Shown here: positions 1 through 64,000 of the stretch, one piece after another
Numbering within the stretch: the first letter of the stretch is position 1
Layout: the number at the start of each line of letters is the position of its first letter
Origin: Streptomyces armeniacus
Lineage (GTDB): Bacteria > Actinomycetota > Actinomycetes > Streptomycetales > Streptomycetaceae
Assembly: GCF_003355155.1 (NCBI RefSeq)
Contig: NZ_CP031320.1
Location: forward strand, 3,897,367-3,961,366
Reading direction: 5' to 3'
Length of the DNA stretch: 64,000 nucleotides
The notes under the pieces: generated by a model
The model's database searches: none
Told to the model about the DNA's origin: nothing
Seen by the model: the letters and a program-made list of their open reading frames with translations, nothing else
Program-made: the position numbers and the translations under genes

Positions 1-1631
1 GCCATCTCATCGTGCACCGTGCGAAGGACGGCGCCGTCACCGGCGTCGACAAGGCCGTGGAGGCGGAGATCTCCGTGCCGTCCACGGCCGCGCCCGCCGC
101 GCACAAGCCCGAGACGCCGAAGGCGAAGGGCAGCGAGGCACCGCGCAAGGTCGTCTGGGCGGCCGACGGCAAGCCCGTACTCGCCTGGGAGACCGTCACC
201 GGCGGCCTGCAGAAGGACGGCACGCCCAGCGAACTCCACACCGTCACGGACGCCGCGACCGGCGAGGAGCTGTACGAGTACCAGGCCGTGCACCAAGGCA
301 CCGGCAACAGCATGTACTCCGGCTCCGTCCAGCTCGGCACGGCCGGCTCCGCCGGCGCGTACACCATGGACGACACCGCGCGCGGACGCCACAAGACGTA
401 CAACTCCGACAACGGCCAGCTCTACCGCGACACCGACGACGTCTGGGGCGACGGCACCCCCGGCAACACCCAGACCGCGGCCGTGGACGCGCACTACGGC
501 GCCGCCCTCACCTGGGACTACTACCTCGACGTGCACAAGCGGCAGGGCATACGCGGCGACGGCGTCGGCGCCTCCAGCAACGTGCACTACGGCAACGCGT
601 ACGCCAACGCCTTCTGGCAGGACTCCTGCTTCTGCATGACGTACGGCGACGGCCGCCAGAACCAGCACCCGCTGACCTCGATCGACGTGGCCGCCCACGA
701 GATGACCCACGGCGTCACCTCGAACACCGCCGGCCTCGTCTATGCCAACGAGTCGGGCGGCCTCAACGAGGCGACCTCCGACATCTTCGCCGCCGCGGTC
801 GAGTTCCACGCCGGCAACCCCCGCGACGTCGGCGACTACATGGTCGGCGAGAAGATCGACATCTTCGGCAACGGCGAGCCCCTCCGCTACATGGACCAGC
901 CCAGCAAGGACGGCAGCTCCCTGGACTACTGGAAGGCCGGCGCCGGCAACGAGGACGTGCACCACTCCTCCGGCATCGCCAACCACTTCTTCTACCTGCT
1001 GTCCGAGGGCAGCGGCCAGAAGGTCGTCAACGGCGTCGAGTACAACAGCCCGACGTACGACGACCAGCCCGTCACGGGCATCGGCATCGGCAAGGCCGAG
1101 CAGATCTGGTTCAAGGCGCTCGCCGAGAAGATGCAGCCCAACGAGACGTACGCCAACGCCCGTACGCACACCCTGGCGGCCGCGGGCGAGCTGTACGGGC
1201 AGGACAGCCCCGAGCAGCTGGCCGTCGCGCACGCCTGGGCCGCGGTCAACGTCGGCGACCGGCCGGACGATCCGGGCACCCCGGGCGGCGGCGAGTTCGA
1301 GAATGCCGACAACCTCGCCATCCCGGACAACGGCCCCGCCGTCACCTCCCCCGTCACCGTCACCGGCGACTCCGGCAACGCGCCCGGCGACCTCAAGGTG
1401 ACGGTCGACATCAAGCACACCTACCGCGGCGACCTCGTCCTCGACCTGCTCGCGCCGGACGGCACGGCGTACCGGCTCAAGGGCGCCGGCTGGGACTCGG
1501 CCGACGACATCCGCGAGACGTACACCGTCGACGCCTCCTCGGAGGCCGCCAACGGCACCTGGAAACTGCGGATCCAGGACGTCTACAGCAGCGACACCGG
1601 CTACCTCGACAGCTGGCGGCTCACCTTCTGA
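1..1631 (+). CDS. Secreted M4 (thermolysin-family) metalloprotease with P-domain, 5' end outside window
   Basis: Extracellular zinc endopeptidase. The frame is open from base 3, so the true start and signal peptide lie upstream of the window. The visible part begins in the end of an FTP/PepSY-type propeptide. The catalytic domain holds HEMTH at 696-710, followed by the downstream Glu of the GGLNEATSD motif as third zinc ligand, and a later DVHHSSGIANHFF segment typical of M4 active sites. From about 1290 a Gly/Pro linker leads to a C-terminal proprotein-convertase P-domain (DLKVTVDIKHTYRGDLVLDLLAPDG... to the end), common in streptomycete secreted proteases. The domain order is seen directly; the substrate is unknown. 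The gene converges with glgP. Confidence 0.93.
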   Translation, partial: HLIVHRAKDGAVTGVDKAVEAEISVPSTAAPAAHKPETPKAKGSEAPRKVVWAADGKPVLAWETVTGGLQKDGTPSELHTVTDAATGEELYEYQAVHQGTGNSMYSGSVQLGTAGSAGAYTMDDTARGRHKTYNSDNGQLYRDTDDVWGDGTPGNTQTAAVDAHYGAALTWDYYLDVHKRQGIRGDGVGASSNVHYGNAYANAFWQDSCFCMTYGDGRQNQHPLTSIDVAAHEMTHGVTSNTAGLVYANESGGLNEATSDIFAAAVEFHAGNPRDVGDYMVGEKIDIFGNGEPLRYMDQPSKDGSSLDYWKAGAGNEDVHHSSGIANHFFYLLSEGSGQKVVNGVEYNSPTYDDQPVTGIGIGKAEQIWFKALAEKMQPNETYANARTHTLAAAGELYGQDSPEQLAVAHAWAAVNVGDRPDDPGTPGGGEFENADNLAIPDNGPAVTSPVTVTGDSGNAPGDLKVTVDIKHTYRGDLVLDLLAPDGTAYRLKGAGWDSADDIRETYTVDASSEAANGTWKLRIQDVYSSDTGYLDSWRLTF

Positions 1632-1690
1632 TCGGCTCACCTCTCTGAGCGGCTCACCTTGCGAGCGGCTCACCTTGCGAGCAGCTCACC
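1617..1690. repeat. 16-bp tandem repeat across the protease stop codon
   Basis: The unit GCGGCTCACCTTGCGA occurs perfectly at 1649-1664 and 1665-1680, with degenerate copies before (from about 1617, including the last codons of the protease) and after (1681 on). It has no coding role and looks like slippage duplication of the gene's 3' end. Confidence 0.7.
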
Positions 1691-1774
1691 GAGCCCCGGG
1701 CGGACACGGGCCGGGCGGACGTACGGCCCGTGCCCGCCCGAGGGGCGCCCCCGCCCCCGAGGCGCCCCTGCGCG

Positions 1775-1848
1775 GCTCACGCGCTGAGTCCGAGGACTCC
1801 GGACCGCTCACGCGCCGAGTCCGAGGGCTCCAGAGTCAGCGCGTGAGC
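1775..1848. terminator. Dyad-rich convergent terminator between the protease and glgP
   Basis: GCTCACGCGCTGA (1775-1787) is a perfect inverted copy of TCAGCGCGTGAGC (1836-1848). A nested variant, GCTCACGCGC (1806-1815), also pairs with 1839-1848. The right arm contains the glgP stop codon. A terminator role is inferred from its place between convergent genes. Confidence 0.5.
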
Positions 1849-4451
1849 ACACCCGCCGCCCCGCCGGACAGCGTCACATCGTCCCGCGGGGCGGCGGCCA
1901 GCCCCAGCTCCGCCGCCCCGGTCAGCAGCCGGTGCGCGGGCACGATCCGTACGGTGTAGCCGAACGGTCCCGTACGGTCCAGCGCCAGCGGCCCCTCGTA
2001 CGCCCAGCGCCCCTCCAGGTCCGGTCCGCCGACGGGCTTCAGCGGCACCCGTACGGTGTCGTTCCACGCCATCGCGTCCGACTCGTCCACCCGGCCCGCG
2101 ACCGCCTGCACCTCCACCTCGTCCGGGCGCAGCCCGCCCAGCGCGACCCGCACCCGCAGCGTCAGCGAACCGCCCAGCTCCAGCGCGGCCAAGGCGGCGC
2201 CCGTCTGCTCGACATAGTCGACGGCGACCCGCGGCCACTCGTCGCGCACCCGCGCCTTCCACCGCGCCAGCTCCTCCGCCGCGCCGGCGTCCAGCGCGCG
2301 GTGGGCACGGGCGGCGGGCGCGTACAGCCGCTCGACGTACTCCCGCACCATCCGGTCGGCGAGCACCCGCGGCCCCAGCCGGTCCAGCGTCTGCCGCACC
2401 ATCTCCACCCAACGGCCCGGCACCTGCGCGCCGTTGCCGCCGTGCCCGCGTACGACGGCCGCGGCACGGCCGTGCACGGGCGTGCGGTCGTAGAAGCGCG
2501 GGGTCACGTGGCGTTCGATCAGCTCGTACAGCGCGGCGGCCTCGATGTCGTCCCGCCGGTCCTCGTCCAGCGCCGCCTCGCCGTCCGCGGTGGGCACGGC
2601 CCAGCCGAAGTCCGGCTCGTACCACTCGTCCCACCAGCCGTCCCGCACCGAGAGGTTGAGGCCGCCGTTCAGCGCCGCCTTCATGCCCGAGGTGCCGCAC
2701 GCCTCCAGCGGGCGCAGCGGATTGTTGAGCCAGACGTCGCAGCCCGGGTACATCTTCTGCGCCATGCCCATGCCGTGGTCCGGCAGGAACACGATCCGGT
2801 GCCGCACCGCCGGGTCGTCCGCGAACCGCACCAGCTCCTGGATCAGCCGCTTACCGCCGTCGTCCGCCGGGTGCGCCTTGCCCGCGACGACGACCTGCAC
2901 GGGCCGTTCGGGGTGCAGCAGCAGCCGGGTCAGCCGCTCCCGGTCCCGGAGCATCAGCGTGAGCCGCTTGTACGAGGGCACGCGGCGCGCGAAGCCGATC
3001 GTCAGCACGTCCGGATCCAGCACCTCGTCGATCCAGCCCAGCTCCGCGTGCGCGGCGCCGCGCTGCCGCCACGACGCGTACAGCCGCGCCCGTACCTCCC
3101 CCACCAGCTGCTCGCGCAGCGTACGGCGCAGCTGCCACAGCTCCCCGTCGGTCAGTCGCGCCGCGTCCCGCGGCACGTCGTCCGCGACCCAGGTCGGCGC
3201 GTGCACACCGTTGGTGACCGAGGCGACCGGCACCTCCGCCGGGTCGAACCCGGGCCACAGCCCGGCGAACATCTCACGGCTGACGGTGCCGTGCAGGGTG
3301 CTCACGCCGTTGGCGCGCTGCGCCAGCCGCAGGCCCATCACCGCCATGTTGAACACGTCGGGGTCGCCGCCCGGGTAGCTCTCCGCGCCGAGCCGCAGCA
3401 CCTGCGCGGTGTCGACGCCCGGGAGTTCACCGTCGTCGCCGAAGTGCCGCTCGACCAGCTCCCGGTCGAACCGGTCGATGCCCGCGGGCACCGGCGTGTG
3501 CGTCGTGAACAGCGTCCCCGCGCGTACGGTCTCCAGCGCCGCGTCGAACCCGCGCCCCTCCGCCGTCAGTTCACGGATGCGCTCCAGGCCGAGGAAGCCC
3601 GCGTGGCCCTCGTTCGTGTGGAACACCTCGGGCTCCGGATGGCCGGTCAGCCTGCAGTACGCGCGCACCGCCCGTACACCGCCGATGCCCAGCAGCATCT
3701 CCTGCAGCAGCCGGTGCTCGCTGCTCCCGCCGTACAGCCGGTCCGTCACCTCGCGCTCGCCGCCCGCGTTCTCCTCCACATCGGAGTCGAGCAGCAGCAG
3801 CGGCACCCGCCCGACCTGCGCCTGCCACACGTACGCGCGCATCGACCGGCCGCCGGGCAGGTTCAGCGCGGGCTGTACGGGCGTACCGTCCGGCTCGCGC
3901 ACCATCTCGAGCGGCATCTCGTTCGGATCGAGCACGGGGTAGTGCTCGAGCTGCCAGCCGTCCCGCGACAGGCTCTGCCGGAAGTACCCGCGCCGGTACA
4001 GCAGTCCGACACCGATCAGCGGCACCCCGAGGTCGCTCGCCGCCTTCAGATGGTCGCCGGCGAGGATGCCGAGACCGCCCGAGTACTGCGGCAGCGCCTC
4101 GGCGATGCCGAACTCCGGAGAGAAGTACGCCACGGCGGCGGGCAGCTCGCCGGCCGCGCGCTGGTACCAGCGCGGCTCGCCGAGGTACTCGTGCAACTCG
4201 CGGCTGACCGCACTGAGCCGCCGCAGAAACCGCCGGTCCCCCGCCAGCTCCTCCAACCGCCGCGCGGACACGGACCCCAGCAGCCGTACGGGATCACCCC
4301 CCGCGGCCTCCCACCCCGCGGGGTCCGCGGACCGGAACAGCTCACGCGTGGCCGGATGCCAGGACCAGCGGAGATTGCGGGCGAGTTCACCGAGGGGCCG
4401 CAGCGGCTCGGGGAACACGGGACGTACCGAAAAGCGCCGAATTGCCTTCAT
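1836..4451 (-). CDS. glgP: Alpha-glucan (glycogen/maltodextrin) phosphorylase
   Basis: Pyridoxal-phosphate enzyme that phosphorolyses alpha-1,4-glucans to glucose-1-phosphate in the cytoplasm. About 871 aa, of the actinobacterial alpha-glucan phosphorylase type. The N-terminal DUF3417-like segment begins MKAIRRFSVRPV and continues ELARNLRWSWHP. The PLP-binding Lys lies in GTSGMKAALNGG near the C-terminal third, followed by the NLSVRDGWWDEWY family signature. The ATG at 4451 is preferred over an in-frame GTG at 4481 because family members begin with MKAIRRF. In other Streptomyces this gene directly adjoins glgE; here a three-gene insertion separates them. Its product can feed or drain the glucan pool built by GlgE and GlgB. 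Confidence 0.93.
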   Translation of the reverse strand: MKAIRRFSVRPVFPEPLRPLGELARNLRWSWHPATRELFRSADPAGWEAAGGDPVRLLGSVSARRLEELAGDRRFLRRLSAVSRELHEYLGEPRWYQRAAGELPAAVAYFSPEFGIAEALPQYSGGLGILAGDHLKAASDLGVPLIGVGLLYRRGYFRQSLSRDGWQLEHYPVLDPNEMPLEMVREPDGTPVQPALNLPGGRSMRAYVWQAQVGRVPLLLLDSDVEENAGGEREVTDRLYGGSSEHRLLQEMLLGIGGVRAVRAYCRLTGHPEPEVFHTNEGHAGFLGLERIRELTAEGRGFDAALETVRAGTLFTTHTPVPAGIDRFDRELVERHFGDDGELPGVDTAQVLRLGAESYPGGDPDVFNMAVMGLRLAQRANGVSTLHGTVSREMFAGLWPGFDPAEVPVASVTNGVHAPTWVADDVPRDAARLTDGELWQLRRTLREQLVGEVRARLYASWRQRGAAHAELGWIDEVLDPDVLTIGFARRVPSYKRLTLMLRDRERLTRLLLHPERPVQVVVAGKAHPADDGGKRLIQELVRFADDPAVRHRIVFLPDHGMGMAQKMYPGCDVWLNNPLRPLEACGTSGMKAALNGGLNLSVRDGWWDEWYEPDFGWAVPTADGEAALDEDRRDDIEAAALYELIERHVTPRFYDRTPVHGRAAAVVRGHGGNGAQVPGRWVEMVRQTLDRLGPRVLADRMVREYVERLYAPAARAHRALDAGAAEELARWKARVRDEWPRVAVDYVEQTGAALAALELGGSLTLRVRVALGGLRPDEVEVQAVAGRVDESDAMAWNDTVRVPLKPVGGPDLEGRWAYEGPLALDRTGPFGYTVRIVPAHRLLTGAAELGLAAAPRDDVTLSGGAAGVLTR

Positions 4452-4550
4452 TTTTCCGAACGTACCGTCGCCCCACCCCACACCCGCACCACGACGCGCC
4501 AGACTGCCCCCGGTCCACCGACCGCCGCGCGCCGCGCGCCGCGCGCCGCC

Positions 4551-5132
4551 TCAGCCGACAGGGGTACGCGCCGACCAGAAGTCGGAGTGATGGTTCGGGG
4601 TCGGTGGCCTCTCACCGGAGTAGTCCGGGCCATTGGCCTGCGTCTTCGGCGGGGAGACTTCGCTCTCGGTCATGCAGGGCGTCACCACGTCGATGAAGAC
4701 CTGCCCCTTGTAACCGACCACCAAGGACATACGGAAGTCCTCCGGGGTGGCAGCGAAGACCGCGGGACTCTCCTTGTGCTTCCGCACATTCCTGATCTCG
4801 TACCCTTGCTTCTTCCAGTAGCGCTCGACCACGCCCACGAAACTGCCGCGGCGCTCCGCGGAGACTTCCGTCATGATCACAGCGCGCCGAGTGACGCTCC
4901 CAGTCCCGGCAGCACCCTCACCACAGCCACCATGTGTCGACTCTCCATGCGTCCACTGCACCGGCGGCACGACAGCGTCGATGGTGCCCTTTACGACTCC
5001 GTCAGCAAACTCCGCCGCTTGCTGCATGTTCATAGTCGGTCTGCCTTCCGTAGAGCTCGCCGAATCGTCGAGAACCCCGCAGCCGGCCAGCGCCATGGAA
5101 AGCAGCGGAATCATACCGAGGCGCAGTTTCAT
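4551..5132 (-). CDS. Putative lipoprotein, last gene of the WXG/DUF1023 operon
   Basis: 193 aa. The signal peptide MKLRLGMIPLLSMALAGC carries a lipobox (LAGC), so export, lipidation at the Cys and membrane anchoring are expected. The rest is hydrophilic and no family is recognised; two further Cys pairs could form disulfides. The start has a strong GAGGGAGG ribosome site. Its ATG overlaps the stop of the DUF1023 hydrolase gene (ATGA, 5129-5132), so the two are translationally coupled. Many streptomycete DUF1023 genes have a neighbouring small lipoprotein, which suggests a joint envelope role, but the function is unknown. Confidence 0.85.
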   Translation of the reverse strand: MKLRLGMIPLLSMALAGCGVLDDSASSTEGRPTMNMQQAAEFADGVVKGTIDAVVPPVQWTHGESTHGGCGEGAAGTGSVTRRAVIMTEVSAERRGSFVGVVERYWKKQGYEIRNVRKHKESPAVFAATPEDFRMSLVVGYKGQVFIDVVTPCMTESEVSPPKTQANGPDYSGERPPTPNHHSDFWSARTPVG

Positions 5133-6943
5133 CGTGGGTCCTCCCTCGTCGTGAATTCTGACCGGTTCGCGACGATGGCTCCGATGTTCTCAACGGACTC
5201 CGGATCCGCCTGCGGGTCGAAGTAGTTCGAATGTGCCGGCGTCGCGCCCTCACCATCGAAGAAGGGACGCGGGCCGTCGGCCACTCTGAAGCGGTTCGCG
5301 TCGAAAGCCCCGCTGGCCGGGTCCTTTCCGAACCAGACGTCGTCGTCACCGATGTCCGACAGCTCATAGCCGAGGTACGACCCCGCGGGGCCGAGCACCG
5401 ATCCGCGCACGCCGCCCTCGACTTCGTCGAAGGAAGGCAGCTTCGTCACCGGGTCGTTCTCAGCCGCTCCCACGAAGACATGCTCCTTGCCCACGCCCAG
5501 GTCGTCCGCGTGCTCCGCGTCCACGCCCGGGCTGCCGACCAGCACGATGTCGTCGGCGCCCGGGATGCCGCCGGGTTCCTGTCCGGCGAGGCCCACGGTC
5601 AGCGAACCGTACGAGTGGCCGATCGCGGTCACGTGCGGGTCGGCGTTCTCGTTCGTCGCGGAGATGCCCTCCATGAAGCTGTTGTAGGCCGGCGCCCCGT
5701 TGGTAGCGGGGCCCTTGCTCATGACCTCCAGGTTGGCCAGCAGACCGTCCGCAGGCAGCTGAGGCGCGTCGTAGCCCAGCCAGACGATGGACGCGCTGGA
5801 CGGGTCGTACTTATGCGCCGCGAGCGCCGTGTCCTTCGCCCGTTTGACGTCGTTGTTCGCGAAGCCCGCGTCGAGCGCCGTGCCCAGGCCCGGCACGTAC
5901 GCCGACACGTTCCTCGACGTGTCCGGATTGCCATAGCTGACGATCGCCCGGCCGTTGCCCTCGTCGCCGATGCCGAGGAGGTACATCGGCGGCTGGCTGC
6001 CCTGGCGCAGCTTGCTGTCGATGGCCTGCAGCCCTTCCAGCTTCGTCTTCGCCTGTTCGTCGTCCGATCCCTCCAGCTTCCCCATCAGCATCGGAAGATG
6101 CGTACGGTTCGCGCTGTCGCGGGTTTCCGCTGGGATGCCGTCCAGGTTGCCGATCTTGTCCGGGTAGAGGGTCAGGAACCGGTCCTGCTGCTCCTTGCTC
6201 AGGCCCTCCCACCACTTCTTGCGTTCCGCGGGCGAGGCGTCGTTGGGGATGTCGCCGGTGTCGAGGTAGCCGTGGGCGGCCCTGCGCGCCGCCTTGGAGT
6301 CCTGGTACGCGTCCGTCCACATCGCGTCGGTGACCTCGAGGCCCGGCTGGGTCTTGAGTCTCCGGATGGCCACCGCGTACTCCGCGTCCACCTCCCGGGC
6401 CGAGCGCAGCGCACTGGCGATGCGGTCGGCGATGTCCTGGGCGAGGATACGGTTCGGGTTGGGGTCCGCCATCGCCTGCGGCAGGTCGAACATGCCGTCG
6501 AAGAAGCCGCTCGAACCGGTCACCGAGCCGCCCGGCGGCTTCTGTCCGCCGGTCTCCCTGCCCGCCGCCGGGTAGCTCACCGAGCCGTCGTCGTGGACGG
6601 TGAACTTGCGTCCGGCCGCGTCCTCCAGCGCCGTCTTCAAGCTGTTCTGGTGCGGCTTGAGTTCAGCCGCGAGACCGTCGAGTGCCGTACGGGCCATGCC
6701 GCACTGGACGTACGCGTACTGGAAGTTCTCACTCAGCCGGGTCAGCCGCTTGACCGCCGCCTTCTCCGCGACGCCCTCCTGCGAGTCGCGCAGCTTCGCG
6801 GTCATCTCGTTGTCGACGCGGCCGCGCGCGGCGCCGGCGCGGCTGCCGGCGTTCCGCCAGCCGTCGGCGGCGGCTTCGACCCCGGACAGGTCGAGGTCCC
6901 TGAGTTGCTGCCAGGTCAGCCGGCTTGCCACCACGGCGCTCAC
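5129..6943 (-). CDS. DUF1023-type alpha/beta hydrolase with N-terminal helical WXG-like region
   Basis: About 604 aa. The first ~150 residues are helical and WXG100-like (RLTWQQLRDLDLSGVEAAADGWRNAG...). The C-terminal half is an alpha/beta-hydrolase of the DUF1023 family: the nucleophile elbow GHSYGS follows DPHVTAI, with a later Asp-rich GAAENDP segment and a His in AHSNYFD as plausible triad members. The GTG start at 6943 overlaps the upstream stop (GTGA, 6940-6943), so this is the second gene of a coupled three-gene operon. DUF1023 proteins are frequent in actinobacteria beside ESX/WXG-like genes; substrate and secretion are not established. No signal peptide is visible. Confidence 0.87.
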   Translation of the reverse strand: MSAVVASRLTWQQLRDLDLSGVEAAADGWRNAGSRAGAARGRVDNEMTAKLRDSQEGVAEKAAVKRLTRLSENFQYAYVQCGMARTALDGLAAELKPHQNSLKTALEDAAGRKFTVHDDGSVSYPAAGRETGGQKPPGGSVTGSSGFFDGMFDLPQAMADPNPNRILAQDIADRIASALRSAREVDAEYAVAIRRLKTQPGLEVTDAMWTDAYQDSKAARRAAHGYLDTGDIPNDASPAERKKWWEGLSKEQQDRFLTLYPDKIGNLDGIPAETRDSANRTHLPMLMGKLEGSDDEQAKTKLEGLQAIDSKLRQGSQPPMYLLGIGDEGNGRAIVSYGNPDTSRNVSAYVPGLGTALDAGFANNDVKRAKDTALAAHKYDPSSASIVWLGYDAPQLPADGLLANLEVMSKGPATNGAPAYNSFMEGISATNENADPHVTAIGHSYGSLTVGLAGQEPGGIPGADDIVLVGSPGVDAEHADDLGVGKEHVFVGAAENDPVTKLPSFDEVEGGVRGSVLGPAGSYLGYELSDIGDDDVWFGKDPASGAFDANRFRVADGPRPFFDGEGATPAHSNYFDPQADPESVENIGAIVANRSEFTTREDPR

Positions 6944-7359
6944 CGCCCGCCCTTGCCGGGGGCGTTGAACGACGCCTTGATCCGCTGTTCGTTCTCGCCG
7001 TGGTCCTTGGCGACCAACTGCAGCTTGCGGTCCAGCCCGGCGCATTCCTTACGGGCGTCCTCGAGCCGCCGCTCCCACGAGTGGCGGACGGCTTCCAGCT
7101 CCGAGATACTCGCCAGTCCGCTGCCCTCCGCGGAGACGCCCTGGTGCGACGTGCCGAGCCGGTCCTTGGCCGTCTTCATGCTCGTCTGGAGGGCCCCCGC
7201 GACCCCGGCGGCGCTCGTCCACGGCCCGGCGCTCTGCTTCAACCTGTCTGCCGCGCCTGGGCCGGGACCGCCGTCGGCCGACGCGAGCCGCGTACCCGTC
7301 CGTGGCTTCGCCGCCTGGTCGATGAGGTCCTGCCAGACCTCCGCGTCCGCAGCTGACAC
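6940..7359 (-). CDS. Small WXG100-like helical protein, first gene of the hydrolase operon
   Basis: 139 aa, almost entirely helical and charged, with no membrane segment. The GTG start at 7359 has a GGGGAGGGG ribosome site; longer in-frame starts lack one. The C-terminal half (SELEAVRHSWERRLEDARKECAGLDRK) predicts a coiled coil. Size and shape fit an ESAT-6/WXG-like partner of the downstream DUF1023 protein, but the canonical W-x-G turn is not clear, so membership in that family is an inference. Confidence 0.75.
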   Translation of the reverse strand: MSAADAEVWQDLIDQAAKPRTGTRLASADGGPGPGAADRLKQSAGPWTSAAGVAGALQTSMKTAKDRLGTSHQGVSAEGSGLASISELEAVRHSWERRLEDARKECAGLDRKLQLVAKDHGENEQRIKASFNAPGKGGR

Positions 7360-7659
7360 TCCGTTCCCCTCCCCGATGTTCGCGCCCCGTCCGGACCGCC
7401 GGTGACCACTCTGCGGCACCGCGCGAGTACGCCGCATGAGTATCCGTACTCAGCCGGGCGCCCCGATGGCCGTGCAGTGCCGAGGCCGGTGCACATCCCC
7501 CACGGCATCCACACACGCGGGCCCGCGGCCCCGCGTCGCGCACCGCCAGCCGGGTGAGCACGCCCCCGTGGCCACCGGCGCAGCGCTGTCGCCGTGGGAG
7601 CAGGGGCTACAAATGGGCGGATACCCGCCCGCCTCCACGCAGATCCGCCAGGTGAGCCC
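7360..7659. other. Divergent intergenic region between the WXG operon and glgE
   Basis: 300 bases without a supportable gene. It must carry promoters for both directions. A small hairpin, GGGCGG-ATAC-CCGCCC, lies at 7615-7630 in the glgE leader, about 30 bases before the glgE start. No convincing promoter pair could be fixed. Confidence 0.4.
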
Positions 7660-9674
7660 ATGATCGGTCGCATTCCCGTCCTGGACGTCCAGCCGCTCGT
7701 CGACTGTGGCCGGCGCCCGGCCAAGGCGGTGGTCGGCGAGACGTTCCAGGTGTCCGCCACCGTGTTCCGCGAGGGGCACGAGGCGGTCGGCGCCAACGTC
7801 GTCCTCCGTGATCCCAACGGGCGTTCGGGCCCGTGGACACCGATGCGGGAGCTGTCGCCCGGTTCCGACCGCTGGGGCGCGGACGTCACGCCCGACTGCG
7901 AGGGGCGGTGGACGTACACCGTCGAGGCGTGGGGCGACCCGGTGACCACGTGGCGGCAGCACGCGGAGATCAAGGTCGCGGCGGACGTCGACACCGAACT
8001 GACCCTGGTCGAGGGCGCCGCCCTGTACGAGCGCGCCGCCGCGGGCGTGCCCAAGAGCGACGGCCGCCCCGCCGTCCAGGCCGCCGCCGGCGCGCTGCGC
8101 GACACCTCGCTGCCGGCGGCCGCCCGGCTCGGCGCCGCGCTGGCGCCGGAGGTGAGCGAAGTGCTCGCCCGCTACCCGCTGCGCGAACTGCTGTCGTCGT
8201 CGCTCGCGCTGACGCTCCAGGTGGAGCGGGAGCGCGCGCTGTTCGGCTCCTGGTACGAGATGTTCCCGCGGTCCGAGGGCGCCGTCGTACGCCGTGGCAC
8301 GGCCCCCGCGTCCGGGACGCTGCGCACCGCCGCCGAACGGCTGCCCGCGCTCGCCGCGATGGGCTTCGACGTGGTGTACCTGCCGCCCGTGCACCCCATC
8401 GGCGAATCGTTTCGCAAGGGCCCCAACAACGCGCTGTCCGCGGGCCGGCACGATGTCGGCTCGCCGTGGGCGATCGGTTCGGCGCTGGGCGGGCACGACG
8501 CGCTCCACCCGGACCTGGGCTCGTTCGACGACTTCGACCACTTCGTCGGGCGGGCGCGGGAGCTGGGCATGGAGGTCGCGCTGGACTTCGCGCTCCAGTG
8601 CTCGCCGGACCACCCGTGGGTGAAGGAGCACCCGGAGTGGTTCCGTACGCGGGCGGACGGCACGATCGCGTACGCCGAGAACCCGCCGAAGAAGTACCAG
8701 GACATCTACCCGGTGGCGTTCGACGAGGACTTCCGCGGCATCGTGCGGGAGACGCTGCGCGTGCTGCGGCTCTGGATGGAGCGCGGGGTGCGGATCTTCC
8801 GGGTGGACAACCCGCACACCAAGCCGGTGGTCTTCTGGGAGAAGGTGCTGGGCGACATCAACCGCTCGGATCCCGATGTCCTGTTCCTCGCCGAGGCGTT
8901 CACGCGGCCGGCCATGGTGCACACCCTGGCGAAGATCGGCTTCCAGCAGTCGTACACGTACTTCACCTGGCGCACCGGCAAGCAGGAACTGACCGATTAC
9001 GTGCAGGAACTGTCCGGCGAGGCCGCCGCGTACATGCGCCCGAACTTCTTCGTGAACACCCCCGACATCCTGCACCGCTACCTCCAGGAGGGAGGCCGCC
9101 CCGCCTTCGCCGTACGCGCCGTGCTGGCCGCGACGCTGTCGCCAAGCTGGGGCGTGTACGCCGGGTACGAGCTGTGCGAGGCGACGCCTGCGGGCGAGGG
9201 CAGTGAGGAGTACCTGGACTCGGAGAAGTTCCAACTGCGGCCGCGGGACTGGGCCGCGGCCGAGCGCGCCGGTACGTCGCTGGCCCCGCTGATCGGCACG
9301 CTGAACGCGCTGCGGCGCCGCCACCCGGCGCTCCGGCGGCTGCGCGGGACGCACTTTCACGCGACCGACAACGAGCACGTCATCGCGTACTCGAAACGGA
9401 GCGCGGGCGCGGAGGACGACACCGTTCTCGTCGTGATCAACCTTGATCCACACCACACCCACGAGGCCACGGTGTCGTTGGACACGTCGGCGCTCGGCCT
9501 CACTCCCGCCCAGGTGAGAGGGGTCGCGCCGATCGAGGTGAGCGACGAGCTCACCGCCGAGTCCTATCACTGGGGCACCGAGAACTACGTACGTCTGGAA
9601 CCGGGCCGCGAGCCCGCGCCCGCGCACGTGTTCTCGCTGCGACCGTCCCCATCGAATGGAGGGTCACCCAATCC

Positions 9675-9678
<4 letters not shown>
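7660..9678 (+). CDS. glgE: Alpha-1,4-glucan:maltose-1-phosphate maltosyltransferase
   Basis: Transfers maltosyl units from maltose-1-phosphate to the non-reducing end of alpha-1,4-glucans. 672 aa, GH13_3 type. The N-terminal beta-sandwich starts [12 protein letters not shown], and a TIM barrel follows. The nucleophile Asp is in [12 protein letters not shown] and the acid/base Glu in [10 protein letters not shown], with the GlgE-typical [15 protein letters not shown] loop. The ATG at 7660 has an AGGTGA ribosome site. The stop overlaps the treS start (ATGA, 9675-9678), so the two are coupled. TreS and Pep2 make the substrate from trehalose, and GlgB branches the product. Confidence 0.97.
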
Positions 9679-11426
<1,748 letters not shown>

Positions 11427-11433
11427 CGCGACG

Positions 11434-11463
11434 CTGAGAAGCCGCCGCGAGGGGGCTTCTCAG
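11434..11463 (+). terminator. Hairpin after treS
   Basis: CTGAGAAGCC (11434-11443) pairs perfectly with GGCTTCTCAG (11454-11463) around a 10-base loop, starting 7 bases after the treS stop. There is no U tract, as usual in this GC range. Confidence 0.6.
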
Positions 11464-11709
11464 TGCCGGCCCGAGCCGGGGCCGAGGACGGGCCCGGCCG
11501 GGGCCGCGAACCGTGCCGCCGACGGGTGCGGCGGCGCGCAGGCGGTACGGGGCGTGGCGTACGGCACGGGGCGTACGGCGCGCAGGAACCTTCCGCCACA
11601 TTGACCCGCTCGACGGAATCTCACTCGACACGTCCCGCACCGCCGGAACGCCAAAGCCGCATACCGGGACACTTTCGCGTACCTTTCGTGTGCCCGGGGA
11701 AAGGACGCC

Positions 11710-13173
11710 ATGTCGGAACGCTCCTTGCCCCTCACGGCGACCGACGCCGGTTCCTCCCCCGCTCCAGGGCGGCACACCGGGAGCGCGCTGCTCCCGTCGC
11801 TTGCGCCGCTGCTGGCGGAGTGGCTGCCGCGGCAGCGCTGGTTCGCCGGGAAGGGCCGTCCGATCAGCGGCTTCGCGCTCGTGTCCGGCACCGAACTGCT
11901 CCCCTGCGGAGCCGGCGGCACCGGCGCGGCCCCCGGGCTGCTGCACCTGCTCGTACGCGCCCGGCACGGGCACACCGGCGAGCACGGGCAGCGGGCCGAG
12001 CACGCCGCCGACTGCTACCAGCTGCTGCTCGGCGTACGGTCCGTGCTGCCGCCCGAGCTCGCGCCCGCCTCCCTGGGGAGCCCCGCGAGCGGCCCGCTGC
12101 GCGACCGTACGGTCTACGACGCGCTGCACGACCCGAAGCTCACCGGGCTCCTCCTGGAGCGGCTGCGCTCCCCCGGCCGGCTCGGGCCGCTCCGCTTCGC
12201 GTCCGCGCCGGGCGCCGCCATCCCGTCCGGGCTGCGGCCGCGCGCGCTGGACGCCGAGCAGTCCAACTCCTCGGTGATCTACGGCACCGAGTACATCCTC
12301 AAGCTGTTCCGGCGGGTCGACCCGGGGCTCAACCCCGACCTCGAACTGCCCCTCGCGCTCGCACGCGGCGGCTGCGCGCGCGTGCCGGCGCCCACGGCGT
12401 GGTTCGAGGCGGCGCCCACGCCGCAGAGCCCCGCGCTCACCCTCGGGGTGCTGCAGCCGTACCTGCCGGACAGCGGCGACGGCTGGCAGCTCGCGCTCCA
12501 CGCGCTCGCCGGGCGGCAGGACTTCACCGCCTCGGCACGCGCGCTGGGGCGCGCGACCGCCGAGGTGCACGCGACGCTCGCGGACGCGCTGCCCACCACG
12601 CTGCTGCGCGGCCCCGAACTGGAACGGCTCGCCGGCGACATGGCCGACCGGCTGGAGGCGGCGGCGCGGGCCGTCCCCGCGCTGCGGCCGTACCGTACGG
12701 GGCTGCGGAACGCGTTCGCCGCGGTGGCCGAGCTGGCGCGGCTCGGCCACACCCGGCGCGCCCAGCGCGTACACGGCGACCTGCATCTGGGGCAGGCGCT
12801 GTGCGGCTCGGGCGACGGCCTGTGGAGCCTGATCGACTTCGAGGGCGAGCCCGCCCGCCCGCTCAGCGAGCGCCGCCGCCCGCAGCCCGTCGTCCGCGAT
12901 GTCGCGGGGATACTGCGCTCCTTCGACTACGCCGCCAGCCAGCAGGGCACGGGCGAGCGCTGGACCCGCGACTGGGCCGCCGCCAACCGGGCGGCGTACT
13001 GCGCCGGTTACGCGGACGTCACCGGCTCCGACCCGCGGGACGACGCGCGGCTGCTGCGCGCGTTCGAGACCGACAAGGCGGTCTACGAGGTGCTGTACGA
13101 GGCCCGCCACCGCCCCGCCTGGCTGCCCATCCCGCTGTCCGCCGTACGCCGCCTCGCCGCGGCGGACGGCTGA
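11710..13173 (+). CDS. pep2: Maltokinase
   Basis: Phosphorylates maltose to alpha-maltose-1-phosphate, the GlgE donor. 487 aa with an aminoglycoside-phosphotransferase-like fold. An N-terminal cap includes WLPRQRWFAGKGRPI, the Pep2/maltokinase signature. The catalytic loop is VHGDLHLGQALCG, and LIDFEGEPARPLSERRRPQPVVRDVAG contains the metal-binding Asp. The ATG at 11710 follows a GGGGAAAGGA ribosome site. 283 bases separate it from treS, with an intervening hairpin; TTGACC at 11601-11606 may be a -35 but has no clear partner. glgB follows after 79 bases. Confidence 0.96.
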   Translation: MSERSLPLTATDAGSSPAPGRHTGSALLPSLAPLLAEWLPRQRWFAGKGRPISGFALVSGTELLPCGAGGTGAAPGLLHLLVRARHGHTGEHGQRAEHAADCYQLLLGVRSVLPPELAPASLGSPASGPLRDRTVYDALHDPKLTGLLLERLRSPGRLGPLRFASAPGAAIPSGLRPRALDAEQSNSSVIYGTEYILKLFRRVDPGLNPDLELPLALARGGCARVPAPTAWFEAAPTPQSPALTLGVLQPYLPDSGDGWQLALHALAGRQDFTASARALGRATAEVHATLADALPTTLLRGPELERLAGDMADRLEAAARAVPALRPYRTGLRNAFAAVAELARLGHTRRAQRVHGDLHLGQALCGSGDGLWSLIDFEGEPARPLSERRRPQPVVRDVAGILRSFDYAASQQGTGERWTRDWAAANRAAYCAGYADVTGSDPRDDARLLRAFETDKAVYEVLYEARHRPAWLPIPLSAVRRLAAADG

Positions 13174-13252
13174 CCGAACCGCTCCGCTCCGACCCGTACA
13201 CGACCCGTCCTGACCCGCTCCCAGCTGCCCTGACCCGCCTCCGGAGGCCGAC

Positions 13253-15670
13253 GTGACACCCCGCCCCGACCCCGCAGACCTGACCGCGACCGGCGTCTCC
13301 GCCACCTTCCGGCCCGGCCCCGCCCCCGCCGCCGTAGGGCACGCGCCGCCGCCCGCGGCGTCCGTACAGCCCGTACGGCCCGCGCCCCACGCACCGACGG
13401 CGCCGCACCACGAGCCGCCGCAGGAGCCACGCGAGCCGCTGGAGCCGCACGGCGGCAGCCGCGGCGTACGCGTCGCCGACCCGCTCCCCCGCGCCGACCG
13501 CGAGCGGCTGCTCGCCGGCGCGCACCACGACCCGCACGCCTGGCTCGGCGCGCACTCCGTGCGCGGCGGCGTGGCCGTACGGGTGCTGCGCCCGTTCGCG
13601 CGGGCGGTCACCGTCCTCGCCAGGGCCCAGGGCCTGCGGGCCGAACTGCACGAGGAGGGCGACGGGTTCTTCGCCGGCGTGCTGCCGCTGCACGAGATCC
13701 CCGACTACGAGCTGCTCGTCCGCTACGGCGACCGGCCGGGCGCCGACGAGCTGCGCACCCCCGACCCGTACCGCTTCCTGCCGTCCCTCGGCGAGTTCGA
13801 CCTGCACCTGCTCACCGAGGGCCGGCACGAGCAGCTGTGGCACGCGCTCGGCGCGCGTCCCATGACGCACGCCGGCGTGGCGGGCACCCGGTTCACGGTG
13901 TGGGCGCCGAACGCGCGGGGCGTGCGCGTCGCCGGCGACTTCAACTGCTGGGACGGTACGGCCTTCCCGATGCGCTCGCTCGGCTCCAGCGGCGTCTGGG
14001 AGCTGTTCCTGCCGGGGGTCGGGGAGGGCGCGCTGTACAAGTACGAGATCACCGGCCGGGACGGCGGCCGCACGCTGCGCGCCGACCCGATGGCGCGCCG
14101 TACGGAGTGCCCGCCCGCGACGGCCTCCGTCGTGGACGCCTCCCGGCACGTCTGGCAGGACGCCGAGTGGCTGGCGCGGCGCGCCGGCCGCACGCCGCAC
14201 ACCGAGCCCATGTCGGTCTACGAGGTGCACCTGCCCTCGTGGCGGCACGGCCTGGACTACCGCGAGCTGGCCGAGCAACTGCCCGCGTACGTACGCGACC
14301 TGGGCTTCACCCACGTCGAGCTGATGCCGGTCGCCGAGCACCCCTTCGGCGGCTCGTGGGGCTACCAGGTCACCGGCTTCTACGCGCCGACCGCGCGGCT
14401 CGGCACCCCCGACGACTTCCGCGCGCTGGTCGACGCGCTGCACCAGGCGGGCATCGGGGTGTTCATGGACTGGGTGCCGGCGCACTTCCCCAAGGACGAC
14501 TGGGCGCTGGCCCGGTTCGACGGCGAACCGCTCTACGAGCACGGCGACCCGGTCCGCGCCGAGCACCCGGACTGGGGCACGCTCCAGTTCGACTTCGGGC
14601 GCCGCGAGGTGCGCAACTTCCTGGTGGCGAACGCCGTGTACTGGTGCGAGGAGTTCCACATCGACGGCCTCCGCGTGGACGCCGTCGCCTCCATGCTGTA
14701 CCTCGACTACTCGCGCGAGGACGGCCAGTGGTCGCCCAACGCGTACGGCGGTCGCGAGGACCTCGACGCCGTCGCCTTCCTGCAGGAGATGAACGCCACC
14801 CTCTACCGGCGCTGCCCCGGCATCATCACCCTCGCCGAGGAGTCCACCGCCTGGGACGGCGTGACCCGCCCGACCGACACCGGCGGCCTGGGCTTCGGCT
14901 TCAAGTGGAACATGGGCTGGATGCACGACTCCCTGGTGTACGCCGCCAAGGACCCGGTGCACCGGAAGTACCACCACAACGAGATGACGTTCTCCATGGT
15001 CTACGCCTGGTCGGAGAACTACGTGCTGCCCGTCTCGCACGACGAGGTGGTGCACGGCAAGCGGGCCCTGGTGTCGAAGATGCCCGGCGACTGGTGGCAG
15101 CGGCGCGCGAACCACCGCGCGTACCTCGGCTTCATGTGGGCGCACCCCGGCAAGCAGCTGCTGTTCATGGGGCAGGAGTTCGCGCAGGGCGCCGAGTGGT
15201 CGGAGGGGCACGGGCCGGACTGGTGGCTGCTGGACCCGTCGTACTCGGCGGAGGGCGACCACAGGGGCGTACGGGACCTGGTGCGGGAACTCAACACGGT
15301 GTACGCCCGTACGCCCGCGCTGTGGGAACGGGACACGGACCCGGGCGGCTTCCGCTGGATCGACGGCGACGCGGCCGAGGACAACGTCTTCTCCTTCCTC
15401 CGCTTCGACGCGGCGGGGCGGCCGCTGGCGGTCGTCTCGAACTTCTCGCCGGTCGTCCGGCACGCCTACCGGGTGGGCGTCCCGGCGGACGTACGCGGCT
15501 GGCAGGAGGCGCTGAACACGGACGCGCTGGCGTACGGCGGCAGCGACGTACGCAACCTCGGCACGCTCACCCCGGAGCCGGTGGCCGCCCACGGCCACGA
15601 CGCGTCCCTCTCGGTGGCCCTGCCGCCGCTGGCGACGGTGTGGCTGCGGCCGCTGGGCGCGGAGGCGTAG
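13253..15670 (+). CDS. glgB: 1,4-alpha-glucan branching enzyme
   Basis: Introduces alpha-1,6 branches into the GlgE-made glucan. 805 aa from a GTG with a CGGAGG ribosome site. The first ~80 residues are a Pro/Ala-rich extension of no known role. Two N-terminal carbohydrate-binding-like modules (CBM48 in [24 protein letters not shown]) follow, then the GH13_9 barrel: the nucleophile Asp in [17 protein letters not shown], the Glu in [16 protein letters not shown], and [10 protein letters not shown]. It is the final gene of the GlgE pathway here. Confidence 0.97.
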
Positions 15671-15881
15671 CGGGTGCGCGTACGCCCCGGCGGCCCGCGG
15701 CTGTGATTTGCATACCGGGCCTGGCCGTTCGGCTCAATGCGTGTCGTCGGTACGGGTGTCCGTGCGCGAGGCGACCCGGCAAAGAGGATCTTCTGCCGCA
15801 AACCTGGCTTCGGTGCCGGGCCGCGCTGCACGCGGGCGGGGCGCCACAGTCGGTTAACGGACCAGAAGAAGGATCTGACTC

Positions 15882-16178
15882 ATGAAGCGTTTCGCACGTG
15901 CGGCGGCCGTAACGGGTCTCACCGTCGGGCTGAGTGTGATCGCCGCTCCGGCGGCGTTCGCCGACATCGACATCACCTCCGTCGCCAACACCGGCGACGG
16001 CGACCTCTACTACGCGCACCAGGAGGACTCTCCGTTCGCCAAGCAGGTCGCGCAGAACCGTCCCGTCGTCATCGACGAGTTCGAGGCGGAGGCCAAGACG
16101 TACATCGTCAAGAGCTTCCTCAAGCACAGCCCGATCGGCTACGAGCTCGAGGGCGCCGAGGTCGAGCAGCAGGACTGA
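15882..16178 (+). CDS. Small secreted protein of unknown function
   Basis: 98 aa. A clear Sec signal peptide (MKRFARAAAVTGLTVGLSVIAAPAAFA) leaves a mature acidic chain of about 71 residues with no Cys. The ATG has a GAAGAAGGA ribosome site 8-9 bases upstream. No family is recognised. It stands alone, 211 bases after glgB, and is closed by a strong terminator. The mature part (DIDITSVANTGDGDLYYAHQED...) looks like a compact extracellular domain. Confidence 0.8.
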   Translation: MKRFARAAAVTGLTVGLSVIAAPAAFADIDITSVANTGDGDLYYAHQEDSPFAKQVAQNRPVVIDEFEAEAKTYIVKSFLKHSPIGYELEGAEVEQQD

Positions 16179-16210
16179 GCGGCCGCCGGCCGCACACCGG
16201 CCGCGTCGGA

Positions 16211-16250
16211 ACGGAAGGGGCGGACCCGTCGGCGGGTCCGCCCCTTCCGT
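16211..16250. terminator. Perfect bidirectional terminator hairpin
   Basis: 18 contiguous base pairs (16211-16228 with 16233-16250) close a TCGG tetraloop. It lies exactly between the convergent small secreted protein gene and dctA, and can serve both. Confidence 0.9.
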
Positions 16251-16275
16251 GCGTACGTGCCGCGGCAGCCGCGTG

Positions 16276-17724
16276 TCAGCGCGCCGGCTCCTGCTCCTTC
16301 GTGAGGTCGGGGCCCGCGTCGGGGCTCTCTCCGGCCTGCTCGGGCAGCGGGCCCGGGTCCGGGCCCGGGTCGCCGGAGGCCTCGTCCGCGTCCGCGCCGT
16401 GCCCGTCGGCCACCAGCGTCCGCTCGTCGAACGGGCGCTTGCCGGCGAGGACTTCGTTCATCTGCTCCCGGTCGATCTCCTTGGTCCAGGTGCCCACGAG
16501 CACCGTGGCCACCGCGTTGCCCGCGAAGTTCGTCAGCGCGCGGCACTCGCTCATGAAGCGGTCGATGCCGACGATCAGGCCGACGCCGTCCACCAGGTCC
16601 GGGCGGTGCGACTGGAGTCCGCCCGCCAGCGTGGCCAGCCCGGCGCCCGTGACGCCCGCCGCGCCCTTGGAGGCGATCACCATGAAGACGAGCAGCGAGA
16701 TCTGCTGCCCGACCGTGAGCGGGTCGCCCATTGCCTCGGCGACGAAGAGGGAGGCCATGGTGAGGTAGATGGCCGTGCCGTCGAGGTTGAACGAGTAGCC
16801 GGTGGGCACCGTGATGCCGACCACCGGCTTGCTGATGCCCATGTGCTCCATCTTCGCGATGAGCCGCGGCAGCGCCGACTCGGACGACGAGGTCGACAGG
16901 ATCAGCAGGAACTCCCGGCCCAGGTACTTCAGCAGCAGCAGGATGTTGACGCCCGCGACCACGCGCAGGATCACGCCCAGGATGATGAAGACGAACAGGA
17001 AGCAGGTGATGTAGAAGCCGATCATGATGACGGCGAGCGACTTGAGGGCGTCCACGCCCGTCTCGCCGACCACCGCCGCGATGGCGCCGAAGGCGCCCAC
17101 GGGGGCGGCCCACATGACCATGCCCAGCACCCGGAAGACGAGCCGCTGGATGTGTCCGATCCCGCGCAGCACCGGCTCGCCGGCCGAGCCCATCGCCTGC
17201 AGCGCGAAGCCCACGAGCAGGGCGACCAGCAGCGTCTGCAGCACCTCGCCCTCGGTGAAGGCGGAGACGAGCGTCGTGGGGATGATGCCGAGCAGGAAGT
17301 CCGCGGTGCTCTCGCTGGCGCCCTCGGCCTCGGCGGCACCGGCCTCCCGTACCTCCTGCGTCAGATCGAGGCCGCTGCCCGGGTCGATGATGTTGCCGAC
17401 GACGAGTCCGAGCGCGAGCGCGACGGTGGACATGGTCAGGAAGTAGCCGAGGGCGAGCCCGCCGACCGCGCCGACCTTGGCGGCCTTCCGGACCGAGCCG
17501 ATGCCCAGCACGATCGTGCAGAAGATGACAGGGGAGATCATCATCTTGATGAGGTTGACGAAACCCTCACCGACGGGCTTGAGCTCCTTGGCCACACCCG
17601 GCGCGGCGAAGCCGAGGGCGACACCGGCGATGACGGCGGCGATGACGGCGAGATAGAGGTAGTGCGTTCTGTCCCGCTTCTGCGTTCTGTCTGGCTTCTG
17701 CGTGGGTGGAGACTGGCCTGACAC
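16276..17724 (-). CDS. dctA: DctA-like C4-dicarboxylate:cation symporter (DAACS family)
   Basis: Imports C4-dicarboxylates or related acids with Na+/H+. 482 aa integral membrane protein with eight or so hydrophobic helices. It carries the family's Ser-rich re-entrant motif (LSTSSSESALPRL) and the GYSFNLDGTAIYLTMASLFVAEAMG segment. A ~60-residue acidic/Pro tail follows the last helix. The GTG start at 17724 has a GAGGAG ribosome site. Its divergent neighbour is a CitA/DcuS-like sensor kinase with its response regulator, the classic arrangement for dicarboxylate- or citrate-inducible transport. The exact substrate is inferred only from the family. Confidence 0.92.
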   Translation of the reverse strand: MSGQSPPTQKPDRTQKRDRTHYLYLAVIAAVIAGVALGFAAPGVAKELKPVGEGFVNLIKMMISPVIFCTIVLGIGSVRKAAKVGAVGGLALGYFLTMSTVALALGLVVGNIIDPGSGLDLTQEVREAGAAEAEGASESTADFLLGIIPTTLVSAFTEGEVLQTLLVALLVGFALQAMGSAGEPVLRGIGHIQRLVFRVLGMVMWAAPVGAFGAIAAVVGETGVDALKSLAVIMIGFYITCFLFVFIILGVILRVVAGVNILLLLKYLGREFLLILSTSSSESALPRLIAKMEHMGISKPVVGITVPTGYSFNLDGTAIYLTMASLFVAEAMGDPLTVGQQISLLVFMVIASKGAAGVTGAGLATLAGGLQSHRPDLVDGVGLIVGIDRFMSECRALTNFAGNAVATVLVGTWTKEIDREQMNEVLAGKRPFDERTLVADGHGADADEASGDPGPDPGPLPEQAGESPDAGPDLTKEQEPAR

Positions 17725-17798
17725 GTCGGCTCCTCGGGGTTCTGAGCGGCTCGGGAATCCCGGCGACTATGCACCGCCGTGTGGCACGGGTCACTGTT

Positions 17799-17815
17799 AC
17801 GTGCATTACGTGCAC
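17799..17815. promoter_or_regulatory. Candidate operator between dctA and the sensor kinase gene
   Basis: ACGTGCA occurs twice (17799-17805, 17808-17814). The overlapping GTGCA-TTACG-TGCAC (17801-17815) is also a perfect inverted repeat. It lies centrally in the divergent promoter region and is a plausible site for the adjacent response regulator. Confidence 0.45.
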
Positions 17816-17873
17816 GGAACCAACGGGAAACGTCACATTCACTTCAAGCCATCTCCGGATGCACACTGACCGG

Positions 17874-19631
17874 ATGCGCGTGCCCCGTCCCCGTAGCCTC
17901 GCCGGCCAGCTCTTCGCCATGCAGGTCGTACTGGTGGCCGCGCTCGTCGCGGGCTGTGCGGTCTTCGCGTACGTGAAGGACCAGCACCAGGCCGAGGCGT
18001 CGGCGCGGCACCGGGCGACCGCCACCGCCCGCGCGGTCGCCGACTCGCCCTCGGTGCGCGAGGCGATCCGCACGGAGCACCCGAGCCAGGCGCTGCAGCC
18101 GTACGCGGAGCAGGTGCGGCGCGACACGGGCGTGACCTTCATCACCATCATGAGCCCGAAGCGGAAGCGCTGGACGCACCCCAACCCGGAGGAGATAGGC
18201 GGCACCTTCGTCGGCCACACGGCGCCCGCGCTGGACGGCCGTACGTTCTCCGAGACGTACACGGGCACGCTCGGGCCGTCCGTACGCGTCGTCACGCCCG
18301 TACGGGACGGCGGCCGCATCGTCGGGCTCGTCAGCGCCGGCATCGCCGTCGACACGATCACCAAGCAGGTGCGCGAGCAGGTCGCCGTGCTGCTGCTGGC
18401 CGCGGGGATCGCGGTGGCGCTGGGCGGGACCGGCACGTACGTCGTCAACGCCCGGCTGCGCCGCCACACGCACGGCATGAACGCGGCCGAGCTGAGCCGC
18501 ATGCACGACTACCACGAGGCCGCGCTGCACGCCGTACGGGAAGGGCTGCTGATGCTCGACGGACAGCGGCGCGTCGCCCTGATCAACGACGGGGCGCGCG
18601 AGCTGCTGGGCGTCACCGAGTCCGAGGTGATCGGCCGCAACGTCGCCGAACTGGGCCTGCCCGCGCCCCTCACCGGCGCGCTGCTCGCGGCCGAGCCACG
18701 CGTGGACGAGGTGCATCTGACGGCGGAACGGGTGGTCGTGGTGAACACCTCACCCGTTTCCGGCGGCGAACGCCGCGGTACGGTCGTCACCTTGCGCGAC
18801 CACACGGAGCTGCAGGCTCTCGCCGGGGAGCTGGACTCCGTACGCGGCTTCGCCGAGGCCCTGCGCTCGCAGGCGCACGAGTCCGCGAACCGGCTGCACG
18901 CGGTCGTCTCGCTCATCGAGCTCGGCCGGCACGAGGAGGCGGTCACCTTCGCCACCGAGGAACTCGAACTGGCCCAGGCCCTCACCGACCAGGTGACGGC
19001 CGCCGTCGCCGAACCCGTACTCGCGGCCCTGCTGCTGGGCAAGGCGGCGCAGGCGAACGAGCGGGGCGTCGAGCTCGTGCTGTCCCCGGACAGCGACGTG
19101 GACGACGGCAGCGTCCCGCCGGAACTCCCGCCACGCGACCTGGTGACGCTCCTCGGAAACCTCATCGACAACGCCGTGGAGGCGGCCGCGCAGGGGGCCT
19201 CCGGCACGCCGGGGGCGACGGCGCGTACGCGGCCGCGCGCGCCGCGGGTCACGGTGACGGTGCGGACGGAAGGGTCCGCGGACGCGGGGCAGTTGGTGAT
19301 CCGGGTCGCCGACAGCGGCAAGGGCATATCGCCCGAGGCCGCCGAGGACGTCTTCCGCCGCGGCTGGTCCACCAAGGGGCCCGGCGACAGGAGCCCGCAC
19401 GGCTCCGGGCTCGGGCTCGCCCTCGTGCAGCAGATCGCGCACCGGCACGGCGGCACGGTCGCGCTGGGCGAAGCGGCGGACGGCGGCGCGGAGTTCACCG
19501 TACGGCTGCCGCTGCGCGCGGCGGAGCCGGAGCCGGCCACCCCGGGGGGCGGGCGGGCCGCCACCGTGCCCGCGCCCGCCGCTTCCACTCCGGCGGACAC
19601 GCCCAGGGCGCCCGCGGCGGGCAACCGATGA
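17874..19631 (+). CDS. CitA/DcuS-family sensor histidine kinase
   Basis: Membrane sensor of organic acids. About 585 aa: an N-terminal membrane helix (LFAMQVVLVAALVAGCAVFAYV), an extracytoplasmic PAS-like (CACHE) domain of ~140 residues, a second membrane helix (VAVLLLAAGIAVALGGTGTYVV), a cytoplasmic PAS domain, a dimerisation segment ALRSQAHESANRLHAVVSLIELG in place of a classical H-box, and an HATPase with N (LIDNAVEAA), G1 (ADSGKGI) and G2 (GSGLGLALV) boxes. The start is uncertain: ATGs at 17859 and 17874 both lack a strong ribosome site. The stop overlaps the response regulator start (ATGA). Confidence 0.9.
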   Translation: MRVPRPRSLAGQLFAMQVVLVAALVAGCAVFAYVKDQHQAEASARHRATATARAVADSPSVREAIRTEHPSQALQPYAEQVRRDTGVTFITIMSPKRKRWTHPNPEEIGGTFVGHTAPALDGRTFSETYTGTLGPSVRVVTPVRDGGRIVGLVSAGIAVDTITKQVREQVAVLLLAAGIAVALGGTGTYVVNARLRRHTHGMNAAELSRMHDYHEAALHAVREGLLMLDGQRRVALINDGARELLGVTESEVIGRNVAELGLPAPLTGALLAAEPRVDEVHLTAERVVVVNTSPVSGGERRGTVVTLRDHTELQALAGELDSVRGFAEALRSQAHESANRLHAVVSLIELGRHEEAVTFATEELELAQALTDQVTAAVAEPVLAALLLGKAAQANERGVELVLSPDSDVDDGSVPPELPPRDLVTLLGNLIDNAVEAAAQGASGTPGATARTRPRAPRVTVTVRTEGSADAGQLVIRVADSGKGISPEAAEDVFRRGWSTKGPGDRSPHGSGLGLALVQQIAHRHGGTVALGEAADGGAEFTVRLPLRAAEPEPATPGGGRAATVPAPAASTPADTPRAPAAGNR

Positions 19632-20353
19632 GCGCGCCCGCCGGAACCGGACCAGGGCGCCCCGGCCCCGAGCCCGTACAGGTGCTCGTCGTCGAGGACG
19701 ACCCGGTCGCCGCCGACGCGCACGCGCTGTACGTGTCGCGGGTGACCGGCTTCGAGGTCGCGGGCATCGCCCACTCGCGCGCCGAGGCCGGGCGAATGCT
19801 CGACCGGCTGCCGGTGGACCTGATCCTGCTCGACCTGTACCTCCCGGACGGCCACGGCCTGTCGCTGCTGCGGGCGTTGCGCGGCGCCGGGCACACGACG
19901 GACGTCTTCGCGGTGACGTCGGCGCGGGACCTGGCGGTCGTACGGGAGGGGCTGTCGCTGGGCGTCGTACAGCACGTGCTGAAGCCGTTCACGTTCCCGA
20001 CGCTGCGTGACCGGCTGCGGCAGTACGCGGAGTTCCGCAGCGCCGCGGGCGCGGTGGACGGCGAGGCGGGCAGCCAGGCGGAGGTGGACCGCGCGCTGTC
20101 GGCGCTGCGGGCGCCCCAACCGGCCACGCTGCCGAAGGGGTTGAGCGCGCCCACCCTGGAGCGGGTGACGCACGCGCTGCGCGCGGCGGAGGACGAGGGG
20201 CTGACGGCGAGCGCGGCGGCCGAGACGATCGGCATCAACCGGATCACGGCGCGGCGCTATCTGGAGCACCTGGTCGACGCGGGCCGCGCCGAACGCCGCC
20301 CGCAGTACGGGCAGGTGGGGCGCCCCGAGTTCTGCTACCGCTGGTCGCACTGA
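19628..20353 (+). CDS. CitB/DcuR-family response regulator
   Basis: 241 aa. The receiver domain has the acidic pair in VVEDDPVAAD, the phosphoacceptor Asp in LILLDLYLPDGHG and the Lys in HVLKPFTF. The C-terminal HTH (LTASAAAETIGINRITARRYLEHLVDAGRAERRPQYG) is typical of the CitB/DcuR group. Translation is coupled to the kinase gene. The obvious target is the divergent dctA-like gene; the 17799-17815 repeat is the best candidate site. Confidence 0.93.
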   Translation: MSAPAGTGPGRPGPEPVQVLVVEDDPVAADAHALYVSRVTGFEVAGIAHSRAEAGRMLDRLPVDLILLDLYLPDGHGLSLLRALRGAGHTTDVFAVTSARDLAVVREGLSLGVVQHVLKPFTFPTLRDRLRQYAEFRSAAGAVDGEAGSQAEVDRALSALRAPQPATLPKGLSAPTLERVTHALRAAEDEGLTASAAAETIGINRITARRYLEHLVDAGRAERRPQYGQVGRPEFCYRWSH

Positions 20354-20412
20354 CCCGGCGGCGGAGACCGGGAACGCGCCTCGGCCGAAAAAGGAAGGTT
20401 TCCTGTCGTTTC

Positions 20413-20443
20413 TATTGTCTGGACCAATGCGTCCCGCTAGCGT
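20413..20443 (+). promoter_or_regulatory. Promoter with overlapping DasR-like (dre) operator for the GH18 gene
   Basis: -35 TTGTCT (20415-20420), a 17-base spacer and -10 TAGCGT (20438-20443) match the streptomycete vegetative promoter. The -35 lies inside TATTGTCTGGACCAAT (20413-20428), which keeps the GTCT-N-GACCA core and matches 11 of 16 positions of the DasR consensus ACTGGTCTAGACCAGT as I recall it. Repression by DasR and release by glucosamine phosphates is inferred. Confidence 0.6.
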
Positions 20444-20483
20444 GCCGACGAACCATGCCCCCCACCATGGATGGGATGTCACC

Positions 20484-21518
20484 GTGCGCCCCCACATCTC
20501 CACGCGCAGCAGGATCGCCCTCGGACTCGCCACCGCCGTCGCCGCCGCAAGCGCCTTCGCCGTCAACGCCCAGGCCGCGCCCGAAGACGACGCGGACAAC
20601 GCCGCCAAGCCCGACGCGGCGGCCGCCCCGAGCGGGATGAACGGCCCGTACCTCTACCTCGGCTGGGGCAACCCGCCGGACGCCGCCCAGTTCCTCCAGG
20701 AGACCGGCAACAGCCAGCTCACGATGGCGTTCATCCTGGCCCAGGGCGGCGGCTGTTCGCCCGCGTGGGACGGCCAGCGTCCGCTCAAGGGCGGCCAGGA
20801 CGAGCAGACCATCTCCGCGGTCAAGGAGGCCGGCGGCGACATCACCCCGTCGTTCGGCGGCTGGAGCGGCAGCAAGCTCGAGGAGGTGTGCGGCAGCGCC
20901 GAGGAACTGGCCGCCGCGTACCAGGAGGTGATCGACGCCTACGGGCTCGGTTCGATCGACATCGACATCGAGGCCGGCGCCATCGAGTCGGAGGAGGTCC
21001 GGCAGCGGACCATCGACGCGCTGAAGATCGTCAAGGGCCAGAACGAGGGCCTCAAGGTGTATCTGACCTTCGGCACCACGCCCGAAGGCCCGAACGCCAA
21101 CGGCGAGGACCTCATCAAGAAGGGCGCCGAGGCCGGGCTGGACGCGGACGGCTGGGCGGTCATGCCGTTCGACTTCGGGGACGGCACCACCGACCTGGTC
21201 GCCGCCACCAAGTCCTCGGTGGAGGGCCTGAAGGACATGGTCAAGGACGCGTACGGGCTGTCCGATGATCAGGCGTTCCGCAAGGTCGGCTTCTCCTCCA
21301 TGAACGGCCACACCGACGTCGAGGGCGAGGTCGTCAAGCCCGGGGACTTCCAGCAGATGGTGGACTGGGCGAAGGACCGCAAGCTCGCCCGGGTCAGCTT
21401 CTGGGCCGTCAACCGCGACCGCGCCTGCGAGGGCGGCGGCGAGGCCGGCTCGAACTGCAGCGGGATCGAGCAGGACACCTGGGCGTTCTCCAAGATCCTC
21501 GCGGGCTACACGGGCTGA
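20484..21518 (+). CDS. Secreted GH18-like (chitinase/endoglycosidase-type) protein
   Basis: About 344 aa. Sec signal peptide, then an Ala/Asp-rich linker and a single TIM-barrel-like domain. ITPSFGGWSGS corresponds to the GH18 SxGG motif. GLGSIDIDIEA corresponds to DxxDxDxE, with the catalytic Glu and two Asp kept but the first Asp replaced by Gly. The GTG at 20484 is chosen because upstream in-frame starts fall within the promoter or operator. Chitinase-like activity is plausible and fits the DasR-like operator, but the altered motif leaves carbohydrate binding without hydrolysis possible. It is followed by two terminator hairpins and then a sugar ABC transporter. Confidence 0.82.
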   Translation: MRPHISTRSRIALGLATAVAAASAFAVNAQAAPEDDADNAAKPDAAAAPSGMNGPYLYLGWGNPPDAAQFLQETGNSQLTMAFILAQGGGCSPAWDGQRPLKGGQDEQTISAVKEAGGDITPSFGGWSGSKLEEVCGSAEELAAAYQEVIDAYGLGSIDIDIEAGAIESEEVRQRTIDALKIVKGQNEGLKVYLTFGTTPEGPNANGEDLIKKGAEAGLDADGWAVMPFDFGDGTTDLVAATKSSVEGLKDMVKDAYGLSDDQAFRKVGFSSMNGHTDVEGEVVKPGDFQQMVDWAKDRKLARVSFWAVNRDRACEGGGEAGSNCSGIEQDTWAFSKILAGYTG

Positions 21519-21532
21519 CGTACCCCCGAACG

Positions 21533-21563
21533 GCCGGTCCGCCCGCGGGCGGGGCGGACCGGC
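21533..21563 (+). terminator. Hairpin 1 after the GH18 gene
   Basis: GCCGGTCCGCCC (21533-21544) pairs perfectly with GGGCGGACCGGC (21552-21563), 15 bases past the stop codon. Confidence 0.75.
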
Positions 21564-21571
21564 TCCGCGCG

Positions 21572-21617
21572 AACCGCCCCGTACCGGATACCGGCCCCGG
21601 TCCGGTACGGGGCGGTT
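21572..21617 (+). terminator. Hairpin 2 after the GH18 gene
   Basis: 17-bp perfect stem, 21572-21588 with 21601-21617, and a 12-base loop. It is tandem to the preceding hairpin and insulates the downstream ABC operon. Confidence 0.8.
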
Positions 21618-21701
21618 TCACCTCCGGCGGCTCGCCGTACGGCTCCCCCGCCACTTCCTCCGTGACTTCCCGCGCGACTTCGAGAACTCGTGCTCGTTCC
21701 A

Positions 21702-21731
21702 TTGACCTGTCATTAGGACCCCTCGTACCGT
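21702..21731 (+). promoter_or_regulatory. Predicted promoter of the sugar ABC transporter operon
   Basis: TTGACC (21702-21707), an 18-base spacer and TACCGT (21726-21731). It lies 86 bases before the solute-binding protein start and after the terminators. Confidence 0.6.
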
Positions 21732-21816
21732 CGCCGGGCAGCAGCCGCACCGCCCCACGTGATGTCGGCGGGCCGCCCAGGTCCGCCCGGCCGCGGCGCC
21801 TAGGAGGTCATTGCCC

Positions 21817-23172
21817 GTGCGCCCCACCGCTCCGCTGGCTCTCGCGCTCAGCGCCGTCCTCACCGCCGGCGTGCTCACCGGTTGCAGCCTCGGTCCGGAC
21901 GACGACCCGAACACGGTCGAGATCGCCTTCCCCAAGGACATCGACAACAACGTGACGGTGCGGGACGACTACCTCGCGTATGTCGCGAAGCAGTTCGAGA
22001 AGGCGAACCCGGGCAAGAAGGTCAAGCTGGTGCCGATCCAGGCGCCGCAGAACGACTACTACACCAAGATCCAGATCATGATGCGGTCCCCCAACACCGC
22101 ACCCGACCTGGTCTACGAGGACACCTTCCTGCTCCAGTCGGACATCGAGAGCGGCTATCTCCAGCCGCTCGACAAGTACCTCGACAAGTGGGACGACTGG
22201 AGCAAGTTCGAGGACACGGCGAAGCAGGCCGGGGAGTCCGAGGACGGCAAGACGTACGGCGTGCCCGACGGCACCGACACCCGCGGCCTCTGGTTCAACA
22301 AGAAGATCTTCATGAAGGCCGGGCTGCCCACCGACTGGGCCCCGAAGACCTGGGACGACGTGCTCGAAGCGGCCCGCGCGGTGAAGAAGAACGTGCCGGA
22401 CGTGACCCCGTTCAACATCTTCACCGGGAAGGCGGCCGGCGAGGCGGCGGCCATGCAGGGCTTCGAGATGCTGCTCTACGGCACCCAGGACCAGCTCTAC
22501 GACGAGAAGTCGAAGAAGTGGGTCGTCGGCAGCGAGGGCTTCCGGGACAGCCTGGAGTTCGTCGACACGGTGTTCAAGGAGAAGCTCGGGCCGCACGTCT
22601 CCGACGCCCTCTCCCCCGACATCCAGACCCAGGTGATGACCGACCACCTCCCCAAGGAGAAGCTGGCCATCGCGCTGGACGGCTCGTGGATCAACCAGCA
22701 GTGGATCAAGACCGGGGGCGCGCCCTGGCCCGAGTGGTCCGAGACGATGGGCGTGGCCCCGATGCCCACGCAGAACGGCCAGGAGCCGGGCAAGACGAGC
22801 ATGTCCGGCGGCTGGGCCTGGTCGATCCCGAAGAAGTCCGGCAACCACGATCTCGCCTGGAAGATGATCGAGACCCTCCAGCAGCCGGAGAACGCCCGCG
22901 AGTGGTGCATCCGGGGCTCGCAGATCGCCGTACGCGAGGACGTCGCCAGGGACCGCAAGTACCTCAACGCGATCCCGCGTACGAAGTTCTTCACCGACCT
23001 CGTGGACGTCACCCACTACCGCCCCGCGCTCCCCCTCTATCCGCGGGTCTCCGAGGCCATCACGGTCGCGATGGAGAAGGTGACCACGGGGGACGCGACC
23101 CCGGCCCAAGGAGCCCGGTCCTATGACAAGCAGGTCCGTTCCATCACGGACGGCGCGGTGATCAAGCGATGA
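21817..23172 (+). CDS. Sugar ABC transporter solute-binding lipoprotein
   Basis: Captures an extracellular (oligo)saccharide for import. 451 aa. The signal peptide ends in lipobox LTGC, and the mature part has the CUT1/SBP_bac_1 fold (NTVEIAFPKD..., DGTDTRGLWFNKKIFMKAGLP, WDDVLEAARAVKK). The GTG at 21817 is preferred to the TTG at 21811 because AGGAGG (21803-21808) is then 8 bases away. The stop is coupled to the first permease. No ATPase gene is present; as in many Streptomyces, a shared MsiK ATPase elsewhere would energise it. The substrate is not determined; closeness to the GH18 gene hints at chitin-derived or other oligosaccharides. Confidence 0.92.
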   Translation: MRPTAPLALALSAVLTAGVLTGCSLGPDDDPNTVEIAFPKDIDNNVTVRDDYLAYVAKQFEKANPGKKVKLVPIQAPQNDYYTKIQIMMRSPNTAPDLVYEDTFLLQSDIESGYLQPLDKYLDKWDDWSKFEDTAKQAGESEDGKTYGVPDGTDTRGLWFNKKIFMKAGLPTDWAPKTWDDVLEAARAVKKNVPDVTPFNIFTGKAAGEAAAMQGFEMLLYGTQDQLYDEKSKKWVVGSEGFRDSLEFVDTVFKEKLGPHVSDALSPDIQTQVMTDHLPKEKLAIALDGSWINQQWIKTGGAPWPEWSETMGVAPMPTQNGQEPGKTSMSGGWAWSIPKKSGNHDLAWKMIETLQQPENAREWCIRGSQIAVREDVARDRKYLNAIPRTKFFTDLVDVTHYRPALPLYPRVSEAITVAMEKVTTGDATPAQGARSYDKQVRSITDGAVIKR

Positions 23173-24107
23173 GCGTCACCAAGGCCCCGGCCGCCCCCCG
23201 CGAACCGCGCCCGGACGAGCCGCCCGTACGCCAGGGGCGCCCGTACGAGTCCGCCCGCCGCTACGCGCGCTGGCTGCCGGTCGCGCCCGGCACCGTCCTC
23301 CTGCTGCTGTTCCTGATCGGCCCGATCGGCTACTGCGTCTATCTGGCCTTCACCGACCTGCAGCTGACGGGGCAGGCGAACGCGTCGTTCGTCGGGCTGG
23401 ACAACTTCACGCGGGCATTCGGCGACGAGGACTTCGTCAACGCCGTCGTCCTCACCCTGGTGTTCACGCTGGTCTCGTCGATCATCGGGCAGAACACGCT
23501 GGGGCTCACGCTGGCCGCGCTCATGCAGCGGGCGAGCAAGACCGTACGGACCGTCACGGGCGCCATCGTCATCTGCGCCTGGGTGGTACCGGAGATCGTC
23601 GCCGGGTTCCTGCTCTACACCTTCTTCCACCGCCGGGGCACCCTCAACGAGGTGCTGGACTTCCTCCATCTGCCCGACCAGAACTGGCTGTTCACGCTGC
23701 CGATCCTGGCGGTGTCGTTCGCCAACATCTGGCGCGGCACGGCGTTCTCCATGCTCGTCTACTCCGCCGCGCTCTCCGAGATCCCCGACGAGGTCACGGA
23801 GTCCGCCCAGATCGACGGGGCCAACGCGTGGCAGCGGCTCATCCACGTCACGCTGCCGATGATCCGCCGTTCCATCGGCACGAACCTCATGCTCAACACG
23901 CTCCAGACGCTCTCCGTCTTCGGCCTCATCTGGGCGATGACGCGCGGCGGTCCGGGGAACCGGAGCGAGACGCTCCCGGTGTTCATGTACGACCAGGCCT
24001 TCAACAAGGCGCTGATCGGCTACGGCACCGCCGTCGCACTGCTGCTGCTGGTGGTCGGCGGCCTCTTCTCGGTCGTCTACCTGCGCCTCATGCGCGAGGA
24101 GGTCTGA
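23169..24107 (+). CDS. Sugar ABC transporter permease 1 (MalF-like)
   Basis: 312 aa membrane subunit with six predicted helices. It begins with a Pro/Arg-rich cytoplasmic tail, then WLPVAPGTVLLLLFLIGPIGYCVYLAF. The EAA-type loop is EVTESAQIDGANAWQRLIHVTLPMIR, where a CUT ATPase docks. It overlaps the binding protein gene by ATGA and lies 4 bases before permease 2, in one operon. Confidence 0.94.
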   Translation: MSVTKAPAAPREPRPDEPPVRQGRPYESARRYARWLPVAPGTVLLLLFLIGPIGYCVYLAFTDLQLTGQANASFVGLDNFTRAFGDEDFVNAVVLTLVFTLVSSIIGQNTLGLTLAALMQRASKTVRTVTGAIVICAWVVPEIVAGFLLYTFFHRRGTLNEVLDFLHLPDQNWLFTLPILAVSFANIWRGTAFSMLVYSAALSEIPDEVTESAQIDGANAWQRLIHVTLPMIRRSIGTNLMLNTLQTLSVFGLIWAMTRGGPGNRSETLPVFMYDQAFNKALIGYGTAVALLLLVVGGLFSVVYLRLMREEV

Positions 24108-24111
24108 GCAC

Positions 24112-25041
24112 ATGACCGACGCTCCCGCCCCGGCCCCCACGCCCGCCCGTACGAGCCCGCGCGCCCGGCTGCTCGCGCCGCGTACGGCCGTAACGGGTAC
24201 GCCCCGCACGCCCCGGCTCACCCGGCAGCGGCGGCAGCGGCTCGCCGCGGACGCGGGGCTGCTGGTGATGGCCGCCGCATTCGTGGTGCCGCTGCTGTGG
24301 CTGGTGTTCGCGTCCCTGGACGCGAAGGCGAAACTGCGGGTCAGCCCGCCGTCGTCGCCGACCCTGGACAACTTCTCGGCCGTGTGGACGGACGAGATCA
24401 CCTTCACGCCGATGCTGAACAGCTTCCTGATCTGCGGCAGCGGCACCCTGATGACCATGGTGTGCGCGGCGCTGGCGGCGTACCCGCTGTCCCGCTACCG
24501 CTCCCGGTACGCCCGCCCGTACCTGCTCGGCGTCCTGTTCACCACGTGCCTGCCGATCACCGCGGTGATGGTGCCGGTCTACAGCCTGTTCGTGCAGATC
24601 AACCTCATCGACACCATGTACGGCACGGCGTTCTTCCTGGCCACCTCCCAACTGCCGTTCGCCATCTGGCTGATGAAGAACTTCATGGACGGCGTGCCGG
24701 TGGTGCTGGAGGAGGCCGCGTGGACGGACGGCGCGAACTGGTTCCAGGCGCTCGTACGGGTCATCGTGCCGCTGATGGGGCCGGGCATCACGGTCGTCAC
24801 GATCTACAGCTTCATCATGATGTGGGGCAACTTCTTCGTGCCCTTCATGCTGCTGCTCGACCCGGAGAAACTCCCGGCGTCGGTCAGCATCTACACCTTC
24901 TTCGGCAACTACGGCGTCGTCGCGTACGGGGAGCTGGCGGCGTTCTCGATCCTGTACTCGACGCCGGTCCTGCTGCTGTACATCCTCATCTCCCGGCGAC
25001 TGGGCGGCGGTTTCACACTGGGAGGGGGCGTCAAGGGGTAG
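24112..25041 (+). CDS. Sugar ABC transporter permease 2 (MalG-like)
   Basis: 309 aa. A long Ala/Pro/Arg N-terminal tail precedes six helices. The EAA loop is VLEEAAWTDGANWFQALVRVIVPLMGPGI. It pairs with permease 1 to form the translocation channel. It is the last gene of the operon. Confidence 0.94.
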   Translation: MTDAPAPAPTPARTSPRARLLAPRTAVTGTPRTPRLTRQRRQRLAADAGLLVMAAAFVVPLLWLVFASLDAKAKLRVSPPSSPTLDNFSAVWTDEITFTPMLNSFLICGSGTLMTMVCAALAAYPLSRYRSRYARPYLLGVLFTTCLPITAVMVPVYSLFVQINLIDTMYGTAFFLATSQLPFAIWLMKNFMDGVPVVLEEAAWTDGANWFQALVRVIVPLMGPGITVVTIYSFIMMWGNFFVPFMLLLDPEKLPASVSIYTFFGNYGVVAYGELAAFSILYSTPVLLLYILISRRLGGGFTLGGGVKG

Positions 25042-25140
25042 CGGGCGGCTGCGCGGGCGGCGGTTCGCTGTCGCTCACCGGGTCTCGCGCTCGTACGGGT
25101 CCGTGTCCCGGTCCTCTTGCCGGCGGTCGTGCCGGTCCTC

Positions 25141-25764
25141 TTACGAGTGGTCGCGCCGGCCCTCATACGAGTGGTCGCGCCGACCCTCCCACCGTCCGTC
25201 TTCTCCCCCGGCCACGGCCCGCAGCTGCGCGAGCGAGTCGCGGATGAGCGGGGCCAGCCCGCCCTGACCGGGCTCGTCGACCCAGCGCGCGAACGCGATC
25301 TTGAAGACCACCATGCCCGCCTCGGCCGTCAGGCTCGCGGCGGGCTCCGTGACGCCGCGCCCGCGCAACGCGGCGGCCAGCGCGGCGGAGAGCGACGCGA
25401 GCTTGATCAACTCTCGTTCCTGGAGGCGGGCGTTCCCCGCGACCACGGCCTGCCGCTGCCGGGCGAACGCCCGGCGCTCCTCGAGGAGCGCGGCGGCGGC
25501 GTCGAGGGCCGCGGCCAGCGCGTCGATCGGCGCCGCGCCGGCGGGCGCGGCCGCGACGGCGTTCACGCAGACGTCCTGCAGCGCGGTCTCGCCCCAGAAC
25601 AGCACCTCGCGCTTGTCGGCGAAGTGCCGGAAGAACGTCCGCTCCGTGAGCCCGGCCCGCCGGGCGATCTCCGCCACCGTGGTCCGGTCGAACCCGCGCT
25701 CGCCGTAGAGCTCCAGCGCCGCCCGTTCGAGCCGCTCGCGCGCGTTGGGCTCCCATCGACTCAT
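25141..25764 (-). CDS. TetR-family transcriptional regulator
   Basis: 207 aa. The N-terminal HTH (ALELYGERGFDRTTVAEIARRAGLTERTFFRHFADKREVLFWGE) is typical of TetR, and the ligand domain is Ala-rich. The C-terminus duplicates YEGRRDHS, encoded by a 24-bp tandem repeat at 25143-25190. The ATG sits 6 bases downstream of TAGGAT (minus strand, 25771-25776), so the transcript may be leaderless. Two perfect inverted repeats lie between it and the divergent SDR gene, which suggests control of itself and that gene. Confidence 0.93.
   Translation of the reverse strand: MSRWEPNARERLERAALELYGERGFDRTTVAEIARRAGLTERTFFRHFADKREVLFWGETALQDVCVNAVAAAPAGAAPIDALAAALDAAAALLEERRAFARQRQAVVAGNARLQERELIKLASLSAALAAALRGRGVTEPAASLTAEAGMVVFKIAFARWVDEPGQGGLAPLIRDSLAQLRAVAGGEDGRWEGRRDHSYEGRRDHS
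25143..25190. repeat. 24-bp tandem repeat at the 3' end of the tetR gene
   Basis: Two near-identical 24-bp units (starting 25143 and 25167) encode the duplicated C-terminal YEGRRDHS. A degenerate third copy lies just outside the gene at about 25119-25142. The stop codon TAA is at 25141-25143. Confidence 0.75.
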
Positions 25765-25778
25765 GCGCCGATCCTACG

Positions 25779-25799
25779 CGACGACAGTCCCTGTCGTCG
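25779..25799. promoter_or_regulatory. 21-bp inverted repeat, likely tetR operator
   Basis: CGACGACAG-TCC-CTGTCGTCG, perfect 9-bp arms. On the minus strand it fills the interval between the expected -35 and the -10 TAGGAT of the tetR gene, as expected for an autorepression operator. Confidence 0.7.
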
Positions 25800-25812
25800 G
25801 GTGCTACTCTCC

Positions 25813-25842
25813 ATGTCAGTCACTGACGTCAGTGACTGACAT
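25813..25842. promoter_or_regulatory. 30-bp perfect palindrome upstream of the SDR gene
   Basis: Two 15-bp half sites, ATGTCAGTCACTGAC and its exact complement, abut with no spacer. A -10-like TACTCT (25805-25810) lies just before it, so the palindrome would cover the start of the SDR transcript. It is probably a TetR-type operator. Confidence 0.75.
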
Positions 25843-25937
25843 CGGCTGGCGGGCGCGAAGCCCGCCTGGCCGCAGGTCCCCGCCGTCCCGGCGCGCTCTC
25901 CGCACGCCGCGGGCGGCCGATCAACCGGAGGGTCCCC

Positions 25938-26834
25938 ATGCGCGTATTCGTCACAGGCGCATCCGGCTTCATCGGCTCCGCCGTCGTACCGGATCTCGTC
26001 AACGCGGGTCACGAGGTACTCGGACTCGCCCGTTCCGACAGCTCGGCCGAGGCCGTCGCCGCCGCGGGGGCCGAGGTGCACCGCGGCGCACTCGACGACC
26101 TCGGCAGCCTCCGCGCGGGCGCCACCGCGTCCGACGGGGTCATCCACCTCGCGTTCGTCCACGACTTCACCGACTACGCGGGCGCCGCGCGTACGGATGT
26201 GAGCGCCATCCAGGCACTCGGCGCCGCCCTCGAGGGCTCCGGCCGGCCCCTCGTCGTCACCTCCGGCACGGTCGGGCTGACCCCGGGCCACGCGGCGACC
26301 GAACGGGACATGCCCGCCCCCGGACCGGCCGGGGGACCACGGGCCGCCGGCACGCTCGCGGCGCTCGGCCTCGCCGACCACGGCGTACGCTCGTCCGTCG
26401 TACGGCTCCCGCCGACAGTGCACGGCGAAGGGGACAAGGGCTTCGTCCCCCGACTCATCGACATCGCCCGCGAGAAGGGCGTCTCCGGCCACCCCGGCGA
26501 CGGCTCCAGCCGCTGGCCCGCGGTGCACCGGCTCGATGCGGCGCCGCTGTTCCGCCTCGCGCTGGAGAAGGCCGCGGCCGGGACGGTGCTGCACGCGGTC
26601 GCCGAAGAGGGGGTACCGGTCCGCGACATCGCCGGCGTGATCGGCCGCCGGCTGGATCTGCCGGTTGCCTCAGTGCCGGGCGAAGAGACCGACGAGCACT
26701 TCGGCTGGCTGGCCCGCTTCCTCGGCACCGACGCCCCGGCGTCGAGCGCGCTGACGCGCGAACTGCTGGGGTGGGAGCCGACGGGTCCGGGGCTGCTCGA
26801 AGACCTCGGCGCGGGGCACTACTTCGGCCGGTAG
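25938..26834 (+). CDS. Extended SDR-family NAD(P)-dependent epimerase/dehydratase-like oxidoreductase
   Basis: 298 aa. The N-terminal Rossmann motif VTGASGFIGSAVV (TGxxGxxG) is clear, and GVIHLAFVHDF and VVTSGTV fit the atypical-SDR core. The classical YxxxK is not evident: the corresponding stretch is GPRAAGTLAALG. So the gene may act on a different chemistry or only bind nucleotide. GGAGGG precedes the ATG. It diverges from the TetR gene across two palindromes and is probably its target. Confidence 0.88.
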   Translation: MRVFVTGASGFIGSAVVPDLVNAGHEVLGLARSDSSAEAVAAAGAEVHRGALDDLGSLRAGATASDGVIHLAFVHDFTDYAGAARTDVSAIQALGAALEGSGRPLVVTSGTVGLTPGHAATERDMPAPGPAGGPRAAGTLAALGLADHGVRSSVVRLPPTVHGEGDKGFVPRLIDIAREKGVSGHPGDGSSRWPAVHRLDAAPLFRLALEKAAAGTVLHAVAEEGVPVRDIAGVIGRRLDLPVASVPGEETDEHFGWLARFLGTDAPASSALTRELLGWEPTGPGLLEDLGAGHYFGR

Positions 26835-26929
26835 CCGCCTCATGGGGACCGGACTGTAGGAACGTACGAGCCGAACCTTCGGTCGAACGCACGGTGGCCC
26901 GGCGAGCGCCCCGCTCCTACGGTGTGCGG

Positions 26930-27658
26930 ATGCGAAAGCCACCGCCGTACGAGCCTGCGCCGTACGAGCCTGCGCCGTACGAGCCGCCGCCCGCCGCCCC
27001 GTTCGACGCGGTGGCGGCGCGGCGGCTGCGCGAGGCACTGGGCATGACGCCCGCGCACGTCGCGCACGGCATGCGGGCGGCGTACGGCAGGAGCGTCTCC
27101 CCCTCGGACATCGCCGCCTGGGAACTGGGCGAGGCGGTTCCGGACGAGTCCGAACTGACCGCGCTGGCCGGGGCGCTGTGGTGCGCCCCGGCCGACCTGC
27201 TGGGCACGCCGGGCACGCTGCGCCAGTACCGCCTGGCACGCGGCACGGCCGTCGCCGACCTGGCCCTGCTGCTCGGCATGACCCCGCACGACTACGAGCA
27301 CATGGAACGCTCGGGCCACTGGACCGGCAACCAGCGCCAGGCCGATGCACTCGCGAACGCCCTGGACCTGCCGCCGTCCGCGCTGCTTGAACTGACCGGC
27401 AGAACGGACGAGTTGGCCGCACTCCTGCGCGGCGCGGTCTCCACCCGCTGGCAGGCATACGCGGACGACGTCACCGCCCTGGTCCCCCTCCCCCGCCCCC
27501 GCGTCGAAGCCGCCCTGCGCGCGCTCCACACCGCGTACCAGGCCATAGCAACCGGCTCACTCCAATGGGGCGCCGCCCCGGGCCCCACCACCTCGGCCAC
27601 GGCGGGCCAGTCATTCCTGGACGAGATCGTGAACCACTTCTGGGAACGCACCGGCTGA
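26930..27658 (+). CDS. Helix-turn-helix (XRE-like) regulator with duplicated HTH domain
   Basis: 242 aa. The N-terminus carries a YEPAPYEPAPYEP repeat from a 15-bp DNA unit. Two XRE-like HTH regions follow (ARRLREALGMTPAHVAHGMRAAYG...ELGEAVPDESELTALAGAL; and ...VADLALLLGMTPHDYEHMERSGHWTGNQRQADALANALDLPPSALLELTG). The C-terminus is helical with no known domain. No ribosome site is visible. TACGGT (26918-26923) ends 6 bases before the ATG, consistent with a leaderless mRNA, and a GTG at 26924 is an alternative start. The target is unknown. Confidence 0.8.
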   Translation: MRKPPPYEPAPYEPAPYEPPPAAPFDAVAARRLREALGMTPAHVAHGMRAAYGRSVSPSDIAAWELGEAVPDESELTALAGALWCAPADLLGTPGTLRQYRLARGTAVADLALLLGMTPHDYEHMERSGHWTGNQRQADALANALDLPPSALLELTGRTDELAALLRGAVSTRWQAYADDVTALVPLPRPRVEAALRALHTAYQAIATGSLQWGAAPGPTTSATAGQSFLDEIVNHFWERTG

Positions 27659-28169
27659 CAGCCGCGCCTGGGCTGCGGTTTCACGCTGGGGCCCCGCGGT
27701 CAGACCCGTGTGGTGTGGCTGAAGCCGAGGGAGGTCAGTCCTTCGGACTGGCGCAGCCTGCCCGTCAGCCCTGCGGCGTTCGAGGAGATCGCCCGGCAGG
27801 AACCCGGGCAGCAGATCCTGCTCGACGCGTACTGGACCTTGCGAGGGACTCCTCCACGGAACACGTCCAGGCTTCGAACCCGCTCTCGCGGAGATCGCCG
27901 ATCTCCATAAGCCCTTCGGTCAGCAACTCCCCAAGCAGCTCAACCGAGATGTCTCTGGAGTCACCCCCGTGCACCTCGGCATGCTCCTCGGCGGTTCCGA
28001 TGAGGGAATCCACCATGACCCAGTCTGCTTCCCCCTCTGCCAGCAACTCCCCGACAGACGCAGTCAGCACGTCTCGCATGCGCATCCTTCCGCTTCGCGC
28101 TTCCTCGATGAGTGAGCGCGACTCAGCCGGTCAAGGATGAGGGGAACGCATCTTCCACGCACCCACCTT
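27659..28169. other. Low-information region with one small minus-strand gene
   Basis: 511 bases between the HTH gene and the SET gene. The only supportable gene is the minus-strand ORF 27765-28079. Local GC is lower than in the flanks. A plus-strand frame opposite it (27710-27910) has protein-like composition but no ribosome site. The region may be a decayed insertion. Confidence 0.4.
27765..28079 (-). CDS. Small acidic hypothetical protein, possibly C-terminally disrupted
   Basis: 104 aa from an ATG with GGAAGG 6 bases upstream. The first ~75 residues (MRDVLTASVGELLAEGEADWVMVDSLIG...LLGELLTEGLMEIGDLRESGFEAWTC) are acidic and helical. They resemble the small proteins often found as immunity-like or orphan genes in actinobacteria, which usually continue with a longer Trp-rich tail. 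Here, after VEESLAR, the chain turns into Arg/Ser/Pro-rich sequence of out-of-frame type, suggesting a frameshift or truncation. The family assignment is an impression only. Confidence 0.5.
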   Translation of the reverse strand: MRDVLTASVGELLAEGEADWVMVDSLIGTAEEHAEVHGGDSRDISVELLGELLTEGLMEIGDLRESGFEAWTCSVEESLARSSTRRAGSAARVPAGRSPRTPQG

Positions 28170-28700
28170 TCACGGCATCCGGGACAGAAGGACCGGCACC
28201 CAGTGGTTGCCGTAGCGTGTCCGCAACTCCGGTAGTTGCCAGTCGTTCCCGGTGACGGTTCCCCGGCAGTCGGCCGGTGAGCCGCAGGAGCACGCCAGGA
28301 CGAACTGGGGATCCCAGGTGCTGGTGGCGTAGTCGCTGGTGAGTTCCTCGTCCGTTGGGATGTCGCGGCGGGCCACGAGGTCGTACGGGCCTTCCCACCA
28401 CAGGTTCGGGTCACAGTCGTGGTTGCTGTAACCGATGAACTGCTCGCTGCGGGGCGGAAGGACGAGATGCTCGGTCTCGGTCACGGCGATGGTGTCGATA
28501 TAGGGGCGGTCCGGCTGGAGCGCGGCTGCGGTGAAGAGGTCCTGCAGCTCCTGCTCCGAGACCAGTCGGCCGCCGAGTCGGGCCACGACCGTTCCGGCTG
28601 CGATGGGTGCGCGTGCGAACAGGCCCAAACCCGCGATGGGGGACGGGCGGACCTCGGCGTGGGAGTGCAGCCGGCAATGCGGGTCTGGGGTGGGTGCCAT
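28170..28700 (-). CDS. SET-domain protein, putative protein-lysine methyltransferase
   Basis: 176 aa. The SET core is VRPSPIAGLGLFARAPIAAGTVVARLGG, then YSNHDCDPNLWW (the NHxCxPN pseudoknot motif), then DEELTSDYATS. A post-SET-like Cys cluster (CSCGSPADCRG) follows and could bind zinc. It would transfer methyl from SAM to a lysine; the substrate is unknown. The ATG at 28700 is preferred to an upstream GTG, though the ribosome site is weak. It is a monocistronic gene. Confidence 0.85.
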   Translation of the reverse strand: MAPTPDPHCRLHSHAEVRPSPIAGLGLFARAPIAAGTVVARLGGRLVSEQELQDLFTAAALQPDRPYIDTIAVTETEHLVLPPRSEQFIGYSNHDCDPNLWWEGPYDLVARRDIPTDEELTSDYATSTWDPQFVLACSCGSPADCRGTVTGNDWQLPELRTRYGNHWVPVLLSRMP

Positions 28701-28858
28701 CGGCCCATCGTGCCGTGGCACGGGTGGTGTCGGTCAGCGTGTGGTACCGGTTGTCCGCACGACGGCTTCCGTGCCGAGCTGCGCCGTTCGGGCACCCCGC
28801 GCGCCCGCGGCCCGCGCCAACGGCCCGCGCCCGCGGCCGGGCGCGGCTCAGGCACCCG

Positions 28859-29884
28859 TCAGAACACCGCTTCCGTCTCGTCCATGCGGTCCTGCGGGAC
28901 CCGCTTCAGCTGGGAGACGCCGTCCGCCAGGGGGACCATCTGGATGTCCGTGCCCCGCAGCGCCGTCATGTTGCCGAACTCGCCGCGGTGCACCGCCTCC
29001 ACCGCGTGCCAGCCGAAGCGCGTGGCCAGCACGCGGTCGTACGCGGTGGGGACGCCGCCGCGCTGGACGTGGCCCAGGATGACCGGCTTGGCCTCCTTGC
29101 CGAGGCGGTGTTCCAGTTCGACGGCGAGACGGTTGCCGATGCCGACGAAGCGCTCGTGGCCGTACTGGTCGATGACGCCCTTCTCGTACGGCATCGAGCC
29201 CTCGGCCGGGTGTGCGCCCTCGGCGACGCAGATCAGGGCGAACTTCTTGTTCCGGGCGAAGCGTTCCTCGACCATCTTGGTCAGGTCGTCGACCTCGAAG
29301 TTCCGTTCCGGGATGCAGATCGCGTGCGCGCCCGCGGCCATGCCCGCCTCGAGGGCGATCCAGCCCGCGTGGCGGCCCATGACCTCGACGACCATGACGC
29401 GCTGGTGCGACTCGGCGGTGGTCTTGAGGCGGTCCATGGCCTCGGTGGCGACGCCGACGGCGGTGTCGAAGCCGAAGGTGCGGTCGGTGGCCGAGATGTC
29501 GTTGTCGATGGTCTTGGGGACGCCGACGACCGGGAGGCCCGCGTCGGCGAGCATGCGGGCCGCGCTCAGGGTGCCTTCGCCGCCGATGGGGATGAGCGCG
29601 TCGAGGGCGAGGCGCTCGATCAGTTCCTCGGAGTTGTCGCAGGCCTCGCGGAGGCGGTCGCGTTCGAGCCGGGAGGAGCCGAGGATCGTGCCGCCGCGGG
29701 CGAGGATGCCGCTGACGGAGTTGATGTCCAGGGGACGGTAGCGGCCTTCGAGCAGGCCCTTGAAACCGTCCTCGAAGCCGATGACCTCATCGTCTCGGTC
29801 GGCCACGGCGCGGTGCACCACCGACCGGATCACGGCGTTCAGGCCGGGGCAGTCGCCGCCCGCGGTAAGGACTCCGATGCGCAT
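28859..29884 (-). CDS. pfkA: 6-phosphofructokinase
   Basis: Phosphorylates fructose-6-phosphate in glycolysis. 341 aa. MRIGVLTAGGDCPGLNAVIR binds nucleotide, the PIGGEGT motif contacts phosphate/metal, TIDNDI holds the catalytic Asp, and VEVMGRHAGWIAL and GHVQRGG bind substrate. The GGEGT form is the actinobacterial type; ATP as donor is likely from Streptomyces relatives but cannot be proven by sequence alone. The ATG at 29884 has AGGAG upstream. It diverges from pta over a 244-base region containing GGTGAC-CGCC-GTCACC (29915-29930). Confidence 0.95.
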   Translation of the reverse strand: MRIGVLTAGGDCPGLNAVIRSVVHRAVADRDDEVIGFEDGFKGLLEGRYRPLDINSVSGILARGGTILGSSRLERDRLREACDNSEELIERLALDALIPIGGEGTLSAARMLADAGLPVVGVPKTIDNDISATDRTFGFDTAVGVATEAMDRLKTTAESHQRVMVVEVMGRHAGWIALEAGMAAGAHAICIPERNFEVDDLTKMVEERFARNKKFALICVAEGAHPAEGSMPYEKGVIDQYGHERFVGIGNRLAVELEHRLGKEAKPVILGHVQRGGVPTAYDRVLATRFGWHAVEAVHRGEFGNMTALRGTDIQMVPLADGVSQLKRVPQDRMDETEAVF

Positions 29885-30128
29885 GAGGTTCGCTTCTCCT
29901 GATCGTGTGATCGTGGTGACCGCCGTCACCGTGGTGATCGCTTCTGGAGCTTCGGACTACCGATGAGCCGGTCAGATTGTTTCATGTCTTGAACGCACCC
30001 CGCACCGGGCGTCCACCACGCGAACACCTGCCGCGCGGCGGAGCCGGTCTCGCAGGTACCGTCAAGGATAGAACCGGACGCCTGCCACGGCATCGACGGA
30101 TCCAGAGGGAACCAGAGGGAGAGCACGC

Positions 30129-32306
30129 GTGACGCGCAGCGTGTACGTGACCGGCATCGAACGGGGGGACGGCCGGCAGGTCGTCGAACTCGGCGTCATG
30201 GAGCTCCTGACGCGCCAGGTCGACCGGGTGGGAGTGTTCAGACCGCTCGCCCACGAGGGCCCCGACCCGATCTACGAGCTGCTGCGCTCCCGCTACCGGC
30301 TCACCCAGCCCGCCGCCACCGTGGTCGGCCTGGGCCACGACGAGGCCGCGGCGATGCAGGCGGAGCGGGGCACCGACGAGCTCGTCTCGCAACTGGTCGA
30401 CCGTTTCCACACGGTGGCCCGCGACTACGAGGCGGTGCTGGTCCTCGGCACGGACTTCGCCGACACGGGCCTCCCCGCCGAGCTGGCGCTGAACGCGCGC
30501 ATGGCGAACGAGTTCGGCGCCGCCGTCATCCCCGTCGTCGGCGGCTACGACCAGACCGCCGAGTCCGTCGTCGCCGAGGTACGGAACGCCCACCACGCGT
30601 ACGCCTCCCTCGGCTGCGAGGTGATCGCCATGATCGCCAACCGGGTGCGGGACAGCGCCGCCCGCGAGGCCGCCCGCGCGCTGGGCGGCCACCTGCCCGA
30701 GCCGGTGTACGTGATCCCGGAGGACCCCGTACTGTCCGCGCCGACCGTCGCGCAGGTCAGGAACACGCTCGGCGCCGAGGTACTGCTGGGCGACCACGCC
30801 GGGCTGGCCCGTGATGTACGGGACTTCGTGTTCGGCGGCGCCCACCTGCCGAAGTTCCTGCCCGCGCTGACGGAGGGCTGCATGGTCATCACACCTGGTG
30901 ACCGCGCGGACCTGATCATCGGCTCGCTCGCCGCGCACTCCGCCGGGTCGCCGCCGATCGCCGGGGTGATCCTCACCCTGGACTCCCTGCCGGGCGACGA
31001 GACGATGGCGCTGGCCGCCCGGCTCGCACCCGGTACGCCGGTGCTGGCGGTGTCGCACGGCTCGTTTCCGACGGCCGCGGAGCTGCTGTCGCTCCAGGGG
31101 AAGCTGACGGCGACGACCCCGCGGAAGGCGGAGATCGCGCTGGGCCTCTTCGAGTCGCACGTGGACACGGGGCAGCTCACGGACCGGGTCTCGGTGGTGC
31201 GCAGCGGCCGGGTCACGCCGATGATGTTCGAGCACGACCTGATCGAGCGCGCCCGCGCCGACCGCCGCCACGTGGTGCTGCCGGAGGGCACGGAGGAACG
31301 GGTGCTGCGCGCGGCCGAGGTGCTGCTGCGGCGTCACGTGTGCGACCTGACGCTCCTCGGGAACCCCGTGACCGTACGCAAGCGCGCCGCCGAGCTCGGC
31401 ATCGACCTGCACCTCCTGGGCGACGACGAGGTGCCCGAGACGCCCGCCGCGAGCGCGCGGATCGTGGACCCGGAGACGTCGCCGCTGCGCGAGCGGTTCG
31501 CCGAGCTGTACGCGAAGCTGCGGGCGCACCGGGGCGTCTCGTACGAGCTGGCGTACGACGTCGTGGCGGACGTCTCGTACTTCGGCACGCTGATGGTCCA
31601 GGAGGGCCTGGCCGACGGGATGGTGTCGGGCGCGGCGCACTCGACGGCGGCGACGATCCGGCCGGCGTTCGAGGTGATCAAGACGAAGCCGGACGCGGAC
31701 GTCGTCTCCTCGGTCTTCTTCATGTGCCTCGCGGACAAGGTGCTCGCGTACGGCGACTGCGCCGTCAACCCCGACCCGGACGCCGAGCAGCTGGCCGACA
31801 TCGCGATCCAGTCGGCCGCCACCGCCGCCCAGTTCGGGGTCGAGCCGCGGATCGCGATGCTGTCGTATTCGACGGGCAGCTCGGGATCGGGAGCGGACGT
31901 GGACAAGGTGCGGCAGGCCACCGGGCTGGTACGGGAGCGGCGTCCCGATCTGCTGGTGGAGGGGCCGATCCAGTACGACGCGGCGGTGGAGCCGTCGGTC
32001 GCGGCGACGAAGCTGCCGGGTTCGGAGGTGGCGGGGCAGGCGACGGTGCTGATCTTCCCGGACCTGAACACGGGCAACAACACGTACAAGGCGGTGCAGC
32101 GCTCGGCGGGCGCGGTGGCGGTCGGGCCGGTGCTCCAGGGGCTGCGCAAGCCGGTGAACGACCTGTCGCGCGGCGCGCTCGTCCAGGACATCGTGAACAC
32201 CGTCGCGATCACCGCCATCCAGGCGCAGGCCGCCGTACCGCCGCCGAAGCCGCGGGACCAGGCCCGGCAGCCGACCGAGACCCGTGAAGAGGAATCCCGC
32301 GAATGA
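30129..32306 (+). CDS. pta: Phosphate acetyltransferase (large type)
   Basis: Interconverts acetyl-CoA and acetyl phosphate. 725 aa: an N-terminal P-loop-like DRTGG/AAA_26 region (RSVYVTGIERGDGRQVVELGVMELL), a DRTGG domain, and a C-terminal PTA catalytic domain from about residue 380 (RRHVVLPEGTEERVLRAAE, SAAHSTAATIRPAFEVIKT, SYSTGSSGSGADVDKVRQAT, FPDLNTGNNTYKAVQRSAGA). GTG start with an AGGGAGAG ribosome site. At its stop an ATGA (32303-32306) looks like the coupled start of the next gene, expected to be ackA, but the sequence turns into adapter within a few bases. Confidence 0.96.
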   Translation: MTRSVYVTGIERGDGRQVVELGVMELLTRQVDRVGVFRPLAHEGPDPIYELLRSRYRLTQPAATVVGLGHDEAAAMQAERGTDELVSQLVDRFHTVARDYEAVLVLGTDFADTGLPAELALNARMANEFGAAVIPVVGGYDQTAESVVAEVRNAHHAYASLGCEVIAMIANRVRDSAAREAARALGGHLPEPVYVIPEDPVLSAPTVAQVRNTLGAEVLLGDHAGLARDVRDFVFGGAHLPKFLPALTEGCMVITPGDRADLIIGSLAAHSAGSPPIAGVILTLDSLPGDETMALAARLAPGTPVLAVSHGSFPTAAELLSLQGKLTATTPRKAEIALGLFESHVDTGQLTDRVSVVRSGRVTPMMFEHDLIERARADRRHVVLPEGTEERVLRAAEVLLRRHVCDLTLLGNPVTVRKRAAELGIDLHLLGDDEVPETPAASARIVDPETSPLRERFAELYAKLRAHRGVSYELAYDVVADVSYFGTLMVQEGLADGMVSGAAHSTAATIRPAFEVIKTKPDADVVSSVFFMCLADKVLAYGDCAVNPDPDAEQLADIAIQSAATAAQFGVEPRIAMLSYSTGSSGSGADVDKVRQATGLVRERRPDLLVEGPIQYDAAVEPSVAATKLPGSEVAGQATVLIFPDLNTGNNTYKAVQRSAGAVAVGPVLQGLRKPVNDLSRGALVQDIVNTVAITAIQAQAAVPPPKPRDQARQPTETREEESRE

Positions 32307-32313
32307 ACGGGCC

Positions 32314-32366
32314 CTTATACACAACGGACGCTGCCGAGACAGGCCTAGGGGTAGAGCTGGGTGGTC
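32314..32366. other. Probable Illumina Nextera (i5/P5) adapter remnant: assembly artefact
   Basis: Aligned without gaps to the reverse complement of the Nextera i5 primer end as I know it, 44 of 53 bases agree. CTTATACACA (32314-32323) is the transposon mosaic end, GACGCTGCCGA (32327-32337) the Read-1 primer site, and AGGCCTAG (32341-32348) differs by one base from index S508 (AGGCTTAG). 32349-32366 matches the P5 flank at 15 of 18 positions. Agreement stops at both ends. This is not biological DNA; flanking contigs were probably joined here wrongly. Confidence 0.9.
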
Positions 32367-32413
32367 AAGACCCGCAAGGGCTGACCGCTCCCCCGGTCGA
32401 AAACGTCCGGACA

Positions 32414-32444
32414 CGAGGCCCCCGCAGCGCCAGCGGGGGCCTCG
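32414..32444. terminator. Terminator hairpin right of the adapter
   Basis: CGAGGCCCCCGC (32414-32425) pairs perfectly with GCGGGGGCCTCG (32433-32444), with a 7-base loop. It probably ends a gene whose body was lost at the false join. Confidence 0.7.
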
Positions 32445-32462
32445 CGCGCGTACGGCGCCCTT

Positions 32463-32491
32463 TTGACGCGGCGGGCGGCCGGGCTTAGCGT
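32463..32491 (+). promoter_or_regulatory. Strong vegetative-type promoter with no gene behind it
   Basis: TTGACG (32463-32468), a 17-base spacer, TAGCGT (32486-32491). It points right, into the 3' end of the oppositely oriented MFS gene. No coding region or clear terminator follows before 32658. Confidence 0.5.
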
Positions 32492-32549
32492 CCCGCGCAT
32501 AAGTTCAACGTCTTGTTGCTTCCTCGTCCGCGGAGAGGGCGCCCGCGTG

Positions 32550-32599
32550 GTACGAGCGGTGGTGCGGGCGGTGGGTACGAGCGGTGGTGTGGGCGGCGG
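32550..32599. repeat. 25-bp direct repeat
   Basis: Two adjacent 25-bp units (32550-32574, 32575-32599), 23 of 25 identical, beginning GTACGAGCGGTGGTG. Noncoding. Confidence 0.75.
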
Positions 32600-32657
32600 G
32601 GATCCGGACTCCATGATTCCGGGTTGGAACCGATGCTATGCCGCCCGGCGAGGGGGA

Positions 32658-34280
32658 TTATTCCCGCGATTCGACGGACTCTGCGCCCGCCGCGGCATCC
32701 TCTCGTGGCGGCAGGTCCTCCTCCGCGCCGTCCTCCGGACGCCCGGTCGCCGCACCCGCGGTCGCCTCACCCGCGGTCGCGGCGCCGCGTTCCGCGCGCT
32801 CGGCGCGGCCCAGGAGCGTGGCCGCCAGGAGGCCGCCGGCCAGTACGGCCGCCGCGCCCGCGAGTTGGGCCGTACTGAGCGCGTCCGCGAACGCGTCCAC
32901 CACCGCGCGCCGCTCCGCGCCCGTACGCGCGTCGGCGAGCGCGTCCGGCAGCGAACCCGCCCCCGCGGCCGCCGCCGGGAGGAGCGCGCCGAACCGCGAG
33001 CCGAGGACGGCGCCGAGGACACCGACGCCGAGACCGTTGCCGAACTCGGCGAGCGTGCCGTTCACCCCGGCCCCGACGCCCGCCTTCTCCTGCGGGATCG
33101 CGGACATGATGGCGTTGGCCATGGCGGGCATCGACAGCGCGATCCCGGCGCCCATCACGATCAGCCCGAAGAGCATGCCGCCGTACGAGTCCGAGCCGAG
33201 GGTCGCGACGGACGCGAGCCCGGCGGCCAGCAGCCCCATGCCGACGACAAGGACCATCGGGGTGCCCAGGCGGGCCAGCAGCCGGGCGCCCACGCCGCTG
33301 AGGTTGAGCAGCACGGTCGTGAGAGCGAGCGGCGCGGTGCGCAGTCCGGCCTCCAACGGACCGTAGCCGAGCACCAGTTGCAGATGCTGGGTGAGCAGGT
33401 AGAGCGAGCCCGCCATGCCGAAGGCGACGAGGACGCCGCCCGCGACGGCGCCGACGAAGCGGCGGTCGCGGAAGAAGTGCATGTCGAGCATCGGGTGCGG
33501 AACGCTGCGCTCCCACAGGACGAACGCCGCGAGCACGCAGGCACCGATGAGGGCGGGCAGCAGGACGGGAGCGGAGAACCAGCCGCCGTCGGCCTCCGGG
33601 CCGGAGATGATCGCGTAGACGACGCCGATCATGCCGATGGTGGAGAGCAGCGCGCCGACGAGGTCGGGGCGTTCACCGGCCGGGTTCTTCGACTCCGGGA
33701 CGAGGGCGGTGACGGCGGCGATGCCGAGCAGGGCGACGGGGATGTTGATGAGGAAGATCGCGCCCCACCAGAAGTGGTCGAGCATGATGCCGCCGATGAG
33801 CGGTCCGGCGGCGAAGCCGAGCGAACTCACCGCGCCCCAGATGCCGATGGCCTTGGCGCGCTCGGTCTCGTCGAAGATCTGCACGACGACGGCGAGGGTC
33901 GTCGTCATCAGGAGCGCGCCGCCGATGCCCATGCCGCCCCGTGCGGCGATCAGCTGGGCGGAGGTCTGCGCGAAACCGGCCAGCAGCGAACCGATCCCGA
34001 AGAGGACGAGTCCGGCCAGGAGCATCCGCTTCCGTCCGTAGCGGTCGGCGGCGTTGCCCGCGGTGAGGAGGACACCGGCCTGGACGAGCGCGTAGGCGTT
34101 GATCATCCACTGGGTGTCGGCCGTGGACGCGTTGAGCTCGGTGGTGAGGGAGGGGATCGCGACGTTCAGCACCGTGTTGTCGAGGAGCACGGTGAGCTGG
34201 GCCAGGCATACGACGGCGAGGATGAGCCAGCGTTTGGGGTGGCCGGTGTGCGGTGGGGCGGCGGTGGGGACGGCGCACAT
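32658..34280 (-). CDS. DHA2-family MFS drug-type exporter
   Basis: Proton-driven multidrug or metabolite efflux. 540 aa with 14 predicted helices. Motif A is in NAADRYGRKRMLL, motif C-like GAVSSLGFAAGPLIGGIM, and the N-terminal helix has LTVLLDNTVLNVAIPSL, typical of DHA2. A 60-residue acidic/Ala tail ends the protein. The ATG at 34280 has GAGGAA as ribosome site, which is itself part of the left arm of a 45-bp inverted repeat. No regulator gene is adjacent. Confidence 0.93.
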   Translation of the reverse strand: MCAVPTAAPPHTGHPKRWLILAVVCLAQLTVLLDNTVLNVAIPSLTTELNASTADTQWMINAYALVQAGVLLTAGNAADRYGRKRMLLAGLVLFGIGSLLAGFAQTSAQLIAARGGMGIGGALLMTTTLAVVVQIFDETERAKAIGIWGAVSSLGFAAGPLIGGIMLDHFWWGAIFLINIPVALLGIAAVTALVPESKNPAGERPDLVGALLSTIGMIGVVYAIISGPEADGGWFSAPVLLPALIGACVLAAFVLWERSVPHPMLDMHFFRDRRFVGAVAGGVLVAFGMAGSLYLLTQHLQLVLGYGPLEAGLRTAPLALTTVLLNLSGVGARLLARLGTPMVLVVGMGLLAAGLASVATLGSDSYGGMLFGLIVMGAGIALSMPAMANAIMSAIPQEKAGVGAGVNGTLAEFGNGLGVGVLGAVLGSRFGALLPAAAAGAGSLPDALADARTGAERRAVVDAFADALSTAQLAGAAAVLAGGLLAATLLGRAERAERGAATAGEATAGAATGRPEDGAEEDLPPREDAAAGAESVESRE

Positions 34281-34285
34281 ACGAT

Positions 34286-34330
34286 TCCTCTACGGTGTAT
34301 GGGAAAGCGTTCGCCATACACCGTAGAGGA
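34286..34330. promoter_or_regulatory. 45-bp inverted repeat, TetR-like double operator at the MFS gene
   Basis: 17-bp perfect arms (34286-34302 and 34314-34330) around an 11-base spacer. Each arm contains TACGGTGTA or its complement TACACCGTA, itself a TAC-N3-GTA dyad. This organisation suits two cooperatively bound repressor dimers at the exporter promoter. As RNA it would also sequester the ribosome site. Confidence 0.7.
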
Positions 34331-34708
34331 GAGGGTGCCGGTTCGGCATCTGTTATTCGGCGTTGCTTCGGTATCCGGCCCCGTCGCGGGAGCGGATCAT
34401 GCGCGACGCAGAACGCGCGCGGCGTGATCCCACGGCGGACTGTCGGCCATTGCGAGCGATTCAAGCCAACTTCCGCACGGCTCGTATCCGTGCGCCTCCA
34501 GTGCGTGACATTAGTGGCGCCCGCATATGTCCGCGATGCCCCTGGTGGTCCGCTCGCTCCCGTGCCAACTCGCCGGAATCAGCCCTCACTTCACGCCACC
34601 GCGCCGCCACACAACGTTACTGGTTTTGACCGGTCGAAGTGCGCCCGGGTGGCCCTCCTCGACAGACTCGCCCCGCAATCCGTCACATCAAACGGAAGGT
34701 CTCATGAC
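34331..34708. other. Intergenic region between MFS operator and SSI gene
   Basis: 378 bases with no supportable gene; frames crossing it have no ribosome sites or protein-like composition. TTGACC at about 34626 within TTTTGACCGGTCGAA may be a -35 or operator (GACCGGTC palindrome) for the SSI gene, but no -10 is obvious. No remnant of a TetR gene is seen. Confidence 0.4.
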
Positions 34709-35131
34709 ATGCGGAATCCGATCAGGTCAGCAGTGGCGATCCCGTTGCTGTCCGCGGGGATGCTCTTGGCGCTCAGTGGCACGGCCACCGCCGACACCGC
34801 CTCCCTCTACGCGCCTTCGGCGCTCACGCTCACGGTCGCCGAGGGCGACAGCGCGGCCACCACCACGCCGCAGCGCGCCGTCACCCTCTCCTGCCGGCCG
34901 ACCGACGGCGGCACCCACCCCGCCCCCGCCGACGCGTGCACCGAACTCCGCACCGTCCAGGGTGACTTCTCCGCACTCAAGGGCTCGGGCCCGATCGTCT
35001 GCCCCATGGTCTACGACCCCGTGGTGGTCACCGCCCAGGGCGTGTGGGAGGGCAGACGCGTCGACTTCGAGCGCACGTACTCCAACAGCTGCGTCCTGGC
35101 AGCAGAAGGGACCTCGGTATTCGACTTCTGA
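34709..35131 (+). CDS. Subtilisin inhibitor-like (SSI family) secreted protease inhibitor
   Basis: Extracellular inhibitor of subtilisin- and trypsin-like serine proteases. 140 aa: Sec signal peptide to ...GTATADT, then a mature domain starting SLYAPSALTLTV, the SSI hallmark. Four Cys are positioned for two disulfides (LSCRPT, DACTEL, IVCPMVYDPV, SNSCVLA). The reactive-site loop CPMVYDP gives P1 Met and P1' Val, as in classical SSI, favouring subtilisin. The ATG at 34709 follows GGAAGG. Confidence 0.95.
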   Translation: MRNPIRSAVAIPLLSAGMLLALSGTATADTASLYAPSALTLTVAEGDSAATTTPQRAVTLSCRPTDGGTHPAPADACTELRTVQGDFSALKGSGPIVCPMVYDPVVVTAQGVWEGRRVDFERTYSNSCVLAAEGTSVFDF

Positions 35132-35290
35132 CCCGGCCCGGTCCGCCCGTCCGCCGTCCGTTCGCCCAGCCGGCGGCAGCCACCTGACGGGCAGTCACCG
35201 GGCCACTGCCACCACCTGACCCCGTCCGCCTCCCTGCGTCCCGCGGGCCTCCCCGTTGCGCGGGACGGGTCGCCGCCCAGCGGCCCCCCT

Positions 35291-35336
35291 CCGGGGGCGG
35301 CCCGGGAGAGCCCCCGGCTCCCCGGGCCGCCCCCGG
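35291..35336 (+). terminator. Large terminator hairpin after the SSI gene
   Basis: 16-bp perfect outer stem (35291-35306 with 35321-35336). The inner loop re-pairs GAGCC (35308-35312) with GGCTC (35316-35320), giving a long near-continuous stem. Confidence 0.75.
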
Positions 35337-35361
35337 CTGTATTCCTCCCTGACCTCCCCTC

Positions 35362-35373
35362 CGAAAGTTTTCG
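35362..35373. promoter_or_regulatory. CGAAA-N2-TTTCG operator-like motif
   Basis: CGAAAGTTTTCG resembles LacI-family operators found before streptomycete glycosyl hydrolase genes (CGAAA/TTTCG half sites, usual spacing 1). It lies about 150 bases upstream of the beta-galactosidase start. A carbohydrate-responsive role is inferred. Confidence 0.4.
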
Positions 35374-35461
35374 AACCGCCGCCTGTGCCCAGGCCATTGA
35401 CATCCCGTCCCGCCAGACGTGGGATCTCCGTGTGAACCGGATCAGAAATGTTCGTTCTTGA

Positions 35462-38728
<3,267 letters not shown>

Positions 38729-38771
38729 CGGACGGCGGCGCCTTGGCGGGCGGCGGCGTCTGCGGCCAGGC

Positions 38772-38858
38772 GTGCCTGAGGGGTGGTGGCGTCTGACGGG
38801 CGGCGTGCCTGAGGGGTGGTGGCGTCTGATGGGCGGCCTGCCTGACGGGGGGCCGCAC
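38772..38858. repeat. 33-bp tandem repeat, about 2.5 copies
   Basis: Units start at 38772, 38805 and 38838 (the last partial), each beginning with CTGCCTGA or GTGCCTGA and containing GGCGTCTGA. Noncoding, between the beta-galactosidase stop and the next hairpin. Confidence 0.8.
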
Positions 38859-38907
38859 TGGTCACTTTCGTACAAGACCGGGCGGCGCCGCCCGGCGGAC
38901 GCTGGGG

Positions 38908-38938
38908 TGCCGGCGGGAGCTCAGCGCTCCCGCCGGCA
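38908..38938 (+). terminator. Hairpin before the DUF2000 gene
   Basis: TGCCGGCGGGAGC (38908-38920) pairs perfectly with GCTCCCGCCGGCA (38926-38938), with a TCAGC loop. It probably terminates the beta-galactosidase transcript, or acts in the leader of the next gene. Confidence 0.65.
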
Positions 38939-38974
38939 TCCGCCGCCCGAGGCACGAAAGTGAGCCGCAGAACC

Positions 38975-39466
38975 ATGAGCACCGCGAACACGCCGGACGC
39001 CGCGTACCCGCTGAACGGCCGGAACGCCCCGTACACCACCGACTCCACGCACCGGGTCGCCTGGGACACCAAGATCGCGGTCGTTCTCCGTGAGGGCCTG
39101 CAGGACTGGCAGAAGCTGAACGTCACCTCGTTCGTCGCGAGCGGCATCGCCGCCGGCGCCGACGGCGTGATGGGCGAGCCGTACGTGGACGGGGACGGGA
39201 CGAAGTACCTGCCGATGTTCCGCCAGCCGGTGGTGGTGCTCAGCACCGACGCCGACCGTATGCGGACGATCCACCAGCGTGCCGTGCGCCGCGGCGTCGT
39301 TGCCGCCGTCTACCCCGAGTCCGTCTTCGCCACCAACAACGACGACGCCAACCGCGCCACCATCGCCGACGTCGCCACCGACGACCTCGTGCTGGCGGGC
39401 ATCGCCGTGTACGGCGACAAGCGCGAGGTCGACAAGGTGGTCAAGGGAGCGTCCATGCACCCCTGA
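38975..39466 (+). CDS. DUF2000 family protein
   Basis: 163 aa. The domain begins at VAWDTKIAVVLREGLQDWQKLNVTSFVASGIAAG and ends with ATDDLVLAGIAVYGDKREVDKVVKGASM, the pattern of DUF2000 proteins (PTH2-like fold). Biochemical role unknown. The ATG at 38975 is favoured; a GTG at 38960 is in frame with a weak ribosome site. It is a single gene, convergent with the FAD/TPR gene. Confidence 0.83.
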   Translation: MSTANTPDAAYPLNGRNAPYTTDSTHRVAWDTKIAVVLREGLQDWQKLNVTSFVASGIAAGADGVMGEPYVDGDGTKYLPMFRQPVVVLSTDADRMRTIHQRAVRRGVVAAVYPESVFATNNDDANRATIADVATDDLVLAGIAVYGDKREVDKVVKGASMHP

Positions 39467-39517
39467 CGACGCCGCGCACCCTTCTGCGCCGTGCACCCCG
39501 CTGCGCCGGGCGCGGAG

Positions 39518-42418
39518 TCAGCCGGGCGGCGGCACCGGCAGCTGGTCGAGCCGCCGCCGGTCCAGCGGTGAGGGCCGGCGCTCCAGCCGTTCCTCCAGCA
39601 GCCGCCGCCCCGCGTCGCACCTGCCGCCCGCCAGCAGCGCGTACAGCAGCGTGTCCTCGACCACTTCCCGCTGTGCCGCGCTGCCGCCGACCCGGTGCAG
39701 GACGCCCCGTACGCTCCGCAGTCCGGACACGGCGTCGTCCCAGCGTTCCTCCACCACCGCCTCGAACGCCCGGCACAGCGGCGCGATCACCTCGCGCTGC
39801 ACCTCGTCCGCCTGCTCGGCGTGGTGCGCCAGCCGCCGCAGCGCCGCCACGTCCCCGGCCGCCGCGAGCGCCACCGCGCTGTGCAGCGCGCCGAACGCGC
39901 GCGTGGGCCGCTCCAGTTGGGCGCCGCTCACCGCCGCCAGCACGTCGGCGGCGGGCAGCGGCCCGCGCCACACCTGTGCCAGATGGGCGCGCCACAGGAG
40001 CGAGCCGGAGTCCACGAGGGCGCGCAGCCCTTGTACGCGGCCGGATGCGGACGCGGACGGGGACGCGGACCCGGGGCCCGCGCCCGTACGAGCACCGGCA
40101 CCCGCTCCCGTCGCCCCGTCCGAAGGGGCCGGTGCGAGCTGCGTCGCCCACCGTCTGCGTACGGCCTCCGCGTCGTCCAGGGCGAGTTCGTGCAGCGCCG
40201 CGTGCCACGAGAAGTGCGCCCGCTGCGTGGCCGTACGCCCGCTGCCGACGATCCACTCGTCGAGCCAGTCGCGTCCGGCGGCGTGGTTGCCGGACTCGTA
40301 GTGCACGTGGGCGAGCGCGTGTACGGCGTGCCCGGAGGCCGGTTCGGCCTCCAGCGCCCGTACGGCGAGCTCCGCCGCCTCCTCGTAGCGCTCCTCGCCC
40401 TGCCGGAGAAAGGCCAGCAGGGAGGTGGGGAACCAGTGCCCGCCGTACGCGGGCGCGGCCTCCTCCACCAGCTTCCGCGCGAACTCCTCGTCCAGGTCGT
40501 CGAACCCGGAGAACGCGATCGTGGGCACCGCCGTGCTCAGCGCCAGCGCGTCCCCCGGGTACGCCCGCAGGTGCGCGACGAGCGCCTCGTCGCCGCCGTC
40601 GCCGTGCACCCTCCGGGTGACGACCTCCACGAACGACCGCTCCCTGCCGTCACCCCGGTCCCGTACGCTCCGCTGCGCTTCTGCCAGCCGCCGCGGCACG
40701 TCCGTACCGGCGTCACACTCGTGCCCGAGCAGCGCGAGCGCCGCGTGCCCCAGCGCGAACCCGCCGTCGAGCGCCGTCGCCCGCGCGAACTCCTCCGCCG
40801 CGCCCGCCCGCATGGCCAGCACGCGCCGCAGCCCTCCGGCGTAGGCGGCAGCCGCCTCGGAGTGTGTGGACACCGGCAGCCCGAACGGGTCCGCCGGCCG
40901 CCGTACGGTGGCGCCCGGCCGGGCGGGCGGCGGGGGCGGCGCGGGAAGTACGGCGTCGGCTATCGCGGCCGCCTGCGTACGGATCTCCGGAATGGCCACC
41001 GTCTCCCAGAGCTCACCGCGCCGTGGCGCCCCCAGCGTGAACAGCCCGCGCGTACACCGCCCTTCCGCGTCCCGCAGCCGCCCGCTGTCGGTCGCCACAC
41101 CGATGCCCAGCGGCCCCCGTACGGCGAGTCCGCCGTCGAGGAGGGAACGCCACAGAGGGTCGTCGCCGCAGTCCGTACGGAGGCCGGGCCCGGTGCAGTC
41201 CACCACCCAGTCCACCGGCAGGGTCCGGCCGTCGGTGAGGGTGACGTCAAGTGGCGCCGTAGGGTGGCGATTTCCGTCGCGGGAGGGCGCGACGTTCGCG
41301 ATACGGCCGGCGCTGATCCGCAGCCGGCGTGCCGCGCGTGCGCGGTCGACGGCCTCGGCGGTGGCGGGCGGCATGCGGTGCCGGTGCACGTTCCAGAGGG
41401 TCACCTCGCGTTCGAGTACCTCCGCGCGTTCGTCGTCGGACAGCCCCTGCCAGAGCCGCGCCGTCACCGGGCGCAGCCCGTCGAAGGCGGGCCGCCAGTC
41501 CCCGAACCGGCGCAGGGCGCCCGTGAGATGCCGCCGCAGCGCGGCGCGGAGCGCAGGGAGCCCCGGCGGCGGCGCGCCGTCCGCCAGCTCGGGCGGCGCC
41601 GGTACGGGCGGCAGCGGCGCGAGGGCGTGCCGACGGGGCAGCAGGCCGCTGCGCGACACCATGTGGACGCGCCGTCCCTGGCGTTCGAGGCTCAACGCGA
41701 GGTCCACGGCGGTGAGTCCGGCGCCGACGAGCAGCACCCTCGGGCCGTCTTCCGGCCCGCGCCCGGCCGCCCCGACGTCTGCCCCCAGGGCCGCCCTGAC
41801 GTCTGCCCCGACGTCTGCCCCCAGGTCCACCGGGCCGTCCGCCGTCCACGGTCGCCCGACGAAGCGCCCCGACGCGTACAGCTCGTCCGGCACCCAGCCG
41901 CCCCCGCCCGGCGCGGGCCCCGTCGCCAGCACCACGCTGTCGGCCGCGACCGTCCGCCCGTCGGCGAGTACGAGCCGGGCGCGCCCGCCCCGTTCGGGCC
42001 AGTCGCACGCCGTCGCGCGCGTACGCAGCCGTGTGACCGCCGCGAACTCCCTTGCCGCGATGATCGCCTGGCCCAGGGTGTCGGCCAGGTAGGAGCCGAA
42101 GCGGTAACGGGAGACGAAGTCGCCGTCCGCGACGCCCTCGTCACCGTGACGGCACAGCCACCGCCGGAAGTGCCCGGGGTCGTCGGGGTAGCCGCTCATG
42201 CCGCCCACCGGCACGTTGAGCAGGTGCCGCGGGTCGCGCGTGGCGTACGCGGTGCCACGTCCCGCCTCCGGCGCGGGGTCGATCAGAACGAGCTCCAGCG
42301 GCGTGCGCCTCCGTACGGAGGCCTCGCACAGCTGCGTCGCGACCAGCGCGCCGGCGGCTCCGGCACCGACGATCGCCACCGTACGGTGGCGGCTGCGGCC
42401 GGTTTCGACGTTTTTCAC
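39518..42418 (-). CDS. FAD/NAD(P)-binding protein fused to a TPR (TTC38-like) domain
   Basis: 966 aa. Residues about 13-500 form a FAD/NAD(P)-binding module of the FAD_NAD_binding_9/YdhS type: VAIVGAGAAGALVATQL (GxGxxG), LLNVPVGGMSGYP, a second dinucleotide motif VLLVGAGLTAVDLALSL, and VVDCTGPG. From about residue 520 the sequence changes to helical repeats resembling tetratricopeptide repeat protein 38 (HSEAAAAYAGGLRRVLAMRAGAAEEFARATALDGGFALGHAALALLGHE..., HAVHALAHVHYESGNHAAGRDWLDEWI). An Ala/Gly/Ser-rich linker interrupts the TPR part. The GTG at 42418 sits 5 bases from GGAGG. The fusion is unusual; substrate unknown. Confidence 0.85.
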   Translation of the reverse strand: MKNVETGRSRHRTVAIVGAGAAGALVATQLCEASVRRRTPLELVLIDPAPEAGRGTAYATRDPRHLLNVPVGGMSGYPDDPGHFRRWLCRHGDEGVADGDFVSRYRFGSYLADTLGQAIIAAREFAAVTRLRTRATACDWPERGGRARLVLADGRTVAADSVVLATGPAPGGGGWVPDELYASGRFVGRPWTADGPVDLGADVGADVRAALGADVGAAGRGPEDGPRVLLVGAGLTAVDLALSLERQGRRVHMVSRSGLLPRRHALAPLPPVPAPPELADGAPPPGLPALRAALRRHLTGALRRFGDWRPAFDGLRPVTARLWQGLSDDERAEVLEREVTLWNVHRHRMPPATAEAVDRARAARRLRISAGRIANVAPSRDGNRHPTAPLDVTLTDGRTLPVDWVVDCTGPGLRTDCGDDPLWRSLLDGGLAVRGPLGIGVATDSGRLRDAEGRCTRGLFTLGAPRRGELWETVAIPEIRTQAAAIADAVLPAPPPPPARPGATVRRPADPFGLPVSTHSEAAAAYAGGLRRVLAMRAGAAEEFARATALDGGFALGHAALALLGHECDAGTDVPRRLAEAQRSVRDRGDGRERSFVEVVTRRVHGDGGDEALVAHLRAYPGDALALSTAVPTIAFSGFDDLDEEFARKLVEEAAPAYGGHWFPTSLLAFLRQGEERYEEAAELAVRALEAEPASGHAVHALAHVHYESGNHAAGRDWLDEWIVGSGRTATQRAHFSWHAALHELALDDAEAVRRRWATQLAPAPSDGATGAGAGARTGAGPGSASPSASASGRVQGLRALVDSGSLLWRAHLAQVWRGPLPAADVLAAVSGAQLERPTRAFGALHSAVALAAAGDVAALRRLAHHAEQADEVQREVIAPLCRAFEAVVEERWDDAVSGLRSVRGVLHRVGGSAAQREVVEDTLLYALLAGGRCDAGRRLLEERLERRPSPLDRRRLDQLPVPPPG

Positions 42419-42451
42419 GGACACCTCCGGTATCCGGCAGGGGCAGGCGGA

Positions 42452-42472
42452 TGTTCACTATTTCTGTGAACA
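42452..42472. promoter_or_regulatory. 21-bp palindrome upstream of the FAD/TPR gene
   Basis: TGTTCAC-TATTTCT-GTGAACA, perfect 7-bp arms, AT-rich in a GC-rich background, 34 bases before the GTG of the FAD/TPR gene. It is the best candidate operator for the divergent Rrf2 regulator. Confidence 0.6.
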
Positions 42473-42532
42473 ATCCGCGCCCGCAAGCCCGGACCTGCCG
42501 TACTAGGCGTCCACCCAGCGTGTGGGCGTCCT

Positions 42533-42747
42533 CAAGCCCGTCCGGCACACCCCCAAGCCCGTCCGGCGTTTGAGGACGGCCCCCGTCCACGACGACGCTG
42601 CGCTGGGCCGCGAAAGCGAGCCAAATCATGCCCGTCCGGCGTTTGAGGACGGCCCTCGGCCACGACGGACGGTTCGTGTGTCGCGCAGCATCAGGGGCAT
42701 CCGCGGGCCGGTGGCCGTTTCGGACTGTCCTCAAACGCCGGACGGGC
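42533..42747. repeat. Cluster of dispersed Streptomyces GTCCGGCGTTTGAGGAC elements
   Basis: Full copies at 42557-42581 and 42630-42654, and an inverted copy at 42727-42747. Partial CAAGCCCGTCCGGC copies lie at 42533-42546 and 42554-42567. This motif is, to my knowledge, a frequent intergenic element in Streptomyces genomes. The opposing copies can form a long stem. It fills most of the space between the FAD/TPR and Rrf2 genes. Confidence 0.8.
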
Positions 42748-42784
42748 TGGAGGTGCTGGGCTTGGGGCGTGAGAGATTGACGCC

Positions 42785-43276
42785 GTGAGGATCTCAGCGA
42801 AGGCCGACTACGCCGTTCGGGCCATGGCCGAGCTCGCGCGCGCCCCTGAGCGTCCGCAGAAGGCGGACGACATCGCGGGCCGCCAGGACATCCCCATACG
42901 GTTCCTCTTCACCATCCTCAGCGACCTGCGCCAGGCCCGCCTCATCCACAGCGTGCGCGGCCCCGAGGGCGGCTATCTGCTCACGGCGGAGCCGCGCGAG
43001 GTGACCCTCGCCGACGTACTCCGTGCTGTGGACGGCCCGTTGGCCAGTGTGCGCGATCTGCGGCTGACAGGGCTGGAGTACCCGGGCGCAGCTGCCGCCC
43101 TGCCCGACGTCTGGCGCGCCGTGCGCACCAGCTTGCGCCAGGTGCTGGAGCACACGACGCTGGCTGACCTGGCGGCAGGCGACCTGCCCCCGCTCGTACG
43201 GGAGCGAGCCCGTGCGTACGACGACGACGTGCGCACGTACGGTGACGACGACCGGACGTACACGCCGCCCGGCTGA
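42785..43276 (+). CDS. Rrf2-family transcriptional regulator lacking cysteines
   Basis: 163 aa. The winged HTH is MRISAKADYAVRAMAELARAPERPQKADDIAGRQDIPIRFLFTILSDLRQARLIHSVRGPEGGYLL, typical of Rrf2. The protein contains no Cys, so it cannot ligate an Fe-S cluster as IscR, NsrR or RsrR do; a small-molecule or dimer-based signal is more likely. GTG start. MmcQ/YjbR follows 13 bases downstream, in one operon. It diverges from the FAD/TPR oxidoreductase-like gene. Confidence 0.92.
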   Translation: MRISAKADYAVRAMAELARAPERPQKADDIAGRQDIPIRFLFTILSDLRQARLIHSVRGPEGGYLLTAEPREVTLADVLRAVDGPLASVRDLRLTGLEYPGAAAALPDVWRAVRTSLRQVLEHTTLADLAAGDLPPLVRERARAYDDDVRTYGDDDRTYTPPG

Positions 43277-43289
43277 AGGGACCGCGGAG

Positions 43290-43721
43290 ATGGCCGACGA
43301 CATGGGCGCCAACACGGGCGACGACATGGGCGCCGACACGGCCGCCGCCGACGTACCGGCGCTGCTCGAGCGCGTCCGCGCCGAGTGCCTCGCGCTGCCG
43401 GAGGCGACGGAGCGGCTGAGCCACGGCTCGCCCAGCTTCTTCGTCCGCAAGATGTTCCTGACGTGGGTGGACGATCACCACGGCGACGGCAACACCGGCT
43501 TCTGGTGCGCCGCCCCTCCGGGCGCCCAGACGGCGCTCCTCGCGGAGGACCCCGAACGGTTCTTCCACCCGCCCTACGTGGGCGGCCGCGGCTGGCTGGG
43601 CGTACGCCTCGTGCTGGCGTCGGGCCGTGCCCCGGACTGGGACGAGATCACGGAACTGATCGAGGACGCGTACCGTACGGTGGCCCCGGCGAAGCTGGTC
43701 CGCGCGCTCGACGAGCGCTGA
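43290..43721 (+). CDS. MmcQ/YjbR family (DUF419) protein
   Basis: 143 aa. After a repeated MGANTGDDMGADT leader, the domain runs from VPALLERVRAECLALPEATERLSHGSPSFFVRKMFLTW to LVLASGRAPDWDEITELIEDAYRTVAPAKLV, a CyaY-like fold of the MmcQ/YjbR family. DNA-binding has been proposed for the family; function here unknown. It shares the transcript of the Rrf2 gene. Confidence 0.87.
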   Translation: MADDMGANTGDDMGADTAAADVPALLERVRAECLALPEATERLSHGSPSFFVRKMFLTWVDDHHGDGNTGFWCAAPPGAQTALLAEDPERFFHPPYVGGRGWLGVRLVLASGRAPDWDEITELIEDAYRTVAPAKLVRALDER

Positions 43722-43765
43722 ACCGACCACCGTACGGAGCGCGCTGCGGGCGGCGCCGCGCGCCG

Positions 43766-44206
43766 TCAGACGTCCTCCCGCGTCAGCTCGCCCCACACCC
43801 GTTTCCCCGATGGCTGCACGTCGATGCCCCACTGGTCGGCGAGCGCCTCGACCACGATCAGGCCGCGTCCGCGGTCGGCGGTGTCGTCGGGTTCCCGGCG
43901 GACGGGCAGGGCGCGGGACGTGTCCGAGACGGCGATCCGTACGGTGTCGCGTCCGGTACGGGTGACGGTGACGCGCACGCGGCGGGACGCGGTGTGCTCC
44001 ACGGCGTTGCCGACGAGTTCGGAGACGAGCACCGCGGCTGCGTCGGCGAGGCCGTCCAGGCCCCAGGCGCTCAGCGCGGTCCGTACGAGGTCGCGGGCGG
44101 CCTCGGCGCTCTGTCCCGTACGCGGCAGGGCCCGGGTGTAGCGCGGGTGTTCGGCGGCGCCGGGCGTGGTGGCAGCGGAGCGGCCCGTACGGGCGTACGC
44201 GCTCAC
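43766..44206 (-). CDS. Anti-sigma-type HATPase_c (RsbW-like) ATP-binding protein
   Basis: 146 aa serine-kinase-like ATPase. N box VLVSELVGNAVEHT, G1 region VRIAVSDTSRALP, G2 region DRGRGLIVVEALADQWGI. Such proteins are abundant in Streptomyces beside XRE/DUF397 genes and may regulate sigma factors or partners. The GTG at 44206 overlaps the stop of the upstream Cys-rich protein gene (GTGA, 44203-44206), so the two are coupled. Confidence 0.9.
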   Translation of the reverse strand: MSAYARTGRSAATTPGAAEHPRYTRALPRTGQSAEAARDLVRTALSAWGLDGLADAAAVLVSELVGNAVEHTASRRVRVTVTRTGRDTVRIAVSDTSRALPVRREPDDTADRGRGLIVVEALADQWGIDVQPSGKRVWGELTREDV

Positions 44207-44580
44207 GACACCGCTCCAGCTGCCGCGCGCCGGAGCGCGCCCGCCTCGACTCCCTGCGGTGCGAGCAGCAACACGCGCCGCTGCTTCCGCCGTTCGCAGG
44301 CGGTGACGTACGGCCGTACGAGCGGCACCGTGTCGGGGACGAGCACAGTGTCCGCGTACGCGCGCCGCCGCGCCCGTGGTTCCGGAAGCGGCGGCGCAAC
44401 GGGCGCCTCCCGCACGGCACGCACGGCACGCACGGCACGCACGGCACGTACGGGACATGCGGCGCACGCGGCGCATACGGCGGCGGCCGGTGCGGCGTCG
44501 GTGGCACGGTGCCGCCCGGACGGCGACCGGGCGAGAAGCGCCCTCACCCAGGCACACCAGCGGCGGATGGTCTCGGACAT
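44203..44580 (-). CDS. Hypothetical Cys/Arg-rich protein with VRA repeats
   Basis: 125 aa from an ATG with GAGGAG upstream. CAACAAC is followed by four to five VRA triplets encoded by a 9-bp DNA repeat (four perfect units, 44411-44446). The rest is Arg/Ala/Pro-rich. No family is recognised. It is coupled by GTGA to the ATPase gene and diverges from the XRE/DUF397 pair, so it probably belongs to that module. Confidence 0.65.
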   Translation of the reverse strand: MSETIRRWCAWVRALLARSPSGRHRATDAAPAAAVCAACAACPVRAVRAVRAVRAVREAPVAPPLPEPRARRRAYADTVLVPDTVPLVRPYVTACERRKQRRVLLLAPQGVEAGALRRAAAGAVS

Positions 44581-44676
44581 GTCGGCGCTCCTCTTCGGCT
44601 CGTGAGCGTGGGTCACCCCGGACCGTCGGCAGGTCGGCAGCGAGTCGCCGGGGATCCAGGTTCATCACTCTGGGTA

Positions 44677-44705
44677 ATGACAGCGTCGCCCTCCGCGCGT
44701 AGTCT
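44677..44705 (+). promoter_or_regulatory. Predicted promoter of the XRE/DUF397 operon
   Basis: ATGACA (44677-44682), a 17-base spacer and TAGTCT (44700-44705), 50 bases before the XRE gene start. Confidence 0.55.
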
Positions 44706-44754
44706 CGGAAGTCCCTGGTGTCCCAGTTCAGTTGTGAGACGAGGAGTCGTCGGC

Positions 44755-45588
44755 ATGGCAGCAGCACGAGCGCGTGAGTTGACCCCGGACCGGAGTGCCC
44801 GCCACCTGTTCGGCGCCGAGCTGCGCGCGCGCCGCGAGGCGGCGGGGATGAGCCTGGAGCGGCTGGCCTCGGTCGTGCCGCAGAGCCGCAGCCACCTGGC
44901 CCGTATCGAGGTCGCGGCGTACATGATTCCGCCCGAGCTGCCCGCCCATCTCGACGCGGCCTTCCAGACCGACGGCTTCTTTGGCAAGCTCTACGCCCTG
45001 GCCAGGCACGAGGTGCACCCCGACAAGTACCGGCGCCGGATGGAGCTGGAGACCCGGGCGCGCGCCATCTCCTGCTACGCCGGGCAGTTGGTGCCCGGCC
45101 TGCTGCAGACCGAGGGGTACGCCCGCGCGCTGTTCCGCGTCAGCAACCCGCGGGCGTCGGATGCCGAGATCGGTGAGATGGTCGCGGTCCGGATGGGCCG
45201 CCAAACGCTTCTGGCGGCCGACCCCGCGCCGCATCTGTCCGTCGTCCTGGACGAGGCGACGATACGGCGGCCGATCGGCGGGCCCGCCGTCATGCGGGAA
45301 CAGCTGGCGCGGCTGGCCGAGCTGGTGGACACGCCCTCCAGCGTCGTCCAGGTGCTGCCCTTCGAGCACGGCGAACACGCGCTGCTGGGCGGCACGTTGA
45401 ATCTGCTGACGCTGGACGACGGCAGCACGGTGGCGTACGAGGAGAGCATCGCCACGGGCCAGCTGCTCGAAGACGCGGAACGCGTGGTGACGCGGAGCCG
45501 GTCGTACGATCTACTGAGGTCGTACGCCCTGTCGCCGACGGACACGGCGGCATTCCTCGGCTCCGTCATGGAGGCATTAAAGCCATGA
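44755..45588 (+). CDS. XRE-family regulator with DUF5753 domain
   Basis: 277 aa. The N-terminal HTH is FGAELRARREAAGMSLERLASVVPQSRSHLARIEVAAYMIPPELPAHLDAAF. The C-terminal DUF5753 domain holds ISCYAGQLVPGLLQTEGYARALF and VVQVLPFEHGEHALLGGTLNLLTLDDG. GAGGAG precedes the ATG. The stop overlaps the DUF397 start (ATGA, 45585-45588). This XRE-DUF397 pairing with an HATPase nearby is a hallmark of streptomycete regulatory modules (BldB/WhiJ-like systems). Confidence 0.95.
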   Translation: MAAARARELTPDRSARHLFGAELRARREAAGMSLERLASVVPQSRSHLARIEVAAYMIPPELPAHLDAAFQTDGFFGKLYALARHEVHPDKYRRRMELETRARAISCYAGQLVPGLLQTEGYARALFRVSNPRASDAEIGEMVAVRMGRQTLLAADPAPHLSVVLDEATIRRPIGGPAVMREQLARLAELVDTPSSVVQVLPFEHGEHALLGGTLNLLTLDDGSTVAYEESIATGQLLEDAERVVTRSRSYDLLRSYALSPTDTAAFLGSVMEALKP

Positions 45589-45803
45589 GCAGCATTCCGG
45601 ACCTCTCCCGTGCCGTGTGGGTCAAGTCCAGCTACAGCAACGGCGACGGCGGCGACTGTGTGGAGTGGGCGCCCGCGGTGGCGCGCAGCGGTGGGGTCCC
45701 GGTGCGGGATTCGAAGGTCCCGCACGGTCCGGCGCTCGTCTTCCCGTCGGCCAGCTGGTCCTCGTTCGTGGACGACGTGAAGACGGGGCGGCTCGCCGAC
45801 TGA
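45585..45803 (+). CDS. DUF397 small protein
   Basis: 72 aa. VWVKSSYSNGDGGDCVEWAPAV and VPVRDSKVPHGPALVFPSASWSSFV are the DUF397 signature. It is thought to act as antagonist or partner of the cognate XRE protein, and is coupled to it here. Confidence 0.95.
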   Translation: MSSIPDLSRAVWVKSSYSNGDGGDCVEWAPAVARSGGVPVRDSKVPHGPALVFPSASWSSFVDDVKTGRLAD

Positions 45804-45880
45804 GCGGCAGGGGCGCCGCGGCCCCGGACCGCGCGGGAATTGCGTCGCCCTGCGGGTGTCGCGGACCGTACCGTCGTCGC

Positions 45881-46534
45881 ATGAAGGTGCTCTCGGTCAA
45901 CGTCGGCAGGCCCCGCCCCAACCCGTGGAAGGGCGGTCCCGGCGACACCGGCATCGACAAGCGGCCCGTGGACGGGCCGGTTGCCGTGGCCGTGCCCGGG
46001 CCCAAGGGGACCGGTGCGGTCGGGCTGGCCGGGGACCGGGTGTACGACGTACGGCATCACGGCGGTCCCGACCAGGCCGTGTACGCCTACGCGCGGGAGG
46101 ATCTCGACGGCTGGGAGGCCGAGTTGGGCGCGCCGCTCGCCGGGGGTGTGTTCGGCGAGAACCTCACGACCGCCGGCGTCGACGTCAACGGCGCGCTGAT
46201 AGGCGAGCGTTGGCGCGTCGGGGCGGACGTCGTGCTGGAGGTGTCGTGCCCGCGTGTGCCGTGCGGGACGTTCCAGGGGTGGCTGGCGCGGGACGGCTGG
46301 ATCAGGCGGTTTACGGAGGCCGCGCTGCCCGGCGCGTATCTGCGGGTGGTCGAGCCGGGGAACATCCGGGCCGCCGACCCGGTGGAGATCGTGCACCGTC
46401 CGGAGCACGATGTGACCGTCGCCGTCACCTTCCGCGCGCTCACGCGTGAACCGGAGCTGCTGCCGCGGCTGCTGGCCGTCGACGCGCTTCCGGAGCAGGA
46501 ACGGGAAATGGTCCGCAGGCGTACGGGCGCCTAG
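45881..46534 (+). CDS. MOSC domain protein (YiiM-like)
   Basis: 217 aa. The MOSC core is DRVYDVRHHGGPDQAVYAYAREDLDGWEAELG, GVFGENLTTAGVDVNGALIGERWRVG and VLEVSCPRVPCGTFQGWL. The conserved Cys would bind sulfur or a molybdenum cofactor. YiiM relatives reduce N-hydroxylated compounds. TACCGT (45869-45874) ends 6 bases before the ATG and no ribosome site exists, so a leaderless transcript is likely. Confidence 0.9.
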   Translation: MKVLSVNVGRPRPNPWKGGPGDTGIDKRPVDGPVAVAVPGPKGTGAVGLAGDRVYDVRHHGGPDQAVYAYAREDLDGWEAELGAPLAGGVFGENLTTAGVDVNGALIGERWRVGADVVLEVSCPRVPCGTFQGWLARDGWIRRFTEAALPGAYLRVVEPGNIRAADPVEIVHRPEHDVTVAVTFRALTREPELLPRLLAVDALPEQEREMVRRRTGA

Positions 46535-46593
46535 CGGACAGGAGGGGAGGAAGCCGGGACCCCTCCCGGGGCCGGGCGCTACTGTCGTCCGCC

Positions 46594-47370
46594 GTGACGC
46601 CCGAACACGAACCCGACCCGCGCCGCGAGTACCGCTTCACGGGAGGAACCGGCGCTTTCTGGGCCGGACTCGTCCCGTTGGCCGCGGCCGCCTTTGGCCT
46701 GGTCTACGACATGTCCACGGACGACGTGCCCGTCGCCGTACCGGTGGCGACGGGCGCGTTCTTCGCCGCGCTGCTCGGCTTCGTGGCCTTCCTGATCGCT
46801 CGGGCGCCGACGGCGGTGACGCTCTGCGACGAGCAGGGTCTGACGGCACGGAGCGTGTTCCGCACCCGTACGACGGCGTGGCGGGACGTACAGGGGATAG
46901 AGGTCGACGAACCGCCGTCCGGGCAGATCGCGGCGGAGGGGACTCCGCGGCGGTTCGCCGTGGTCTACGACGCGGCGGGTGAGCGGTACACGCTGCCGCA
47001 GCTCGACGACCGCAGGTGCCAGGGCGGCCTGGACCACGAGGTGGCCGACCTGCGGAGGGTGTGGCAGCGGTACCGCGGCGCGGACTGGGCGCCCGTACCC
47101 GAGGTGCAGGACCGGATCGCGCACCGGCGGCAGGTCAACGCGCGCGTGTCCCTGTGGCTGATCATCTTCGTGACGGCGATCCTCGCGTTCGTCCTGGGTC
47201 TGGCGCTCTGCATGGGCCTGCTGGTCGCGGGCGTCTACCCGCAGATCGGCGACCCTGACCCGGGCTTCTTCGTCGGGACGCTGCTCCACCCCGCGGCGCT
47301 GATGGGAGGGCTGCCGGCCGTGGCGACCGCCGTCGCCGTGGCGGTCACCCTGCACCTCCGCCGCCGCTGA
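46594..47370 (+). CDS. Membrane protein with bacterial PH-like domain
   Basis: 258 aa. Two helices (AFWAGLVPLAAAAFGLVYDM, VATGAFFAALLGFVAFLIA), then a PH-like beta region (VTLCDEQGLTARSVFRTRTTAWRDVQGIEVDE...RFAVVYDAAGERYTLPQLD), then two helices (LWLIIFVTAILAFVLGLALCMGLLVAG and LHPAALMGGLPAVATAVAVAVTL). GTG start 8 bases after TACTGT (46580-46585); no clear ribosome site. Function unknown. Confidence 0.82.
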   Translation: MTPEHEPDPRREYRFTGGTGAFWAGLVPLAAAAFGLVYDMSTDDVPVAVPVATGAFFAALLGFVAFLIARAPTAVTLCDEQGLTARSVFRTRTTAWRDVQGIEVDEPPSGQIAAEGTPRRFAVVYDAAGERYTLPQLDDRRCQGGLDHEVADLRRVWQRYRGADWAPVPEVQDRIAHRRQVNARVSLWLIIFVTAILAFVLGLALCMGLLVAGVYPQIGDPDPGFFVGTLLHPAALMGGLPAVATAVAVAVTLHLRRR

Positions 47371-47381
47371 GGGGACGGGCC

Positions 47382-47413
47382 GGCCGCCCCGGTGGGGCCG
47401 CACCGGGGCGGCC
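47382..47413. terminator. Bidirectional terminator between PH and UvrA-like genes
   Basis: GGCCGCCCCGGTG (47382-47394) pairs perfectly with CACCGGGGCGGCC (47401-47413), with a 6-base loop, between convergent genes. Confidence 0.8.
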
Positions 47414-47434
47414 CCACCGGCGGTCGGCCGTACG

Positions 47435-49792
<2,358 letters not shown>

Positions 49793-49937
49793 GCGGGAGC
49801 TCCTCGAAGACCTCGGTGGAAGCGGCGGTCTCGAGACGCTACTCGGCGCGGGGGAGTCGGGGCGAGTGGATTGCGGTCGGCCGCTGTCCGCTGTCGGAGC
49901 CGTTGTGTGCGGTCCGGTCCGTGTCCGTTTGCGAAGT

Positions 49938-49974
49938 GGACATAAAGGACTTTTACTGAACAAGCAGGACATAA
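49938..49974. promoter_or_regulatory. Direct repeat in the peptide operon promoter region
   Basis: GGACATAA occurs at 49938-49945 and 49967-49974, 29 bases apart (about three helical turns), in an AT-rich patch just before the 60-aa gene. A possible activator-binding pair. Confidence 0.4.
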
Positions 49975-49996
49975 CCGAGCTCTCTAGGAGTGATCC

Positions 49997-50179
49997 ATGA
50001 TGCCGGTCGAGACAACGCGCACGCTCCCCACCGAAACGATGGCAGACGACGTAGAGGCGCTGCTGAACCCAGCAGAGGCCGACGGCACGTTCCGCGACTC
50101 GGCCGAGTGCGCACTGCTGCTCCTCGCGGGCGGCAAGGCCCTCCTCGCGCCCCCCACCCCGCGGCCGAAGAAGGGCTGA
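49997..50179 (+). CDS. 60-aa peptide, first gene of an uncharacterised operon
   Basis: Two tandem ATGs with a TAGGAG ribosome site. The N-terminal half is polar and acidic (TRTLPTETMADDVEALLNPAEADG), the C-terminal part ends DSAECALLLLAGG then ALLAPPTPRPKKG. There is a single Cys and a Lys/Pro basic end. No signal peptide. The layout (acidic leader, hydrophobic core with Cys, at the head of an operon) resembles a RiPP-type precursor, but it could equally be a small regulator. No homologue is recognised. Confidence 0.7.
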   Translation: MMPVETTRTLPTETMADDVEALLNPAEADGTFRDSAECALLLLAGGKALLAPPTPRPKKG

Positions 50180-50187
50180 CGCGGATC

Positions 50188-50991
50188 GTGGAAGCGGAGC
50201 GTTCTGACGCTACGAGCCGTCTGCCGGACGTAGTGCAGGAGTTCGCGTCAGCGGTCGTCTCCGCCCTCCGGGGCGGGGACGGCCGTTTCGACGTGCTGGG
50301 CTCGGTGCTCACCCCGACCGACGACCCGGTGGCGGTGGCGGCCGTACGCGTGCTGGGCGGGGACGCGCTGGCGCCGTGCACGCTGGCGGGCCAGGTGCCG
50401 ACGGAGGACGGCCTCGTGCTGTTCGAGCGGGCGATCGGCGCGTTCCCGCCGAAGGCGGGCGGGTCCGCGGTGAGCGCCTGGAGCCACTGGGGCATGCGCG
50501 CGGCGCTGCGACGGGCGCGGAGTACGGCCGGGACGGCCGGTGCCGGGACCGGAGCCGGTGCTGACGCCGGTCAAGGACCGTACGGCGACGGGGAGTCGGG
50601 CGCGCCGGACGGTGCCGCACCGGACACCGACTGGGTCGCCGCGCAGAGCTGGCAGCAGATGACACATCAGCTCGCGCAGCTGGCCGCGCTCGCCGTGCCA
50701 GGGCTGGTGCCCCCGCTCGCCCAGGCAGTCGCCGCCCGCCCGGTGGACCTGGCGCGCGGCTTCGTACGCGCCGTACGCCGCCGCGACTGGCTGCAGGCGG
50801 CCGGCGCGGGCCGCTGGCTGGCCGTGACGCGGGGGACGCCGGAGTCCCTCGGCCTGGACACGGGGCTGGACTTCGTCCACCACATGGGCGCGGCCGACGC
50901 GCGCGTGGCCCTGCACGTGCGGGCCGCGCAGCTGGCGCGCGTGCGGGGTGACGGAGCGGCAGCCGCGTACGCCGGGGCGGCGCGCGGATGA
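50188..50991 (+). CDS. Uncharacterised helical protein, second gene of the peptide operon
   Basis: 267 aa from a GTG 8 bases after the peptide stop. Mostly helical, with a Gly/Ala-rich disordered linker around residues 115-150. A Trp/His-bearing C-terminal half (WVAAQSWQQMTHQLAQLAALAVPGLVPPLAQAV..., LDFVHHMGAADARVALHVRAAQLARV). No domain is recognised. Its stop overlaps the next start (50988-50991). Confidence 0.75.
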   Translation: MEAERSDATSRLPDVVQEFASAVVSALRGGDGRFDVLGSVLTPTDDPVAVAAVRVLGGDALAPCTLAGQVPTEDGLVLFERAIGAFPPKAGGSAVSAWSHWGMRAALRRARSTAGTAGAGTGAGADAGQGPYGDGESGAPDGAAPDTDWVAAQSWQQMTHQLAQLAALAVPGLVPPLAQAVAARPVDLARGFVRAVRRRDWLQAAGAGRWLAVTRGTPESLGLDTGLDFVHHMGAADARVALHVRAAQLARVRGDGAAAAYAGAARG

Positions 50992-52196
50992 CGGCGGCGG
51001 ATCAGCAGGCGGCGGACGGGCGGCCCGAACCGGACCGGCTCAGAGCCGGGGGCGGCGGGCCCGGGCACTATCCCGGGCCCGTACCGCCTCCGGCCCTGCT
51101 GGAACGGGTGTCGCGCGCCGCCCTGTCCTGGCTGCACGCACACCTCGGCGACTTCCGGCTGCCGGACCGTGTCACCGACCCGGGCGTGAACCGGAACGTC
51201 ACCCTGAAGCCCCTCGGCGAACTGGCCCAACTCGGCCTGTCCACACTCCGCGCGAGCCCGCCCGGCAGCGAACAGCACCGGCTGTCGCGGGAGATGCTCG
51301 ATTTCGCGTGGCGCGAGACGGGCCGCGGCGACCTGTTCCTGAGCCTCGTACGGGGCGAGCCGCACGCCACGTACCCGATGGAGATCTACGGCGCGTTCGC
51401 GGAGGCCGGGCTGCGGCACGCGGCGTTCGAGGAGTACGCCCGCTTCGCCGCGACGACGCGCGCGTGGCGGCTGTGCGAGCACGAACCGACCCGTGCGCTG
51501 GGGCTGTTCAACACCCTGCGCAGGCTGGGCGTCGGCGCCGACGGGCCGGACGGCTCCGATGGGGCCGAGGGCGCCGAGTACGCCGGGGTGATGCGCCGCA
51601 CCTGGCTCGGCGGGCTCGCCGAGCCCTGGGCCTTCGAGGTGCACGCCGGCTACGCCCTGACGCACTACGTCTTCCACGTCACCAACTGGGGCGAGGCGCC
51701 CGGCCGGCTGCCCGCGGACGTCAGCGACTACCTCGCGCAGTGGCTGCCGTCCTGGCTCGACGGCTGCGTGGAGTGCGAGCAGTGGGACCTCACCGGCGAA
51801 CTGCTCGCCGTCGCCGCGAGCCTCCCTGAGCCGTACGCGCGTGCCGTGCCGGTGGACGCGGCCTGGCACGCGTTCGCGGGCGCGCAGAACGGCGCGGGCG
51901 CCGTCGCGGAGGACGGGCCGCCACCCGTACGGGAGACCGCGGACACCTTCCTGGACTGCTACCACTCCACGCTGGTGGCCGCGTTCGCGGGCGTGCTCGC
52001 CGCCCGCGCCGCCGCCCGCACGGGGATCGGGTCTGACCACCGTACGGAGGCGCCTGACGCCCGTACGGAGACCGAACCGCACCCGCCCGTACGGCACGCC
52101 CCCACCGGTACGCCCCACAGCGCGGCGCCGCCCGCCGCACCCGTGACCACGACAGGCCCGACCGCCACGACCGCCCCCGGGGGAGGACGCCCATGA
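50988..52196 (+). CDS. DUF6895-like protein A of the peptide operon
   Basis: 402 aa, ATG overlapping the previous stop. The core (about residues 35-330) is all-helical and paralogous to the next gene. Shared blocks are LKPLGELAQLG, MLDFAWRET, RRTWLGGLAEPWAFEVHAGYALTHYVFHVTNWGE, LPADVSDYLAQWLPSWLDG, EQWDLTGELLAVAASLPEP and CYHSTLVAAFAGV. The repeated His/Asp/Glu in conserved positions suggests a ligand- or metal-binding site. A ~65-residue Pro/Thr-rich tail is disordered. The DUF6895 name is from memory of similar proteins. Confidence 0.78.
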   Translation: MTAADQQAADGRPEPDRLRAGGGGPGHYPGPVPPPALLERVSRAALSWLHAHLGDFRLPDRVTDPGVNRNVTLKPLGELAQLGLSTLRASPPGSEQHRLSREMLDFAWRETGRGDLFLSLVRGEPHATYPMEIYGAFAEAGLRHAAFEEYARFAATTRAWRLCEHEPTRALGLFNTLRRLGVGADGPDGSDGAEGAEYAGVMRRTWLGGLAEPWAFEVHAGYALTHYVFHVTNWGEAPGRLPADVSDYLAQWLPSWLDGCVECEQWDLTGELLAVAASLPEPYARAVPVDAAWHAFAGAQNGAGAVAEDGPPPVRETADTFLDCYHSTLVAAFAGVLAARAAARTGIGSDHRTEAPDARTETEPHPPVRHAPTGTPHSAAPPAAPVTTTGPTATTAPGGGRP

Positions 52197-53134
52197 CGAC
52201 CAGCGCGCCCACGACCAGCCCGCAGCTCCTGCACCGCGTCGGCGTCGGAGCCCTGGAGTGGCTCGCGGCGAACCGCACGTACTTCCGCGCCCGTACGGAC
52301 GCGGACACCCCCGGGCTGGAGATCATGGAGCGGTTCAAGCCGCTCGGTGAGCTCGCCATCATCGGGAAAGTGCTCTTCCGGGAGGGCGTCGCGGGCTCGC
52401 AGCAGTCCGTGCTCATCCGCGACCTGCTGGACTACGCGTGGCGGGAGCTGCTGGAGAACGGCGAACTGCTCGTCTGGGCGCAGCGCAGGGAGTTCCTGTC
52501 GCCCGTTTCGCTGGAGCTGTACACGCCGTTCAGCGAACTCGGCTACCGCAACCGGCAGGTCGAGGAGAACGCCCGGCTCGCCCGCGAGTCCGCCAGCTGG
52601 GCCGCCCTGGAGATGCACCCGAACCGGCGCCTCGGCATGTCCCGCGTCGAGGCCCGCGCCGGGCTGCCGCCCAGCGTCGACGTGGCGGAGGCCGCCCGGC
52701 GCACCTGGCTGGGCCGTACGCCCGAACCGTGGACCGTCGAGTACCACATCGCGTACGACATCACCCACACCGTCTTCCACCTCACCGATTGGGGTGAGCA
52801 CCCGGAGGCGCTGCCCGCCGACATCGCCGACTACCTCGCGCTGTGGCTGCCGGTCTGGATCGACGACTGGACGGACATCGGGCACTGGGACCTCCTCGGC
52901 GAACTCCTCGTCGTGGACGCCTGCCTGCCGCGTCCCACGCTGGACGCGGCGGCGTGGGAGCGGTACGCGGAGGCGCAGCGCCCGGACGGCGCGATGCCCG
53001 TACGAGGGCCGCTGCCGACGGGTGATCCGTCGGACGTGTTCGACGTGGCGTACCACCCCACGCTCGTCGCCGCGTTCGCCTCCGTCATGGCCACCTCGCG
53101 GGCCATGGCGGCGCTGGCGGGAGCGCCGTCGTGA
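52193..53134 (+). CDS. DUF6895-like protein B of the peptide operon
   Basis: 313 aa, coupled (ATGA, 52193-52196). It keeps the same blocks as protein A (FKPLGELAIIG, LLDYAWREL, RRTWLGRTPEPWTVEYHIAYDITHTVFHLTDWGE, LPADIADYLALWLPVWIDD, GHWDLLGELLVVDACLP, AYHPTLVAAFASV) but lacks the long tail. The tandem paralogues may form a heterodimer or act sequentially. Confidence 0.8.
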   Translation: MTTSAPTTSPQLLHRVGVGALEWLAANRTYFRARTDADTPGLEIMERFKPLGELAIIGKVLFREGVAGSQQSVLIRDLLDYAWRELLENGELLVWAQRREFLSPVSLELYTPFSELGYRNRQVEENARLARESASWAALEMHPNRRLGMSRVEARAGLPPSVDVAEAARRTWLGRTPEPWTVEYHIAYDITHTVFHLTDWGEHPEALPADIADYLALWLPVWIDDWTDIGHWDLLGELLVVDACLPRPTLDAAAWERYAEAQRPDGAMPVRGPLPTGDPSDVFDVAYHPTLVAAFASVMATSRAMAALAGAPS

Positions 53135-54312
53135 CGGAGGCGACCGGTCCGGCGCGCGCGTCCCTGGCCGTCCCCGACGTCGCCGTGTCCGGCGACCCGG
53201 CGCCGGCGGACCGGCTGCGTGCGGCCGTGGCCGAAGTGGACGCGCCCGACGTCGTGTTCGCACACAGCCGCTCCGGCGACCGTACGGTGGTCACCGGCGG
53301 TACGGCGCCGTGCCCGGCGGTGCCGCGCGAGGAACTGCGGTACGAGATCGGGTCCGTCACCAAGACCTTCACCGGGCTGCTGCTGGCCGCGCTGGCGGAG
53401 CGCGGCGACCTGCGGCTGTCCGACCGCGCCGTGGCGCACCTGCCCGGCCGGTCGGGCGCGCCGCGCATCGGCCGCGGGCGGGGACGCCACCGCCGTACGG
53501 CGCACCCGTACGCCGCCGCGCACCCGCGCCCGTACGCGCTGCCGCCCGCGCCCGCACCGTCCCCCGCGCACCCGCACCGCGACGCGATCACGCTGCTGCA
53601 CCTGATGGCGCACACCTCCGGACTCCCGGCGCTGCCCTGGGACTTCTACCCGCAGGGGCTGCCGCGCTGGGGCACCAACCCGTACGCCGGGTACTCCACG
53701 GCACGCCTCCTGGACGCGTTCGCGCGCAGCCGCCCCCGGCACGCGCCGGGCAGCCGCTGGCGGTACTCGAACTTCGGCGTCGCCCTTCTGGGCACCGCCC
53801 TCAGCCGCGCCACCGGCACGCCGTTCGCGGAGCTGATGGCGGAACGCGTCCTGGCGCCGCTCGGCCTGCGCAACACCGCGCTCGCTCCCGCGGGGCCCGG
53901 TACGGACGCGACAGGGCGCCGCAAGGACGGGCTGACCGAGCTGCCGCCGTTCGAGATCGGCGCGTTCACGGCGGCGGGCGGGGTACGCGCCGCGCCCGGC
54001 GACCTGCTGCGCTTCCTGGAGGCCCAACTGCGGCCGCAGGACACGCCGCTGCACGCGGAGCTGACCGCCGTACAGCTGCCGCTGCTGCGGCGCGGTCTGG
54101 GGCACCGGCACACGCACACCCTGACCTGGTTTCAGCACCCGACGGACAGCGGCCCCGTGTACTTCCACGCGGGGGCCACGATGGGGCAGGAGATCTTCCT
54201 CGGCTTCCGGCCCGGCACGGGGACGGCGCTCGTCGCCATCGCCACGCGCCGCCACACGCACTCGTCGGTGCTCGCGCGGCGGGCGTACGAGCTGCTCACG
54301 GGGCCGGCCTGA
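53131..54312 (+). CDS. Class C beta-lactamase-like serine hydrolase, last gene of the peptide operon
   Basis: 393 aa, coupled by GTGA to protein B. Catalytic motifs: SxxK in IGSVTKTFTG, YxN in RYSNFGVAL, and HxG in YFHAGATMG, as in class C beta-lactamases, DD-peptidases and esterases. An Arg/Pro/His-rich low-complexity insertion lies near residues 112-150. No signal peptide, so it probably acts in the cytoplasm, perhaps as a peptidase or esterase on the operon's product. Confidence 0.88.
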   Translation: MTEATGPARASLAVPDVAVSGDPAPADRLRAAVAEVDAPDVVFAHSRSGDRTVVTGGTAPCPAVPREELRYEIGSVTKTFTGLLLAALAERGDLRLSDRAVAHLPGRSGAPRIGRGRGRHRRTAHPYAAAHPRPYALPPAPAPSPAHPHRDAITLLHLMAHTSGLPALPWDFYPQGLPRWGTNPYAGYSTARLLDAFARSRPRHAPGSRWRYSNFGVALLGTALSRATGTPFAELMAERVLAPLGLRNTALAPAGPGTDATGRRKDGLTELPPFEIGAFTAAGGVRAAPGDLLRFLEAQLRPQDTPLHAELTAVQLPLLRRGLGHRHTHTLTWFQHPTDSGPVYFHAGATMGQEIFLGFRPGTGTALVAIATRRHTHSSVLARRAYELLTGPA

Positions 54313-54319
54313 GGCGGCC

Positions 54320-55213
54320 CTACGTGGTGAGGTTCGACAGGTCGAGCCGCGCGAGGCGCTCCGGGTCCGCGAGGACGTCGATGGCGACGATGCGACCGTC
54401 GCGGACCGTGAACCCCAGGACCGACAGCGGCTGCCCGTCCTGCCCCGTCGCGACCACCCCGGCGACGCCGTTGACGAGCGCGGGCCGTGCCGTACGCGCG
54501 ACCTGCGCCATGGTGACCGCGCCGCCCGCCACCGCGGACGCGCCGTGTACGACCGCCGCCGGGCGCAGCGCGCCGCTGTCGGCGCGCAGGACGACGTCCG
54601 GGTCGAGGACGGCGAGGAGCGCGTCGAAGTCGCCGTCGCGCGCCGCCGAGAGGAACGCGTCCACGGCCTCGCGCTGCCGCTCCAGATCGGCGTCCGGCGC
54701 CGGGGCCTGACCGCGGACACGGCGGCGGGCTCGGCTGGCGAGCTGCCGGGCGGCGGCCGGTGAGCGGTCCACGATGGGCGCGATCTCCTCGAACGGGACG
54801 CCGAACAGGTCGTGCAGCACGAACGCGAGCCGTTCGGCGGGCGAGAGCGTCTCCAGGACGACGAGCAGCGCGAGCCCGACGGAGTCGGCGAGCAGCGTCT
54901 GCTGCTCCGGGTCGAGCTCGTCGGCGCCGCTGATCAGCGGGTCCGGCATGTGCACGGAGGGCCGGCCGTCCAGCGGCTCCTCGCGCCGTGCCGTACGGGC
55001 GCGCAGCATGTCGAGGCAGACGCGGCCGACGACGGTGGTGAGCCAGCCGCCGAGGTTCCGTACGGCGCCGGAGTCGCTGCGGCTGAGCCGGAGCCACGCT
55101 TCCTGTACGGCGTCGTCGGCCTCGGTGAGCGAGCCCAGCATGCGGTACGCCACCGCGCGCAGGTGGGTGCGGTGGGCCTCGAAGCGCTCGGCCAGGAACT
55201 CGTTGTCGTCCAT
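54320..55213 (-). CDS. ECF sigma factor, ECF41 type with C-terminal SnoaL-like domain
   Basis: 297 aa. Sigma region 2 (LRAVAYRMLGSLTEADDAVQEAWLRL), region 4 (LSPAERLAFVLHDLFGVPFEEIAPIVDRSPAAARQLASRARRRV), then a SnoaL-like domain (AFLSAARDGDFDALLAVLDPDVVLRAD...) that in ECF41 modulates activity in place of an anti-sigma factor. ATG at 55213 with GGAGG. A near-consensus ECF41 promoter lies 37 bases upstream, so it is probably autoregulated. It converges with the hydrolase gene (7-base gap) and diverges from the lactonase gene. Confidence 0.92.
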   Translation of the reverse strand: MDDNEFLAERFEAHRTHLRAVAYRMLGSLTEADDAVQEAWLRLSRSDSGAVRNLGGWLTTVVGRVCLDMLRARTARREEPLDGRPSVHMPDPLISGADELDPEQQTLLADSVGLALLVVLETLSPAERLAFVLHDLFGVPFEEIAPIVDRSPAAARQLASRARRRVRGQAPAPDADLERQREAVDAFLSAARDGDFDALLAVLDPDVVLRADSGALRPAAVVHGASAVAGGAVTMAQVARTARPALVNGVAGVVATGQDGQPLSVLGFTVRDGRIVAIDVLADPERLARLDLSNLTT

Positions 55214-55249
55214 CGGTGTCCGTCCTCCCTCGGTCATCCTCACAGCAGT

Positions 55250-55276
55250 GACGTCGCGGAGCGGCCCGATGTGACG
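55250..55276 (-). promoter_or_regulatory. ECF41-type promoter of the sigma factor gene
   Basis: On the minus strand CGTCACA (55276-55270), 16 bases, CGTC (55253-55250). The published ECF41 consensus, as I recall it, is TGTCACA-N16-CGTC; only the first base differs. Confidence 0.7.
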
Positions 55277-55378
55277 CGTGTGCACGAGCGTGGCCGGAGG
55301 ATGGTATGGACCTGCTTCCCGCGGAGGGTCATGCTTCTGGTCGGTACATGTCATGCCGTCTCTGTGAAAGGCAGCAAC

Positions 55379-56626
55379 GTGTCGTCACCTCCACCGGAAC
55401 GCACCCCCACCGCGGCTTCCGGAACCACCCCCGCACCTGCCCGCCGCTTCGGGCGCCGCGCCGTCCTCGGCGCCGCCCTGGGCGCGGGCGTCCTCGGCAC
55501 CGGCGTGCTCGGCGCCACCGCCTCCGGCGGCGCGTCCGCCGCACAGCGCGCACCGGGCGCGGCCGCGCGCACCCGGCGGAGCGCGGCCGAGACGCGGCTC
55601 GCGTACCTCGGCACGTACGGCAGGGGCATCATCACCTGCACCTACGACACCGCGACCGGCGCGCTCACCGAGACCAGCGCCTTCGGTGACATCACGGACC
55701 CCGATTTCCTCGCGCTCGGCACGTCCGGCGACGTGCTGTACGCCCTCCACAACGGCGCGGAGGAAGGTGCCGTACGCGCCTTCACGATCGGCGCGGAGGG
55801 CAAACTCAGCCCGCTCGGGGAGGCGCAGTCCACCGGCGGCGCCAACGTCACCCACCTGTCCGTCCACCCCGCCGGCGGCCACCTGCTCAGCGCGAACTAC
55901 GGCGCCGGCAGCGTCGCCGTACACCCCATCGCGGCGGACGGCACGCTGGGCGCGCGCACGGCACTCGTACAGCACGAGGGCTCGGGGCCCGACCCGCGCC
56001 AGGAGGGGCCGCACGCGCACCAGATCATCACGGACCCGGACGGCGCGTACGTGTTCGCCGTCGACCTGGGCACCGACCGCGTCTACACGTACGGGCTCGA
56101 CACGGACAGCGGCGCACTCGAACCGCTCTCCGAGGCCGAGGCGGCGCCGGGCGCGGGACCGCGGCACATGGTGTTCCACCCGGCGGAGCCGTACGCCTAC
56201 GTGGCCAACGAGCTGGACAGCACCGTCACCGCGTACGCGTACGACGCCTCGACCGGCGCGCTCACACCGGGCGAGACCTGGCCGACGCTGCCCGACGGGG
56301 AGGATCCCGGCACCCGCAACTACCCGTCGGAGGTGGCGGTCTCGGCCGACGGCCGGTACCTCTACCTCGCCAACCGCGGTCACGACAGCGTCGCGTGGTT
56401 CGCGGTCGAGGACGGCGGCGCGGCCCTGAGCATCGCGGGCACCGTGCCGTGCGGCGGCACCTGGCCGCGGCACATCAGCCTGTCGCCGTCCGGTGCGGTG
56501 CTGTTCTCCGGCAACCAGAACAGCAACAACGTGGGCATCTTCAACGTTGATCCGGACAACGGTGCACCGACCGCGTCCGGCGACCCCTTCGCCACCGCGT
56601 CGCTGGGCTGCGTGCTGCCCACCTGA
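55379..56626 (+). CDS. Exported lactonase-family beta-propeller protein (6-phosphogluconolactonase-like)
   Basis: 415 aa from a GTG with AAAGG upstream. Twin-arginine signal (RRFGRRAVLGAALGAGVLGTGVLG), then a seven-bladed propeller of the lactonase family (LAYLGTYGRGIITCTYDTATGALTE, VTHLSVHPAGGHLLSANYGAGSVAV, PHAHQIITDPDGAYVFAVDLGTDRVYTY, GPRHMVFHPAEPYAYVANELDSTV, WPRHISLSPSGAVLFSGNQNSNNV). Cytoplasmic relatives hydrolyse 6-phosphogluconolactone; export implies another lactone substrate. Confidence 0.92.
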   Translation: MSSPPPERTPTAASGTTPAPARRFGRRAVLGAALGAGVLGTGVLGATASGGASAAQRAPGAAARTRRSAAETRLAYLGTYGRGIITCTYDTATGALTETSAFGDITDPDFLALGTSGDVLYALHNGAEEGAVRAFTIGAEGKLSPLGEAQSTGGANVTHLSVHPAGGHLLSANYGAGSVAVHPIAADGTLGARTALVQHEGSGPDPRQEGPHAHQIITDPDGAYVFAVDLGTDRVYTYGLDTDSGALEPLSEAEAAPGAGPRHMVFHPAEPYAYVANELDSTVTAYAYDASTGALTPGETWPTLPDGEDPGTRNYPSEVAVSADGRYLYLANRGHDSVAWFAVEDGGAALSIAGTVPCGGTWPRHISLSPSGAVLFSGNQNSNNVGIFNVDPDNGAPTASGDPFATASLGCVLPT

Positions 56627-56674
56627 TCCGTACGAGGGGTCCTGCTCGAGGGGCCTTGCTGCGAGGCGCCCTGC

Positions 56675-57928
56675 TCACGCCGTCGTGAACAGCGTGACGC
56701 TGTTGTGCCCGCCGAATCCGAAGGAGCAGTTGAGCGCGGCGGACATGGCGGCCCGGCGCGGGACGGTGGCCACGACGTCCAGCTTGTGGTCACCGTCCTG
56801 GTGCGCGAAGTTGGCCGTGGGCGGGATCAGCTGGTGCTCCAGCGCCAGCACGGTGTACGCGGCCTCGATCGCACCGGCCGCGCCGAGCGCGTGCCCGACG
56901 ACACCCTTCGGCGCGGTGACGGGCGGCGGCCGGTCGCCGAACACGCGGGTGAGCGCGGCGGCTTCGGCAGCGTCGTTGAGCCGCGTCGACGTGCCGTGCG
57001 CGTTGACGTGCCCGATGTCCTCCGGCACGCAGCCCGCGTCGTGCAGCGCGGCGCGCACCGCCCGTACGGCGCCCGAGCCGTCCGGCAGCGGTGCGAAGGG
57101 GTGGTACGCGTCGGTGGACGCGCCGCAGCCGCGCAGCAGCGCGCGCGTGCGCGCCCCGCGTGCCCGCGCGTCCGACTGCCGCTCCAGGACGAGCACAGCC
57201 GCCCCCTCGCCGAGGACGAACCCGTCGCGGTCGGCGTCGAACGGGCGCGACGCCAGCTCCGGTTGCTCGCGACGGGGTGACAGGGCGCGCATCCGCTGGA
57301 AGCAGGTGGCCGTCATCGGGGACCGCGCGGACTCGCTGCCGCCGGTGAGCACGATGTCGCAGCTGCCGGAGCGCAGCAGGTCGCGCGCGACGCCCAGCGC
57401 GGTCGCCCCCGACGCGCAGGCGCTGGCCGTGGTGAACGACGGGCCGCCCGCGCCGAGATCGATGGCCACCTCGCCCGCCGCCATGTTCGGCACACTGCGC
57501 GGCAGCGCCAGCGGGGACACCCGGTGCGGCCCGCCCTGGTCGAGGTGCCGGAACTCGCCGAGGTACGTCTCCAGGCTGTTGGACCCCACCCCGAGGACGA
57601 CACCGACCCGCTCCCCGCACCACGTACGGGAGTCCAGCCCGGCGTCGTCCACCGCCGCGCGCGCGGCGGCCAGTGCCAGCCAGCCGAACCGGTCGAGGCG
57701 GCGCGCACGGGAGCGCCCCAGCTCGGCGACGACGTCGAACTCGGGCACCCGGCACGAGAAGTCGACCGGCAGACCGGCCAGTTCGGGGTCGCGGGCGGCC
57801 AGGGAGCGCCCCGCGCACAGCGTCGCCCAGTTGGCGTCCACGGTCAGGCCGGCGGGCGTGAACAGGCCGAGGCCGGTCACGGCGACCTCGGGAGCGGGAG
57901 CCTGAGCGGGTAGTGGCGCGGCGGTCAC
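56675..57928 (-). CDS. Beta-ketoacyl-ACP synthase II (FabF-like) of the Ole-type cluster
   Basis: 417 aa. Catalytic triad Cys171 (TTASACASG), His311 (NAHGTST) and His346 (GVVGHALGAAG), all intact, so it should condense malonyl-ACP with acyl chains. The GTG at 57928 overlaps the desaturase stop (GTGA, 57925-57928). Last gene of the ACP-desaturase-KAS II operon; probably extends the acyl chain destined for the Ole enzymes. Confidence 0.93.
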   Translation of the reverse strand: MTAAPLPAQAPAPEVAVTGLGLFTPAGLTVDANWATLCAGRSLAARDPELAGLPVDFSCRVPEFDVVAELGRSRARRLDRFGWLALAAARAAVDDAGLDSRTWCGERVGVVLGVGSNSLETYLGEFRHLDQGGPHRVSPLALPRSVPNMAAGEVAIDLGAGGPSFTTASACASGATALGVARDLLRSGSCDIVLTGGSESARSPMTATCFQRMRALSPRREQPELASRPFDADRDGFVLGEGAAVLVLERQSDARARGARTRALLRGCGASTDAYHPFAPLPDGSGAVRAVRAALHDAGCVPEDIGHVNAHGTSTRLNDAAEAAALTRVFGDRPPPVTAPKGVVGHALGAAGAIEAAYTVLALEHQLIPPTANFAHQDGDHKLDVVATVPRRAAMSAALNCSFGFGGHNSVTLFTTA

Positions 57929-58956
57929 GGCAACTCCGTGGCCGGCCCGGCGGCGGCCCGTACGGCGGGCTGTACGGCGCCCTGTGCGGCGTGCGCGGCC
58001 TGTGCGCGCTGCGTGTCCTGCGTGTCCTGTGCGGCCTGTGCGGCCTGTGCGGCCTGTGCGGCGCTCATGCGCGTGGCGCGGGCGTTCAGGTCCTCGAGGT
58101 AGCGGCCGAGCGCGTCGCGCGCCCGCTCGCCCGCCGGGCCGAGCCCGCCGCGCTCCAGCAGGTCCAGCACCCGCACCAGCGGCTGCAGCACCTGGTCGTG
58201 ATGGCAGCGCAGGTCGTAGATGCCCGCGACGGCCATACGCGCGGCCTTCCCGGTGAACCCCGGCATCCCGTGGCCGGGCATCCGGAAGGTGCGCGCCACC
58301 TCCGTGAACGCCTGCAGGAAGGCGTCCGGCACCAGTTCCACGGCGTGCCGGCAGAGGTCGCGGTAGAAGACCATGTGCAGGTTCTCGTCCGCGGCGATGC
58401 GCGCCAGCAGGCGTTCGCCCGCCGGATCGCCGCACGCCAGGCCCGTGTTGCGGTGGCTGATCCGGGTGGCCAGCTCCTGGATGGTCACGTACGCGATGCC
58501 GTGCAGCAGCGAGGGCTGCTCCAGCCGGTAGCCGCGCTCCAGGTGGCGCATCCGCGCGTCCTCCAGCGCGACCGGATCGACCGCACGCGTGACAGTCAGA
58601 TACGACCGCAGGGCGTGGCTGTGCCGGTCCTCCTCGGCGGTCCAGCGGTGCACCCAGGTGCCCCAGGCGCCGTCCTGCGTGAACCGGCGGGCGATCTCGT
58701 GGTGGTAGCTGGGCAGGTTGTCCTCGGTGAGCAGATTGACGACGAGCGCCTCCCGTACGGCTTGCGGCAGCGCCGACTGCCCCGGCTGCCAGGGCTCGCC
58801 GTCCAGCGGGCCGTCGTAGTCCCGCCCGGCGCCCCAGGGCACGTACTGGTGCGGGAACCAGGGGCGGGCGGCGGCGAGATGGCGGTCGAGGCCGCGGGCC
58901 ACGTACGGCTCGAGCTCGACGGCGATGTCCACGCGCCCGGGCGCCGCGCCGGTCAC
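57925..58956 (-). CDS. Soluble acyl-ACP desaturase (diiron)
   Basis: 343 aa, fatty acid desaturase type 2. Ligands: Glu78 (TEDNLP), Glu109-x-x-His112 (EEDRH), Glu161 (QELAT), and Glu191-x-x-His194 (DENLH), the complete ExxH pair of the diiron site. It would introduce a double bond into an ACP-bound chain using O2 and reductant. The C-terminal ~50 residues are an Ala/Gln/Thr repeat made by 9-bp DNA units (58028-58063). GTG overlaps the ACP stop (58953-58956). Confidence 0.93.
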   Translation of the reverse strand: MTGAAPGRVDIAVELEPYVARGLDRHLAAARPWFPHQYVPWGAGRDYDGPLDGEPWQPGQSALPQAVREALVVNLLTEDNLPSYHHEIARRFTQDGAWGTWVHRWTAEEDRHSHALRSYLTVTRAVDPVALEDARMRHLERGYRLEQPSLLHGIAYVTIQELATRISHRNTGLACGDPAGERLLARIAADENLHMVFYRDLCRHAVELVPDAFLQAFTEVARTFRMPGHGMPGFTGKAARMAVAGIYDLRCHHDQVLQPLVRVLDLLERGGLGPAGERARDALGRYLEDLNARATRMSAAQAAQAAQAAQDTQDTQRAQAAHAAQGAVQPAVRAAAGPATELP

Positions 58957-59234
58957 GGCGCGGCCTGTTCGGCGGGCCGCGGGCCGCCGACACCGAGCCG
59001 CTCCATCAGGGCGGCGGCCTCCGCGAGGGTGCTGTCCGAGTCCAGGTCGTTGTCGGTGTCCGAGAGGACCATGCCGAGCTCGCTCTCGGCCACGACCAGC
59101 ATCTCCATCAGCGCCAGCGAGTCCATCTCGAGGTCCCCGAAGGTGGTTTCGGGTGTGAGGCGGGCGCGGTCGAGATCGAAGTGCTCGGCCAGCAGGGCGG
59201 CGAGGGTGTCGAAGACTGGCTGCTGCTGTTCCAT
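58953..59234 (-). CDS. Dedicated acyl carrier protein
   Basis: 93 aa acidic ACP. The phosphopantetheine Ser39 lies in LEMDSLALMEM. Strong CGGAGGG ribosome site. Head of the ACP-desaturase-KAS II operon; the neighbouring desaturase and synthases probably act on its acyl thioester, distinct from primary fatty acid synthesis. Confidence 0.93.
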   Translation of the reverse strand: MEQQQPVFDTLAALLAEHFDLDRARLTPETTFGDLEMDSLALMEMLVVAESELGMVLSDTDNDLDSDSTLAEAAALMERLGVGGPRPAEQAAP

Positions 59235-59357
59235 GGTGAGTGCCCTCCGGATTCGGGAAGTTCGGGGTGGGGGTGTGCGTGGGGCGTCAGAAGTGTCAGA
59301 GGGAGGCCGGCGCGCGTACGCCCGTACGGAGGCGTACCGCCGTATGGGCGCGGCCCG

Positions 59358-60380
59358 TTACAGCCGGATCAGCGCCAGCCCGACGCTGAAGCCGCTGGCC
59401 AGCCCGGCCAGGGCGACCAGGTCGCCGGGCCCTGCCCGGCCGGACTCCTGCGCCAGGGCCAGCTGGAGCGGCAGCGAGGCCGAGGCGACGTTGCCGTGCT
59501 CGACGACGGTCGGCAGGCTCCGCTCCTCGGGCACACCGAACTCGGCGCAGCATCTTCGGTACTGCGGCAGGGAGATCTGGTGCACCGCGACGAACGCGCT
59601 CTCCCGCATGAGCGCGATCTCCCTGGGGTGGCGTTCGGCGAAGAGGGGCATGTGCCGCCGGCCGGTCTCCACCAGGTCGCCGTTCAGCCGCAGGGTGCAC
59701 ACGTCCTCGTCGTCACCCCTCGGGTGCATCGAACCGCCCGCCACGACGGTGCACACGTCCCAGGAGGCGGATTCGGCGCTGAACACGGTGGCGAGCACGC
59801 CAGGTTCGCGCTCTCCGGCGGGCCCGGCCGTCAGCAGCATGGCGGCGCCGGCGTCGCTCACGGTGTAGCCGGGCGTGGCGGCGCGGAAAGCGCGCAGGTC
59901 GGGCAGGTGCCAGCGGATGGCGAGGGTCGGGGCCTCGCCGCAGGTGATCAGGACGGTGCGGTACTGCCCGGACTCGATGAGCGCGCGGGCCACCTGGAGC
60001 GCGTTGAGCACGCTGTTGCAGGCGTTCTTCACGTCGAACGCCGGGCAGGTGGCGCCGAGTTTGGCCGCCACGATGTGCGCGGTGGCCGGCTCGATCAGAT
60101 CCTGTCCGGAGGAGGCGAACAGCAGCAGGTCCACGTCGTCCAGCGGCGTCCCGGCGGCGGCCAGTGCCTTGCCGGCGGCGGTCGCCGCCAGGTCGGAGCA
60201 CTGCTCCTGCTCGCCCTTGACGTGGACGCCCCTGATCCCGGACAGCTCCAGCGCGCCGGGCGGCGGCACGAACGGACTGTCCGCGGCGGCGATGAGCGCC
60301 CGGGTCTCCGCCATGGTCCGGTAACCGGGCGGCAGATGGACCGAGGTGGCCAGCAATCGGGCTTGGGAGCGCTTCAGCAC
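59358..60380 (-). CDS. KAS III / OleA-position thiolase-fold condensing enzyme
   Basis: 340 aa. Catalytic Cys121 (DVKNACNSVLNAL), His267 (AVHQISL), Asn297 (EHGNVASAS). In Ole pathways OleA of this fold condenses two activated fatty acids head-to-head; the gene sits where OleA is expected, next to OleD. Whether it uses ACP or CoA thioesters is open; the adjacent ACP favours ACP. The GTG at 60380 is 6 bases after TACGGT (minus strand, 60392-60387), so its transcript is probably leaderless. Confidence 0.88.
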   Translation of the reverse strand: MLKRSQARLLATSVHLPPGYRTMAETRALIAAADSPFVPPPGALELSGIRGVHVKGEQEQCSDLAATAAGKALAAAGTPLDDVDLLLFASSGQDLIEPATAHIVAAKLGATCPAFDVKNACNSVLNALQVARALIESGQYRTVLITCGEAPTLAIRWHLPDLRAFRAATPGYTVSDAGAAMLLTAGPAGEREPGVLATVFSAESASWDVCTVVAGGSMHPRGDDEDVCTLRLNGDLVETGRRHMPLFAERHPREIALMRESAFVAVHQISLPQYRRCCAEFGVPEERSLPTVVEHGNVASASLPLQLALAQESGRAGPGDLVALAGLASGFSVGLALIRL

Positions 60381-60505
60381 CGGCCCACCGTAGCGTCGCG
60401 TGATCGGTTTCAGTGTCTTCGCGCGCTTCCATTGAGGTATGCAACACAAGAGGGTGAATAGGTGTGTTGTACCGCTTTACCGCGCGCAGGCGGCAGCGCC
60501 CCCGG

Positions 60506-61510
60506 CTACCCGCCGACGGCGGGCACGCGGCCGATTTCCGCCGCCGTACGCCGCAGCCCCTCCTCCGTGCTGACGAACGGCCCGTAGCCGAGGTCGCGGC
60601 GCGCCGCCGAGATGTCGAACCAGTGCGCGGCGCAGAGGTAGTCCACCAGCCCGCGGGTCAGCGCGGGCTCCCCCGCGAGCCGCAGCGCGCGGTGTACGGG
60701 TTCCACGACGGCGGCTGCCGCCCGTACGAGACCCGCCGGCACGGACCGCTCCTCGGGCGGCAGACCGGCCGCGGCGAGCAGTGAGTTGACGGCGTCGCGG
60801 ACGGTGCGCGGATCGCCCTGGCTGAGGAAGTACGCGCGGCCCGCGACGGGCGAGCCGGGCGCCAGCAGGGGAAGCGCCAGCAGATGCGCGGCGGCGGCGT
60901 TCTCCACGTACACGGTGTCCGTCCGTTTGCGGCCGCCGTCGGGGAGGCGCAGCAGACCGGAGCGCGCACGCCGTACGACGCGCGGCAGGAAGTGCGGATC
61001 GCCCGGCCCCCAGATGACGTGCGGCCGGAGTGCCACCGTGCTCAGCCGGTCCGAGTCCGCGGCCAGCACGTGCCGTTCGGCCGCCGCCTTCGTACGGGCG
61101 TACGCGGTGGTGTGCCGGCGCGGATACGGCTGCGACTCGTCGACGCCCTCCAGGTCGCGGCCGTCGAAGACGACGCTGGGCGTCGAGGTGTGGACGAGCC
61201 GCGGCACGCCGTTCCGGAGGCAGGCGGCGACGACGTTGCGGGTGCCGGCGACGTTGACGGCCTCGTACGCGGACACGGGCCCCGACAGGCCCGCCCTGGC
61301 CGCGCAGTGGACGACCGCGTCGCAGCCCGCGGTGGCACCCTCCACCGCGCGCGCGTCGCGTACGTCGTCGAGGTGCTGCCGTACGCCCAGAGCGGCCAGC
61401 CGCGGGTGCGGCGTACGGCTCAGCGAGCGCACGTCGTGCCCCGCCTCCGCAAGCTGCGCGCACACGGCGCGCCCCAGGAAGCCGCTGCCGCCCGTCACGA
61501 GGACCTTCAC
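60506..61510 (-). CDS. oleD: OleD-like NADPH-dependent 2-alkyl-3-oxoalkanoate reductase
   Basis: 334 aa extended SDR. VLVTGGSGFLGRAVC is the dinucleotide motif, HTSTPSVVFDGRDLEGVDES and TAYARTKAAAERHVL give the Ser and YxxxK catalytic residues. TVALRPHVIWGPGDPHFLPRVV and GRAYFLSQGDP match OleD closely from memory. It reduces the beta-keto acid made by OleA to the beta-hydroxy acid. GTG overlaps the oleC stop (GTGA, 61507-61510). Confidence 0.88.
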   Translation of the reverse strand: MKVLVTGGSGFLGRAVCAQLAEAGHDVRSLSRTPHPRLAALGVRQHLDDVRDARAVEGATAGCDAVVHCAARAGLSGPVSAYEAVNVAGTRNVVAACLRNGVPRLVHTSTPSVVFDGRDLEGVDESQPYPRRHTTAYARTKAAAERHVLAADSDRLSTVALRPHVIWGPGDPHFLPRVVRRARSGLLRLPDGGRKRTDTVYVENAAAAHLLALPLLAPGSPVAGRAYFLSQGDPRTVRDAVNSLLAAAGLPPEERSVPAGLVRAAAAVVEPVHRALRLAGEPALTRGLVDYLCAAHWFDISAARRDLGYGPFVSTEEGLRRTAAEIGRVPAVGG

Positions 61511-63198
61511 GGCAGCCGCCCTCCGCGCAGTCTGCGGGCGGCCCAGCGGGCCAGCTCCGGACGGTCGATCTTCGAGTTGTGCCGGACGTCGACCGGCAGC
61601 CCCGGATGGAACAGCACCTGCCGCACACCGCTCGTGTGCGGGAACTCCCCGAACCGCGCCAGTACCTCCACGACGACGTTCCACCGCTCGTCCCGCCCCA
61701 GTCGCCGCTCGGGCTCGACGCACAGGACGGGAAGCTGGGCACCCGCCGGGCCCACCCCGACCAGCGCGCTGCGGCGCACCGCGGGCACGGTGTTGGCGAC
61801 CGGCTCGACCTGTTCCGGATACAGCTCGCCGGCCGCCGTACGCACACGCTGCGACGCCCGCCCGCAGAACCACAGCCGGCCGTGCGGATCGAACCGCCCG
61901 AGGTCCCCCGTACGGTGCACGACGCGCGCGCCGTCACGGATCTTCGCGAGCGCCGTACGGTCGGGGTGGCCCTCGTAGCGCTCACTGGTGTTCGGCCCGG
62001 CGACCGTGATCTCGCCGACGGCGCCCGGCGGCGCCTCCAGCCCGTCGTGCCACTCCGGGACGGCCTCGTCGGTGAGGCCGATGACCCGTACGAGATTCCC
62101 CGGCAGCGGCCACCCGAGGCAGGTGCCGTGCCCGCCCTCCGTCAGCCGGCGGACGTCACCGAGGAGTTCACGGCTGTCGAGGGCGCTCACGGGCATCGCC
62201 TCGGTGGCGCCGTACACGGAGGTCACCGTCGCGTCCGCCGGCAGGCACGGGCGCAGCCGCTCCGCCGTACGCGGGTCGAGGGAGGCGCCGCCGCACACGA
62301 CGGCCCGCAGCGACTCCAGTACGACACCCTCTGCCGCGCAGTGCCGCGCCAGCCGGTCCAGCGGTACCGGCGACGCGAACAGCCCGGCGACGCCGAACCG
62401 GCGGATGTCCCGTACGAGCACGGCGGGATCGGCGGACGCCGGGCGGAGGAAGTCCATGTCCGGGACCACCATGCTGAACCCCAGCGCCGTGCCGCCCAGC
62501 GCGAACGGAGGCAGCGTCGACATGCCCACCTCGCCCGGCTCCAGCGGCCACACGTCGCGCGCCATGCGGAGCTGCGCGGACAGCTGGCGCGTGCGGTACT
62601 CGACGGCCTTCGGGAGCCCGGTGGCACCGGAGGTGAAGGCGAGCATCGCGACGGGGTCCGGGCCTGGTTCCGGGCCCGGGCCCGGCTTCGGTTCCGGGGC
62701 GTCGGGCGCTTCGGGTGCGGCGGGCTGTGCGGCGCTCAGTGCGCACAGGCGGTCGAGGGAGACGCCGTACAGGCGCGGCACCTGCCCCCCGACGACAATC
62801 GACAGCCGTACGGTGCGCCGCGCCCACCCCAGCAGCAGCCGCGCCGCGTGCGCGCGCGGCACCCCGATGAACGCCTCCGGCGCCACCGTGTCCAGACACG
62901 CCTTCACCGCCGGCTTTGCGATGCCCGGGTCGATCAGCACCGGTACGGCGCCGATCCTGCTCAACGCACCGGCCAGCGCGGCCAGTTCCGGGCCCGGCGG
63001 CACCATCAGACACGTACGGGTGCCGGGCCGCAGCCCCGCGTACGTCAGCGCGCTCGTGTACGCGTCGCAGCGCGCGCTCAGCTCCCCGTACGTCACCGCC
63101 GTGTGCCGCCCGCCGGTGGCAGGGCTGCGCAGGGCGACCGCTTCCGGGTGCGTGCGCGCCGCCTGCTCGACGCCGTCGAGAAGCCGCGCCGTCGGCAT
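61507..63198 (-). CDS. oleC: OleC-like beta-lactone synthetase (AMP-dependent ligase superfamily)
   Basis: 563 aa. ATP site LAFTSGATGLPKAVEY, acidic motif VYGATEAMPVS, hinge HRTGDLGRFDPHGRLWFCGRASQRVRTAAGELYPEQVEP, which is the OleC-type sequence, and C-terminal DVRHNSKIDRPELA carrying a Lys. OleC converts the beta-hydroxy acid to a beta-lactone using ATP. ATG at 63198 with GAGGAA, 10 bases after the oleB stop. A Pro/Glu/Gly linker lies near residues 165-195. Confidence 0.9.
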   Translation of the reverse strand: MPTARLLDGVEQAARTHPEAVALRSPATGGRHTAVTYGELSARCDAYTSALTYAGLRPGTRTCLMVPPGPELAALAGALSRIGAVPVLIDPGIAKPAVKACLDTVAPEAFIGVPRAHAARLLLGWARRTVRLSIVVGGQVPRLYGVSLDRLCALSAAQPAAPEAPDAPEPKPGPGPEPGPDPVAMLAFTSGATGLPKAVEYRTRQLSAQLRMARDVWPLEPGEVGMSTLPPFALGGTALGFSMVVPDMDFLRPASADPAVLVRDIRRFGVAGLFASPVPLDRLARHCAAEGVVLESLRAVVCGGASLDPRTAERLRPCLPADATVTSVYGATEAMPVSALDSRELLGDVRRLTEGGHGTCLGWPLPGNLVRVIGLTDEAVPEWHDGLEAPPGAVGEITVAGPNTSERYEGHPDRTALAKIRDGARVVHRTGDLGRFDPHGRLWFCGRASQRVRTAAGELYPEQVEPVANTVPAVRRSALVGVGPAGAQLPVLCVEPERRLGRDERWNVVVEVLARFGEFPHTSGVRQVLFHPGLPVDVRHNSKIDRPELARWAARRLRGGRLP

Positions 63199-63208
63199 GC
63201 CCGCTTCC

Positions 63209-64000
63209 TCAGGCACGTGGCGCCCGGGGAGCGGCCGCGTGCGTGCCCGACGACGGGGACGGCGACGGCGCCGCCGACGCCGACAGGAAGTCGCGTACGT
63301 CCTGGGTGACACGCAGCGGCGCGTCCTCGAGGAGCAGGTGCCCCGCCTCCGGATACAGCCGCGGCCGCGCGTGCGGCATACGGCGCAGCCACTCCGCCAG
63401 CACACGGTCGTCGAACACGGGATCGCGCATGCCCCAGCACAGCAGCGTCGGCACACGGCGGAGCACGTCCAGGTCGTCGCCCAGGCGCCGCGCCATGTCC
63501 CAGCCCATGTCGGACGGATGGAGCGGGATCGCCCGCACGAACTCCTCGATGGAACGCCGCTCCCCGGCGCGCCCGTACGGTGCGAGATACGCCTTCCGCA
63601 CCGCCCGCGGCATACGGCTGCGCAGCCCCAGATACGTCACCGCGCGCGCGAAGATGTTGTACCGGTTGCTGAGCCGGGCCAGCAGCGCCGAATCGTGCAC
63701 CGCCCGCAGCCCCCAGTGCAGCCGGTGCCCCTCCGGCCACGGGAACGCCACCGTATTGAGGATGACCAGTCGCGCCACCCGCTCCGGATGGCTGCACGCC
63801 CAGCGCAGCCCGAGCGGTCCGCCCCAGTCGTGCACCACCACCGTCCAGCCGTCCTCGGGCGCGCCGTCCTCCCGTACGAGATGCCGTACGAGTCCCTCCA
63901 CGCGCTCCACACGGGCGTCGAACCCGTCGGCCGTGAACGGCTCCGCCGGACGGCTCGACAGGCCCATGCCGCCGAGGTCCGGCGCTACGCAGCGGTGGTC
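63209..64000 (-). CDS. oleB: OleB-like alpha/beta hydrolase (haloalkane dehalogenase type), 5' end outside window
   Basis: At least 263 aa visible; the frame runs open to the right edge. HRCVAPDLGGMG precedes the nucleophile Asp in VVVHDWGGPLGLRWA, the haloalkane dehalogenase/OleB motif. A helical cap follows; LLCWGMRDPVFDD gives the acidic residue and PEAGHLLLEDAP the His. OleB decarboxylates the beta-lactone to a long-chain olefin. In some actinobacteria oleB and oleC are fused; here they are 10 bases apart. Confidence 0.88.
   Translation of the reverse strand, partial: DHRCVAPDLGGMGLSSRPAEPFTADGFDARVERVEGLVRHLVREDGAPEDGWTVVVHDWGGPLGLRWACSHPERVARLVILNTVAFPWPEGHRLHWGLRAVHDSALLARLSNRYNIFARAVTYLGLRSRMPRAVRKAYLAPYGRAGERRSIEEFVRAIPLHPSDMGWDMARRLGDDLDVLRRVPTLLCWGMRDPVFDDRVLAEWLRRMPHARPRLYPEAGHLLLEDAPLRVTQDVRDFLSASAAPSPSPSSGTHAAAPRAPRA

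Follow-up and report, generated by a model that had tools for sequence, protein, structure and literature searches.

The window, a stretch of 64,000 nucleotides (bases 3897367-3961366) of the 8.08 Mb single-contig genome of Streptomyces armeniacus, closes with a row of seven genes on the minus strand:

63209..64000, minus strand, cut by the window end: OleB-like alpha/beta hydrolase (beta-lactone decarboxylase); Pfam Abhydrolase_1, 4.3e-30
61507..63197, minus strand: OleC-like AMP-forming beta-lactone synthetase; NCBIfam NF045786, PRK09274
60506..61510, minus strand: OleD-like 2-alkyl-3-oxoalkanoate reductase; NF042422; Tyr137/Lys141
59358..60380, minus strand: OleA-type KAS III, GTG start; Glu-Pro at OleA position 117; Cys, His, Asn
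58953..59234, minus strand: ACP; Pfam PP-binding, 5.8e-08; Ser39
57925..58956, minus strand: soluble di-iron acyl-ACP desaturase; Pfam FA_desaturase_2, 1e-60
56675..57928, minus strand: KAS II (FabF-like elongating synthase); PRK07314, 417.7 bits; Cys-His-His

Transcription runs from OleB through OleC, OleD, the KAS III, the ACP and the acyl-ACP desaturase to KAS II. The initial annotation had described genes of one direction with GTGA coupling in sub-operons, and such overlaps are indeed present between OleC and OleD, ACP and desaturase, and desaturase and KAS II. The KAS III is separated by about 125 bases from OleD and by about 123 bases from the ACP; with these gaps on both its sides, the row may or may not be co-transcribed across it. 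A scan for consensus promoters and terminators gave no match. Extension of the sequence beyond position 64000, which the initial annotation had called for, yielded the complete OleB (332 aa; locus L009, 7576-8574). Values of dN/dS between 0.13 and 0.39 across all seven genes indicate purifying selection. The gene names assigned in the initial annotation, with the KAS III in the OleA position, agree with Pfam, NCBIfam and the residues described below, with reserves on OleB, OleC, OleD and the KAS III; the enzyme identities and their linkage are firm. On the plus strand of the window, at 50988-54312, two adjacent genes for DUF6895 proteins are followed by a beta-lactamase-family (PF00144) gene; genes similar to this set, as judged by eye, adjoin the cluster in the related locus L074.

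Judged by its residues, the window KAS III is an OleA. The OleA hallmark consists of Glu117 followed by Pro, together with Cys, His and Asn (PMC7064751); the residue at position 117 reaches into the partner subunit, and its mechanism has been described (PMC4578411). Alignment to OleA structures revealed this complete set in the window protein, with Glu-Pro at position 117. A reading as FabH was rejected on residues, as Glu-Pro replaces those of FabH; the refuting case named in the initial annotation, a KAS III that accepts acetyl-CoA alone, is so far disfavoured. Together with the proteins of the loci fetched after a search of the genus at E <= 1e-40, the window protein forms one similarity cluster of 38 KAS III, comprising 32 Glu-Pro types, five FabH-like paralogues without Glu-Pro (in L055-L058 and L060) and one protein cut by a locus edge. 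NCBIfam fails to separate OleA from FabH (130 versus 129.6 bits, both below cut-off). When the predicted structure (mean pLDDT 85.5) was compared by Foldseek, the first four matches by E-value were FabH; among the 50 matches listed, TM-scores by query length ranged from 0.80 to 0.84 for OleA and from 0.76 to 0.80 for FabH. The model thus appears slightly closer to OleA, in a fold comparison that separates the two weakly. The pattern EPxx[AS]x(14,18)DxxNACL, which serves for the retrieval of OleA and is not a biochemical definition (PMC7158056), fits the window OleA except for its last letter, Asn for Leu. Among the 90 non-redundant OleAs introduced below, 88 have the same single mismatch and two have no pattern match; since the scan of the species collection used NACN-containing patterns, this letter can be judged fairly in no more than 32 Glu-Pro OleAs, those of the window and the genus-search loci, all of which carry NACN. 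An OleA tree, thinned to a third of the members in the class with GT, OleC, P450 and OleD, places the window in a clade of 33 rows (SH-aLRT 100). Of these, 30 adjoin a type I PKS; the window, L074 and L093 make up the rest. The row OleA_Xcamp_3fk5 of this tree is a Xanthomonas oryzae homologue deposited as FabH, with a long branch and an unsure position; X. campestris OleA chains align in the same way.

With homologues of OleA, OleB, OleC and OleD encoded together, the locus belongs to the OleABCD type at family level. OleC scores above the cut-off of PRK09274 (549.6 bits, cut-off 478) and below that of the olefin beta-lactone synthetase model NF045786 (554.6 bits, cut-off 900); OleD likewise scores 389.9 bits against NF042422 (cut-off 580), both staying short of the NCBIfam equivalog cut-offs. 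The OleB-like protein matched no OleB model in the NCBIfam search. Tyr137/Lys141 of OleD is present in all 56 ungapped homologues, and the OleD tree, thinned like that of OleA, assigns the window copy to a 20-row clade separate from the GT-linked OleDs. In OleB, Asp127 is conserved in 25/25 and His290 in 23/23 ungapped homologues; an Asp nucleophile and a His are what we take to be the catalytic residues of OleB, and the window protein has both. Ole clusters that lack OleB are presumed to yield beta-lactones (PMC7064751), and a beta-lactone might be the end product here as well, with the OleB-like protein, whose closest named PDB relatives are haloalkane dehalogenases, having another job. Although OleB was assigned by family, motif and position only, this is highly improbable, as its gene stands first in the row and the Asp and His are shared with homologues beside OleC and OleD.

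The remaining three genes form a cassette. Ser39 of the ACP is conserved in 26/26 homologues. The desaturase has a PF03405 domain with the six iron-ligand positions, which are intact in all three cluster copies. Its tree places it in a nine-row cassette clade (95) and assigns the other desaturase of the genome to a separate clade of 24 rows (99); the latter enzyme is presumably a housekeeping enzyme, since a homologue occurs in 142 of 150 genomes. KAS II exceeds the cut-off of PRK07314 (387) and scores 431 against TIGR03150 (cut-off 493.75); with Cys-His-His conserved in 27/27 homologues it is assigned to KAS II (FabF). Its identity is 91% to the L074 copy and 41.8% to a FabF-like protein encoded at another site of the genome. 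In the KAS II tree, from which L167 (no KAS II found) and L168 were left out, the window lies in a 12-row clade (100/99). A desaturase is present in 10/12 loci of this clade versus 1/35 outside, its absence having been rechecked by tblastn at 1e-20, or in 6/8 versus 1/35 without L210-L213, which were fetched via the desaturase search; the rows of the clade share ancestry, so these counts are not a test of independent events. At 9341-15684 of L210, the row desaturase-ACP-KAS II-MMPL-type III PKS-ICMT is likely an unsaturated phenolic-lipid or pyrone cluster with the same cassette, and type III PKS genes also lie near the KAS II cassette in L173 and L178. Because its KAS II and desaturase clades are shared with other loci, those with type III PKS included, the cassette looks like a unit that would supply unsaturated acyl-ACP to different condensing enzymes. 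From the trees we infer that it may have been transferred as one unit, and its relatives suggest an exchange of chain-making parts between pathways. Elsewhere in the genome (G000:C1, around 1718550-1719109 and neighbouring bases; L005, L006) two ketosynthases lie side by side, one of them without the usual Cys context, as in type II PKS.

Of 199 genomes of the genus, 38 contain a relative of the KAS III (E <= 1e-40). Neighbourhoods were taken from the window genome and 30 of the 37 others, and in 8 of these 31 OleA, B, C and D lie within about 20 kb. A scan of a species-genome collection gave 423 relatives, of which the best 80 loci were analysed. Gene calling on both sets gave 111 OleA genes altogether; the 90 that are non-redundant at 95% identity were classed by their neighbours within seven genes, some classes being incomplete owing to short contigs: GT, OleC, P450 and OleD (28/90); type I PKS and OleBCD (10/90); type I PKS alone (8/90); AurF, ACP and KAS II (8/90); type I PKS, OleBCD, ACP and KAS II (6/90); FAAL with its own ACP, OleC, OleD, GT and P450 (6/90); FabH, ACP, KAS II, CMD and P450 (5/90); PKS, OleB and OleC (4/90); OleBCD, ACP and KAS II only (2/90); the window type (2/90); and 11 other combinations with one locus each.

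Several of these neighbourhoods deserve mention in their own right. In the Streptomyces loci L042, L044-L046, L079-L092, L094, L095, L098, L101, L102 and L132, a reducing type I PKS (KS-AT-DH-MT-ER-KR-ACP in the one example scanned) is divergent to OleA-OleB-OleC-OleD; in part of these loci ACP and KAS II follow. The arrangement may represent an olefin pathway fed with polyketides. OleA-ACP-KAS II stands beside an AurF-type N-oxygenase, with no OleBCD nearby, in L051, L052 (which also has an MMPL transporter and an SDR), L106, L115, L131, L133, L134 and L138. L055-L058 and L060 contain a second KAS III (no Glu-Pro), ACP, KAS II, the OleA-type KAS III, a CMD-family protein and a P450, and no OleBCD. 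In L047-L050, L107 and L118, FAAL, ACP and P450s precede OleA-GT-P450-OleC-OleD, without OleB; this may be a carrier-bound route to glycosylated beta-lactones.

The full set of seven genes is also encoded in L074, with its order unchanged, and in L054, where the order differs, so that the co-occurrence of oleBCD with desaturase and ACP, for which the initial annotation had proposed a genome search, is not limited to the window strain; the flanks of L074 are collinear with the window, and L074 is therefore not an independent case. OleBCD of the same families accompany OleA in 22 of the 90 non-redundant loci. In L093, whose OleA comes next after that of L074 in tree proximity, none of the sought partner genes is nearby, and neither OleB nor OleD has a match in its genome at the thresholds used. 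The seven genes might still be two neighbours with separate functions, an ordinary OleABCD drawing on the general acyl pool and a cassette whose unusual fatty acid goes into another product or a membrane lipid. In keeping with this, the cassette or an ACP-KAS II pair occurs without OleA within 10 kb on either side in L164-L166, L168-L179 and L210-L213, OleABCD with a type I PKS exists without the cassette, and there are the gaps around the KAS III. However, ACP and KAS II lie near OleA, in several gene orders, in 25 of the 90 loci (L054, where both lie just beyond the seven-gene limit, would add one), and in L130, where as in L059 genes missed by the gene caller were read by tblastn, ACP-desaturase-KAS II adjoins an OleA in a genome without an OleB or OleD match at the thresholds used. 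We regard separate functions as rather unlikely.

Another reading concerns the reaction of OleA itself, which could join a beta-ketoacyl-ACP made by KAS II to an acyl chain and so give a ketone or alpha-pyrone lipid, OleBCD having a minor or side-product role. PpyS uses an equivalent Glu and joins an acyl to a 3-oxoacyl thioester (PMC4578411), and OleA-ACP-KAS II loci without OleBCD nearby exist (L051, L055-L058, L060, L059). The genomes of L051, L059 and L130 have no match to OleB (E <= 1e-25) or OleD (E <= 1e-40), a threshold that misses the more distant OleD of L047, from the same genome as L051. This reading is nevertheless very unlikely for the window, where OleB, OleC and OleD are adjacent, intact and under purifying selection, and where OleA and OleD both fall into clades rich in OleBCD-linked loci.

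We consider it fairly probable that the seven genes encode a head-to-head olefin pathway of the OleABCD type that provides its own unsaturated acyl-ACP, as the initial annotation had suggested. This rests on the OleA residues, the recurrence in other loci, purifying selection, the desaturase-linked KAS II clade and the precedent for acyl-ACP use. A fatty chain from the general fatty-acid synthase would be carried by the ACP, the desaturase would add one double bond to the bound chain, and KAS II would elongate the unsaturated chain with the reducing enzymes of the cell; the order and number of rounds are conjectural, desaturation before elongation being modelled on plants (PMC8002970). OleA would then accept the chain, most likely straight from the ACP, a step proposed because of the Pfa/OleA precedent (PMC6463001), and condense it with a second acyl thioester with Glu117 as base. 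The resulting beta-keto acid would be reduced by OleD, OleC would close the beta-lactone, and OleB would remove CO2 to leave an internal olefin that carries one or two additional double bonds. Of the products envisaged by the initial annotation, a polyunsaturated olefin or a beta-lactone, the olefin is thus favoured, whereas the beta-lactone is less likely in view of OleB with its Asp and His. A diene or triene seems a safer guess than a highly polyunsaturated chain, because one desaturase gives one extra double bond per treated chain.

More broadly, and with chances we would put slightly short of even, the window OleA could belong to an unrecognised actinobacterial family of carrier-protein-fed OleAs, marked by Asn after the active-site Cys and served by interchangeable chain builders; here the cassette would fix where the double bond lies in diene or triene internal olefins, which would form a new class. 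The chain builders of this family would, just as tentatively, be reducing type I PKS, FAAL-ACP, ACP-KAS II and the oxygen-using desaturase-ACP-KAS II cassette that type III PKS clusters also contain. Should this hold, bacteria do not depend on their ordinary fatty acids for head-to-head hydrocarbon synthesis but fit different chain makers onto the same condensing machinery, and recognition of the carrier protein by OleA becomes directly testable. It would also point to olefins with a set double bond and suggest that an earlier pattern-based survey missed oleABCD in Streptomyces.

The OleACD beta-lactone type is exemplified by the lipstatin cluster genes and nocardiolactone. Such clusters share homologues of OleA, OleC and OleD in Actinobacteria, the A. 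atraurantiacus type being OleA-GT-OleC-P450-OleD, and are defined by the lack of OleB (PMC7064751), whereas the window has OleB. With the classical OleABCD of Xanthomonas and Micrococcales the window shares the same four enzymes and the Glu117-Pro of OleA, but the accessible text on those systems describes no dedicated ACP, desaturase or KAS II (PMC7064751; PMC7158056). After NAC, classical OleA has Leu and the clade of the window OleA has Asn. The word Streptomyces is absent from the accessible text of the pattern-based OleA survey (PMC7158056), and the oleC/oleD of one Streptomyces paper are macrolide resistance genes, not olefin genes (PMC11430731). In a literature search that covered few subscription papers, and is thus weak evidence of absence, we found neither oleABCD combined in one cluster with genes for ACP, acyl-ACP desaturase and KAS II nor a Streptomyces OleABCD beside a reducing PKS. 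The pyrone synthases PpyS and PyrS resemble the window OleA in KAS III fold, head-to-head condensation and catalytic Glu, but yield the pyrone as single enzymes, without OleBCD (PMC4578411). The unusual monoenes of plants, as in the anacardic acids of Pelargonium, arise in a comparable sequence of a special acyl-ACP desaturase, elongation and a condensing enzyme; there the acceptor is a type III PKS, as in the bacterial L210, and not OleA (PMC8002970). The initial annotation had held that known Ole pathways draw acyl-CoA from the general pool; as their only source, this does not agree with Shewanella and Photobacterium, where OleA takes chains made by Pfa and OleABCD with the Pfa synthase makes a 31:9 hydrocarbon (PMC6463001). 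Co-expression of pfaA-E and oleA in fadD-less E. coli gave a 31:8 ketone, and the authors concluded that acyl-ACP is the in vivo substrate (PMC6463001); by analogy, acyl-ACP is the likely substrate of the window OleA. On inspection by eye, no gene called within the 15 kb of L009 encodes a Pfa-type multidomain synthase. As in the Pfa/Ole system, in which the pfa and ole operons can be adjacent, OleABCD in the window would be fed unsaturated chains by a dedicated carrier-protein system, but while the chain of the former comes from a multidomain anaerobic PUFA synthase (PMC6463001), the window encodes a separate ACP, a desaturase that uses oxygen, and KAS II.
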